From Tomocerus qinae (Eukaryota; Arthropoda; Collembola; Entomobryomorpha; Tomoceridae), in NCBI GenBank assembly GCA_020055645.1, contig CM034546.1, positions 37,696,001 to 37,760,000 of the forward strand: a stretch of DNA of 64,000 bases, read 5' to 3'. The translations under genes were made by a program, and so were the position numbers. Below are positions 1-64,000 of the stretch, piece by piece; position 1 is the first letter of the stretch, and every line of letters starts with the position of its first letter. Below the pieces are notes generated by a model. That model was not told the origin of the DNA, made no database searches, and was given only the letters and a program-made list of their open reading frames with translations.

Positions 1-189
1 AGTTCTAGTGACTTCAGTACTACTGATTCAACTTGTGATAACAGTCCACTATTAAATTAAATACATTTATTATTATAAAACATATATTATGTTATTTATG
101 AGTATCTAGTAATTTTGTTGATGTAAATGTGGTTTATTTCCATGTCCTTTAAATTTTGTAATTTGCTTCTAGAACTTCTAATAGGTAAA
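1..189. other. AT-rich intergenic, nothing recognised
   Basis: No coding potential, RNA gene or repeat structure that I can support. Confidence 0.5.
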
Positions 190-430
190 TTCTCTATTTA
201 GTTATTTAAGTAATTCATGAGTAATTGAAATTCTGTAGATAGAAACTAGAAAATGAATTTAACACTGTCAGGTTGCGTAAAAATTGATTTAAAAGAATAA
301 ATGACATATATCTTATTACATACAACTGTGGCCTGACTTACTTAAGATGGTGGATAATTTATTTTTATAAATAATGATAATAATTGTTTTCACAAGTAAA
401 AGATGAAATGTAAATTTGGTTCCACCTAAA

Positions 431-487
431 TATTGTTTAGCGTGAACGAAATGTTAAGACGGCTTCCATCGTTCCCAGCGTAATGGA
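431..487 (-). pseudogene. C-terminal scrap of a receptor-like last exon
   Basis: Read on the minus strand this gives a short stretch containing VYSITLGTMEAVLTF, nearly the same as the C-terminus of the minus-strand exon at 11951-12280 (IYSITLGTMEAILTF). The rest of that exon is missing: the sequence jumps directly to the unit's upstream repeat. It is a truncated paralogue, not a gene. Confidence 0.6.
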
Positions 488-656
488 GTAGACGAACATT
501 TCTTGGTAAAGTTTATTTCCTGTGCTTAGGACTGACAAACTTTTGGTCATTGCTTTAGCTGCAGATGGTTATCTGTCTTTGATTTTTAAAGGTCGTAGGA
601 TACTACTAAGACTACAAACTTTTAGTGGAATTGATTTCACTAGAAAACGTGTAACC

Positions 657-1003
657 CAGGGTTGGGTCGTGGTTAAAACCGTTTTGACCAATTTTGGTCA
701 AAACGGCCCGGTCAAAACGTCCTTTTAGGGTACATTGAGCCCCAAGGTAACTTTGACTACAATAGTAAACAACAAATATAACTATCTAAAGATTGCAATT
801 AAAAATGATTAGAGTGTGCCATTTTGTAGTTAGATGTTGGTAGATTAGGGTTTCATTGGTTTTAGTTAATATTTCATTCTCTAAGTATTTTAAATATGCT
901 TTGCTAGCCTAAGTAACTGTATACTGATATTTTTAGCTGTTTTGACCGTGTTGACCACCCGGCCCGGTCAAAATGGAAAAAAGTGGTCAATTTCCCAACA
1001 CTG
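657..1003. mobile_element. hAT-type non-autonomous element (MITE), copy 1
   Basis: A 347-bp element with ends CAGGGTTGGG and CCCAACACTG, flanked by a perfect 8-bp duplication GTGTAACC (649-656 and 1004-1011). Eight-base duplications and CAG...CTG ends are typical of hAT transposons. The interior carries GGTCAAAA-type motifs and a CCCGG core near both ends. The related repeat R2 (near 10130) lacks the insertion, giving an empty site. A related copy is at 12813-13224. No coding sequence is visible. Confidence 0.85.
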
Positions 1004-1261
1004 GTGTAACCCGACGGTTTGTTGACCACAAAGAAACTGCAGTCCCTAATATGACATTCTTCTAATTAACATCTTTCACTCTAATTTCATATCGAGAGCG
1101 TTAGATATTTTTTTATAATATCAAATCTTTAACAAAATTAATATAAAAACGAATAATGTACCTTCCAACCTTTAAAGGAAATAGGAAACAATAGTCGTGA
1201 GCGGAAAGGCCACCATATAACAGATCTTAAACATATACTGCTAAATACTTCCCAACACTTA

Positions 1262-2079
1262 TAAGCAGACGTCGGAATTTTATTTATATAAACCTTTTTC
1301 AGAGTGAACTGAGAGTCGAGAGATTTTGTATCTCGACGTTTCTTGCCCTAAGGATTTCAAAAATATAAATGTGTTTGTAATTTTTTTTACATTTTTTGGT
1401 TTTAAAAAAATTAATGTGTTAGTAAATATTTTTTCAAATAAAAAAATGTACTAACATTTTTCGGAATAAAAAAATCTCAAGAAATTGTTTTTACCATTTT
1501 CATGATTTTTTTACAAATTAATGAAAATTTGTAATTTTTTGTAATGCCTACAGGTAAAGGGACCTAAAAATTGATAAAAGAATTACGTCAAAATATATTA
1601 GAAAATGGTTTCATATTAACACGTATACGCATGGGACAGATTTGAATTTTGTATGGTGGTACTTTTTAATAAATGTATTACTCTGTATAGCTGGTTGTGA
1701 CTGAAAATATGAATTTGTATCGCAGGGTTATTATTATTAGTGTTATTATTACATTATTAGTATTTTTTAAAAGTCCCACCATTGGGGGCACACCAAAATA
1801 TATTGGTATAATTGTGTATTTTCGATTTTTGACAAAAAATCCTTTTTTCTAGAAATTTAGTGGGAAGCTCGGGCCCAGTTTCAATTTAAAATACATTTAG
1901 AAATGAAGGTAACATTTCAATTCACATAACAAAAATTTTGAGTCGATTATTTACAGCTGCTTTTGCGATTTTAAGCTTATTCTTAAGAAAATTTTTCCAT
2001 AAACTTTTTGCCCTTTTTTAGTAAATTTTTATGTAAATTTTTTGGGTTTTTAAATAGATAAAATTCCGACGTCTGCTTG
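1262..2079. mobile_element. TA-flanked element with 22-bp inverted ends, Tc1/mariner-like MITE
   Basis: The ends are inverted copies (YAAGCAGACGTCGGAATTT on each side, differing at the first base) and both are flanked by TA (1260-1261, 2080-2081). The insertion interrupts segmental repeat R1 relative to R2. The interior is AT-rich without a coding frame. A related right end lies near 41905-41935. Assignment to Tc1/mariner rests only on the TA duplication and terminal repeats. Confidence 0.6.
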
Positions 2080-2245
2080 TAAGTAAATATTTGGCTTCCT
2101 CATTTTAATTATTTCTGTAATCTTCCTACTTTAAAATTGCAACAATAAATTGCAGTAAAGAAACATTAAACTTTATTGGATCTTTATTCCTACAATTTCT
2201 TTGTTCTACACTTTCCATTTCATATGATCATGAAACCCTGAACCA

Positions 2246-2326
2246 AAATTTTGACTATAAAAATTCAGACAAACAGCCGTTACAATTTGTAACGGCTGTT
2301 TGTCTGAATTTTTATAGTCAAAATTT
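2246..2326. repeat. Perfect palindrome, 40-bp arms, 1-bp centre
   Basis: Bases 2246-2285 and 2287-2326 are exact reverse complements around a single T. The related segment R2 near 10545-10590 has only one arm followed directly by the shared downstream sequence, so the second arm looks like an inverted duplication of local sequence. Confidence 0.9.
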
Positions 2327-2770
2327 ACTTACAAACCAACTGATAATAAATGTTGCAAATTTATATGTACAGAAAATACCAACCAAATATTTTAACATGT
2401 TGTTACTTATAATATCAAAAGCGCAATATTATGCATCTTTACGTTGGAATTGAATTTGGTAATAATAAACCTAAGTGCCAGTTTTTCAAACCCTACATTA
2501 TCGTCCCTTTAGGAACGATTTAGCCTCAATGCACTATTTGTTTTGTGTGCGAATTAAATAGCCTAAATCCACTTTTCGTTTATGTATGTTTATACAGTTT
2601 TATTAATTTGATATTCTTCTAAAATGACGAAAATAATGTGGAGTAACGAGGCATTACATTTAATTACACCTTCATTCTCTCAATCCCTCCCAATCCCTCT
2701 TAGTTCCACTAACCTTGTATTTCATTAATTCATTTATTTATTTCATTAATACAGTTATAAATTAATTCAT

Positions 2771-3340
2771 TAATTCATTTATTCCGTATATTCAGAGCCG
2801 TCCCAAGGGCCGTGCAACCCGTGCACCCGCACTGGGCAGCATATTTTAGGGGGAGGCAAAATTTTCAGTGGAACTTAGTAACTTACTAACTTATTTCCAG
2901 TTACTATTCCTAAGTTGGTTTCTGTCTACCTTATCGTTCCATCGACGGATTTAAATAATTCCAATGTTATAAATGTATATAAAATAGCAATATTTTACCG
3001 ATATGATTTGTACATCCCACAAAGGCATTTAAAGTTATTGGTAGACACATTTACTTTTCTTGAAAATCGAAATGGTTTAATTTCTCGTTGTATATTGGAA
3101 AATTTCTTTCAGCGAATGGTAGCTAACTACATACATAATATCTAACAATCAGCGGGTCATTGGTGAAAGAAAGAAATTAAATTTTAAATTACTGCACCAG
3201 TGGTTGCAGCTAAATATTAATGCTTAAGAATAATTGTTTAAGAATGATTTAAAGGCAAATAAAGTAGCCGATTTGTTAAAGTTTTATTTGTAGCTAGTTA
3301 TATAATAGCTGATTTATAGTGGTATAATTGATAATTTTAA
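2771..3340. other. Intergenic with hAT-end-like sequence near 2793
   Basis: Near 2793 there is a CAGAGCCGTCCC start with GC-rich sequence typical of hAT ends, but I found no matching right end or target duplication. A 76-codon open frame at 2915-3145 (+) has no recognisable features. Confidence 0.4.
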
Positions 3341-3540
3341 CAATGATTTGTAGTGGCATAATTGTTGGATAATAATGAATAAAAATTGTAAAAATGTAAA
3401 TGTTGTCAATGATTTGTAGTGGCATAATTGTTGGATAATAATGAATAAAAATTGTAAAAATGTAAATGTTGTCAATGATTTGTAGTGGCATAATTGTTGC
3501 ATAAAAATAAATAAAAATTGTAAAAATGTAAAAATTGTAA
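3341..3540. repeat. 66-bp tandem repeat, 3 copies
   Basis: The sequence CAATGATTTG recurs at 3341, 3407 and 3473, exactly 66 bases apart, with the intervening sequence nearly unchanged. It is AT-rich and non-coding; open frames across it are by-products of the repeat. Confidence 0.9.
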
Positions 3541-3669
3541 ATTCGGGTGTTTGAATAATTATTGTAATCATTTATTTAATCGCTTTATGTATTTATCATT
3601 GATATTCATGTTAACTTTATTATATTGTCCACATTATACAAATGCATATTGCGCAGGGTAAAATGGAAA

Positions 3670-3759
3670 GAGAAGCCAGCACTTTTTCTCACTTCCCACG
3701 AGAAGCCAGCATTTTTTCTCACTTCCCACGAGAAGCCAGCATTTTTTCTCACTTCCCAC
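3670..3759. repeat. 30-bp tandem repeat, 3 copies
   Basis: AGAAGCCAGC recurs at 3671, 3701 and 3731, a 30-base period, each followed by a T-rich stretch and CTCACTTCCCAC. Confidence 0.9.
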
Positions 3760-6290
3760 ATCAATAAATGTATATGGAAACCTTAAGTTTTAAGTGGAAT
3801 AGCAATAAAAGCCAATTACCACTGCTATGTGGTATATTGTATACTTTAGATTAAAAGGGTCGAAAAAATCAGCTAGCTACAAATAAGTTGCAAAATCATT
3901 AGCTGTGGAGATTTATGATTAAGGACCCAAAATTACAAACATAATATTTTAACATTTCATTAAGTACCCTTAAACTTACTAAATTTATGTCATTGTCTCA
4001 CTACAGCGGTACCAATGTAAACACAATTGTTTAGTGTTGTAATGATTTTAACATATAGGGCGGGCTTCAGGTACTGTCAAAATTGTGTTTACTATGGTAT
4101 TTTTTTCTGCAAATTTCTAAGACCCTTATCCTCCTGAGCCCGTCATATATTTTACATTAAGAGCCCAGTACCTTAAAATTTGGAAATCTCTGTTGACTAT
4201 CAAAATACATTTACAACTCTCGGAATTTACCCGATTTTCTTGTGTGGCACATTTTTGGAATCTTGAATATATTGTCAACTATGTCAACCACCCCATTGTA
4301 CAAAACATAAAAAAATTAATTTTCTAGCTTATATTTTGGTAGTCCTCAGAGATTTCGAAATTTAAAGATATTGGGCTCTTAAACCAAAATCAGTAGTGAT
4401 ACAGGTGTCTTATTATTACAAATAGGTAGGTTAGCATATTGCATAAAAATGAACTACGATTTGGGTTAATGCATTTCATAATTTATTGTTGCATTGAGCA
4501 GACAATGAAAAGTATTTACCCTCCTTTTGTGGCAGCGAACAGGTTAAGTTTTGAATGAAATCATTATTATGATTTAGGTTTTAACATCGAAGAGGTGATA
4601 ATGCAATATTTTGCATTATTATCTTAGCACAGATATAACTATTTTATTGTATTTTTTACGTAAGAACATGTTTTTAGAAGTGTCTTTCTCATGCAATCAT
4701 AGAATTATCTCATTTGTAAATTTTTATAATCAGCTGTTGGCTAGATTTAGGCAGCGGGATATCGTTGCCTCAATTGCCCCTGTTGCCCCCTCCCCCGTTG
4801 CGATGCATCTATGGCTACAATTTAAAAATACGTGAAGGCATTGAAAATTACTCTAGGACAATCCACCAAAATGAAATGATATAATTTGTTTGGGAGAAAG
4901 GTTCGGCTTCGTGAATACTGGTCGTACAATGACAAAATTGGTCTCTAAAAACGCAGAACTGGCTGTTTTACAGTAATTCCCTATATTACAATTTTGAATG
5001 TAAAAACCTTATATTGCACAGACAAAGATCAGGAATGTTTTTGGGAGAGAATTGGTAACCTGAAATCTTAACTTATCTTTGCCATTTACTTCCCGCTACT
5101 ATAAAATAAGCATATTACTTGCTTGTTAGGCTTTAACACTGAAACAGTTTATTTTTTATTAGGTTAGGTCAAGAAAGAGGCAAAATGTGGAATTTTGAAC
5201 AATTGCAGAAGTAGTAGAGACGCGGGCTACCCATATGGACAGCTCGTAGGGATTATTTTATCTAAGTCAAAATCCATCGATCCATTAATTTAGTTGATGT
5301 AAGTCGGGCATACAAGGAAGTGGGTCAGCAGAACTGCCACTGGCGGTAATAGTATGCTCGCTATACACAGCACTTATGAAGGAGGGTCATTGTTAAAGCC
5401 AACGCATAAACACCGGCCAAACATGCGAAAGGCATGATAAGAAATATCATAATTATTAGTCATGCATATAGTAATAATATGGCTACTACATTCCCCTTCA
5501 TCAATGTTTAGTTTTAATACCATACTTCTAAATATATTTATCATTAGAAATAGGCTTTGAGTCTACGGCATTTCTCCATTTCTTACTCCTGAACGTGATG
5601 TATACATTCAACAGTGAGAATAATACATACTTCGATTCTGCTAGCGCAAATTTGTATCAGTGTGAAAATAAAATAGGTACATCTACTTATGACTAATCGA
5701 TTGCGCAACCATTGAGTAGCAATGGTAAGCGATTTTTACTCCTCGACGTGACATTTTAGCTCTTTAAGCAGTAAACCAGTTGTCATCACTTCTTTGGATG
5801 AAGAAATGTAAAGTCAAATAGATTGTTTCCGATCTACTAATTGTGTTTATGCATTTATAAATGTAATGGCTTTATTGAGACGATATGGCCTTTACATCTT
5901 TTTACAACAAATTATTTTAAATGTGTTAGTGTTTGCGAAAGTCGCGGAGATTAATCCGTGTTATATTTATTGTAGATAGAGTTATATAGAGTTATATAGT
6001 ACTTACTACTTCTTACTTCTTAGTAGCTTATATTATATAGACATAAGATGTTATAACATTAAAAATACTGCCTCTTATCTAATCTATTTACTTTGTTTAC
6101 ATTCACTATTGAAAAGATTCAGTAAGATACGTTGATCTTACTGAATTCATTCCTTTCCAGAACAAATACAACGATTAAGCATCCTCTACATTTTGTATAA
6201 ATGTATGTATATGAGAATTCTAATTTTTATTTTTCGCCCCCGCCTCTTAGTCTTCCTTGCCGCATTGTCAAGTGTGGATTAACTCATCCA
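3760..6290. other. Intergenic, nothing recognised
   Basis: AT-rich sequence. A 74-codon frame at 4611-4835 (+) and shorter frames show no domain, splice-supported continuation or signal peptide. No RNA gene or clear mobile element seen. Confidence 0.4.
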
Positions 6291-6298
6291 TCATTAAC

Positions 6299-7127
6299 TC
6301 AAATTAGTTCATCAAAACTGCCTACATCAATCCGCATTTTATCTTTCCTGGTACCCATCTTTTGAAATTTTTGCTTCAAATCATCTTTTAATGATAAACA
6401 ATCTGGACAATCTCTTTCAGATTTTGGAGTTCGGATAGATCCTGCTTTTGATGCCATGTTAAAGAGTATTTTACCACGATTTTTGTAGCTGTTATACTTT
6501 TTTTGCAGTGTCGATCTGGAATAAGTGTCCCTTTTGGAAATCGGTGTGGATATTGGACGAATAGACACGTTTAGTTCAGCAATTCTTATTTCACTAAAAT
6601 CTGAGGCTGGTGATAGTGAAGATGTAATTGTACGATCGTTCATTTCAGTTGAGCTACATTCTCCTAAGGATGCGGTCGTCTGCATTGTTGCAACCGATTT
6701 TTGGTTCAGTGTATTTATTTCTCTTGAAAGTGTCATTGCTGAGAAGTTACTGAAAAAAATTATAATAAGAAATTTCATTTTGTGGTTCTTCCTTAACGTT
6801 AGTTTTTACAAATTAGCATCAATCAATACCGCTTGGGAAGAAAAATAAATATTATACCTTTGATTAGTAACGTTATTTGCATTAGTCGTGCACAGTGTGT
6901 CGGGATCACCCAGGTCATTTTGTACCTTATGCTTAAAAATTCTGAAGAACTTTGAAAATTTCAACTGTGCACAAATTACACACAAATGTTTGATTGTTTA
7001 TTTTGGCATTTGGAATTAAGTCGGTACATCGAGTGACAAAATCGGCCGAAAGGGTTTTGGCAGTAGGCATGGATTTATGTCCAGATTTATGCAACGGATT
7101 AGCACAATAACTTTTTGATTTCCCCAT
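6299..7127 (-). pseudogene. Cys/His-motif protein, probably transposon-derived, broken
   Basis: On the minus strand an ATG at 7127 opens a 64-codon frame with Cys8, His13, His17 and Cys50-x2-Cys53, a plausible zinc-binding layout (CANPLHKSGHK then FVCNLC). It stops near 6933. A one-base shift at a T run just before the stop lets the frame run on to a good donor (AG|GTATAA) near 6863. A second block ends at 6299 and runs to about 6740 from a TTTCAG acceptor; it is Ser/Thr-rich with a charged C-terminal tail (LKDDLKQKFQK). The combination recalls proteins encoded by arthropod and cnidarian transposons, but that is memory only. A truncated and frameshifted mobile-element gene is the best reading; a short unrelated host gene is possible. 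Confidence 0.4.
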
Positions 7128-9480
7128 ATTTTTTATTCTTCTTATTACAGTATACTGTTTTGCATTAAAACTCGTTTAAACGTTTACAGCCATGATAATT
7201 TTTAACCAATCGAAATGTCACACTGGAATTCTAAACCACTTATGCCATTCAAATTTGACCGCTGAGATTTGTTCATGAAATAGTGTACTTAAATATTTAC
7301 TGGAACTTTTGCGTCTACAACTTTAGAATTTAATTGTTTATTAAGTTGGAATTACAAAACGAGTCCGATGTTTGTTTAAAAGATTCAGAAATTAACGAAT
7401 GTTATTAATCCTAAACTGGCAATATTTTGAACCCCAACAAGTGATTTTTGAAAAACAAAGAATTTAACATGAGTTGGTGGCATACTTTTTGGCGGAACAA
7501 GTGGCAATGCAGATAAATATTTAGAACTATATTTTTATGACATTTTACAATTGATCTCATCTTCGTCACTTTGATGTAATAAATTTTCCTATCCTCAACT
7601 TTCTATTTTGACACCCCACATAACATTACGATGATATGGATCAATTGTACTAGATTGAGTAAGCAAATACATATAGACAAATGTGTAAATTGGCAGGAAA
7701 GCTAAATATATTTTGCCATGTATTAGGTAGGCACTGGAGCAGGCACAAGCCTATGTTAAAAATGAGTTATGGCAAGTATGTACCCAAATACCAGATGCAC
7801 TACTTAGTGACATAGCTTGTGCATCAGATACTCCAATTTTGACAAACATGACCTTTGACCTGGTTATGAAGCACTCGGTAGCTAAAATATGTAATTATTT
7901 GGCCTTTACCATATATTTAGCTTGCGAACGACACCATACATGGTTGTTTTCCGACGAAAAATAATTTGTGACCTTTAACATCTCGCAGAGGTCAACAATT
8001 TCAAAAAACAAGTTCTACCCATTAACCACAATTAATAATGGGCTTTAATTTTAATCCATTAGAATTCTGATCAAAAAACTCTTTGTATGAAAAACCGCCT
8101 ATTTCAAAATTTATTTCGTAATTTTGAAAGGGAAGAAATGCGAATTTTTCACAAATTCAAAAAACAGCTGGAGATATGCTAATGGTCGACATGTGGTCCA
8201 AGTTTCATCCAAATCGGTTCAGTAGTTTCGGTGCTATTTCATATTCCGATTTGGAGGTGTTTTTCTGCATAGCCCCTGAAGTGCAGAAAATTTAATTTTT
8301 TTGACTAAATATGTTTGTTCACTTCCCTAAAGCGGACATAAAAAACTAAAATGTTTTTTGAACACCTCGGGTTTTTTATTTTCCCTAATCAAATAATTTC
8401 TGTCACCAGCCTTCATGGACTGAATCATGGAATTGACCTGTTATGCAAAAATGAAAAGTGTGAAGTGATTGAGAACTCGGATGATGAAGAAGATGGAGAG
8501 AAAGCAGTCCACACTACCCTGATATTTTCATTATCGCTGATAGGTAATAAATAAAAAATTACAAAATTGTTGAAGTACAAATACCACATTTGAACCTGTT
8601 TGGTTTTGTTTATTAATCCTAAATATAGGTAATGATTCTAAGTAGGTATTCTCATATCTTTGTAATTTTAAGCAATGCTCCCAATTGAAAAAATGTAAGC
8701 TGTCCTTGTTTGTAGTTTTATTGTATTTGTAGTTTGACAAAGATCTTTTAAAAACGGTAACAGCTCGTTATTTGCAATAATACAAGAATACAATTTCAAA
8801 CGTATGGAATTAAAGCTTCAAACATTTACTGATTAACTCCATTCAAAAGGAATACTTCCCCAAAAGGTATCCCATTTTACATATCATGAAAATGGAATAA
8901 CCGTAAATGATGCTAACATTTCAGCATATTTTATCTTTCTGGGCTAAAGTAGAGACATAAATACTACAAATTATATTTTGAGTATGTGCTCTGAGTTCCG
9001 CGACTAAAGCAAATGGTAGTCGTAGATTTTGGTTTCTACGAGTTTCTGACTTACTTTAAAAGGATGAAAACTACTCTGCAATTATTTTGAGTAACTTTTA
9101 TTACTTAGCTATGCATTAATGTTTTTTGCCCTTATAATGTTCTCAATGTCTATATAGGAATCAAAACAAGTAAATATCAATGCTTTCTATTTAAATTGCT
9201 TTGTGATTTATAAAACACTATATATATAGAATATATAGAAATAAAGTTATTAGGCTTAGGAGTGGCAGGAAATCTTTTCCATTATATTAGCTATGAGTGG
9301 TGTCCCAAAATAATTGTAATTGCTGGTTTGCATTGGACTGTACTTAGGAGAATATCATTTAGTTTTATAGGTACATAGAGATTATTTTATTTTTAGGAAA
9401 GGAGCGGCTATAATTTAAATGAAGAAAAAGTGATAATCAAGCTAGAGCAAAAGTTGGGCGTTGTTCTATAGATCTCTAAA
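7128..9480. other. Intergenic, degenerate repeat traces
   Basis: Mostly featureless AT-rich DNA. Near 8195-8250 the sequence resembles a motif common in dispersed insect repeats (GTTTCATCCAAATCGGTTCA). A 67-codon frame at 8351-8554 (+) has an acidic stretch but no other support. Confidence 0.4.
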
Positions 9481-9502
9481 ATGAAAAATAAGGTTATTTA
9501 TT

Positions 9503-9881
9503 CAGAGGAGTTTACTCCGATGTATGCGTTTGCACTTTCTGTTTGTCTGACTGTCCGTCCGTCCGTCCTTATCCTTATGTCAGATGTTGGGGAATCCCGG
9601 CAATTGTAACAACCTCCGAGGGAGGGTTTTGACCGTGTATAATATAATAATAATAATATCCGCAATAACTTTCGAACGGTTTAAGTTAGACAATTCAAAT
9701 TTTCAGGATACATCATTAAGGTAAAATGTAGGTCTGAGTTCGCATATGAGCAGGATCGGTCACATCCCCTGATTGGGGGAAAGGGTTGAAAATTTCAATT
9801 GGCGATAACTTTGGAACGGTTATACCTAAACTACTCAAATAAATTTCAATTGGTGATACTTTGGAACGCGAAACTCCTCTG
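9503..9881. repeat. Possible small element with CAGAGGAGTTT inverted ends and (GTCC)n
   Basis: CAGAGGAGTTT at the left is matched by AAACTCCTCTG at the right, and the interior has a short GTCC run near 9556-9570. No target duplication was found, so this is tentative. Confidence 0.35.
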
Positions 9882-9959
9882 CTGTTATACCCCGTTTTGC
9901 AACGGTTTATTAATGCATTAAATCTCTTCTTTACAATCTTCTCTATTTTCTATTTAGGA

Positions 9960-10990
9960 AGCGAGGCAAATAAATAGCAAAGCTTTTCTCGGTCAAGTTT
10001 ATTTAATTAAAAGAAACTATTTTGATCATTGTTTTTAGCTTGTAGGTGGGTTGCTGTCTTTGCTTTAAGGTCATACAAGGCTACTAAAACTACAAAAATT
10101 TAGTGGAATTGATTTTATTGGAAAATATGTAACTTGAAGGTATCTTTGAGCCCAAAGGATCCGAAGTCCCTAATATCAGAAATAGGACATTCTTCCAAAT
10201 TATTTCTAACTTCAATTTCATATCTAGGGCGTTAGATATTTTTTTCCTAATTTCAAATCCTTAACAACATGAATATAGAAACCTATAATATACCCTTTTT
10301 GCACACAAGGAGACAATACTGTCGTGAGTTGAAAGGTCATATTATAACTAATTTCAGGCATATACTACTAAATACTTTGCGGTACACAAAAGGAAACATT
10401 CAGCTCCTACAATTTAAACATATTTATTATTTCCATATTCTTCCTCTTTTAAAATGGCAAAAACGATTTGCATACAGTAAAAACAGTTGTTATACTTCAT
10501 TGGACTTTTATTCCCCAGATTCCTCTTTATTCTACCCTTTTCACCCTGAACCAAAATATTGAGTATGAAAATTCAGGCAATATAGTCCTTACAAGCCAAC
10601 AGATAATAAATGCTGCAAATTTTTATGTACGAAAAGTATCAAATATTTATACATCGTTACTTAAAATATCACAAGCGCAATATGCATCTTCACGTTGGTA
10701 TTCGAATATTAAAATCGGGAATATGAGTGCCAGTTTTACAAGAGAGATAATGAACTCTTACAATATCGCCCATTTTTAGGAAATCCCCTTTTTTGTTTTG
10801 TGTACGAAATAGCATAATTCCACTTTTCGTTTTGTGCACGTATACTTCTTTATTATAATTTTGATATCCTTCTAAAATGACGAAAATATTGAACAGTAAA
10901 GAGGTAAATAAAATTAATTGGGCCTCTATTCCTTCAATCCCTCTTAGTTCCATTCTCTTTGTATTTCATCTGTTCATTAGACTATTCACA
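9960..10990. repeat. Segmental repeat copy R2
   Basis: Shares blocks with R1 (190-2770) and R3 (11500-13830), in the same orientation. It lacks the hAT element, the TA-flanked element and the inverted duplication present in R1, so it serves as the empty-site reference. Open frames of 87-103 codons across it are not supported as genes. Confidence 0.65.
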
Positions 10991-11499
10991 TTCATTATAC
11001 TATTTAGACTTTATAGTCTAATCTAATGAATATATAGTGTTATATAAATACTTATATTATAGGGTTATAATTTATACTTAAACTACTACGAAGCGTGCAC
11101 TAGTTACAATATATTCTTAACAAAACAGAAGGATAAAAATGATCTTGTTTCCAACTGAACCATCAGCTAAACTTATACCTTTACCCAAGCAATACTTCAA
11201 TTCTTACACCATTTTTTATCACCTTTTAACTTTTATATTATCTTTAATCATTTTTAACCAATAAGGAATTTAATTCAGGAATATAGTGTTTACGTCATTT
11301 AAACTAAATATACCTAATTCTATTTTTAATAAGTAATACATTGTGCTGGTGGGCATAGTCCATGTAAATGAATACGTAATTAAATTGTAAATTACACTGA
11401 AAGTCGAAGACCGAGAGTATAATCCAGAGATATTTGATTATGTAGGAAAGGATAATTAAATCTATCTAGTATATTATTGTAGATTAGGCAAAAGGACTT
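10991..11499. other. Intergenic, nothing recognised
   Basis: AT-rich spacer between segmental repeat copies R2 and R3; no coding or structured feature seen. Confidence 0.4.
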
Positions 11500-11540
11500 C
11501 TTGGAACAATATTGTTATTAAAGTAAAGTATGTTGGTGTT

Positions 11541-11715
11541 TCGTGAATAATTCAAAAGCTGTAGATAGAAACCCGATAGTGGATTTAAAGGTATATTATA
11601 GTGAAAACAAGGAATGGTAAGTTAAGCAATTCGTGAATAATTCAAAAGCTGTATAAAGAAACTAGACAGTGGATTTAAGTTGTAGTGAAAAATAAGGAAT
11701 GGTAAATTCAATAAT
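11541..11715. repeat. Two-copy tandem duplication, 90-bp period
   Basis: TCGTGAATAATTCAAAAGCT occurs at 11541 and 11631, and the sequence following each copy is alike. The equivalent stretch of R1 (about 205-270) has one copy. Confidence 0.8.
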
Positions 11716-11950
11716 ATACGTGTTGTATTGTATAGGTATTGTCTGGCTGTGTAGGAATCGAGTCACAATAAAAAGTTATACTATTAAATATTGACTGCCT
11801 TAGTACAATTTACAACTGTGGCCTGACTCTCTACAGATGGTGTATCATTTAATTTAATTTTTAGAAATATAGTGATGATTGTTATTTTCACAAGCAGACA
11901 ATGAAAGTAGCACATTAGAAAAAATATATTTGTTTCAAGCTAATTAATAT

Positions 11951-12698
11951 TTAACTTGAACCAAATGTCAAGATAGCTTCCATCGTTCCCAGCGTGATAG
12001 AGTAGATAAATTTCATCACCTTGTTGCTTCTTACGATGGAGAATTTACCGATTAGAATTTTACAAGGCGTGCATGATGCTACAAATTTTGAAAATATCTT
12101 TTTGTCGAATTGGAAATATGTTGGCATGGATCTCCGTTTCCATGAATCGATGCAAGAGTTGCTGACTTCGAAGAGAATCGATGTACATATTAATGCTTTG
12201 ATCCATAGTATGCTAACCAGAGCAGCCCAAGTTGCAAGACATATTGACCTTACAATCATCATTTCTTTATGGTAAAGTATAAGCATAAAGTTGGCAAAGT
12301 ATATTTGTCTCTTAAAAATGAAGTTGAAAACAAAAATCTCAGCGTTACTCGAATCGTTGAAGTGGCTGTTAATTATTTTGCAATATGTGTAGATTCGAGG
12401 TAGAGTTTTTGCATTTCGAAGATTATCGCTTGTTTTATAACTGCCATTGCCAAACCTGAGCCGCCAAAGACGAACTCAGCAGTAGTAGCATAGTCATCTG
12501 AACCATTGCCAGGGAGAAACCACAAATTACAAAGAAAAAGTGAAATGCTGCCAGAATTGAGTGTTGAAGAGGGTTTAAATGTTTAGGCTCAATTAACGAT
12601 GTCAAAAATAACGTCGCAGATGGTTGGAAAAAAATCATACTTCCAAATAGTATGGGATAAAATAGTATAACTCTTCTTCCGAATAATTTCCATTTCAC
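11951..12698 (-). pseudogene. Partial multi-membrane-span, receptor-like gene (distant relative of copies A-F)
   Basis: Two minus-strand blocks. The upstream block (12698 to a possible CAG|GTTTGG donor at 12456) encodes two or more hydrophobic spans (FLTSLIEPKHLNPLQHSI follows a YPILFGSMIFF span, then AAFHFFFVICGFSLAMVQM). The last block (from about 12280 to a stop ending at 11951) has a span near AALVSILWIKALICTSILF and ends with SCTPCKILIGKF and TLGTMEAIL. That ending has the same shape as the C-termini of copies A-F (LLPYGIRYGTL then EAMTNAL). No N-terminal exons were found upstream, where an hAT element lies at 12813. Best read as a 5'-truncated gene of the same superfamily; gustatory-receptor-like function is a guess. 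Confidence 0.5.
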
Positions 12699-12812
12699 AT
12701 TTCATATCAAGGTCGTTAGATATTTTATTTTAACGTAAAGTCTTTAGCAAATGAATATTGAAACGAATAAAATATTTAATATTAATATCTTCTTTTCTCA
12801 CAAAGAAACAAT

Positions 12813-13224
12813 CAGTGTTGTGCAGTGGTTAAAACCACTTGTGGTCATAATGGTCATAATGGTCAAAATGGCCCGGTCAAAAAAAATTAAAAAGTGGTCA
12901 AAATGGTCAAAATGGACAAAATGCCTGTTTGGGGTTAATTGAGACCCCAAGGTAGCTTTTACTGCAACAGTAAACAACAAATACAACTTTCTAAAGACTG
13001 CAGTTAAAAATGATTAGAGAGTGTCATTCTGTAGTCTGATGTTAGTAGAATAGTGTTTCATTGGTTTTAGGCCATATTTCATTCTCTAAATATTTTAAAT
13101 TTCATTTGCTAGCCTAAGTAACTGTATACTGATATTTTGACCATTTTAGCCATTTTGACCATTTTGACCATTTTGACCAGTGGCCCGGTCAAAATGCAAA
13201 AAAGTGGTCAACAGTACAACACTG
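12813..13224. mobile_element. hAT-type non-autonomous element (MITE), copy 2
   Basis: A 412-bp element starting CAGTGTTGTGC and ending with its inverted partner (ACAACACTG), flanked by a perfect 8-bp duplication GAAACAAT (12805-12812, 13225-13232). The interior matches 657-1003 over most of its length but has extra iterations of an ATGGTCAAA-type short repeat near both ends. Confidence 0.9.
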
Positions 13225-13830
13225 GAAACAATACAGCCATGAGCTTAAATGCTATGATAACAGACAACAGACCCTAATTAAGCACAGTACTGAATGATTT
13301 GTGGTCTTCAAAAGAAAATATTTGCCTCATTTTAAATTTAAACATTATGTATTATTATTTCCATATTCTTTCTCTTCTAAAAATTAAAGTAATTTGCAGA
13401 AAAGAAGCATTAAATTTTATTGGATTTTTGTTTCTCTAATTCATCTTTGTCCTACACTTTTGTACTACATCATTTCAACTGATAATGTGATAATGGGACT
13501 TTGAACAAAATATTATTTATATACCTAAGCATTAATTTTACATTTTATGTACAGACGTATTTATAAATACCATTCCTTAAGATATGAAAAGCGCAATATG
13601 AATCTTCAGGTCCAAGAAAAAATTCTTCAATTCAGCCTAAATCCACTTTTTGTGTTATGTACGTTTAAACAGTTTTACTATTTTTATATTCTTCTAAAAT
13701 GACAAAATATTACGCAGTAAAGAGGAATTAATTATAGTTGGACATTCATTCCTTCAATTCATATTAGGTCCACCCTCTTTGTATTTTATCTGTTCATTAG
13801 ACCTTAAATGAAATATCAGAAAATAAATTT

Positions 13831-14520
13831 CTAAGATTTCCCTGCAAACCAACCAAGGCATTAACTTATGCACACTGCACTCACAGAGGGTACCCAATCG
13901 ACACTAACTCGATATATAGTGTATGAAATAATGGAACACAAGGCGTAATTGTATGTCACTATTGTGATGGGGAACAGGGAGAATGCATAATGAGTCTACG
14001 TTTGGAAACAGACTATCTGCTAAACATCTCAGTTTCAATTATATACTATACTATTTATTTTAATTGCATAGTGAATTAAAAGGTAGCTGGTATATAGTGA
14101 GACGGATGGTATTGAAGAGACAAACTAAAAGGTATATCTATTATGTAAGAACAATACACAATATATCATTAGTATGACATGCTAATTTAAATGATCATTG
14201 ACTACTAGCATGTAGGCGTTGTTCTGTCACTACGTGGTAACACAATACAATAATTGGGTTTGGTTATCAGGTCCAGTTTGACGCCAAATGTGGAAAAATA
14301 TTATAAGCTTTTCAGGTAAGTATTGGCACGATTAATGATTACATTAAGCGTTGTAAAGTTATTATCTAATTGATAAACATTATTTAGTCACGTTACAGCA
14401 TTAAACTTTAAAATTGTTGACATCTTCATGCAACTGCACATTAGCAAACAAACACTTGTGTAAACAACAAACAATATTAAAACTTATGCTGCCAACTTTT
14501 CAAGTTGTGATTTTGGTATA
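13831..14520. other. Upstream region of the sulfotransferase gene
   Basis: AT-rich, no TATA box or initiator convincingly placed. A 5' untranslated exon could lie here but cannot be proven. Confidence 0.35.
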
Positions 14521-15535
14521 ATGGCTGAAAGTTCACAGGCTCATTCAAAAATTAAAGTTCGAAATTTCGATGGATTTAAAGTACCCAATTTTACGGTTAC
14601 CATTGACCGTTTTCGCGAAGCGGTAAATTACATACCAGACAAGGAAGATATATTTATTAACACTTATCCAAAATCAGGAACTACGTGGATGATTTATATT
14701 GTGTGGAGCATTCTCAACGATGGAGCTAATCCTCCTGCTTGGCAAGAAATGAATAAGCAATTTGCTACAGAAATTGAAGTTGAGGGAACTGATAGACTTT
14801 CAAAAACGACCTTTCCTAGGTAACCAAAACAAAATTTTTAACCCATTATACGTATTCTAAAACCTGGTTTTATTTTTTCCACCGATTTTTACCTTGTACC
14901 TATAATAATTGCATTTTTAAAATAAATTTTGGAATAGGGTAATAAAAACGCATCTTCAATGCCAATTTTTGCCGAAGTCGACAGAAGCAAAGTATATTTA
15001 TGTAGCCAGAAATCCCTGGGATACTTGCATGTCTTACTACAACTACGCGATTCAACGACCAGAACATTTTGGGTTGCACATTGACTCCAGTTTTGAAAAC
15101 TTCGTTGTAGCATTTGCAGAAGGAGAGCTGCCTTACGGTTATTATTTTACACACATTGCTGAAAACTACAAAAAACGTCAAGACCCGAATTTCCTCTTTA
15201 TCAACTACGAAGAGATGAAAGAAGACTTAAAGACGAGCATCGTTCGTATTGCAAAGTTTCTGGGAGAGCATTTTCATGACAGACTATTGGAAAATGACGG
15301 CATGGTTTTGTCAAAGATTGTTCAACACTGCAGCTTTGAATACATGCGACAAATCTCATTCGCCGAAAGAGAAGATAGGGCCATTAAAGAAATCAAGTTT
15401 TTTCAAAAGGGCTATGCAGGGTATGCCAAATCAAAGTATGGCGAAAATGAAAGGAATTTATTAGACGAAAAAATTTGCCAATATTTTCCGGAAGCTGAGT
15501 ATCAACAATTACTCGATTTATGGAAAAAGTATTAA
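14521..15535 (+). CDS. Cytosolic sulfotransferase (SULT1-type family)
   Basis: Two exons, 14521-14819 and 14938-15535, joined through a 118-bp intron (GTAACC...ATAG); the split Arg100 codon restores the frame and gives 298 aa, the usual size. Family members transfer sulfate from PAPS to hydroxyl or amine groups of small molecules in the cytosol. Visible motifs: the PAPS 5'-phosphate loop TYPKSGTTW (48-56), the KTHL motif with the catalytic-base His105 formed across the splice junction, and the 3'-phosphate motif RNPWDTCMSYY with Arg124 and Ser132. The C-terminal RKGxxGxWKN signature is weakened here to QKGYAGYAKS (256-265): the Trp and Asn are missing though Lys257, both Gly and Lys264 remain. 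There is no signal peptide. The substrate cannot be told from sequence. The reading frame is intact. Confidence 0.93.
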
Positions 15536-15633
15536 TTTATTGAACTTGTCTCCATTTCCTACTGTACTTGGTGAAAAAATTGCAATTATTAATGTATACA
15601 GAATGATTTGAAAAGCAGAGGTGTGAATCCTGA

Positions 15634-15639
15634 AATAAA
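15634..15639 (+). terminator. Polyadenylation signal AATAAA of the sulfotransferase gene
   Basis: AATAAA lies 99 bases after the stop codon and is followed within a few bases by a GT-rich stretch (TGTCGTGTGTTG), the usual arrangement of a cleavage site. Confidence 0.75.
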
Positions 15640-15659
15640 ATGTCGTGTGTTGACTGATC

Positions 15660-16430
15660 GGTTGTTTTCTTATAATTATTACATCAATGACATCAACAGT
15701 ACTTGCACAATACTTTATTTATTTTCACTACTCACTTTACCACTTATTTTTAATAACTGTATTATTTAGTACATAATTTCTGTAGTATACATATAGCTAT
15801 AATTTGTTATGTTGTTTGGATATATAATTAAATATCATTAAAATATATATTACGATGCCGAGACAATTTCTAAAGATATTTATTAGAAAAGCATAACCTT
15901 CATTAGTTCTACGCTTTGTTGATTTTAAAGCAAACGACTTGTGATGATTCGACTGGATCTTATAAAACATTTTCTATCACTCCATTTTAACGCTCGTCAT
16001 AATTCCTTTCCAGTGTGCCTAGATGTAAGAATAAAATAAAGACGTTGATTTTTAACTGTATTAAGATGTATGAATTAGTATGCTTTAAACAAATCATTCA
16101 CATTTTTACTATAAAGTACTGAAAATCGAAGAAAATCACCAGATTTGTATTCTTGGTTACATTAAAAATATTTTATAAAATATTTAACTAAAAATTTGGT
16201 AATAGACGTTCATGTTTTTAATGCATAAAAATGATAATTAGTTTTAATATTCAGAATTCGAACCGAAAGGTAACAATTTCTTAGAAATCATTACGTTACA
16301 TAAGTAATTATTAATAAGTATACCTATTAAAAAGTACGGATTTGTAATTTCATTTTATGAATATCCAATTTGGTTTTGAATTTGAATGAAAGCGTTTAAA
16401 TAAAATAATGGAGGAACATACCTACGCATG
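15660..16430. other. Intergenic, nothing recognised
   Basis: AT-rich spacer between convergent genes (sulfotransferase on +, secreted protein on -). No feature supported. Confidence 0.4.
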
Positions 16431-16436
16431 AGTTTA

Positions 16437-17233
16437 CTAATGGGTTATCATAAGGGAACCGATGTTGCTAGCAGCAGATACACTGCTTGATTTAGGTCCC
16501 GCTGAAGCACTAGGAGGTATGTCAACTACGGCTGAACTGGAGTCAGCAGAGACAACGGCTGCACTGGCGTCAGCAGCGGCAACGGCTGGAACAACTGGAA
16601 CGGCAGCTAAAAATAATGTTGCCAATTTATACCTTCTCTTTTTATTTTTTAGATTGCCAGTAATATTGCAAGATAGTATACAAGGTGTTATACCTATCGC
16701 TGGGCTTGATTGGACCGCAACAACTGCTGCTGGTGGTGGAGGTGCTGCTAGAACTGCTGCTGTTCCCGACGGCCCTCCTGTCATTATCAAACAATTTCCA
16801 AATCTTAACTAATTCTATTTCATGTACAAATATTATGGCAAAATTTCAATATTTGGCAAAGCTAACCTGAGTTTACACTATTGCCAACAACTTTTCCTCC
16901 CGGGCTGCCGACATTGCTTAGTAAATTGCTCGGTATCGCTGTAATATAAAATAAGTTACACTAGTGATGAATATCCAAACTTTAATCTCAAGTTAGTGAA
17001 CTGATTTTCAAAATATATGCAAACATACACAATATTTATAATTAAAAAATTTGCAAGGCAGAATAACCAACTCCTTGAAAAATCTAAAATTTTATCAAGG
17101 TATTCGCCTAATGTAATGCAACGCTTATATATGTTACAGCTTATCGCATCCAGATTACTTTAATAAAATAAAAATAAGTACCTTGTACAGCTACAAAAAG
17201 TGCAGCAGCTACAACCACTACTAGTGTTCTCAT
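16437..17233 (-). CDS. Secreted Ala/Pro/Ser-rich small protein, four exons
   Basis: Exons on the minus strand: 17182-17233, 16867-16938, 16694-16777 and 16437-16606, all with GT-AG introns in the same phase (after the first codon base); the joined frame is 125 aa. The first exon encodes a clean signal peptide (MRTLVVVVAAALFVAVQA), so the protein is probably secreted. The mature part is low complexity: Ala, Val, Ser and Pro with a PPPP run and repeated SSS and AAA patches, no cysteines visible, and no enzymatic motif. This composition suits an extracellular structural or cuticle-associated protein, but no chitin-binding consensus is seen, so function is open. The AG directly before the ATG region (TTTTGCAG) may be an acceptor for an untranslated first exon. 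The equal intron phases would allow whole exons to be duplicated or skipped without shifting frame. Confidence 0.75.
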
Positions 17234-17239
17234 TTTTTT

Positions 17240-17922
17240 CTGCAAAATACACAGAAATATATAGAAACAGATAATTTTAAGTTTCGTTTTGTGAAATAGT
17301 TATTTAAAAATTGATTTACGGTCATTGAAGTAGATCGTAATTTCTAAATGACAGTAAATTGTAGCAATTGTTTGTTAAATGGGTATTGATTGTCTTTGAA
17401 AATTACCTTTGTCTTGGACTTGAATAGAGATGTGACGAGTATGAAGACAATAACTCTAGTGATCAAATAGCAAGGCAAATCTTCATTTTTATAAGTGTTT
17501 TCTGTTGTAGCTTTCCGTCTAACTGGTCAGAAAGTGTTTTATTTTGGGACTGGTAATTACCCAGAAGATATTAATCACTTTCAATAATTTCTAATCTACT
17601 AATGGCAATTTGTAAAGCATAGGATTTCATGTCTACTAATTTGTTCATTACTAATTTACGTAATTGTGGTTGTGTCCTGTGTCTTATTATGTCATTACCG
17701 GTTCAAAGCACATCGTATATACTAAATAACTATTAACTAACCATTAAGTAAATATTACTATCAATATCCTCAACTACAGATAACATGACTCAGACGCTGA
17801 TTTGATACAATTAGAAATGTATTATTCCTTACGACATTTAGGTGCAGACTAGTCAAATGATAATGACATTTCATTATCAGTCTTTGGTTGGCGTCTTCCA
17901 CGTGTCGAAACTGATAAATTAC
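17240..17922. other. Upstream of the secreted-protein gene, nothing recognised
   Basis: AT-rich; no promoter element confidently placed. Confidence 0.35.
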
Positions 17923-17930
17923 TCTCCTCA

Positions 17931-18720
17931 CAGAGGCGGCGCACCCTATGGGCGAATCGGGCGACCGCCCAGGGCCCCGCGCTTCTTGGGGCCCCGCGCT
18001 TGAGTTTTTCTGGCATATAATTTGTACCTTTTAAATGCATTACGTATTGAATATATTAATATTTATTCCATAATCTTTACTCTTCACAAGTTGCACATTA
18101 CACTTTATATGCATGTCTCATTTGTCTCAATCTCCACTACCATTCGAGTAACTAACACGAAGGAAGTTGCAGTAAATAATGTTTGAATTTCATGTACTGT
18201 CAAGGAATATAAAACCCAGAGGCAAAACTTAAAATGTTATGCAATCACAATATCAGGCATTTAGATTTTGGATGATGTGGATGCTAGTAGTGGCTTGACT
18301 GAATTGTCGGTTTTTTAATTATTATCTAAAAAATGACATCAAGAAACAGAGACGTGGGAAGGAAATACCAATCTGGACATGCGAAGCGCATAAATTATAA
18401 AATTGATAAAAACATATTTAAGATCAACAACATCTCAGAACAGACTGAATGGGTTAGCTATATTGTCCACCGAAAGTAAAATTGCTGAAGAACTGGATCT
18501 GGGGAATTTGATTACAGAATTTAGCGAAAAGAAGGCTCGGAAAGCATTATTTTAACAATTGATTGTAAAGTAATGAGTGGAACTTTTGCAAAATGAATTG
18601 TTTTTGGTTGCGTAATTAATTATATGACTTATATTGAAATAAAATAAAAGAATGGTATACATAAAGGGCCCCGCTTTCAAATCTCGCCCAGGGCCCCGCG
18701 GGTACCTTGCGCCGCCTCTG
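17931..18720. mobile_element. Internally deleted hAT transposon (790 bp)
   Basis: Perfect 13-bp inverted ends CAGAGGCGGCGCA and a perfect 8-bp target duplication TCTCCTCA (17923-17930, 18721-18728). GC-rich subterminal runs repeat GGGCCCCGC. The plus strand keeps both ends of a transposase gene. Near 18332 is an ATG with MTSRNRDVGRKYQSGHAKR. After a break there is a stretch reading RLNGLAILSTESKIAEEL followed by ITEFSEKKARKALF and a stop near 18555. The latter matches the well-known C-terminal dimerisation region of hAT transposases of the ZMYM1-like group. The catalytic middle is gone, so it can move only with help from a full-length relative. Confidence 0.9.
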
Positions 18721-18728
18721 TCTCCTCA

Positions 18729-20176
18729 TCAACATTTGATACGTACGTTCAAAGTAAATAAATATAAATTAATCATTTATCTTGTTTAAATATCGGCGAA
18801 CTTGTAATCCAAGTGTGATATAATTTTGTTGATAAATGTTATTCATGAATAACATAAAGTAAAGTTAAAGGACTTTTTACAAATGCATGCTGGTGCTTAA
18901 TGAAGTTTTAAAAGCTACATGGATTTGACTTTGATATATGGATAAATAGATAAGCTTATTTGATGTAATGTACTTATGATGGTGTTTCAAGTTCAAGGAT
19001 TTTGTTTATAGTGGCAATATAGTAGTGTATATTATTCATGTTCCACTGCAATATAAATTATAAATTATAAGTATATAGGTTGACACTTGTGTAAAAGCTT
19101 GATGCATTTTTATTAAAGGGGTTAACGTACTTGGACACTGCTTATGATAAAGAATAGCAAAACCTTAACAATATTTTCGTTGGCTCATTTAGTAAAATTC
19201 CAAGTTAAAGAAAAACAACATTGAAATGTCTTAAGAAAACGGAAAATAACAAGTATGTGATTATACATACAAAGAGAGGTACAGAAAGTAAACTAGATGA
19301 GTATCAACGTCAACTACACTCAGCAAAGATTTTCCATAACAAGCAGTCGTTACTTTATTTTCTTCCCTGTTCAATTTACTTGATGGGCATTTGTAGAGCA
19401 CAATCTAATTAACTATTATACTAAAACTACTACACGGAATTACTTTGTTAGTTACTAGTCTAAAATTCTTACTCATCCGCTGCCTTAAATTGAACATATT
19501 TTAGTTATAAACAGTTAATGATATATCCTGTAGAATAATCATGGAAAATAAAATTCATCAGATTTTGGAATATTTTGGAAAATATGCCGCCATCTGTAAA
19601 TTACTTAGGATTTCTTATTATTTTTTGTACCTCACCATTTAGATTCTATTTGTTTAAATTGTTCCACCGTCACATACTTGTAAAATCCCTCTAAAGTTTG
19701 CGTTTTATGAAGTTCTAAAAGATTTTTATTACATCAGGAAAGGGTCTTCCTAGCAAAATCCATGACTTAAAAGGGTAATGGTAGTTGAACATGTTGAATA
19801 TCATGTAAATTTCAATGATAAAATAAGTAAAGATTGCCAATTCAAGAAAAACGATTAAAAATACTGAAATATTATGTTTCCACTTGAATTGACAATTCAA
19901 AATTCTTAGCCTTAGAATTCACACCATATGGCCCAGATGTCCAAATCTTAAACAAATGAACAAAGGAGCGATGTTTTAATACATGTCTTCAATTTATTTG
20001 TATAAATTCTTAAGCTTGCGTAGCATTTATATAGGTATAGTAACTGTATCTGTATTTTTAGCTTTATGGTTTATCCTAAATAATGCAAAAACTTTTATGG
20101 TTTTAACACAATTCTCAATAGCATTTAGATAGATATGTTTTTAATCAGTAATCCTAATCTACTTAAAAGTAAAGCC
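18729..20176. other. Intergenic downstream of the alpha-mannosidase gene
   Basis: AT-rich. On the minus strand AATAAA (19993-19998) and ATTAAA (20139-20144) are candidate polyadenylation signals for the mannosidase transcript, whose stop codon ends at 20177. Short open frames have no support. Confidence 0.4.
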
Positions 20177-23100
20177 TTAAAAGCTGACAAGGAAGCTCTT
20201 TATTTCAAAAGGCTTGAAAGTGGCAGTGAAGGAACTTGGTGAAAAGGGCACAGCTGCAATTGGATCTTCTAACCCATTACAGGATCGCACCCCAGTTATT
20301 CGGAAACCAACGTTTATCCTATTCCCCACATGTTTATTAGTATTACTCCAATTAAATAGTAATTGTAAATGGAAATTAAAATTAAAGCTTACGTAGCGGT
20401 TGCACTCCCTCCGAATGACTCATATAGCCTCACACATACAACCTTTTGTTCTTCAGAGGCAACTTTGTATGATTCAACAACCACAGCCTTGTCGTCCACA
20501 AATACCCAATTAGCTGGGAGCCTATAATAAAGCATGATAAAAATCATTAAGACTTGTTTAGTTAAATAATATTTCTTTTACCAAGACTGGATACATCAAC
20601 AAATAATCTAAAAAGTTGTGCTTAAAAATCAACTCACGCAGCTCCAGATAAATTGGTAGACAACAGGGGAATGTTATTTGCTCCCAAATAATTCAGTTCG
20701 TAAGCTCTACGAATAGCATCGGCCTTTTGAAAAGTTCCTTTATGTTACAAAAATAACAATTATTATCTTAATTCAAATTTCTCTTTCCAAAGAACAATAC
20801 AAACCCACAAAGCATTAAGTGTAATAATAAACTAAATCTGTAGTACAGATATGTTGATACCCAAAAATTGTAATATTACATAAAAATATAAATATAATAT
20901 AAAAATATAAGTATTAACCTTCATGCGGAAGAACTGCGTAATAAATGAAATGCTTGTGTATGTCACAATTGGCATCAGGATTTTTAGGAGAGCGCAATAG
21001 GGAAAGTTTGACAATGTTATCCCGAACATGCCAACCGTACTTGGAGTCTGTAATTATTGTGACACCTTTGTCAGCTTGGGAAATATCCATCCACCTTTAA
21101 ATAAATAAAATCCGAATAAATTATTAAAACACATGATCAACATTTTGTATCATAACATGACCCTTTTGGCCACTATCTACACTAAGGGGCTTTTAAAAGT
21201 GACCTAGGGATTACTTGCTTATTATGGGAAATTATGGAAAAAGCCATCGTTGACAATCTCATTATTTAATATCTGCCTCTGCATCGTAATACCTGTGGTC
21301 ACTTTTAAATACTCCGTTGTGTATTATCCACTTAAAATTAAACAGTAATCTTTAAACCTACAATATTTTACGTTAAGCTACTTTCAGAGAATTTTAAACT
21401 CAATTAGTAAAAATTAGTAAATTAGTATCACTACAATTAAATCTTTAAAATTGGAAACAAAATAATATTAAAAAATTCGATTTCTATATTTAGTAAATAA
21501 TGTTATAATCTGCAGTATATATTCAAATAAACACCCACATTAATCTTTTTATCTTCCCAAAACGTTTTTGTTTTAGGTAAAGTTTCAAAGTTAAACCTAA
21601 ATCAAAGTTTTTAAACAGATAATGTAGCATCATTAATTTTAGACTTACTTGTGCCCACAGACTTCATACATGGCCATATCCCAACTAGTGTTCATATGTG
21701 TTGGTCGTTTGGCATGTCCGTACTGAATCTCATACGTAGCATCTCTTGACAGTACATCCACAGGGAACTCCACTTTAAGGAATTTATGTGATTCTTTCCA
21801 ATCGACAACAACGTAGTATTCAATCATAGGTGAATCAGCTCTCATTATTGTATAACGAGTGATGACACTTCCATTTCCAAAAGTTGAAGTCCATTTGTAT
21901 GCTGCAACAACGTTGATACTTGCCGCTGGAGTTACCAACTGGAATGTCCCTTCTGAAGTGTAGTCTAAATCCCGCCGAGTCTCCAAATGATAATCCATGA
22001 CATCCCATGCATCCCAGAACATTGGAACATCATCGTAGATGTAGAACATCCCAGGTTGAATTCCAGTATTCAGCCTATGTCGGTACACTTGAATTTCATT
22101 TCCTGCTGCGCCAGTGAAAAATAATTTTTCATACGGTCTTCCAGTGATATTTACTTCAAGGCGAATTTTTCCGTTTCTGAATGTTCCCAGTCCTTGGGAA
22201 GGAGCTACAAATAAATTTTTAGATAATTTCAATCCATTTTTCTGCAGCACTTATGTAAATGTTTGAAAAAATGTGAAGTAATTAGCAAAAAGATTTTGAA
22301 GACAAATTATGAATACCAAATCTCGAAAATTGGAATTATTTCAACGCTTTTTACATTGGAAGTTATTATATTAGAGATAAAAAATAAAATGGGAGCATAC
22401 TTACAATTTGTAGTGTAAGTAATTCTGCTGATGGGGGCCAAAGGAGTCAATGTGGTATATCCAGATGCTCGTAGATCAACAAGCGCGGCTGCAAAAGTGT
22501 TTGGTACGCGATATCTCCCTTCAATTTGGTCTTCCATAGCAACCGAATCTAAAGTCACAGCCTGAATGTTGGCTCCTGTGGGAAGTGCCCCTGCGTCTGG
22601 TTTCATGAATACAACTGTCCTTACCTCCCAAGGAAGAGGGTTATAAATTACCCTATTGCTACCAGCAGTTAAGAAATTTGTGTGATATCTTTTTCTTAGG
22701 GCCATCATTTCATCAAAAATTTTGTAATAGATCTCCCAGGCATCAACAGCCACGTGCTCAATGCAAGAACCAGGAAGAACGTCGTGGAATTGGTTCAGCA
22801 ACAAATCTTTCCAATTTTTGTCCACTGATGCCATGTCGCTGAAAAGTTCAAAAATCAATTTAGCTGTATTTATAATATTGTCCAGTTGCGCAATTCAATA
22901 TAAAGATTTATGAAAACGTACGTATTTTTTTGCGCTTCTGTCAATTTTCCAGACGAGTAGCCATAACACATCAGTAGCTCTACTTCACGCATCAAAAATT
23001 CGCATTTTCTATTATACCACTTGATTCTAGCCTACAATATAAAACATCAGAGAATACATTATAATGAAATCCCAATAAAAGTTGTAAAATACTAATAAAA

Positions 23101-26100
23101 GTTACAATAGTCATTTAGCAGCAGCAGCGTAAATATTTTTTTAATCGCACCTGGGATGTGTAGGTTGCATTATGCAACTCAAGATATAGTTCCCCGACCC
23201 ATTTGTAAAACTTTCCTTTCTCTTTTTCTAGTTCAGTCCAAAAATATTCAGGGCCTTCAAAAACCACTCTATATTCCAAAAATCCAGTACATGTGTTAGT
23301 TAATGTTATATGTATGCCTTTAAAGCTAAATATAATTGTTTGTAATTTAATAGCATTGTTTTTATTTCATGTCATATTTGTATTGACATGGTATAAAAAG
23401 TATATAGTATGTAAACAATTTTGTATTGTACTTACTTTGGAACACCATCGACATTTGTCACTCGCCTTAATTTTTCTATATGCTGTCGAATGGGACCACC
23501 GCCCCCATCTCCGTAACCAAACAGATAAACGCCCACATTTGCTCTACCTTTATCCTGTGAGTTATCTTTCGAGTAGAGCAGCTCATTGACACTACAATAA
23601 AAATTAAATAATTTATTGCACTTAATGTTATATTATCATATTATTATAATATTATATTATATCAGTAACATAGGATTAAACGAAATAGCAGTTCCATTGG
23701 CCTACCTTCCATTCATGTTGTATGAGTCTCCTGGGGGAAAATGACACATTACTTCGGTGCCATCGATGCCTTCCCAGAAAAAACTATGATTGGGGAATTT
23801 GTTCACTAAACTCCATGACATTTTTTGAGTCAAAAATCGAGTGACTCCGATATGCTAATAAAGTTAAAATGTATTTTAATTTTACCAAAATTTATGTCAC
23901 GATATTTAATTTCCAGATTATAAAACGAGTCTCTTTACTTTCAGCATCTGAGGGATTTGTGCAGAATAACCGAATGTGTCTGGAAGCCAAAATTCTGTAC
24001 AAGTAACACCGAATTCCCGTCGGAAGAATTGCTGTCCGTAGAAATATTGCCTCATAAATGCTTCACCGCTGAATTGGGTAGAAAAAATATTTTAGGTACA
24101 TTATTTATAGCTATAGATTTATAAATAAATATTCGAATTGAAAGTCTACCTTGGAATGTTTCCATCCATCTCTATCCAGGTCCCACCAACAGGAACAAAT
24201 CTACCACTTGCGATGTACGTTTTCATTCGGTTGAAAACGTCTGGATAATACTCTTTCATCCATTGGTACTGTTGAGCCTGCATTAAGGAGTAAATGCAAT
24301 ATGATTGATTTATTATTGTTCCTGAAAATGTTTCTACACCTTGAGGCGTGCTTTGAATTCAGGATTTTAAGACTTGAAAAAAATTAAAAGTCTTTAGATT
24401 AATATTACGAACGTATTGTTTTACATCTTTTATTGTAAGATATTATTTTGGAATATAATGTATCTGCAATACAAAGCAAATAGTATTGGCTATTCATAAT
24501 TCATTATCAGATGTCAGTGGAAGATTATTTTTTTGACTGGCCAGTACTTAAGGATTCAATTTGTAAAAAAATATTGTATACTGCTTACCGAACTGCAGCT
24601 GAATTTATATTCCGGGTATTCATCCATTAACCCCATCTGGGCTGTAAATGATCGAGCGCATTTTCTGATAGTCTCGTCGTAAGGCCATAACCATGCAGTG
24701 TCAATGTGACAATGTCCAATGGCCACCAAGGTGTGGGCCTTTTCTCCATTTTTCTCAGCAAAGAAAGTTGTTGCAATTTGTTTTGCTTCCCTGTTAAAAT
24801 AAATAGTGGTACTCTTGTAAATACACACTTAGAAGCTCATATTGCATAAAAATAAAAATAATCACGAACGCATTCTTATCCACTCTGATCAAATTGATCA
24901 TTTCATTTGCAGCAAACAAAGCTTGGTAACCAATATGGTCATTGGGTAAAAATACAGAAATTTGGTGAAGCATGTCTAAATCATTCCAAAGACTGTAGAT
25001 TTCTCGGTTAAAAACTGCAATATCTGCTCTAGTCAACTGGAAATATCTTCTCTCATTTGGTGGAGCTACAATTATTAAGATTATTAGTTAACTTATTCTT
25101 AGTGTAATCTTAGCGTCAAGACTATTATATAGAAATAATTTTACCAATATCACTTCCTTCTCCAGCCCCAAACATGTGATTGGCTGCCAATTCAATATAG
25201 TATGTAAGAGTACCCTGACTGGCCCAATTTTTTGAAATTATAAATTCTTCTCGATAGCCCGGAGAAAGTCCCTAATGAGATACACCATCAAATTAATTTA
25301 TCAATTATATAAATACAATATAATGATACAATGATAAAAAGTAATGAATAATTAGCTTGAAAAATTATCGGTCAAAATAGAGCTGCAAGTCAAACCTGCA
25401 AGCAGGTTCCAGTTGGGGAATAGACACATCCTTCGCAGCCAGCTGCCCATCTCAAATGAACTTCTTTTCCAACCCAAGTATTAGGAACATTTATTTCTAC
25501 CTACAGGTAAATATTTATTTTAATAACCGTTTAATAACTGATCGGCCATAAAATGATGCTGTTGTACCTTAAACCAATGAGTAGTCCAAGTCGGTCCAAA
25601 CCAGTCACCAACACTTTTGGGAGTAAAAGGTTGTCCAATGATTTGATTAAAAGACCAATTCTTCCATGACCCATGAGGACCTTGAATCTCGAACCAATTT
25701 ATGGATGCTGTAAACAGATTGCAGATGAATTTAAAAATTAACTTTCATACCTGATTCATAAAAGACGTTTCTTAGTCGACGTTTTCTAAAAAAATGTTTT
25801 AAATACTAGTGGCTTAAAAAAAATTTAATGAAAAATAAATATGTTTATAATTTATTACTTATTCCGAAATTTCCACAATTAGATTGACAATTTCATTGGC
25901 AATTAATACTATTGTCAATAAAATAATTAACACTTTACAGTATCTTAAATAAAATGTCAATTTATTTTTCAGGGGGGCACCATAATATTGGAACTTTTTT
26001 AGATTAACCTTTTTTTTTACAAAAAACGTCTTTTCTGAGAATTTAGTGGGGCTCGATCCCCCCTATGGATACGTGCTTGGTAGTGTACATAATTACTACA

Positions 26101-26540
26101 ACGTGAATATTTAATGCACAAAAACTGACTGTAACACACACCAAGCACGTATTTAGTAGGGGGTGGGCGGCGCAGCGCCCCCCTAAATCTGAGAAAAAGA
26201 GAATTTTTTTCTCAAAAATCTTATTTTTGGTATAATTTTTGGTTCCGCCCCCCCCTAGAACAAATTTCTAGAAACGTGCCTGACACACACAATGTTATAC
26301 TAAGTCATAGTATTCTTTCATACTAATTTAGAAAATGGATGTTGATGTGGCTATTAAACCGCTTCAATGTACTTATGATAAAGTTTACAAAATCTTACCG
26401 AATGGTACAGAATCTTCATAAAGGCGACTTGAAAGGTTGACATTTTTGAAAAGATTATCTCTTGAAATAAATCCAGAAAGTCTTCCCACAGTCGTTGTTC
26501 GATTCTTGTGAATCGGTGCTTTAGCAGTAAGTGTGGACAT
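20177..26540 (-). CDS. MAN2C1: Cytosolic/vacuolar alpha-mannosidase, GH38 class III (MAN2C1/Ams1 type)
   Basis: Eighteen minus-strand exons: 26399-26540, 25568-25707, 25396-25500, 25145-25271, 24870-25065, 24589-24790, 24150-24277, 23939-24068, 23706-23854, 23436-23591, 23151-23268, 22922-23031, 22405-22838, 21649-22204, 20919-21094, 20638-20737, 20393-20521, 20177-20318. All have GT-AG borders and compatible phases, giving 1079 aa, close to the family's ~1040-1083. The enzyme trims free mannose oligosaccharides; no signal peptide is seen, as in cytosolic MAN2C1. Key sites: zinc ligands in [12 protein letters not shown] (His265, Asp267), nucleophile Asp377 in WLPDTFGYS, zinc His586 in LLLNQFHDV. 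Class III hallmarks [23 protein letters not shown] and [13 protein letters not shown] are present. The donor of exon 5 (GC|GTTCGT) is weak but required by frame. The C-terminus ends [13 protein letters not shown]. No disabling change was found. Confidence 0.95.
26142..26282. mobile_element. hAT-type MITE in intron 1 of the mannosidase gene
   Basis: 141 bp with inverted ends CAAGCACGTATTTAG and (reversed) CAGGCACGTTTCTAG, flanked by ACACACAC on both sides (26134-26141, 26283-26290). The duplication is low-complexity, so a chance match is possible. The interior has G and C runs. A related truncated piece lies just upstream at about 25970-26083 with the same CAAGCACGTATC end. Confidence 0.65.
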
Positions 26541-26626
26541 CTCTTTAAAGACGAAAAGTCTTCGCCTTTTAAAACTTATTTAAAAACTATTTATTTTATA
26601 ATTAAACCACTTGTGAAACAGTGACA

Positions 26627-26660
26627 AACTGAAACTGAGCAGCTTGTCGCCGTTTAAATA
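26627..26660 (-). promoter_or_regulatory. Core promoter of the alpha-mannosidase gene (TATA plus initiator)
   Basis: Read on the minus strand, TATTTAAA begins at 26660, and two TCAGTT initiators start at 26638 and 26632. The A of the second (26630) is 30 bases from the first T of the TATA box, the standard arthropod spacing. The predicted start lies about 90 bases upstream of the ATG. Inferred from motif and spacing only. Confidence 0.55.
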
Positions 26661-27364
26661 CCTAGCTTGATTATTTTTTCCTCTTGATAACAAACATCAG
26701 CTTTACAATATTTGTATTTTTCCATGTGTATGATTGTTTGGTATGGATGATATGCATACTAATTAACACAAACCAAACAGAATAATAATTTCATCGCTTA
26801 TTTTCCGTTTATATTGTCAGTTATTTAATGAGGTTTTAAATTGATAATGTACAGAGCCGAGGTATTAAAGTCAACAAGGAGGCAGATCAGACAGAGGGCA
26901 ACAGACCTACATACTTCATTGGAGAGGTGGGCATGTCTCTTTATTATATTGACTATTTTGATCACATAATCCCATCACAATATCATTATCGGGGTCATTG
27001 AAATGCGAAGTGGTAACATTAAACTGTTCGCTGTGTGAATACGTCAATAAATGATGCGTAGATAAAAGCTGCTTATTTACTTCTGTTTTAAGAGCACGGG
27101 TGTGTCGTTTGACATCGGTAAACATAGACATATACATATACATAATATATTGTTATTGTTATACTCGCGTGAACATGCGGTATTAACTCTTTTAATAGCC
27201 TTTCTCAAATAGTATACTGTCTTCTAACGCGAACATCCCTAACCTCTGAATTTTTTAAATGAGAGCCTCCCTTTATAATATAGGCCACCCTCTAAAAATG
27301 GTCTCCTTGCAAGAAAATAATTGCACTTTATTTGAAGTGAATTAACACATTAAATATTTAATGT
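26661..27364. other. Intergenic upstream of the mannosidase gene
   Basis: No gene recognised; a 75-codon minus frame at 26916-27143 has no supporting features. Confidence 0.4.
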
Positions 27365-27367
27365 ACA

Positions 27368-27486
27368 TATTGTCCCTTAAGGATGCAAAAGACCTTAATC
27401 CACTTTTTGTACATTGGATTGAGGTCCTTTTCACTGCCAAACGAAAAATGGAAGGAGGTTTTTTGCATCCTTAAGGTACGATATGT
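27368..27486. repeat. Short inverted-repeat element with CCTTAAGGATGCAAAA ends
   Basis: About 115 bp. The left end ATATTGTCCCTTAAGGATG is mirrored by the right end (reverse: ATATCGTACCTTAAGGATG). Related end sequences occur singly near 41728-41750, 48112-48128 and 62378-62400, so this is a dispersed family. Superfamily unknown. Confidence 0.65.
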
Positions 27487-27828
27487 TACTTATATTAAAT
27501 ACGGCATTGAAAAGAAGGACTCCCATAATAGCAGAGGCTTCTTATAACCAGAAGCTTTCCCAACCACCAAATAATTGTAAACGAGAGCCGGCACAAATAA
27601 AGGAAATACTGTCTTCATTATTTTATATTATAAATGGTATCACTGTGGGTCTCTTTACATTATTCTGATTTTAATACGACTAAATATTAAAGAATAATGT
27701 ATCTTTAATCGATTATTTATTTAAGTTTGCAAATTTGTCTTCTACTACCAGGAGAAATTTATTATAGGGTTATGACAATTAAAAGTTTCGCAGTTGATAT
27801 CAATCTTAAAACTATTTATTTAATATTC

Positions 27829-27987
27829 CAGTACCGTATTTAGAAGTCGATTTCGGAGGGGGCAATGATATCATAGGACAATATATATTAGGCATAATCG
27901 CGTTTTGGTATTTTGAGAAAAAATTTCTCTTTTTCTTGGATTTCGGGGGGGGCATTTGCCCCCAATGCCCCCCTCAATACGGCCTTG
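27829..27987. mobile_element. hAT-type MITE (159 bp)
   Basis: Starts CAGTACCGTATTTAG and ends with the inverted form of CAAGGCCGTATTGAG; flanked by a perfect 8-bp duplication TAATATTC (27821-27828, 27988-27995). Interior has G-rich and C-rich tracts. Non-coding. Confidence 0.85.
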
Positions 27988-27995
27988 TAATATTC

Positions 27996-29190
27996 AATTT
28001 ACTTCTTTTTAACATATAAATGTACAGTAATCAAAATGGTAGTAACATTATTTACGCAATTAAACAACCATAATATAATATCTTGGAGTGAATAATTTAA
28101 ATTTTACCATGAATATTTAAATACTCTTGTCTACTTAGATATATATTGTTACAATTTTTTGAGCAACCATTTTAAGCCCATTAAGTCAAACGAAATAAAA
28201 CTTAACAAATATGTAGTATTATCTTAGTATTAATATTGCGTAGTATTTTTAAATCATACTATACATGGAGCCAGAAAACTTGATATAATTTTCAGGCACG
28301 TATCCAAGAGTTTGACCAAGGGGTCCCACCAAAATATATTGATAAAAAGAGGACATATTTTTAATTTTAAATAAATTTTTTGGATTTTTATCCTTTTTTG
28401 ACAAAAAATCTTCTTTTTCTGGAAACTTTAAAATAGCTTCTTAAATTGATATCATTGCACAAAAAATTTAAATGGAAACTTAACTGCAGTATTATATCTT
28501 TGCCTCCCCCCTAATACTTTAGATAGTAAGTAGAACCAAACTGCAATTTTCATATTTGTTTGAATAAGACATCCATTTTCATGGGCATTTTTGAATTTTT
28601 TATGTATTTTTGAATACATTCACACTTCTAAGAAATTATACTTTGACGTAGTGTAAAAAATTCGTAATTTTTCAAATAATCATTTAACTTTTATTTACAG
28701 GTCAATTATTTGTAGTTAATGGTGCAGTGAAATCATTTTCGATCATCCGTATCTGTTCATATTCAAAAGAAATAATAAAAATATTCGCAAAGCCTCATGT
28801 CTTAATCGAAACAGTTTTTCAACCGAGTAGTAACATATTTATTACATTACACTCAGCGGTATTTTAATGAGAATTTTTTCATGATTTCAATCATAAACAC
28901 AATAATTTATGCTTGCAAGATTCACGTTTTAGCAGATGCTATTATTCTAACGCTTCTATTGCATGATTGAGATATTACTTAGTCATTAGTACTTTCAAAG
29001 TACTTTCCCTGTACTGCTACATTTACATTATTATCTAGCCAAGGTGGGAAAATCAAGGTTTTAAATTCAGATAAGGCAACTCTGCTCTATAGTAGATGAC
29101 TAGTTCATGGTATAGTAATAAGTAACAATGACAAGAGGAGAAAAGTTGATAATATATATAAGTAATAATGACAAAAGAAGAGTATGGAAG
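27996..29190. other. Intergenic with a truncated hAT-like fragment near 28294
   Basis: At 28294 a CAGGCACGTATCC start resembles the ends of the elements above, but no right end was found. The rest is AT-rich and featureless. Confidence 0.4.
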
Positions 29191-29194
29191 TGTT

Positions 29195-30228
29195 TACAAT
29201 CGACCCTCATTTAAACTATTATTGAAAACTGAATAACGACGTATAATTAAGAAAAATAATTGGATAAGTACATATAATATCATCGTAAAGACTTGATGAG
29301 GATGAAATTAACTTTTAAATATTTAATACATGTATAGAGAGAAAGAAGAGCTATTCAATAAAGCATTTGATACTAAGGGTTAGATATACCCACCAATGTT
29401 TATTTAGTATCTATTATTTAAGTTGACAATTATGGATTTAACTTCCCAATTTAAATCTATTTTATTCTGAAAAGCCTCAATCGGAATCCGTAATGGTAAT
29501 TGCAATTATTTCAACGCCGGCCTTTTAAAATCTATATCAGTATTGCAAAAAGGAATGAATTATTCACAATTGTAATTTTCCAATATTCGATTTGATGTGA
29601 TACTATTATATGATCTTGTTATAAAATGAAGTTGCACTATTGCAAAATGGCTCAAGAAAAGCATTAATATTTGGTACATAGGTAATTAGGTACACAGGTC
29701 CATTATGATAATCAGCCAATTGCTTTATTATTTGAACAGATGATTATGTCTAGGCGAGATTATAGCAACTAACAATGTTATCAACAGGCGTTGACATGAA
29801 TCTCTCTCCTTCTGCTTACAACGTGGCGACATTCATCGAACAAAAACAGTAGAATTTTGTCACACGCTTATGGTAATTTTTAACAGAAAGAAGGTTATGA
29901 GGTTTAATCGGTCATGCAGGATGGCCAATGATTATAATTATGTAATCATCATGAAAATTAAATATCTAATTTGGGCAGATTTTGCGTTTTGATAGGCACC
30001 CATTTATCCTATTTAAATTTAAGTGTAGGAGTGTAGTGAAGAGCTTAATTGTAGAGCATCTTAACTCACAATTTTCTTTAATCCAGTATTATGAAATAGT
30101 TAGCCTCCTCTTAAGTGCTCTATTAAGTGCCCTAAAGAAAAAAATCGGATATTGTTTACACGTTTAATAGAAGAGAGGCCGGGAAGTGTCGTGCGCGGCG
30201 GACTTAGTAATGAATCCCCCTACTTGAA
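29195..30228. repeat. Conserved 3' flank of receptor copy A
   Basis: Shares landmarks with the 3' flanks of copies B (31239-32420), C (36500-37265) and D (40057-40532 plus 46085-46670). Examples are the ACAATCGACCCTCATTTAAA block and, later, a CTCAAGAAAAGCATTAATAT block. These flanks show that the duplicated unit extends well beyond the coding exons. Confidence 0.7.
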
Positions 30229-31184
30229 TTATTGCGATGTGAGGAGCAACAATGTGAGTAAAGCGCTTGTCATGGCTTCGTAACAATCGATAAGATGTTT
30301 CTGCTTCACATACCCGAGAGTTCCATATCGAATCCCGTAAGGAAATAATGACAAAACGACTTTTCGTATTACCTTCTTCCTTAGTCTGGATCTTCTTACT
30401 TGTAGAATTAGTCTTGAGTTGCCTTCCAACAATTTGCCGGCCCCCAACATTATCATTGTGATTAGAATGTAACAGTTGAGAACCATAGAAACGAAAAAAC
30501 CAACCTCTGTATAAGTCAAGACTTTGTGGAACCGAATAATTAGAAGATTTGATACTGTAGCTACAGTGGTCATGACAAATATGACGACCGGCAGGAATAT
30601 TTTCTCACAACTGCAATTGTAAGCACTATTGAGAATTTGCAGCGTTTTGAATTCTTTTAATTTTCGTCCCAGGTGCATTTCTCTAATAAATAAATAAATT
30701 TTATGGCCAATTTCAAAATAAAGATTTTGACTTAGAAGTTTAAATTGTATGCTTACGTTAAAAGATTATTTTGCCAATTTACACTGTAAAGAAGGTAAAT
30801 GACATAATATGCCATGAAAATAACCAGCTTGAAACTATTTTCATGATGATATCCAGAACAGATAGTATAATGTAAGGCAGGAAATGCATTGTGGAATAAG
30901 TTTGTCCAGGAAATTTTGCAGCATTTGATTTTGACTGACCGATACTAGTATTAAGACCAGACAGGGAATGTACGGAATTAGAACAAGAAATCCATAGGAT
31001 ATTATTTTTTCCAACTTTGATTTTCCCTTCTCAGTAATCCTTAAAAGATCTAAAACATTTTTATTGTTTATAGTTTTTGTTATAGACAATTATGAGTTAA
31101 TTATAAAATGGACAATATTTTCTTACTTCTGGTACGTTGACTTATTTTTGACATCTGGTTGATGACATCTGGTTGATGACGGGA
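30229..31184 (-). pseudogene. Receptor-like copy A, 5'-truncated and frameshifted
   Basis: Exon 3 (30229-30682) is intact and encodes the two last long spans and the C-terminus (SLFPYGIRYGTLGYVKQKH). Exon 2 (30757-31049) is broken: relative to copies B and E it has a 2-base insertion after KLIP and a 7-base deletion in the later span, so the frame stops early. Exon 1 is almost absent; only its last few codons remain (VINQM), in a small tandem duplication, followed by a TAATAATAAG-rich tract. The expected full protein is about 400 aa. A translated product is very unlikely. Confidence 0.75.
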
Positions 31185-31238
31185 ACAGTCGGAATAATCG
31201 ATAATAATAAGTAATAATATCAAGATACTGAATGTCTT

Positions 31239-32422
31239 TACAATCGACCCTCATTTAAACTATTATTGAAAACTGAACAACTACTTATAATGCCGAAAAA
31301 TAATTGGATAAGTGGACATAATATCATGTTACACATTTTATTTAAGGCAAATATAGACCAACATTAAATTAATTTTCAAATATTTAATGCACCCAGGCAA
31401 AGACGGGGTTATCCATTACATGACGTGATACTTAGGTATACTTACTGATGTTTAGTTAGTATCTATTTACGTTGACAATTAAGTATTTAACTGTCTATCT
31501 TAAATCTATTTTATTCTGCGAAGCCTCAACAGGAACCTGTAATTGTGATTGCAAAAACTGGTACCTCCGGTCTTACTAAATTCATATTAGAATTACTAGT
31601 AGGAATAAATTATTTAAACAAGCATTCTTCCAATATTAGATTTGATTGGATACAATTACGATTTTGTGATATGATATAACAATATAAAGTTGCACCATTG
31701 CAAAATAGCTTAAGAAAAGCATTAATATTTGGTTCAAGGGCGTATTTAAAGCGTGAGGTGGAAGTGTGCTTTAAGCAGTCCCTAAATATTTTGAAAACAC
31801 CCTAGACGTTATCGTATTTTCACCGTTTATTTCATATTTAGTCATTTTATTCCAAATTCGGAAAAAACATATTTTCGTTTTCATATGACACAATTGCATG
31901 AATCTTATTTTCGAGCGTTTCTAATCTGCTCGCGCATTTCCGAATCCTTTTTTAATTATATTGAAACTTAGGATCTGTGATTATCTTATATATGGTTACA
32001 AAATGGAAATGTACCTTAGCAATTGGCCACTTCTGAAATGAGGTTTGACATTCGCTGATATAACCAACACAATTGAATTTTGTCACACGCTTATTGTAAT
32101 TTTTTAAGCCGAAAGGGTATGGGGTTTCAAATTTTTATGTCAACCAGGATGACCCAATATTATACATATGAAAACATCATTAAATTTAAATGTCTAATTT
32201 GAGAAGAGTTTGTGTTTTGATACGCACAAATTCATCCAATTTAAATTTAACTACAAAGGCCATAAGTTTATTTAGTCCAGTATTTTGAAATCAGCAGACT
32301 TACTGTTAAGTTCTAAGAGCTCCAAGGTGCTCTAATAACAAAAATCTTGTAACCACGTTGAATGTTATAGTTGGGAAGTGTCGCGCGCGCGGTGGACGTA
32401 ATAATGTATCCCCCTACTTGAA
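31239..32422. repeat. Conserved 3' flank of receptor copy B
   Basis: Same block order as the flank of copy A; includes ACAATCGACCCTCATTTAAA at the start. No gene inside. Confidence 0.65.
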
Positions 32423-33780
32423 TTATCGCGAATTGAGGAGCAAAAATGTGAGTAAAGCATTTGTCATGGCTTCGTAACAATCAAAAAGATGTTTCGGCTT
32501 CACATACCTGAGAGTTCCATATCGAATCCCGAAAGGAAGTAATGATAATACGACTTTTCGTGTTACCTTCTGCTTTAGTCTGGATCTTCTCACTTGTAGA
32601 ATTAGCCTTGAGTTGCCATCCAACAATTTCCCCGCACCCAACATTATCATTGTGATTAGAATGTAACTGTCAAGAACCATAGACATGAAGAAACCAATTT
32701 CTATATTGGTCAAGACTTTGTGGAACCGAATAACAAGAAGATTTGATATCGTGGCTGCTGTGGTCATGACAAATATGAACATCGGAAGGTAAATTTTCTC
32801 ACAACTGTTATTGTAAGCGCCATTGAGAATTTGCAGCGTCCTGAATTCCTTTATTTTTTGTTCGAACGGCTTTTCTCTGATAAATAATTAAATTTTATGA
32901 CTAATTTCAAAATAAAGGTTTAGACTTAGTTTAAATTATCTACTTACCCTAACAAATTATTTTGCCAGCGGACACTGTAAAGAAGGTAGATGATATTGTA
33001 TAATACCGCCAAAACAAATAGCCAGCTTGAAACTATTTTTATGATGACATCCAGAACAGATATGATAATGTAAGGCAGGATGTGCATTGGAATAAGTTTG
33101 TCCAGGGAATTCTGCAGCAGTTGATTCTGACTGACCGACACTAGTATATTAAGATCAGGCAAGGAATGTATGGAATTAGTGCAAGAAATCCATAGGATAT
33201 TATTTTTTCCAACTTTGATTTTCCCTTTTCTGCAATCCCCGAAAGACCTAGAGTATTTTTAAAAAATTTTATAGATTTTTTTCGGGTCAATTATGATGGA
33301 GTATTAATGCAATGGAAAATGTTTGCTTACTCCTGGCACAATGACTTATTTTTGATATCTGGTTGATGACATACACCATTTCGTGCTTTCGATCGGACAG
33401 GCTTCTGCATGTTACATGCATGTCCAAGTATGACATATAACCCACATGAAGGACAACACATTTTCGTAGATATTTGACTGACCACTTTTGATGTCTTGAA
33501 CCAAATATGCAATTTGGTAGATGAAGCCAATTAACGTAAAGACAATCAACATCTTAAGAGTGTATTTTCGTTTTAACGATTTTGATAATTTTATCCTTTG
33601 GTTTATTCCATCCCATGAATAGGGAAGGATGCACAAACTGTGGAATAACCTCACATAAATTCCAAATACTTGCAAGCCGATGTCTTCACCAGCAAGATGT
33701 AATTTCTTTATTTTGCCTTTCATCTTTGAAATATTACATCGTAATTTTTTGAAAGAGTTGTACATGTTTTCTGAATCCAA
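32423..33780 (-). pseudogene. Receptor-like copy B, two TA insertions
   Basis: All three exons and their splice sites are present: exon 1 33331-33780 (starts MDSENMYNSFKK), exon 2 32948-33247, exon 3 32423-32876. The frame breaks twice. In exon 1 a TA insertion near 33435-33439 leads to a stop after WVICHTWTCM, whereas the other copies continue through WVMSYM and a CRNLSNRKH block. In exon 2 another TA insertion near 33144-33150 disrupts the span after IPCLI. Exon 3 is open and like the others. Because only two dinucleotides separate it from an open gene, it is either a young pseudogene or contains assembly errors. Confidence 0.75.
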
Positions 33781-33789
33781 TTAACGCTT

Positions 33790-34381
33790 TAAAAAACCAC
33801 TGATAATGGCACATTTATATGAAATATGAATTTTAAAATTTTAACCATTATACATGTACAATACACAATATTGTTTGTATGTCAAATCTTATTTCGTTAG
33901 TATGTCAAATTAAACTCGGTACGCCAGGTTTATCTTCAAAATAATGTATATAATGTAAGCTTGTAATGTTGTAATCATTGCGGATATAACTTAATATGTT
34001 GAGACAATAATATGGTAAGAGGTTTACGGTAAATTGGAATAATTGCGTAAATACTTTCCTTCTGGATAATCAAATAAACAATTCAATATCAATGTCATTA
34101 TAGAAACGGCTACATACTATTAGGGCTTTCAAACTTAGAACACATTTCAAATCTTAAGTTTAGGGTCTGATTTATTTAAATATTATACTTGCCATTTAGG
34201 TATACCTGGTAACCCTGTAACAAGACCTAAAAATTGATTAAAATATGGAGTATAATTTTCAAAAGCAGTATCAGAACAGTCCACCTTCTGCTTTGGAACA
34301 GTTCACCTCTATCATTAGAACAGTCCATCTTTGTCGTTGGAACAAGTCACCTTTTCCTTTTTAGACCAGTTTCTCAGGTCA
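33790..34381. other. 5' flank of copy B, nothing recognised
   Basis: Sequence here is related to 38710-39040 upstream of copy C and to the flank of copy D, so it belongs to the duplicated unit. No regulatory element is confidently placed. Confidence 0.4.
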
Positions 34382-34389
34382 GTTCACCG

Positions 34390-35201
34390 CAAGGTATCGA
34401 AAAACCCTCGACCCCGAGTCTTTTGGGTTTGGGTTTAAGGCTTTTTTAATATAATTATAGGCATAAATACAAGCCTATACTATAGCATATAGATAACTAC
34501 AGCTGACAATAACAACAACCTTATAATCCTAAAACTATTATTTACGTCTATAAAAATAAAAATTAAGATATAAAAATTCAATCTTGAACATGTTTTAGCA
34601 CAGTTAACAAGCAGTATTTTTGGAGAGCACCTATATTAGTTATTATACTGTTTGATAACAACTAGTGAAAAACTATCTATGCATTATTATATTTTACTGA
34701 TTAAATTGACTTTAAGAAATTCATTCGTTAATGTAGAGCTTTAATTGTAAAGCAGTACAATAATGAATATTGTAAGTGATTAACTAAAATTCAGCATAAT
34801 TAATGTTTCTACTTATGTACCCCAAAGCATTCATTCGCGATTTGTAAGTAAAAGTTAGTTATATATACAACAATATGCATTTATCTTCACAGCGATTACA
34901 ATATACATAAAACAAATATATAGACATTACGATACAATAACTATTGCAAGTATTAAAGTATAAAAGCTATATATTTTGTTTCCACCTGACTGTATATTTG
35001 TTTACATTTTTTTAATACAAGTATGACAAAATTAGTATGTTTTGCTTATATACAAGATGGAGCTTTAGTGCACATAATATTATTGTATGCATGTGTTGTA
35101 AAACAAACCCAATAAACCGTAAACCAATGTTTTTTAAGTGAAGCGGGTGGGTTTTTTGCAAAAGAAACCCTAACGTATAAAAAACCCGCCCCACAACCCT
35201 G
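34390..35201. mobile_element. hAT-type element, family shared with 62942-63782, copy 1
   Basis: 812 bp, starting CAAGGTATCGAAAAACCC and ending CCCACAACCCTG-like. The flanks are GTTCACCG (34382-34389) and GTTCACGT (35202-35209), an 8-bp duplication with two later changes. It aligns along its whole length with 62942-63782. It is non-coding apart from short frames. Confidence 0.8.
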
Positions 35202-35357
35202 GTTCACGTATACCATTACCTTAAGGGCTATTATTGCTGAAAGCCAACAAATAATAGAAGAAGAAAGGTATTTATTGAAAAGGTTATTAAGAAATGGATG
35301 ATAATAACAAAGAATTGCAGAAAAATTGTACGGTAAATGCACATTTATTAACGGTTA

Positions 35358-35782
35358 AAGGGGATGGCACCAGTCTTATGGAGTTTATGGACCGACAGAT
35401 CTGAATAGGATTAATATATGTTGTAGCCCTATTTTTTCTGACCAAAAGTCATTATTGTCAAAATTCAATATGGGCTACCGTTTTCGAGATATCTGTGGTC
35501 AAAAACTGCCTTTTTAACGTTAGGGGAGCAATCCGGCAGCCTAAACCCGCAGATTTATTACCTGCCAACCATAGTTATTATAACAATAAGCTGCGGGTTT
35601 CGGCTGCCGGATTGCTCCCCTAACGTTAAAAAGGCAGTTTTTGACCACAGATATCTCGAAAACGGTAGCCCTGAATTTTGACAATAATGACTTTTGGTCA
35701 GAAAAAATAGGGCTACAACATATATTAATCCTATTCAGATCTGTCGGTCCATGAACTCCATAAGACTGGTGCCATCCCCTTA
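35358..35782. repeat. MITE-like inverted repeat, ~190-bp near-perfect arms
   Basis: Left arm from AAGGGGATGGCACC to AACCCGCAG is mirrored almost exactly by the right arm ending GGTGCCATCCCCTT; a few differences are visible (for example T/C near the ends). The loop is about 45 bp. A TTA lies at both borders if the left end includes AA, but no clean duplication is certain. Arms are less AT-rich than the surroundings. Confidence 0.85.
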
Positions 35783-35841
35783 GTTCACTTATGCTTCCAC
35801 GGCGAAAAAGAATTCAAACGGAAACTTCATTGTACTACTAC

Positions 35842-36016
35842 ATCGTCTGCTTAATATTACAACGTAACAAGCCATTTTATTAAGGCTGCTACAAAGTAAT
35901 AAGCCATTTACCAAGGCTGCTACAAAGTACCAAGCCACTGTATAAAGAGATGTGGTTTGTTACTTTGTAGCAGCATGATAAAATGGCTTGTTAGGCTGTA
36001 ATATTAAGCAGACGAT
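35842..36016. repeat. MITE-like inverted repeat, ~58-bp arms
   Basis: Starts ATCGTCTGCTTAATATTAC and ends with its reverse complement; arms also share the ACAAGCCATTTTAT and GCTGCTACAAAGTAA blocks. Between the arms the GGCTGCTACAAAGTA block is repeated. No target duplication was recognised. It lies only 60 bp from the preceding inverted repeat. Confidence 0.8.
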
Positions 36017-37267
36017 ATGCTTCCTACTAATCAGTATCAACCTGTAATTCTCATATTTATCTTTGAATAAGACACCAACTTGTATGCGTATGTATTTTTG
36101 AATAAGTTCATATTTCGAAGAACTCATACTTTGACGCAGTTTAAAACAATTAGTAATTTTTCAAATAATCGTTTAACTTATATTTACAGGTCTATTATTT
36201 CTGTCAGTTATGTAGTAAAGATGAATTAAAACCTGAATTAGCTCATCCGTTTCTGTCTATTTTCAAAAGAAATAATTAAAGTTTTAAGTTTTGATGGAAA
36301 CATTGAAGTTTTTGTATATAGATATTAAAGTATATTTAAAGTTCAATAGTACTCCCACATGTATTAGTAGATGAATAGTTCATAGTAATAAGTAACAATA
36401 ACAAGAGGGGAAAGGTCGAAATAGTAGGTAATAATAAGTAATAATTGATAATATAGGTAATAATAAGTAATAATAAGCAACAAGAGACGAAAAGTCTTTA
36501 ACAATCGACCTTCATTAAAACTGTTATTGAAAGCTGCATAGCAACCGTAAAATGCAGAATAAGAAGTGAATAAGTGCTCATAATATCATCGTACACATTT
36601 TATTTAAGGTTAATAACACCGGAAATGAAATTACCTTCCAAATATTTAATACACAGACAAAAACAAGCTTATTCAATTAGGGCTTAATACTTAGATATAC
36701 CTACCCATGTTTGTTTACTATATATTTACGTTATGTTAACAATTATATATTCAACTTTCCATTTTAAATCCCAGCCTTACTAAATCTATATCAGTATTGT
36801 AAGTGTGAGTGAATTATTTACAAATGCATTCTTCTACTATTAGATTTGATTGAATACAATTACAAGTTTGTGATATGATATAATAATCCAAGTTGCGCCA
36901 TTTCAAAATAGCTCAAGAAAGGCATTAATATTTGGTAGATACGCTTATGGTAATCAACGAAAACAGTTGAATATGCCAATGTGAGATTATAGCTACTAAA
37001 TAATATGTTATCAGCGCGCGTTAATATGACTCCCTCTCCTTCTCCTTACAACTTAGCGACATTCGCCGAACAAAAATAGTTGAATTTTGTCAAACGCTTA
37101 GGGACATATCATGAAAATTAAAGTTTGATTGGGAAGATTTCCCATTTTGATAGCCATTCGTCCAAATTCCATAAGTTCCTTATAGTGTTCTAAGGACATA
37201 AAAATCGGATTCTTGTCGGCAAGTGTGTGTCACTAGTTGGACGTAATACAGTATACCCCTACTTGAA
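36017..37267. repeat. 3' flank of receptor copy C
   Basis: From about 36500 it follows the conserved flank of copies A, B and D. Before that it resembles about 28560-28800. Contains TAATAATAAG-rich short repeats near 36370-36480. No gene. Confidence 0.55.
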
Positions 37268-38694
37268 TTATCGCGATGTAAGAAGCAAAAGTGTTAGTAA
37301 ACCGTTTGTCATGGCTTCATAACAATCGGCAAGATGTTTCTGCCTCACATACCTGAGAGTTCCATATCGAATCCCGTAAGGAAGTAATGATAAAACGACT
37401 TTTCGTGTTACCTTCTGCTTTAGTCTGGATCTTCTTACTTGTAGCTTGTAGGATTAGCCTTGAGTTGCCATCCAACAATTTCCCTGCCCCTAACATCATC
37501 ATTGTGATTAGAATGCAACTGTTGAGAACCATAGACATGAAGAAACCAACTTCTATCATAGTCAAGACTTTGTGGAACCGAAATATAAGAAAATTTGATA
37601 CTGTTGCTGCAAAAGTCATGACAAATATGAAGATCGGCAGGAATATTTTCTCACAACTGCAATTGTAAGCACTATTGAGAATTTGCAGCATCCTGAATTC
37701 CATTAATTTTTCTTCCAGGGGCATTTCTCTGATAAATAATTACATTTTATGTCTAATTTCAAATTAAAAGTTTAGACTTATTGAAAATTGTATGCTCACC
37801 CTAACAGATTGTTTTGCCAGCGGATACTGTAAAGAAGATAGATGACATTATAGAATACCGCAAAAACAAATAGCCAGCTTGAAACTATTTTTATGATGAT
37901 ATCCAGAACAGATATGATGATGTAAGGAATGATGTGCATTGAAAAATGTTTGTCCAGGTAATTTTGCATCAATTGATTTTGACTTATTGCCACTAGTAAT
38001 AAAATCAGGCTGGGTATGTACGGAATAAATGCAAGGAATACATAGGATATTATTTTTTCCAATTTTGATTTCAATTCCACAATCCCTGATAGATCTAAAA
38101 TATTAAAGTAGAACAATATTTAAAGTTTTTTTAATTGCAGCTAATTGGTTATTAATACATAGGAGAATATATTCATACTTTTGGTACGCTGACATATTTT
38201 TGACAGCTGGTTGATGACATACACCATTTGGTGCTTCCGATTTGACCAGATTCCTGCATGTTGAGTACATTTCCATATAAGACATAACCCACATGAAGGA
38301 CAATACATTTTCGTAGATCTTTGATTGACCATTTTTGATATCTTGAACCAAATATGCAATTTGGTAAATGAAACCAATTAAGGTCGACATAATTAATATC
38401 TTAAGCGGATATTTCCATTTAGGTTAGCCTTTGGTTCAATCCATCCCATGAATAGGGAAGGATGCCCAAACTGTGAAATAAACTCACATAAATTCCAAAT
38501 ACTTGCAAACAGATGTTTTCATCAGTAAGATTTAAGACGTCGTTCTTTATTTTCGCAAATTTTAAAAATAGAAGATTTAATTTCAACCTTTCGAATGATT
38601 TCTGCATGTCTTCAGCAAGAATTGATTTCTTTACTTTGCCTTTCATAATCTTTGAAAACTTACATTGTAATTTGGGCATGTTTTCTGAATCCAA
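37268..38694 (-). pseudogene. Receptor-like copy C, three small indels
   Basis: Exon 1 38179-38694 (starts MDSENMPKLQCK), exon 2 37800-38094 (open), exon 3 37268-37728. Exon 1 lacks 14 bases after NQRL compared with copy E and has one extra G in the CRNL block. Exon 3 has a 7-base tandem duplication (CTTGTAG twice near 37439-37452) that shifts the frame after RLILQ. After the breaks the original frame is still recognisable to the end, including the usual stop context. Splice sites are intact. A degenerating pseudogene of the family. Confidence 0.8.
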
Positions 38695-40056
38695 TAAGAA
38701 ACGCTTTTAAAAACTAATGACAATGGCACCTTTATATAAAATACGAATTTTAAAATTTTAACGATAATAATGTTTATAGGTCGAGACCTATTTCGTTTGT
38801 AAGGCAAATTAAACTGAGAATGCCAGCTATATCTTCAAACTAATTCTACACCTCCGCGTACGGACATTAAATATAGTGAGAACAAGCTTGTAATCATAGC
38901 AGATATATTTTAATATGTTGAGACAATAATAATATGGTAAGAGGTATGGTAAATTAAAATAATTGCGAAGATACTTTCCTTCTCGATATTCAAATAAATC
39001 ATTCAATATCAATATCATTATAGAAACGACGCTGAATGCATACTAATATAGGGCTTCCAAATTTATAATACTATTCAAATTCTAAGTTTAAAATCGCGTT
39101 TTAATCAAAATTATAAAGGCGCTTAAAATTGTATAATGTTCTGCATTAGCGTCTGATTATAAATATAATAGCCAATAATAGTATTATCATCGTAAGCGTT
39201 TTCTCCAAATGTATAACGGAATTTAATTAATAAATAAAGTTAAAATATCAAGTAATGGATAGAACTGTAAATCAAGTACAAGGAACTTGGTACTTACGTT
39301 TGTCCAATTATTATGACGACAATTATGCATCTATATCCACACTCTCAATGGTATTTTAACAAGAGTTTTGCATCATTTCATCCATGATTATCCAGAACAA
39401 AAATGGTTTCACAATATTAACATTTAGCATCATGATTATTCTAAACCTTCTAATGATTTATCCATTGCTTAGTAATTAGTCACCATATTTATAATGTTTG
39501 AGAATTCAGTCCTGAGACTTCGGGTGTCAACGTTTCGCAACTTTTCAAATATTTTGACACCCAATTTTCCGAACATATTTTATATTTCATATTTTAGGGT
39601 TTAGGACTATAGGACTTAAAAATATTTTCATACATATTTTAGCAATTAGAACATTTTGTCCATATTTTGGCCTTTCAAATTAAGGATACACTTTAACACA
39701 GCGTGGAAACTTATAAAAGAAATTAGAAACAATTTAGAAAATAGTTTGGTATTTTTGACGCTTTTTGATTTTTGTACATATTATTATCCTTTTTGGGTAC
39801 CTCTTCTACATATTTTGAAATTTTTTGAAATTTTTTACCTTCATATTTTCGGAAAGTCATCATTAAGTTCAAAGTACTTCTATGTACTACTGCAATTACA
39901 TTATTATATAGCCAAGGTCGACATATCAAGGATTTAAATTTACAATTCTTAAGATCCACTAAATAAATTTAAAGATGATTTAAAAATGCATTTCAGGTAA
40001 CAAAACTGGAATAAATTGTAATAATAATTGGTAATAACATGAGACGAAAAGTCTTT
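38695..40056. other. 5' flank of copy C and spacer to copy D unit
   Basis: 38710-39040 is related to the flank upstream of copy B. Around 39500-39860 there are repeated CATATTTT/TTTGAAATTTT stretches. Nothing else is recognised. Confidence 0.4.
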
Positions 40057-40532
40057 ACAATCAACCCTCATTTAAATTATTATTGATTGATAATTGGATA
40101 ACCAGTAATAACGACTTATAATGCTGTAAAATAATTGGATAAGTGCACATAATATCGTCTTACACATTTTATCTGAAGTAAATAAAGACCAAAATTAAAT
40201 TAATTTTCGAATTTAAATACCCCCAGACAAAGACAGGGCAAGCTTATTCAATATAGGAGGCTTGATACTTAAATATATTCCTACGGGGACGTTAACTAGT
40301 GTCTATTTAAGTGGAAAATAATATATTTAACTTCCCATTTTAAATCTATTTTAATCTGCAAGACCTCAACCGGAACCCCTAATAGTATTTGAAATAATTG
40401 CAACGCCGACCTTACAAAACCAGTATTGCAGGTGGGAATGAATTTTTACAAATACAATCTTCCAATATTGGATTTGGTTAGATACAATTACCATTTGTGG
40501 TGAGATAACAGTACAAAACTAGAACAACAAAA
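40057..40532. repeat. 3' flank of receptor copy D, left part
   Basis: Follows the conserved flank seen after copies A-C, then is interrupted at 40532 by the foldback element and resumes at 46075. Confidence 0.7.
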
Positions 40533-40540
40533 GGGTACTA

Positions 40541-41380
40541 GAAATTAGCTTACGCCGAATAGAATATAGCACACGCCGAAGTGGAAAATAGCCGAAGCCG
40601 AAGTAAAATTTTAGCCCACGCCGAATAGAAGTTAGCCTACACCGATGCATCTGCGCCGAAGCCGAAGGAAAATAGCCGAAGCCGAAGTGGAAAATAGCAT
40701 AGCATAAGTTGGTTGAAATTGGCCAACGCCGAATGGAAAATAGCCGACGCCGAAGCAAAAGTGAAAAGTTGTCGGCGCCGAAGTAAAAATATACCTGCCG
40801 ACGCCGAATAGAACACAGCCGACGCCGAAGTGGAAAATAGCCGAAGCCGAAGTGGAATTTAGCCGAAGCCGAATAGAAATTAGCCTACGCCGACGTGGAA
40901 ATTAGCCGAAACCGACGTGGAAAATTACCGAAGCCTAAGTGGAAATTGGCATACGCCGATGCCGAAGCATAAATTGCCGAAGTTGTGGTGTAAATTTCAC
41001 CGCCGAAGCCGAATAGAACACAGCCGACGCCGAAGTGGAAAATAGCCGAAGCCGACGTGGAAGTCAGCCGTAGCCGAATAGAAATTAGCCGACGCCGCCG
41101 TGGAAATTGGCCGAAGCCGAAGTGGAAAATCGCCGAAGCGTAAGTGGAAATTGGCATACGCCGATGCCGAAGCATAAATTGCAGAAGTTGGGGCGTAAAT
41201 GTCACCGCCGACGGCGAATAGAACACAGCCGACGCCGAAGTGGAAAATAGCCGAAGCCGAAGTGGAATTTAGCCGAAGCCGAATAGAAATTAGCCGACGC
41301 CGACGTGGAAATTAGCCGAAGCCGAAGTGGAAAATCACCGAAGCCGAAGTGGAAATCAGCCGAAGCCGAAATAATATATC
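40541..41380. repeat. GC-rich GCCGAAGCCGAAG short-repeat zone, left arm
   Basis: Degenerate iterations of about 20-24 bases built on GCCGAAGCCGAAGTGGAAAA and variants (GCCGACGCCG, GCCGAATAGAA). Much richer in GC than the surrounding DNA. Open frames here translate to FHFGFGYFP-like low-complexity peptides and are not genes. Confidence 0.9.
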
Positions 41381-41592
41381 TATGATCCTACAAAATCATA
41401 TGTAATGTCAGTATTTATGATGTCAGGATGGTATTTTAGCATATATATGCATGTAGTATGTATGTATGCATGGATGTATATATATATAGTATATATGTAT
41501 GCATGGTTGGATATATGTAGTATGTATGTATGCATGGATGAATGTATAATATGAATGTATGCATGGATGTATATATATAGTATGTATGTATG
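41381..41592. repeat. 31-bp satellite zone of left arm, reverse orientation
   Basis: Contains the reverse complement of the 31-bp unit seen at 42655-43692 (TATGTATGCATGGATGTATA). A second, direct copy of the stretch 41395-41525 follows at about 41937-42070. Confidence 0.85.
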
Positions 41593-41750
41593 CACCAAAC
41601 GAAAATTGGATATAGGCTTATTCGTCCACCAAACAAAAAATGGATATAGGCTTATTCGTCCACCAAACAAAAAATGGATATAGGCTTATTCGTCCACCAA
41701 TCTGAAAGTGGATAGAGGCTTTTTCGATCCTTAAGGGACGATATGTTATA
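41593..41750. repeat. 34-bp tandem repeat and CCTTAAGGGACGATAT end
   Basis: CACCAAAC recurs at 41593, 41627 and 41661 (34-base period) with GGATATAGGCTTATTCG in each unit. It ends in CCTTAAGGGACGATATG. A reversed, related copy lies at 62378-62500, and the end resembles the small element at 27368-27486. Confidence 0.8.
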
Positions 41751-42220
41751 TTATAGATAATTTTTACTGAAATCAAAAAAAATTGTTTAGAGCACATTCT
41801 TTCCATTTTTGATAAATTTTTATAAAAAATTTTTTGTCATTTTTGGTAAACTTTTATGAAAAATTTTTGCCATTTTTTGGTAAATTTTCGTGTAAATTTT
41901 TTGCGATTTTAAATAAATAAAATTCCGACGTATGGTCATATGTAATGTCAGTATTTATGTTGTCAGGATGGTATTTTAGCATATATATGCATGTAGTATG
42001 TATGTATGCATGGATGTATATATATATAGTATATATGTATGCATGGTTGGATATATGTAGTATTCATGTATTCATGGTTAGATATATGTAGTATGCATGT
42101 ATTCATGGTTAGATATATGTAGTATTCATGTATGCATGGTTAGATATATGTAGTATGCATGTATGTATATATATAGCATGTATTATGCATGGATGTATGC
42201 GTAATATGTATGTATGCATG
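41751..42220. repeat. Insertion remnant and second copy of arm sequence
   Basis: 41751-41935 ends in AAAATTCCGACGTA, resembling the right end of the element at 1262-2079. 41937-42110 is a direct repeat of 41397-41525, followed by degenerate satellite variants with GGTTAGATATATGTAGTAT. Confidence 0.6.
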
Positions 42221-42259
42221 GTTAGGTTAGGTTGGGTTAGGTTAGGTTAGGTTAGGTTA
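42221..42259 (+). repeat. Interstitial (TTAGG)n telomere-type tract
   Basis: About eight GTTAG units with one GTTGG variant. TTAGG is the telomere repeat of most arthropods. It lies inside the foldback element, so it is not a chromosome end. Confidence 0.85.
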
Positions 42260-42661
42260 TTAGCATTGATTTGCCTATCTTGGTGACAATATGACTATCT
42301 TTCCTTACCCTGTCTGCAGTGTGCAGATTGCTCTCTTGGTTAGGTGTACACTACGAGTTTACCTAGTGATATACTGGACTGAGGAGCACATGCGAAGGGA
42401 TGCGGGAGGTTGCGATGACTGTCACACCTAATGTGGTCAGCTCACCTAACCTTGCCACCTAAGCACACATAGGTAGAGTACGGGACTGTGTAGGGCTGTA
42501 CCACATAATGGTTCAGTACCCCTCACCAAAGTCTCTTCGTGTAAGTCTGTACACTAAGTAAAGTTGTCCGGGAGTCACTGCAAGTAAGCCACCCCAGGCT
42601 TGAGCGGTAGCATAGCTCTACTACTATAGTAGATGCTGTGCTCTCCCCCTAACCCACACAC
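42260..42661 (+). mobile_element. Dispersed repeat ending in CTCTCCCCCTAACCCACA
   Basis: About 400 bp, more GC-rich than its surroundings, ending in a CA/CATA-rich tail. The last ~170 bp are found again, reversed, at 59944-60136, again with a CA-type tail. Directly after a TTAGG tract and with a microsatellite tail, it could be the 3' end of a non-LTR retroelement or a SINE; no coding frame decides this. Confidence 0.6.
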
Positions 42662-43692
42662 ATACATACATACTATATATATACATCCATGCATACATAC
42701 ATACTATATATATACATCCATGCATACATACATACTATATATATACATCCATGCATACATACATACTATATATATACATCCATGCATACATACATACTAA
42801 ACATACATCCATGCATACATACATACTATATATATCTAACGATGCATACATACATATTAAACATACATCCATGCATACATACATACTACATATATACATC
42901 CATGCATACATACATACTACATATATACATCCATGCATACATACATACTACATATATACATCCATGCATACATACATACTATATATATACATCCATGCAT
43001 ACATACATACTATATATATACATCCATGCATACATACATACTATATATATACATCCATGCATACATACATACTATATATATACATCCATGCATACATACA
43101 TACTATATATATACATCCATGCATACATACATACTATATATATACATCCATGCATACATTCATATTATTCATTCATCCATGCATACATACATACTATATA
43201 TATACATCCATGCATACATACATACTATATATATACATCCATGCATACATACATACTATATATATACATCCATGCATACATACATACTATATATATACAT
43301 CCATGCATACATACATACTATATATATACATCCATGCATACATACATACTATATATATACATCCATGCATACATACATACTATATATATACATCCATGCA
43401 TACATACATACTATATATATACATCCATGCATACATACATACTATATATATACATCCATGCATACATACATACTATATATATACATCCATGCATACATAC
43501 ATACTATATATATACATCCATGCATACATACATACTATATATATACATCCATGCATACATACATACTATATATATACATCCATGCATACATACATACTAT
43601 ATATATACATCCATGCATACATACATACTATATATATACATCCATGCATACATACATACTATATATATACATCCATGCATACATACATACTA
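42655..43692 (+). repeat. 31-bp satellite, ~33 copies
   Basis: Highly uniform unit CATCCATGCATACATACATA plus CTATATATATA (31 bases). Since 31 is not a multiple of three and the unit lacks stops on this strand, all three frames stay open, creating long spurious frames. A few units vary (ACATATAT, AAACATAC, TCATATTATTC). Confidence 0.95.
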
Positions 43693-44593
43693 CAGTATGT
43701 ATCAAAAGTGGGTATACATAGGAGTTTATGGGTATACATTGGAATTTAGTATCCATAGCACTTTCATTGTTAGTTCACTGCTCAATATGCAATTTTTACC
43801 AGCCAGATTTCCCTTTTATTATTTCATTGTTCGTCTCTCTTTCCTTCTTTTCGCAATAAATAATGCGTTGCATCAATCTGAAGAACTCAATATGGATAAA
43901 CTGTCAATAAGTGAGCGAATTGAAATTGTAAAGATGCGGACAACAACGTCGTTACGAAAGGTGGCTGATAGAAGATATCCTGCAAAGACAGTTAGCATCA
44001 AAACAGTAGCAGTTACCACAGCTCGGTTTGATAGGACTGGTTCCGTCAAAACCTTACCAAAAGTAGGAAGACCCACATCTGCTACAAACTCTGTCATGTC
44101 CTATTTTGCACAAACACCGTCCCGATGACCCTGGCCGTCGTATTCTCTTCTGTTCGTGGGTTCAGAATTCGATAACAGCTAATCAGAATTTCACAAAAAC
44201 AATCTTGTTTAGCGACGATGCAATATTCCACTTAAATGGTACTGTGAATCAACAGACTTGTCGGTATTGGTCCAAAACCAACCCCGGTGAATGACTTGCT
44301 GAAGATGCAAGGCTCTCCGAAAACTAAGGGAGTGGATCCTCACAACATTTGGTTCCAGCAAGATGGAACTCCCCCACATTGGCAGTTTATCCATACTGAG
44401 TTCTTCAGATTGAAGCAACGCATTATTTATTGCGAAAAGAAGGAAAGAGAGACGAACAATGAAATAATAAAAGGGAAATCTGGCTGGTAAAAATTGCATA
44501 TTGAGCTGTGAACTAGCAATGAAAGTGCTATGGATACTAAATTCCTATGTATACCCATAAACTCCTATGTATACCCACTTTTGATACATGCTG
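43693..44593 (+). mobile_element. Deleted Tc1/mariner-like transposon with ~215-bp inverted ends
   Basis: 901 bp inside the satellite. Ends CAG(T/C)ATGTATCAAAAGTGG are inverted copies and both sides have TA (43691-43692, 44594-44595). The inverted ends extend about 215 bp each (43693-43908 and 44379-44593) and include the transposase start codon (ATG at 43892). Plus-strand remains: an N-terminal helix-turn-helix piece (MDKLSISERIEIVKM, later TGSVKTLPKVGRP), then in another frame ILFSDDAIFHLNGTVNQ, containing a first catalytic Asp-like segment, then IWFQQDGTPPHWQF, resembling the second catalytic Asp segment. The last catalytic residue region is replaced by the right inverted end. Non-functional as transposase. 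Confidence 0.85.
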
Positions 44594-44595
44594 TA

Positions 44596-45170
44596 TATAT
44601 ATACATCCATGCATACATACATACTATATATATACACCCATGCATACATACATACTATATATATACATCCTACATCCATGCATACATACATACTATATAT
44701 ATACACCCATGCATACATACATACTATATATATACATCCATGCATACATACATACTACATATATACATCCATGCATACATACATACTATATATATACATC
44801 CATGCATACATACATACTACATATATACATCCATGCATACATACATACTATATATATACATCCATGCATACATACATACTATATGTATACATCCATGCAT
44901 ACATACATACTATATATATACATCCATGATACATACTATATATATACATCCATGCATACATACATACTATATATATACATCCATGCATACATTCATATTA
45001 TACATTCATCCATGCATACATACATACTATATATATACATCCATGCATACATTCATATTATACATTCATCCATGCATACATACATACTACATATATCCAA
45101 CCATGCATACATATATACTATATATATATACATCCATGCATACATACATACTACATGCATATATATGCTA
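44596..45170 (+). repeat. 31-bp satellite continued, ~18 copies
   Basis: Same unit as 42655-43692, with some variants (ACACCCATGC, a shortened CATCCATGATACATAC unit near 44930 and TTCATATTATACATTC units). The Tc1-like element evidently inserted into a once continuous array. Confidence 0.9.
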
Positions 45171-45224
45171 AAATACCATCCTGACAACATAAATACTGAC
45201 ATTACATATGATTTTGTAGGATCA

Positions 45225-46060
45225 TAGATATATTTTTTCGGCTTCGGCTGATTTCCACTTCGGCTTCGGTGATTTTCCACTTCGGCTTCGGCTAATTTCC
45301 ACGTCGGCGTCGGCTAATTTCTATTCGGCTTCGGCTAAATTCCACTTCGGCTTCGGCTATTTTCCACTTCGGCGTCGGCTGTGTTCTATTCGCCGTCGGC
45401 GGTGACATTTACGCCCCAACTTCTGCAATTTATGCTTCGGCATCGGCGTATGCCAATTTCCACTTAGGCTTCGGCGATTTTCCACTTCGGCTTCGGCCAA
45501 TTTCCACGTCGGCGTCGGCTAATTTCTATTCGGCTATGGCTGACTTCCACGTCGGCTTCGGCTATTTTCCACTTCGGCGTCGGCTGTGTTCTATTCGGCT
45601 TCGGCGGTGAAATTGACACCACAACTTCGGCAATTTATGCTTCGGCATCGGCGTATGCCAATTTCCACTTAGGCTTCGGTAATTTTCCACGTCGGTTTCG
45701 GCTAATTTCCACGTCGGCGTAGGCTAATTTCTATTCGGCTTCGGCTAAATTCCACTTCGGCTTCGGCTATTTTCCACTTCGGCGTCGGCTGTGTTCTATT
45801 CGGCGTCGGCAGGTATAATTTTACTTCGGCGCCGACAACTTTTCACTTTTGCTTCGGCGTCGGCTATTTTCCATTCGGCGTTGGCCAATTTCAACCAACT
45901 TATGCTATGCTATTTTCCACTTCGGCTTCGGCTATTTTCCTTCGGCTTCGGCGCAGATGCATCGGTGTAGGCTAACTTCTATTCGGCGTGGGCTAAAATT
46001 TTACTTCGGCTTCGGCTATTTTCCACTTCGGCGTGTGCTATATTCTATTCGGCGTAAGCT
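45225..46060. repeat. GC-rich short-repeat zone, right arm
   Basis: Reverse complement of 40541-41380: iterations of CTTCGGCTTCGGC with TTTTCCA spacers. Matches the left arm nearly base for base by eye. Confidence 0.9.
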
Positions 46061-46084
46061 AATTTCTAGTACCCAACAACAAAA

Positions 46085-46673
46085 TGGTTCAAGAAAAGGA
46101 ATAATATTTTCTAGAAAGCTGGCTTAATGGTAATTAGATCTCTCTAGGGAAGAGTTTGTATTTTGATAGTCACACATTCAACCAATTTTTTATTTATAGA
46201 GTATAAGTAATAAGTTATAAGTTTGTTTAGTCAATAAATGACATTGTAAGCCAAGGTCTTAAGTTCTAAGTGCACCTTATGGTGCTACATATAGAGAAAT
46301 CAAAATTGGAGTCTTGAATAAGACTTCTTATGAATGTAAGACTATTCTAAAATTTAAATGACTTAATTACCTGAATTGCCGGATTACCATAAAGAGAACC
46401 AATCGCCGATTTTTAAAAAAAATGTGGTTTGGCCATCAGAATTTAAGCTGATGTCTATAATACAGGCCACATTTATATAAGTTATTTTTATCCTATCAGA
46501 GAAATTTTGAATACGTAGTGAGGGGCAATTCAAGACCAACTTTCAAAACTGTTGTTGGGGCCAGAAATCTTTTTTAGTTGAATGAGAAAATGTCACCACA
46601 TTTAAAGGTGGTATATAGCGGGTAAGTGTCGCGCACGCGTTGTACGTAATAATATTGCTAATACCTGGTTGAA
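46085..46673. repeat. 3' flank of receptor copy D, right part
   Basis: Resumes the conserved flank after the foldback insertion (ATGGTTCAAGAAAAGG), then diverges. No gene recognised. Confidence 0.6.
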
Positions 46674-48014
46674 TCAGAGAGATGTGAGGAGCAACAATGT
46701 GACTAAAGCGTTTGTCATGGCTTCATAACAATCGGCAAGATGTTTCTGCTTCACATATTTGAGAATTCCATAGCGAATCCCGTAAGGAGGCAATGCAACA
46801 ACAGCCTTTCTTGTAACCTTCTGCTTCAGTCTAGATCTTCTCACTTGTAGGATTATCTTTGAGTTGTCATCGAACAATTTCCCTGCCCCCAACATTATCA
46901 TTGTGATTAAAATGTAACAGTTGAGAACCACAGACATGAAGAAACCAACTTCTATAATTGTCAAGACTTTGTGGAACCGAAATACAAGAAGATTTAATAC
47001 TGTTGCTAAAGATATCATTATAAAGACGGAAGTCGGCAGGAATATTTTCTCACAGCTGGAATTGTAGGCAGTATTCAGAATTTGAAGCGTCCTGAAATTT
47101 TTTAGTTTTTGTTCCAGTGGCATTTCTCTATATTTAAGTTATTTTATGGTTTATTTTAAGAGAATAAATTTAATTAATGAGGGTTAGATATAGTTACCTT
47201 AACAGATTTTGCCAGCTTACACCATAAAGAAGGTAGATAACATTATATAATGCCACCAAAACAAATAGCCAGCCTGAGATTATTTTCATGATGATATCCA
47301 GGACAGCAATGATAATGCACAGCAGGAAGTGCATTGGGAAAAGTTTGCCCAAAGAATTTTGCAGCATTTGTTTTTGACTAACCGACGCTACTATTAAGAT
47401 CAGACAAGGTAAGTATGGAATTAGTGCAAGGAATCCGTAGGATATTATTTTTTCCAATTTTGATTTCCTCTTTTCTGGAATCCCCAAGAGATCTACAATA
47501 TTGTAAAAAATGTTTATAGTTGTTATTATGTTTAAGTATGACTCATTTACACAATGGAAAATTTTTCCTTACTTCTTGTACGTTGAATTATTTTTGATAT
47601 CTGGTTGATGACATACACCATTTCTTGCTTTCGATTGGACAGGGTTCGACATGTTACGTATGTTTCCAAATAACACATAACCCACACGAAACACAGCACA
47701 TTTTCGTTGATCGTTGATCGTTGACTAGTTTTGATATCTTGAACCAAATATGCAACTTGATAGATGAGGCCAATTAAAGTATAGACAATAAATGCCTTAA
47801 GACGGTATTTTCGTTTTAATGACTTTGACAATTTTAGCCTTTGGTTTAATCCATCCCATGAAAAGGAAAGGATGCCCAAACTGTGAAATAACTTCACATA
47901 AATTCCAAATACTTGCAAGCAGATGTTTTGATCGCCAAGATTTAATTTATCTACTTTGATAAATTTAATAATCTTTAGATTATTAAGTCCCCACCGTTTG
48001 AATGAATTTTTCAT
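46674..48014 (-). CDS. Multi-membrane-span receptor-like protein, copy D (only intact copy)
   Basis: Three exons on the minus strand: 47573-48014, 47198-47492, 46674-47127. Borders are GT-AG and phases fit, giving 396 aa without interruption. Hydrophobic segments near residues 33-52, 74-93, 105-122, 166-187, 204-236 (long, perhaps two), 270-292 and 297-325 suggest seven or eight spans, plus a hydrophobic C-terminal tail. A charged loop (VRRSRLKQKVTRK) precedes the conserved PPYGIRYGILKYVKQKH and DCYEAMTNALVTL. Size, span number, clustering and rapid pseudogene formation resemble arthropod gustatory receptors, but the family's TYhhhhhQF motif is absent, so this is only a suggestion. The chosen ATG (MKNSFKRW) aligns with an internal Met of copies C and F. 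Five damaged paralogues lie nearby. Confidence 0.8.
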
Positions 48015-49480
48015 GTCTTAAACTGTATATCTTAATAAAAATTATATAGATATAAATGGCCTCTTAATTTATTATTTAAAATTATTTTAATGGTTAACAA
48101 TTCGTTTTAACTCCCTTAAGGATGCAATACTGAGAATTGCGATTTTATATGATTGTGAATTTTATAATTTCAGCGTTGTTAATGTAATGGGTCCCATTTT
48201 ATTGTTGGTCAAATTAAACAAGCAGCTGCAACTATGTCCTCTAAATTATTGCTTACCTCCGTGCTGACATGAAATATACTGGGCACTAACTTATAATAAT
48301 AATCCTTGCGGATATACTTTGTATATTGATACAAACACAGTAGGTATGATAATACGCGTATTAAAATAATTGGGTAATACTTTCTTCATGGATATAATCA
48401 AACCAATGGATAAATATCATTATCATTATATTCCCTACAGTAATTATCGTTAGCTTGACTAGTACGACGTTCGATTAGTAGATCTCCACTTTGACAAAAA
48501 CTTTTTGGCAAAACAACAAAACAACTTTTAGTTGAGAACGGCAACTTTATATGAAATGTGAATTTTAAAACTTTAAATGTGTAATGTTTGTGTTTGGTTC
48601 TATTTTGGTTGCAGGTTTTAAACTGGGTACGCTTGCTTTGTCATTTGTCTTCCAAATAATTCATTACCTCCGCGCGGACGTGGAATATATATTTAATATC
48701 TTACGATGTGGCAATCATTGCGAATGCGAATCCTTCATAGGTATAATGAGGCAATAATATGGTAATAGGTATCACACATTAAAGTAATTGCGTATATATT
48801 TTCTTCCTAGATAGTCAAACAAATAGTTGAATGTCAATATCATTAATCATTATAGAAGAAACGGCTGCATAATATTAGGGCTTCCAAATTAGAAATATAT
48901 TTCAATCTTCATGGTTAATCCCGGATTTTAAGAAAAAATTATTAATTTGTTTAAAATTGTATACTCCTCTGCATAAATGTCTTACAAAGGGAATTAATAA
49001 CTGCATTATAATCGCAAGCATTTTATATCCAAAGGTAAAATGGAATTTAATTACTAAATATTATTGTTCAAATGTCTAGCAATTATCTTAATGGATAGGA
49101 CTGTAAATAAAGGATAAGAGACTAGTGCAATAATTACTACGACAATTACTTTACCCTGTCGAGGTTCAATAATATTCGTATTTATTACGATTTTTATGTT
49201 TGCTATACTTAATAGTATAATGTTTGCCGTTAAGCCGAAAATGGTTCAGGTATCCGCAAAGCCGTTTCTTGAAAAGCAATGACAATGAATTACAGACTTG
49301 TGATATGCGATATGCCAAGTATGCCAATAAAACTTAATTAATAATTACGAATGCATTACTGTAGTTAATATTCTTTGCAGTGCAATTTTTAGTTGTTTAT
49401 TCCACTTTAAGTTACATCACATCGCTATACTATTTAAATTGCAATTTCATAGTAATAGCCGTTAAAAAGATAATTGCAAT
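48015..49480. other. 5' flank of copy D and spacer
   Basis: 48112-48128 carries the CCCTTAAGGATGCAA end of the small repeat family (see 27368-27486). 48560-48960 resembles upstream flanks of copies B and C. Nothing else is recognised. Confidence 0.45.
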
Positions 49481-49487
49481 GTACAAA

Positions 49488-50322
49488 AATATAACAGGTA
49501 AAAACCTGGAAAAATATACGGTGATAATGCCACAAAAACTCGAAAACAAAGCATTATTTAGATATTTAGAGCATGAGAAAATAATGTATTTTTTTCATAA
49601 GTATTCTCTTCAATCTCCCGGTGAGTTTAAAGTTAAGGCATTTGAACTATCCTTGAACATTTGTTTTGTGACATAAGTACATGAGCCAAAACTTGAAAAT
49701 GTAATATTGTGTTTACTGGCCCGTCAATATAGTTAACCTGTGTATGTAGGGATGGAAAATATTTAGTAAAACGGGAATTTGTTGCACTTGTATTTTTTGT
49801 ACGCCTTTGTAAAATAGCATATTACTAATTTAATGTCAATAACGGAGCTACAGAGAGTTGGCAATTTTTTGTGCCCATATTCTAGATAAAATATTCGATT
49901 TGATCATAGCATGATTGCACTCCTAATATGAGGGGTGCATACAAATTACAAGCAATGCCAAAATTTAATTCCTAAATAATATAGAAAATACTGTTGTTTA
50001 TTGAAATCGCCATTTGAAGAAACTGGGGCTGTAGTTTTCTACTTTTAATACACAAAACGTTGGTTGAAATTTGGTAACTCATTTTCAGCTAATAGTCATG
50101 TTAAGTTGAAATTATCGTAAGCTGCAACTAAAATCACATAAAGTCTGTTCAATATCTGTGTTGCAGGGTGGCAAAACAATAGCTTTAAACTCACGGGGAG
50201 ATATTAAGAGAATACTTTTGAAAAAATACATTATTTTCTCATACCGCAATCTCTAAATAATGCCTTTTTTCGAGTTTTTCTGGCTATCTCACCGTATATT
50301 TTTCCAGGTTTTTACTTGTTAT
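49488..50322. repeat. Imperfect inverted repeat, ~140-bp arms, ~560-bp spacer
   Basis: Left arm 49488-49630 (AACAGGTAAAAACCTGGAAA ... CTCCCGGTGAG) is mirrored at 50194-50322 (CTCACGGGGAG ... CCAGGTTTTTACTTG). An open frame at 49380-49676 falls across the left arm and is not supported as a gene. No target duplication recognised. Confidence 0.7.
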
Positions 50323-50429
50323 ATTTTTTATTTTACTGTTTTTCTTGATATATCTGGTTATAGCTATCTACGAATAAGCTTAAACTACGAACTACATAAG
50401 TTTAAACCATATTATTAATATTTCGAAAT

Positions 50430-51402
50430 TATTTAATGTTTTCATATTTTTTATTATTGGCATTTTTATATTTTTGCTACGTCGTGTTAACAATTTCATC
50501 TTTTCTAAATTACATTCCAACACTTACCATGGAACTGGTACTGCATTATATTTTATAACGCTTAGTGCGTAGTAGTATATATTTAACGCTGTAATTTTTT
50601 TCCTTTAAAAATTATTACTACACTATTAAATAAATAAAAATAAATTTGTTTCAAATCGACTTTTCACTTTGTGAATATAGAACTAAAAAAATACAAATAT
50701 TTAAGACAAAACTGCATCATAAAAACTTGGATATTGGTAGTTTCTAATTTTATCGCGTCATGTCATTGATTCTAACAAAGTCATATTCTCTTTTAAAGAT
50801 GTCATGGAAATTTGTGAAAGATATTACATAAAGCTGTTTACATATTTTTTATTGTTGGCATTTTATATTTTTGCTACGTCATGTTAACAATTTCATCTTT
50901 CTAAAAAATTACAAATTTATCATGGAACTGGTACTACATGGTATTTTATAATGCTTAGTGCGTTATAGTATCCATTTAACGCTTTTAATTTTTTTCCTAT
51001 CAAAATTATCACTACAGCATTAAATAAATAAAAATAAATTTGTTTCAAATCGACTTTGATGTATAACATTTTCAAATTTTGGACTGCGGTGTGCAAATCA
51101 TTTAACCTTTTTAGTTTCACTTTGTGAATATAGAACTAAAACAATACAAATATTTAAGACAAAACTGCATCATAAAATCTTGGATATTAGTTTCAAATTT
51201 GAATCGCGTCATGTCAATGATTCTAACAAGGTCATATTCCCTTTTAAAGATGTCATTGAAAATTGTGAAAGATATTACATAAAGCTGTTTACATATTTTT
51301 TTATTATTTTTATTATTTTATTATGGTATTTTATAACACTTATTGCGTTGTAGTATCCATTTAACGCTTTTATATTTTTTCCTTTTAAAAGTATCACTAC
51401 AC
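50430..51402. repeat. ~400-bp tandem repeat, two full copies and a partial third
   Basis: The stretch including GCTACGTCRTGTTAACAATT, GGAACTGGTACT and the GAATATAGAACTAAA block occurs at about 50450-50830 and again at 50840-51295. A third, partial copy at 51296-51402 ends at the hAT element. Confidence 0.75.
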
Positions 51403-51652
51403 CAGGGAACTAAAAAGGTACTCCTTTTTTACAAAAAAGGTAAAAAGCACTACTTTTTCTAAAAAAGCAGTCCTTTTTACCTTTTTACCTTATTACCTTA
51501 TATACATGTAAAGTGGAAGCAAATGGGACCTACTGCTACATCATAAAGGTAAAAAGGCAAAAAGGACTACATTAAAAAAAATCTTACTCCTACCATTTTT
51601 ATAAAAAAGGCAAAAAAGGTAAAAGGCAAAAAAGGTACTTTTTTGTTCCCTG
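51403..51652. mobile_element. hAT-type MITE (250 bp) rich in AAAAGG
   Basis: Ends CAGGGAACTAAAAAGGTAC and inverted CAGGGAACAAAAAAGTACC; perfect 8-bp duplication CACTACAC (51395-51402, 51653-51660). The interior repeats AAAAAGG and CCTTTTT, so it can fold. The same target sequence, CACTACAG, is present uninterrupted in the preceding tandem copy near 51010. Confidence 0.9.
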
Positions 51653-51660
51653 CACTACAC

Positions 51661-53610
51661 ACATTCATTCCAGGGAACCAGTAGATTTTGGTATCCGGGT
51701 TTTACTATATTATTTCTACTGAACTTATGCTTAGGCTTTTACTACGTTTTGAATCTTTGGTGCAGGTTTGCATGTAGAGTATGATTTAAACTTTTTTTGG
51801 ACGCGCTAAATATTTGAAAATGATTAAATGAAGTATCGACTGTGAAGCCATGAAATATTTGAATCAATGATTAAATTATTAAAAGAAAATAAATAACAAA
51901 AATTCAAGGGAAACAGTTGATTTTGGTATCCGAGATTTGCTATAATATTTCTACTTCACTTGTGTTCTGGTCTTTACACCGTTTTGCCTCTTTGATGCTG
52001 TCTTTGCGTTTGGCTTTTTATTCAAAAATGATTTTCATCCTTTGGTTGCGATAAATGTATCAAAACGATAATAAAAAGTGCCGTTACTGAAGCCAATAAT
52101 TAGGTGAGTAAATTAACAACTTATCATAGGAAAATATTAAAAACTTGTTCGTGCCATGGAACCAGTTGATTTTTAAATCCGAGATTTACTTTACTGTTTC
52201 TACTGAACTTGTGTTAAGGTCGTTAATACTTTTTGCTTCTTTGATGTGCCTTTGAGTTTAGAGTATTATTTAACAATAATTTTTTTTATTCTAGCCGCGT
52301 TAAATATTTCAAAATGATGATATTAAAAAGCGTTTATGAAACCAACAAGTAGGAAAATAAATAATTCACTTATCAAAGGAAAACAAAATAGAAAACATTC
52401 ATTCCAGGGAACCAGTTGATTTTGGTATCCGAGATTTACTATATTGTTTCTACTTAACTTGAGCTTAGGCTTTACTACGTTTTGACTCTTTGATGCAGCT
52501 TTGCGTGTAGAGTATTATTTAAATATTATTGAACGCGCTGAATATTTGAAAATGATTAAATGAAGTATCGTTTGTGAAGCCAACAAGTAGGTGAATAAAC
52601 CAATCACTTATCAAGGGAAAATGATTAAAAAACTTTCATGCCAGAAAACAAGGGAAAGACTTGATTTTGATATCCGAGATTTACTATAATATTTCTACTG
52701 AACTTGTGTCAAGGTCTTTACTACGCTTTTGGCTCTTTGATGTAGCTTTGCCCTTAATGTATTAAACTTTTTGGACACGCTAAATATTTGAAAATGATTA
52801 AATGAAGCACCGTTTGTGAAGCCAATAAGTTGGTGAATAAATCAATCACTTATCAAGGGAAAATGAATAAAAAACTTTCATGCCAGAGAACAAGGGAAAC
52901 AGTTGATTTTGATATCCGAGATTTACTAAAATATTTGTACTAAGCTTGTGTCAAGGTCTTTACTACGCTTTGGCTCTTTGATGTAGCTTTGAGTGTAGAG
53001 TATTATTTAAACTTTTTTGGACGCGCTAAATATTTGAAAATGATTAATTGAAGTATGGTTTGTGAAGCCAACAAGAGCTTGAATAAATCACTAATTTATC
53101 AAGGGTAAATGAATAAAAAACTTTCATGCCAGATAACAAGGGAAGCTGTCGATTTTGGTATCCGAGATTTACCATATTGTTTCTACTTCACTTGTGTTCA
53201 GGTCTTTACTACGTTTTTCCTCTTTGATGCGGTCTTTACGTTTGAAATTTTATTTAAAAATGATTTTCTCTCTTCGGACGCGATAAACCTATCAAAAAGA
53301 TTATAAAAAGTGCCGATTCTGAAGCTAATAATTAGGTGAGTAAATAGCGTTTGTCAAACCAACAAGTAGGAAAATAAATAAATCACTTATTTAAGGAAAA
53401 CAAAATAAATTGCATTCATTCCAGGGAACCAGTTGATTTTGGCATCCGGGTTTTACTATATTATTTTTATTGAGCTTAAGCTTAGACTTTAACTAGTTTT
53501 GTCTCTTTGATGCAGCGTTGGGTGTAGAGTATGATTTAAAGTTTTTTGGACGCGCTAAATATTTGAAAATGATTAAATGAAGTATCGTTTGTGAAGCCTA
53601 CAAGTGAATG
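51661..53610. repeat. ~240-bp satellite, about 8 copies
   Basis: A unit beginning around CATTCCAGGGAACCAGTTGA starts near 51667, 51904, 52143, 52399, 52638, 52884, 53130 and 53413. Each contains TATCCGAGATTTACTATA, TTTGATGCAGCTTTG-like and GCGCTAAATATTTGAAAATG blocks. Copies differ noticeably, so the array is old. A 65-codon frame at 53109 is incidental. Confidence 0.85.
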
Positions 53611-54700
53611 GATAAACTGACTTACATATATATAGCTCTACATGTTGGTTTTATTGCTTTATTAAAACTGTGGTTATAACAGAAGATAATATGAGGTTAT
53701 TTAAGTAGACTGAAATATTGTTAGTTAATACTAGCTTTTGTTTAATTTCATAAAAGATTTTAACCGCCAATGTACTGGTCGCTGTTGTAAGTTTATCGCA
53801 TATCGGGTTGAATCTATCACAGAAATCCCATATTCCGTATAGTGTCAATTCCAATACGCTTGTTTAATATTCGAAGTTTAAAATACAAGGATTGTCGATT
53901 TATCCAGTCAGCCTTGCCTTTGGATTTATTTAAAATTAAAGTTGTGTAGCCTACTGTATTTTTGAAACTAAAAAAGTTTATGTTAAGGTTATTGCATATG
54001 AAGAGTGAGCGAGTACTACTAGTGTAATTATATTATCTGGCTAAACAAAGGAATTACATTCCGAAATGTAGTTATGAAGCTAAAAATGCAAAAAAATAAC
54101 AAACATTTTATGAGCTCTGGATGTTGACTTCTGCTCGTGAATAAATAATAACGAAAGGTTTAGTTAAAACTTTCTGTAAATTAAAGTGTTATTGAGAAAT
54201 GGACAACAATATTTCATTAGATAAAGTTAAATGCGAGTATAATATACGCGTATACATTTTTTTTGAATAAACACAGACCAAATGAAATTAATTGACAAAT
54301 ACTAACTGCATAATATAGACAATTTGGCTTAATAGATAGGACGAAGTAAATGAAGAGCACGATTATAGCTCATGTGTTTTGTTTATTATCTATGTTGACA
54401 ATTATACATTATCTTTCTATCCAAAACCTATGTCATAATATTCTTTAAAGCATCAACTCGAACCTATTATGGTAATTGTAATGCTTGAGAAAAGCTAACC
54501 TTAGCAATGTTTTCTCAATATTATGTTTATGAAATCGTTAGGTAGAAAATCCAAAACTTCTAATTATAGGAGTGCAAAAATTATAAAGCGTAAGATGAGC
54601 CTAAGTAAATGTGGTTAAATTAAGACTTCATGATACTACAACAACGTGTAAGTTTACAGGATAAATATTTATCAGAAAACCTACGGCAAGCCGTAACAGA
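53611..54700. other. Spacer; from about 54160 the 3' flank of receptor copy E
   Basis: 54160-54490 resembles the flanks of copies A-D (AATAAACACAGACCAAATGAAA, GTTGACAATTATACATTATC). No gene. Confidence 0.45.
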
Positions 54701-55550
54701 AGCTCGCCTGAGTAAAGGGGACCGTGCACACAGTTTTAATAGAATAATAGAAACAGGTTTATTTTCATATTTATTGGTTAATATTGAGTATCAAAGTCAA
54801 AATGTATGAATGTTGACCATCAAAGTCAATAGAAAATCAAAGCAGATTAACGTTGACTATGGAAATCAACAGAAACTCAAAATAGATTAATCCTGACAAT
54901 GAAAATCAACAGAAGATTAAAATAGATTAATTTTGACTATGAAAATCAACAGAAAATCAAAATAGATAATTGTTGACTATGAAAATTTATAGAAAATCAA
55001 AATTTATTAATGTTGAATATGGAAATCAACAGAAAATCAAAATTGATTAATGTTGACTATGAAAAGCAACAGAAAATCAAAATTTATTAATGTTGACTAT
55101 CATAATGGAAAGCAATTCGAAAAATATAAATTTAACTATCTATTTGCATATAAATGCGAAATAGATTTATTTTCGTCCTATAATAGGTATTTTCCAGTTT
55201 TATTTACTTTATTATAAAATCTTAAATTTTGTCGAAGCGGCATTTAATATTTTGTACTATCCCGCTAACAATCCATAGGAAGCACATTTGAACTTTTAAT
55301 GTCCATTTAATGTCACATTTTCATTTTGACTATTAAAATGAAGACAAAGTGAGCGCGCGGCATCTCAGCAACCTATGGACCAATGTGGCCCATTTTCAAT
55401 AGGCTTTGTCACAGGTCCATAGGCAATGTTTTTGCCAAGTTTAGTTGAAATCCATCAATGTCTTCAAAAGTTATCGTGTAAACGGACGCACGAACGGACG
55501 GACGGACGGACGGACTGTGCGATTCTATAAGCTGCCTATTCAGGCGAGCT
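54701..55550. mobile_element. Element with AGCTCGCCTGA inverted ends, 40-bp repeats and (GACG)n
   Basis: AGCTCGCCTGARTA at the left is mirrored at the right end. Inside, 54783-55104 is an array of about eight 40-bp units (GAAAATCAACAGAAAATCAA and TGTTGACTAT), and near 55490-55516 is a GACG run. No target duplication is clear and no coding frame. Grouped as one element from its ends only. Confidence 0.55.
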
Positions 55551-56164
55551 AAAAATGGATGTAGACTGTTAATTGTGATCTTATAATTTATGTTTGTTAT
55601 ATTTATTTCAGGTTTTATGCTGAATCATTCGCTAGGTATTATAAAATGTTACTGTGTGCGAAACCTAGCGTGATTTTAAGTAACTGCGTCTTGGAGTCAG
55701 CGTAGGTACGATTTAACGTACGAAGAAGTGTGCTCTCAGATTGGCTTGGGGAGAATGAATTGGTTAATAATTAGGCCCAATAATTTTGTAATTTAATTAT
55801 ACGAATTAAGAGTTTTTGACATTGTGCTAACACATTTAAATTGAGTTAATGTTAGTTGTCAAAATTCACTTTGGTTTGAGAGTCACCAGTCACGTTATTG
55901 GACATAATTTTTAGATCGAAATTCTATAGATCATTTGGGCAGCTTATACTACACAGTGATCCATAAGAATTTGACTAACTCAAAAATACTGCATAAACTT
56001 TACCATCTTTCAATTGATCCTTTTAGAGAAACTCGTTTGGGCGGAAAATTGTAGGAATTTACATTGAAAGAGAACGAATTTTTTTAGAAAACTGCCTGTA
56101 ACTTTTGATCTAAAAGAGTAAAGTGGCATATGTCAGCAAGTGGAAGTTTGCCAAACTTTATCAG

Positions 56165-56410
56165 TTTCGCATATCTGTAAAAGCACAATTTCCTACGATG
56201 TCTACAACTCAAATTATGGTCATTTTACCAAAACACCTTTTTCGACATGAGGGAAAACAGTCAAATTTGTATTATTCATAAGTGTCGCTTCGCATCTTAT
56301 TAAATCTAATGACTATATTTTCCCCCCATGTCGAAAACGGTGCTTTGGTAAAATGACCATAATTTGAGTTATAGACATCGTAGAAATTTGTGCTTTACAG
56401 ATATGCAAAG
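56165..56410. repeat. Inverted repeat, ~90-bp arms
   Basis: GCATATCTGTAAAAGCACAA ... CGACATGAGGGAAAA at 56169-56257 is mirrored by TTTTCCCCCCATGTCG ... TTTACAGATATGC up to 56408. Loop about 60 bp. Arms differ at a few positions. Flanking 55551-56160 and 56411-56930 show nothing else recognisable. Confidence 0.8.
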
Positions 56411-56931
56411 CTGATCAAATTTCCCAATTTCGTCAACTTTAAGTCTCACATATTTAAGTACCATTCAGCTTCCTGGGAATACTTATTCATTTATTTCTCT
56501 GGGAGTCGAACTTGGTTCATAGACATAGACATGCATAAATTAAACCAGGATTTTAAGACTTAATTTAAATATAATGATAGTCAAATAAGATTCATACAGC
56601 TATATGAAAACAGCACAAAAGTCCCTATTTACATCCTATCAATAACATAATATTATGCAAAATTTTAAATACTAGTTTTATACAAGAGATTTGCAACTTG
56701 TTTGTCTAATAAATCGCATATACAATACTAATGGTTATAATTATCGTACAATTATAACCAATATAAAGCAATAGTAATTAGTGATTGGTAGAAAGGTTGA
56801 CTTTTAGTAATTGAGAAATTTAGTTTTTAAATGAAGTTATTTTTTGTGCATTTGTTGATAACTTTGAAAAAGTTAAGTGATGAAATTGAGATTAGCTACC
56901 AATGATACACTATTATAGCCTAAGAATTGAA

Positions 56932-58284
56932 TTATCGAGATGTGAGGAGCAGAAATGTGACGAGAGTATTTGTCATGCCTTCGTAACAATCAGCTAGATG
57001 TTTTTGCTTCACATATTTGAGAGTTCCATAGCGAATCCCGTAAGGAAGCAAAGCAAGAACAACTTTTTTTGTTACCTTCTCCTTTTCTTTGGATCTTCTT
57101 AGCTGTAGAATTAGCTTTGCACTGTCATCGAACAATTTACCAGCTCCGAACATTATTATGGTGAGTGAGAAATATGTATCGGCAACAGTGGAGACCAAGA
57201 AAGCGATTTCTAAAAATGTTAGGCTTTTGTGGAAACGAATTACAAGAAGTTTTAGCACTGTGCCTACAGAGGTCATGACAAATACGAAGATCGGCAGGTA
57301 GATTCTCTCACAGCTTGAATTGTAGGCACTGTTAAGAATTTGCAGCATTCTGTATTCCTTTATTTTTTGTTGCAGAGGTATTTCTCTGATAAAAAATTTA
57401 ACATGTATAGTTGATTTCAAGAAAAAATTTTAGACTTAGTTTAAATTATGTGCTCACCCTAACAGATTATTTTTCCAGCGGATACTGTAAAGAAGATAGA
57501 TGACATTGTAGAATACCGCAAAAACAAATAACCAGCTTGAAACTATTTTTATGATGACGTCCAGAACAGATAGGATAATATAAGGAATGATATGCATAGG
57601 AAAATGTTTGTCAAGGTAATTTGGCATCAGTTGATTTTGACTGATTGCCACCAGTAATAAAATCAGGCTGGGTATATACGGAATAAATGCAAGGAATACA
57701 TAGGATATAATTTTTTCCAATTTTGATTTCAATTCCACAGTCCCTGATAAATCTAAAATATTTAAGTATAACAATATTAAAAGTTATTTTAATTACAGCT
57801 AATTGGTTAGTTATTAATAGATAGGAGAATATATTTATACTTTTGGTACGCTGACATAGTTCCGACAGTTGGTTGACGACATACACCATTTCGTGCTTCC
57901 GATTTGACAGATTCCTGCAAGTTGAGTACATATCCATATAAGACATAACCCACATGAAGGACAATACATTTTCGTAGATCTTCGATTGACCATTTTTGAT
58001 ATCTTGAACCAAATATGCAATTTGGTAGATGAAGCCAATTAACGTGCAGGCAATCAATATTTTAAGAGGGTATTTCCATTTAGGCGACTTTGACAGTTTT
58101 AGCCTTTGGTTCAATCTATCCCATGAATAGGGAAGGATTCCCAAACTGTGAAATAAACTCACATAAATTCCAAATACTTGCAAGCAGATGTTTTCATTAC
58201 CAAGATTTAAGACGTCTTTCTTTATTTTCGCAAGGTTAAAATTTTTGGAAGATGATATTGCAACTTTTCGAATGACTTCTGCAT
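56932..58284 (-). pseudogene. Receptor-like copy E, N-terminal frameshift
   Basis: Exons 57841-58284, 57458-57752, 56932-57385. Exons 2 and 3 are open and spliced correctly, and exon 1 is open from VLNLGNENICLQVF onwards. The expected start (MQKSFEKLQ, ATG at 58284) is out of frame by two bases relative to copy C: the AT-rich stretch between CTTCC and GCGAAAATAAAG is two bases longer, and a stop follows. No other in-frame Met precedes the first span. Unless an untested start or assembly error is involved, translation would fail. Exon 3 retains LLPYGIRYGTLKYVKQKH and the usual C-terminus. Confidence 0.7.
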
Positions 58285-58289
58285 GACTT

Positions 58290-59940
58290 TCTAAATTTAT
58301 TTTAATATGCTAAAGCTCATAAACTGTCTTATTAAAAATTATGTATTTTCACAATTGTTAATGGATTTTAAACTCGTTTTAATAGCTTTCGACAAGTGAG
58401 TACTGAGAATATAATAGTATTTGAATATAAAACGTTAATATTGAAAATTTATCAGTGATAATGATTCTATTTGGTTTTATTTTATTTTATTTTAGAGATT
58501 TTAGAGAAAATGAAACAGCGTATTCTTATCCTAAATATTCTTTTTAATATACTCTTCCCTAGCTGGCTTGAAATAACGGAAAGTTCTTTAACCATTGAAT
58601 AAACTAAGTATATATTAAGGCACTATGGTAATGGGTTCAATAATAAAATAATTACGTAATAGTTTCTTCGTGGGTGATCAAATAAATAGGAATACCATAA
58701 TTACCATTAAAACCATAAAACCATCTAATTAGCCATCAAAAACTAAAATAATAGTATAATTAGGAGATCATAGTCGAAATAGAATATTTGTATGGGGTAT
58801 TTAGAGCACGGGTACAATTTGTATGGTGTGGAAAATCGTGTGACATTGTATGGAATTTAGCTGACAATGTATGATATGTACTAGTAAGAGTAAAGAGTAT
58901 TAATATTAAATAAAGAGGATAAGTTAAGGTAAAGCGATCTATTGGGATAGGAAGCAAAGGTAAAAATACAACTGCAACTACAAAGGTCTCCAATTTTAAA
59001 AACACAAGCACATTATATAGCACATTACATTTTATCTCGAGATTACAAATAAAAGGCGACAAAGAGGCTATATCAGATGCAGCTAGACCCATACATATTA
59101 TTAACTTGATCTTAAGTATCGGCGTCATTTACTTGATCGTAGAAATTGCCTTATTTTCCTTGCTTACCCTAAATTAAGTTAATTATTTACATTTATTATT
59201 AGTGCGTGAAATGACAAAATATTACAATTATTTTGTTTTTCTGAATTTTCAAAAACAAAAACAAAATTTATGTCAACATATAATACATACAAACAAAAAC
59301 GCAGATAGTACTGATCAAATAAAGAGGTTAATGCTTAGGTAAACCTGCCGATGTTTATTTAGTGTGTCGATGTATGGGCAATAATACATTTATCTTTCCA
59401 TCTATAATTTTATTCTGTAAAGCCGTATCCCTTAATGGTAAATGCAATGCTGGTCCTACACAATCCATATAAGTTTTGATACTGGAAATGAATTATATAC
59501 AAACCAATTTTCCATTATTACATTGAATTGGATATATAATTATGATTTTTTGATATGAGATAACAAAGGGAAACAATTCAAAACAGCTCAAGAATAGCAT
59601 TGTTATTTTGTAAGCTTTCCCGGAATTGACGAATTAATTTAATAAGGTTATATATTGGAAACCCCGGAAATGGAAAACGTTTAAAGGGCAACATGAAAAT
59701 CCACGACGAGTGACTCTTAGCCAAGCCTCTTTGATTTTTCATAATCTGTCTTATTGGCCGAGAAATTACCTTACAACGTTTTCTCGCATTCGTAAACAGA
59801 TGCCAAAAGTTAATGTTTAGTTTTAACCGAGTAATGATTCTTCCGAAATGTGAAAAAATTTACAAACTTCTTAGCTAAACCTTAAGATTAAGTTATTATT
59901 TGCTTAGAATGGCGCAGAATGGAGAGAGGAGCAATGTGTG
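58290..59940. other. Spacer between copies E and F
   Basis: 59270-59600 resembles the conserved 3' flank of the family (for copy F). A 122-codon hydrophobic minus frame at 58760-59128 has no recognisable homologue or splice support. Otherwise featureless. Confidence 0.4.
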
Positions 59941-59943
59941 TGT

Positions 59944-60136
59944 GTGTGTTAGGGGGAGAGCACAGCTATACTATTGATTAGTCGAGCTATGCTACTGCTC
60001 AAGCCGCGAGGGCTTACTTGCAGTGACTCCCGGAATAACTTTACTAAGTGTACAGACTTACACGAAGAGATTTAGTGAAGAGTACTGAACCATGAGGCGA
60101 CATGTAAGCGCGACGTAGTACGATGGCTACATGGCC
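59944..60136 (-). mobile_element. Second copy of the dispersed repeat, reversed
   Basis: Reverse complement shares CTCTTCGTGTAAGTCTGTAC, GGGAGTCACTGCAAGTAAGC and CTGTGCTCTCCCCCTAAC with 42500-42661, followed by a CA run. It has inserted in, or joined to, exon 3 of receptor copy F, which ends abruptly here. Confidence 0.75.
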
Positions 60137-60695
60137 CATGACAAATGCGAAGATCGGCAGGTAGATTCTTTCACAACTAAAACTCTATTAAGAATTTGCA
60201 GCATTCTGTATTCCTTTATTTTTTGCTCCAGAGGCATTTCCCTAATAAAAATTTAAATTATACCATTAATTTCAAAAATAATCAGATTTATTTTTCCTTA
60301 CCGTAAGAGATTTTGCCAGCGTACACTATACAGAAGGTAGATGACATTATAGAATACCGCAAAAACAAATTGCCATCATGAAACTACTTTTACATTGATA
60401 TCCAGAGCAGATAGGATAATGTAAGGAATGATGTGCATTGGAAAGTGTTTGTCCAGGTAATTTTGCCGCATTTGATTTTGACTTATTTACACCATTAGTA
60501 ACATCAGGCAGGGAATGTACGGAATAAAAGCGAGGAATACATATATGATATAACATAAATATAACATAATATAATATAAATTCCTAATACCTGGAAACTG
60601 ATGTTATCATCAGGAAGATTTAAGACACCGTTCTTTACTTTCACAAGCTTAATCCTTGAAACATTACATTGCAATCTTTCGAATGAATTCTTCAT
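60137..60695 (-). pseudogene. Receptor-like copy F, deleted relic
   Basis: Exon 3 survives only as its first ~100 bases (EMPLEQKIKEYRMLQILN) with a short deletion and frame loss, cut by the dispersed repeat. Exon 2 (about 60306-60549) has an in-frame stop after CLMLLMV and lost its beginning. It runs directly, through an ATAACATAATATA-type tract, into exon 1 remains (NLPDDNISFQVLGIY, start MKNSFERLQC at 60695), so most of exon 1 and intron 1 are gone. Confidence 0.8.
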
Positions 60696-60699
60696 GCCT

Positions 60700-62370
60700 C
60701 TCTCTCATAGTCAGGTAACGCTGAGCTTCATGAAACTGATTTAATATAGCTAAAAACTTCCTATAACAAACTCAGATGGCTTTTTCAATTTCAGATGATT
60801 TCTATTGAACGAGTGAGAAGACAATAAAACCTTAGTATATATAATGGGTTCGTTATTGTTATTTAAAATTAAATTCGGTTTTTTGGCTTTTTCCTCGAAG
60901 TACGCCGCTTTAAAATATACTTGTAATCATTAAACAAACTTATTTTGTTGCGACATAATTACAAAAGTTACCTTCCAATATTATTGACTAGTTGCGTCTT
61001 ACTTTAGTAATCAAACAAATAAGGAAAAGTAGTAAAGCATTAATTTTCTCCTAGCACGTCAAAAAAATAAAATAATGGTGTAATTAAAAAATAATTAAAT
61101 AATTACAATTAGACGTAGTACGTTTTTTGTAATGAATATAATAGGTATACGGGGTTAAATTCATTTGTGCAATTTAGCAACTAAAAGTACTGCTATACAT
61201 TTAAGCTCAACTGAATGTTGCATTAATTGCAATGTCAATAATTTGGAAGAAGTCAATAAATAATGACAGAAGACCTAGACCGCTAGACTCGACTCATCAA
61301 AACCGGTCATGAATTAACCTTATAATTATAATAATTGGATAGTAAGTTTGATTTAGAAAATGTAGAGCAAAATAATCTATAAATTTACCTAATATTATTT
61401 TATATATTATCATATGCACTAACAGCATTATAATTTATATTGTCATGAGCATTATATATACCTTAGGGTAAAAAGAAAACTAATGAATAAATTATGTACA
61501 ACGGATTATCGGATGGGACTGCAATAAAAGACAAGGAACTGGATTAAGTTTGCCAAATCACTATGGCGATAATTACGTATCTATCCACTTAATAAAAACT
61601 TTACTACTTCAACTACAATGTAATAGCCCATTTCTGATTCTGTGTACTCGTATAATTATTATAATGTTGGTACTGGAAATGAAATAGATGTGTGCAAAAG
61701 CCATCCATTAAATGGGAAATCAAATTGATTAAAACGCAAATGAATAACGGTCTTCTGATATGCATGCAGAAGTTCATCACTGTTTTAGATACCATAGATT
61801 TTCAGAGAAATTTATTATGCAAATATATATGCGAAACAAAACTTCGACAAAAACCAAGTATATGTAAGTGAGGTTGGGTGACTATTGGCAGTTATACAGC
61901 AATATGGGTATTAAATGTTTTAACCCTAAAATTGGTTTAGACCTATTTTCCTGGGGCAAACTGAATTACATTTATGTTTGGCACCAAGTACAAGTTGGAC
62001 GGTATATATTTGAAGGTTTTTGGTTAAAAAATTTTCTTGGCAATGAATTACTTTTAAAATAAATTACTGTTTACTCAAATGGTTATGACCAAAATGGATT
62101 TTGAAGAAAGGTATGTTTTTCGAAATTAATTTTTAAATAGTAAGTTGTCCTTAAATACAAAGATATTTTTCAAACTTTTTCTTTGTTAGTTATAGAATAT
62201 ATTAGGACCAAATTTGGAAACATTGTGGATTGACATGGTGACATGACATGACAAATACTATGAAGTGTCCATATGGACACACTAGGCCTTAACGTAGTCT
62301 AAGTACTGTGCTTAGAACACAAAGTGTTAGTAAAGCCACGGGAAGGATTTTGAAATAATGTATCATTATA
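60700..62370. other. Intergenic, nothing recognised
   Basis: AT-rich; parts near 60900-61100 and 61440-61560 resemble 5' flanks of the receptor copies. Open frames at 61613 (-) and 61868 (+) lack support. Confidence 0.4.
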
Positions 62371-62377
62371 AGACATA

Positions 62378-62500
62378 TCGTCCCTTAAGGATGGAAAAAG
62401 CCTCTATCCACTTTCAGTTTGGTACAGGAATAAGCCTATGTCCATTTTTTGTTTGGCACAGGAAAAAGCCAAAATACATTTTTTGTATGGTACAGGAATC
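62378..62500. repeat. Reversed copy of the 34-bp repeat and its end
   Basis: ATATCGTCCCTTAAGGATGG followed by units TCCA(C/T)TTTTTGTTTGG and ACAGGAATAAGCC, the reverse of 41593-41750. Confidence 0.75.
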
Positions 62501-62584
62501 AGTGATGGGCGGGAGCTCATCCCAAGTCAACTGAGACTAGTCTAGACTAAAGCCAGTTGACTTCTTTCGGGAAAAGACTAGTCT

Positions 62585-62915
62585 CATTCACGTGACTCGT
62601 TAAAAAGTCATCCCTAAAGTCATTTCTAGAATACGGTTCTTAAAAAGTCATCTCTTAAGTCATCCCAACCACATGATCTCTTAAAAAGTCATCCCTTAAG
62701 TCATTTCTAATATACGGTTCTTAAGAAGTCATCTCTTAAGTCATCCCAATCACATGATATCTAATAAAGTCATCCCTTAAGTCATCCCATTCACGTGATC
62801 TCTAAAAAAGTCACCCCTAAAGTCATCTCTAATATCCAACTCTCTTAAAGTCATCTCTTAAGTCATCTTAATCACATGTCTCGTTAAAAAGACATCTTTA
62901 AAGATATCTCCACCC
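62585..62915. repeat. ~81-bp tandem repeat rich in AAGTCATC
   Basis: AAAAAGTCATCCCTTAAGTC and variants repeat about every 41 bases, with alternating tails (AATATACGGTTC versus AATCACATGATC), giving an approximately 81-base higher unit. Preceded by CAGTGATGGGCGG, which looks like a hAT end, but no partner end was found. Confidence 0.7.
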
Positions 62916-62941
62916 TGTAAGTTTTACGAAGTAGTTTAGAT

Positions 62942-63782
62942 CAAGGTATCAAAAAAATCCGGTTTTTTTAGGAAAAAACCCCCGACCCCGGGTTTTTTGG
63001 GTTTAAGGGTTTTTTTATATAATTATAGGCATAAATACAAGCCTATACTAAGTATACTATAGCATATATAGGAAAACTACAGCTGACAATAACAACAACC
63101 ATGTAATCCTAAAACTACCATTATATACATCTATAAAATCAAAAAATTAAGGCATCAAAATTTAATTTTTAACATGTTTTAGCACAGTTAACACGCAATA
63201 CTTTTCATGAGCACCTATATTAATTATTATACTGTTTGATAACAACTTGTGAAAAACTATGCATTATTACATATTAACGAATTGACTTTAAGAAATTCCT
63301 TCATTAATGTGGAGCTTAAAGCAGTACAGTAATAAATATGTACGTGATTAATTAAAATTCAGTATAATTAATGTTTCCACTTAATTCATTCATTGGCGAT
63401 TTGTAAGTAAAAGTTAATTATATAAACCAATATCTTCACAGCGATTAAAATATACATAAAACAAATAATAATATATAGACATCATGATCGTGATTTCTTA
63501 TATATTCAAGTGATTCACTCTACAGAATTACTGCAAGTACTAAAGTGTAAAAAAGCTATAATATTATTTTGTTTCCACCTGATTATGCATTTGTTTACAT
63601 TTTCGAATTGAAATATGACAAAGTTAGTATGTTTTGCTTACATAGATGTAGCTTTAGTGTACATTATAGTATGTTTTGTAAAAAAACCCAATAAACTCCG
63701 GGTTTTTTAAGTGAAGCGGGATGGGTTTTTTGCCAAAAACCCAAAAAACCTCAACCCATAAAAAACCCGACCCACAACCCTG
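62942..63782. mobile_element. hAT-type element, copy 2 of the 34390-35201 family
   Basis: 841 bp, CAAGGTATC start and ACAACCCTG end, with a perfect 8-bp duplication GTTTAGAT (62934-62941, 63783-63790). Subterminal regions carry many AAAACCC and GGGTTTTTT runs. Interior aligns with copy 1 throughout; no coding frame is preserved. Confidence 0.9.
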
Positions 63783-63790
63783 GTTTAGAT

Positions 63791-64000
63791 GAATCCGACA
63801 AAAAATTCATACTGCAGATAAAACTGTGTTAATAAAATTAGTCTATACATAACATGTCTTTTGATGTTAAGAGAAATCGGTTTTAATTATGGGCATTATT
63901 CTGAGCAACAGATTTAAAATAAATGATGATGTGGATTAAAATTACTGCTTACAGAAAATACTTTATTTCATCACATAAAATTCAATTAGATTATTGACGC
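63791..64000. other. Terminal AT-rich sequence, nothing recognised
   Basis: No feature supported. Confidence 0.4.

Follow-up and report, generated by a model that had tools for sequence, protein, structure and literature searches.

Drosophila FB elements have long arms of short tandem repeats, heterogeneous loops and a 9-bp target duplication, and by this description they resemble the family reported here in all three respects. Galileo and the P superfamily to which it belongs are marked by a 7-bp target duplication. The foldback-like arms of Galileo contain internal tandem repeats, as do the arms of the present family, and these repeats are described as holding extra transposase binding sites (PMC3573991, PMC3688188). 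Galileo differs by its P superfamily membership, and the 7-bp duplication does not occur in the present family. In root-knot nematodes, the Mutator/Foldback family Tm1 is described as having inverted ends that are composite, vary in length and contain short tandem units, together with 9-bp duplications and many non-autonomous copies, and all of this recurs in the present family (PMC3169594). According to the same description, however, Tm1 also includes copies that encode a Phantom-type transposase, its units are mostly of 14 bp, its 7-bp terminal motifs are asymmetric and its arms are on average 93% alike, whereas in the family described here no transposase-bearing copy was found, the units are of about 22 bp, the two ends do not differ and the arms are often identical. 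Aedes aegypti has MULEs, among them Muta1, which is termed a type 2 Foldback element, that share with the present family the long inverted ends, the subterminal tandem repeats and the derivatives with variable interior, but as described in PMC5225508 they have units of 9-15 bp, duplications of 8-9 bp and, in the two that are characterized, inverted ends 145 and 151 bp long, and the description mentions neither kilobase arms nor satellites as found here. Tetris of Drosophila virilis is similar in being an apparently non-autonomous foldback element with three-domain arms that contain tandem repeats, with 8-10 bp duplications, a variable middle and satellite growth within the element; its description covers three structurally complete copies, one repeat of about 220 bp and arrays of up to 66 copies (PMC4079207), whereas the present family comprises 36 pairs of ends and twelve repeat groups, and one of its copies carries an array that probably reaches about 59 kb. 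Rehavkus, as described, combines a 9-bp duplication with a minisatellite that lies within or close to the inverted ends, both of which were found here, and encodes a PHD-finger transposase, which was not found in the copies that we read (PMC6446971, PMC10218199).

The locus from which this family was recognized lies in a window of 64,000 nucleotides of Tomocerus qinae DNA. Positions 40533-46074 of the window are occupied by a foldback element of 5,542 bp, flanked on both sides by the 10-bp target-site duplication AACAACAAAA (40523-40532 and 46075-46084). Its left arm (40533-41594, plus strand) and its right arm (45013-46074, minus strand) are 1,062 bp long each and align without a gap at 99.34% identity. 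Both begin with the terminal motif GGGTACTAGAAATTAGC, which is conserved in the family and has perfect matches in the window only at these two ends (40533-40549, plus; 46058-46074, minus); with up to three mismatches allowed, three matches are found in the window, as compared with a mean of 0.13 in shuffled sequences. Borders, duplication, ends and near-identical arms of about 1.06 kb are therefore as the original prediction had placed them, and the two layers it had seen in the arms are both present. The outer layer of the left arm is a GC-rich zone (40554-41370, plus) of GCCGAAG units of about 22 bp, with periods of 20-22, 65 and others and a 205-bp higher-order repeat, and the GC content from the end of the element through this zone (40533-41370) is 50%, as compared with 32% for the window. 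It is followed by a single-copy inner stretch (41371-41441, plus), a part of which is repeated at 41936-41959 and inverted at 45188-45211, and by the second layer, a TATG-rich satellite zone of the 31-bp class (41442-41594, plus). In the right arm, the GC-rich 22-bp/205-bp zone extends over 45237-46068 (minus).

The loop of this element is composite. A 34-bp tandem array (41593-41726, plus), whose repeat group is present in three of the 20 copies read, is followed by a partial second copy of the inner stretch and the 31-bp zone in the orientation of the left arm (41936-42220, plus), and by a (TTAGG)n run of 40 bp (42220-42259, plus), a repeat that is linked to arthropod telomeres. Two arrays of the 31-bp satellite follow, one oriented like the right arm (42661-43692, minus; 33.5 copies, 96% matches) and one of 18 copies whose outer part lies within the right arm (44594-45153, minus). 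Nested between them is a non-autonomous element (43693-44593, plus) with inverted ends of about 225 bp, TA flanks and a broken frame remnant, which in our own reading belongs to the Tc1/mariner-like class; a 78-aa stretch tested from it had no match in Pfam.

A genome-wide search with the 24-base end listed at least 100 matches, 64 of them perfect, whereas the reversed pattern gave none. The listed matches comprise 36 facing pairs and 28 single ends, and the search for further copies scored 40 of 158 candidates. As pairs were recognized by the constant border of the family ends, GGGTACTAG, relatives with another border are invisible to this search and would be missed. The flanks of the 36 pairs have exact duplications of 9 bp in 24 cases and of 10 bp in three, the window copy among them; four further pairs have 9 bp with one mismatch, and five have none. 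When flanks were mispaired as a control, an exact match of 8-11 bp was found in 1 of 1,260 combinations and a 9-bp match with at most one mismatch in 0 of 1,260. All exact flank matches of at least 5 bp are either 9 or 10 bp long (27 of the 36 pairs), which argues against membership in the P superfamily, the group of Galileo. With 24 of 36 pairs carrying exactly 9 bp, this length is the family rule, and the 10-bp duplication that had been predicted holds for the window copy and not for the family. The contrast to Drosophila FB that had been drawn from those 10 bp is thereby lost, and the family is closer to FB and also to MULEs, since its 9-10 bp fall in the 8-11 bp range of MULE target duplications given in PMC6446971.

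Each of the 31 pairs with an exact or one-mismatch duplication represents one insertion event, while the five without duplication, which include a copy of 13.5 kb, may have recombined or decayed. The anticipated foldback family with composite arms is thus borne out, as other copies exist in the genome and as their duplications abut the same border in these 31 pairs. The copies display what defines a foldback-type DNA transposon: long, internally repetitive inverted arms, constant ends and a near-constant size of the duplication. Could the arms instead be satellite or segmental palindromes that were spread by recombination without any transposase? Tandem repeats are abundant in arms and loops, and inverted arrays of the 146-bp satellite described below also exist outside the listed copies, as such a process might lead one to expect, but with a constant border and with duplications in 31 of 36 pairs, as compared with the single match among mispaired flanks, we regard it as highly improbable, and for the family as a whole it is already contradicted. 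That copies have exchanged their flanks by inversion was also considered and rejected, as no matching pairs were seen except for a single 8-bp match.

What moves these elements? The constant end, the long inverted arms, the near-identity of the arms within most copies and the lack of a MULE-like frame in the 20 fully read copies, as judged by a profile from seven resident MULE frames, are established. We think it probable that they constitute a non-autonomous family of foldback DNA transposons that is moved in trans by a Mutator-type transposase, with homogenization of arms and growth of satellites inside the elements. The transposase would bind to the subterminal units of about 22 bp, which correspond to about two helical turns, pair the ends, excise the element and reinsert it with a staggered cut of mostly 9 bp. 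Anything between the arms would travel along, and this carriage of cargo would explain why the loops are largely private to each copy.

A full-length relative with a transposase, for which the original prediction had suggested looking, was not found: neither the searches with 24-base and 17-base ends nor the PF10551 hits and listed PF20700 hits disclosed an autonomous partner with family ends, although a partner that has fewer of the end bases in common could have escaped these searches. There are 59 PF10551 hits and at least 121 PF20700 hits in the genome (114 of 245 candidates scored), and none of the 59 and none of the 121 listed falls inside any of the 36 pairs. When the inner side of the 28 single ends and of one additional end was inspected over 20 kb, the matches listed included a single hit, a stop-containing PF20700 fragment at 15.2 kb from C3:49616034, and ten PF10551 loci that were searched for family ends and GCCGAAG units gave no match. 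Seven of these ten loci, from five families, do have 21-22 bp arrays, while in the other three any such array is limited to at most 2.2 copies. The Phantom type combines a FLYWCH finger with subterminal repeats. The single locus in which this finger was recognized, L056, is among the three, and the array-bearing MULEs are therefore not established as being of the Phantom type. A common sequence of the 22-bp units in the foldback elements and the MULEs was looked for and dismissed, as 15 comparisons revealed no likeness (shuffle fractions 0.45-1.0). L055 and L057, the two MULE copies for which both ends and a clean duplication could be recognized, have different termini and 8-bp duplications, and a third (L060) has no exact duplication. 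The same 31% of the genome, in which the C1 interval 87-124 Mb was picked after the data had been seen, holds 32 of 39 foldback loci, 40 of 59 PF10551 hits and 23 of the 121 listed PF20700 hits. The resident MULEs thus have the repeat period and the chromosomal habitat in common with the foldback family, but neither the repeat sequence nor the ends. The 9-10 bp duplication, the 21-22 bp arrays beside resident MULEs and the common habitat indirectly favour a Mutator kinship, and against it stand the lack of a MULE-like frame in 20 copies, the lack of a PF10551 hit inside the 36 pairs and the unlike 22-bp units.

The family might instead be moved by another enzyme, a Rehavkus- or FB/NOF-type transposase that cuts with a 9-bp stagger and escapes the PF10551 profile. 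Such an enzyme would agree with the lack of PF10551 hits inside the 36 pairs and with the descriptions of Rehavkus, which has 9-bp duplications and a minisatellite (PMC6446971) and of which the 9.5-kb Rehavkus-1_TC has inverted termini containing a 164-bp tandem repeat (PMC10218199). It would leave aside that the resident PF10551 MULEs have the same array period and the same habitat, and we regard it as rather unlikely. The resident MULEs with arrays of about 22-bp period also offer a test of whether transposase binds to such units, which according to the account in PMC3688188 is untested for Foldback and Phantom elements.

The second part of the proposal concerns what happens inside the elements, for which repeats, arms and frames were counted in the 20 fully read copies. 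In 15 of these, the left and right arms are each other's sisters, and in six the arm pair is without mismatch (first 620 bp aligned, gaps not counted); the best match between arms of different copies is 98.9%. The inverted arms might fold back during replication or repair, and one arm could then be copied onto the other, which would homogenize and lengthen them, while tandem units within arm and loop would slip and expand. Two tandem layers are family-wide, the GC-rich units of 21-22 bp (20/20 copies) and the 31-bp satellite (19/20), and the other ten of the twelve repeat groups occur in one to three copies each. Outside the arms and the 31-bp satellite, 100-base bins of the loops mostly recur in few of the 19 other copies or in none. 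Tandem DNA makes up 34% of the interiors (23,110 of 68,208 bp in 19 of the 20 copies, the shortest being omitted), as compared with 4.8% of the window DNA that lies beyond the element (2,781 of 58,200 bp), and the arrays range from a few units up to about 59 kb.

The largest array resides in a copy of 63 kb with an exact 9-bp duplication, GAGTTTAGC, which was sampled at five places. At both inner edges, the arm is followed by the 31-bp zone and then by a common stretch, and the three interior samples all contain 146-bp units, in plus orientation at 11.522 Mb and in minus orientation at 11.540 and 11.555 Mb, so that the interior is probably an inverted 146-bp array of about 59 kb. The elements would in this way be a nursery for satellites, including this one in its inverted array within a single copy. 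We propose tentatively, and with less confidence than the mode of transposition, that the family generates satellites, in that its inverted arms repeatedly convert adjoining DNA to tandem and inverted arrays, whereby about a dozen unrelated repeats would have been bred in one genome and one of them expanded, within a single insertion, into a palindromic array some 59 kb long. Alternatively, a pre-existing array might have been enclosed by two foldback ends and moved as a block, rather than grown inside. FB elements are known movers of large segments, and 146-bp arrays, some of them inverted, exist at no fewer than seven places outside the listed copies, at 89-96% identity to the query (10 of 51 candidates scored), so that the 146-bp satellite may have entered the element rather than arisen there. 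However, in two smaller copies, L042 and L044, the array is preceded by the stretch that is also seen at the two inner edges of the 63-kb copy, the inversion sense, plus and then minus, is the same in all three, and C5:18886902-18894622 is an additional small copy with a 146-bp array. Growth from such a small array-bearing copy takes fewer steps, and a capture of the whole array appears unlikely to us. For the proposed satellite-generating activity, one genome provides 36 pairs of one family with 31 insertions marked by duplications, twelve repeat groups in 20 copies and arrays whose size varies between a few units and about 59 kb, and the proposal is therefore testable by comparing alleles.

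The 17-base end was also searched with a base other than T following it. Of the 76 matches, 74 actually have the T, with one mismatch, and the remaining two are one listed family end and one single site, which with two matches in the control is nothing above control. The end at C1:39597785 was seen only in the search of the 17-base end with altered next base.

The foldback element in the window spans 5,542 bp (40533-46074), and the structure first described for it was recovered in full: two exact copies of AACAACAAAA flank it as a 10-bp duplication, and the near-identical inverted arms of ~1.06 kb (40533-41594 and 45013-46074) share 99.34% identity in an ungapped alignment of 1,062 bp. Both described arm layers, a GC-rich GCCGAAG zone and a 31-bp zone, are present; the outer 838 bp of the arm have a GC content of 50%, as against 32% in the window, and consist of GCCGAAG units of ~22 bp with a 205-bp higher order. 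Besides a short single-copy stretch and a 31-bp zone, the interior holds arrays of 34-bp units, a partial second copy of the inner arm and two long 31-bp arrays. Between the latter lies what we read as a non-autonomous Tc1/mariner-like element (43693-44593), with inverted ends of ~225 bp and TA on either side; the stretch of it that was tested had no match in Pfam. The loop also contains a 40-bp (TTAGG)n run (42220-42259), TTAGG being the telomere unit of many arthropods.

The genome searched (334 Mb, 115 contigs), in which the window is C1:37696001-37760000, contains many further copies. At the DNA level, the left arm has at least 46 matches (40 of 158 candidates scored), many of them as +/- pairs a few kb apart, and at least 100 matches to the 24-base end were listed at up to two mismatches (64 perfect, 22 with one and 14 with two mismatches); the reversed control had none in the genome. 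Among the ends listed there are 28 single ends and 36 pairs, i.e. two facing ends within 70 kb that bound one copy of 351 to 63,180 bp. Comparison of the flanks revealed an exact 9-bp target duplication in 24 of the 36 pairs, an exact 10-bp duplication in three (the window copy, L048 and L063/064), a nine-bp duplication with one mismatch in four, and none in five (L037, L045, L040/41, L065/066, L077/078). As a control, each left flank was set against the right flanks of all other copies; these 1,260 mispaired combinations contained a single exact match in the range of 8-11 bp (8 bp), and no nine-bp match with at most one mismatch. The 10-bp duplications are not 9-bp duplications lengthened by chance, because shifted copies match only in homopolymer, and the staggered cut is therefore mostly 9 bp, sometimes 10. 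The predicted 10 bp thus hold for the window copy, but not as the size typical of the family. The foldback interpretation itself stands: this is a real family and no chance palindrome, and it moved recently enough for the duplication to be still exact in 27 of the 36 pairs.

Twenty of the 36 pairs were read whole. All 20 copies contain the GC-rich arm repeat, and all except L036 the 31-bp satellite (19/20). Their 40 arms were placed in a tree built on the first 620 bp, where the two arms of a copy come out as sisters in 15 of 20 copies; in 13, left and right arm match each other more closely than they match any other copy's arms, and in six they are free of mismatches, with gaps left out of the count. 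The remaining copies are mixed, with an arm identity below 76% in L032, L037 and L039. A separate descent of left and right arms would cluster left arms with left arms; in most copies, then, the two arms have become alike, presumably by copying one arm from the other. Some copies consist almost entirely of arm, such as L031, a single palindrome of ~3.9 kb.

Another ten repeat groups are each present in one to three of the 20 copies, with periods of 34, 146, 120/240, 21/32/42/53, 20/50, 122/124, again 34, 40 and, in two different groups, 23 bp. The groups were split by BLAST of consensus units, and distant kinship between them is possible; some hold few unit copies, the 122/124 group only two. 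Outside the arms and the 31-bp satellite, loops are mostly private to each copy, with some bins common to three to six copies, and a 13.5-kb copy without target duplication carries LINE-like frames, two of them with endonuclease domains. The interiors of 19 copies, 68,208 bases in total, are 34% tandem DNA, which in long-armed copies is partly arm repeat; the figure for 58,200 window bases outside the element is 4.8%. Two of the 19 copies, L038 and L039, have no tandem DNA in their interiors. The main value of the family is that it offers a natural series for studying how hairpin transposons breed satellites.

The longest copy (63 kb; contig C4:11508852-11572031) is flanked by the exact 9-bp duplication GAGTTTAGC and was sampled by five 1-kb stretches and 110-bp end pieces. 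The two near-end samples contain arm, 31-bp zone and a stretch shared with copies L042 and L044 that resembles a LINE end. Further in, all three samples are a 146-bp satellite, in + orientation at 11.522 Mb and in - orientation at 11.540 and 11.555 Mb. If the unsampled parts match the samples, the array comprises ~59 kb and some 400 units with inverted parts. Lag-146 identity is 95-97% in two samples and 78% in the third, which we attribute to indels; it is 85-87% for the units of L042 and L044. These two copies and C5:18886902-18894622 are smaller, have the same inverted array, and each carries an exact 9-bp duplication. Was the array already long before insertion, or has it grown afterwards? 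The duplication marks one insertion of the outer ends, and the array length at that time is compatible with either order; an array of this length may also contain an assembly error. Outside the listed foldback copies, the satellite forms arrays in at least seven places (10 of 51 candidates scored), of which C3:17548889-17553758, C1:118831662-118833770 and C5:19464844-19469750 run - then +, the opposite sense to those inside.

Elements of this kind are already known. In the accessible parts of the sources, a foldback architecture with short subterminal units and variable interiors is described for two groups of Mutator-like elements (MULEs), Tm1 of nematodes (PMC3169594) and the Muta elements of Aedes (PMC5225508). 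Tetris (PMC4079207) belongs to the foldback elements, and its arm repeat of ~220 bp expanded into satellite arrays; Rehavkus-1_TC has a 164-bp satellite within its inverted ends (PMC10218199). The present family combines two satellite arm layers, kilobase-identical arms, some ten further arrays found in individual copies and a 63-kb copy with target duplication. No family with all four features appears in the accessible literature on these relatives or in further literature listings, which cover few subscription papers, so that the combination may be in print elsewhere.

Which enzyme moves the family? The Mutator-like kinship suggested in the original prediction is likely, though not certain, and the full-length relative with a transposase did not turn up: of the 59 PF10551 and 121 listed PF20700 matches, none falls within any of the 36 paired copies. 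A profile from seven MULE frames of the genome detected no MULE-like frame in the 20 copies read; it did recover the PF10551 loci L057, L059 and L060 and a piece in the PF20700 locus L101. PF20700 Mutator-like proteins are abundant (at least 121 matches; 114 of 245 candidates scored); among L095-L102, some have long open frames. Within 20 kb on the inner side of single ends, the sole match is a broken fragment of PF20700 at a distance of 15.2 kb from C3:49616034. Seven of ten PF10551 loci, from five families, contain arrays of 21-22 bp units (L051, L052, L054, L055, L057, L059, L060); no such array is present in L053 or L058, and L056, the single locus tested for FLYWCH and positive for it, has just 2.2 copies of an AG-rich unit. 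The eight PF20700 loci examined include one with such an array, L101, where it sits in a piece with homology to L059; L098 has a 20-bp unit in two copies. Unit sequences are alike among L051, L055 and L059; the foldback units resemble none of the MULE units compared. L055 and L057 are flanked by exact 8-bp duplications and end in termini that differ from GGGTACTAG, the conserved foldback terminus, and L060 has no exact duplication at its flanks.

C1 outside 87-124 Mb, an interval picked after the data were seen, is 31% of the genome and contains 32 of 39 perfect-end foldback loci and 40 of 59 PF10551 matches; PF20700 is not crowded there (23 of 121 listed). This common habitat may be due to the region and not to the enzyme. 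C1:87-124 Mb itself is poor in foldback loci (0/39) and PF10551 MULEs (1/59), with 14 of the 121 listed PF20700 matches, and C2 is likewise poor in both (1/39 and 4/59), with 34 of 121.

Beyond the foldback element itself, the window has just one array of 20-23 bp units with a score of at least 50; it lies at 34274-34397 (four copies of the 22-bp unit GAACAGTCCACCTTCTGCTTTG) and looks like a remnant end of an L055/L060-type MULE. Genes present in several copies and encoding membrane-like proteins, by our guess perhaps gustatory receptors, lie near the window copy (30164-33780, 37317-37739, 46674-48017 and 56932-58309) and near two other foldback copies, in L006 and L009; six frames tested had no match in Pfam.
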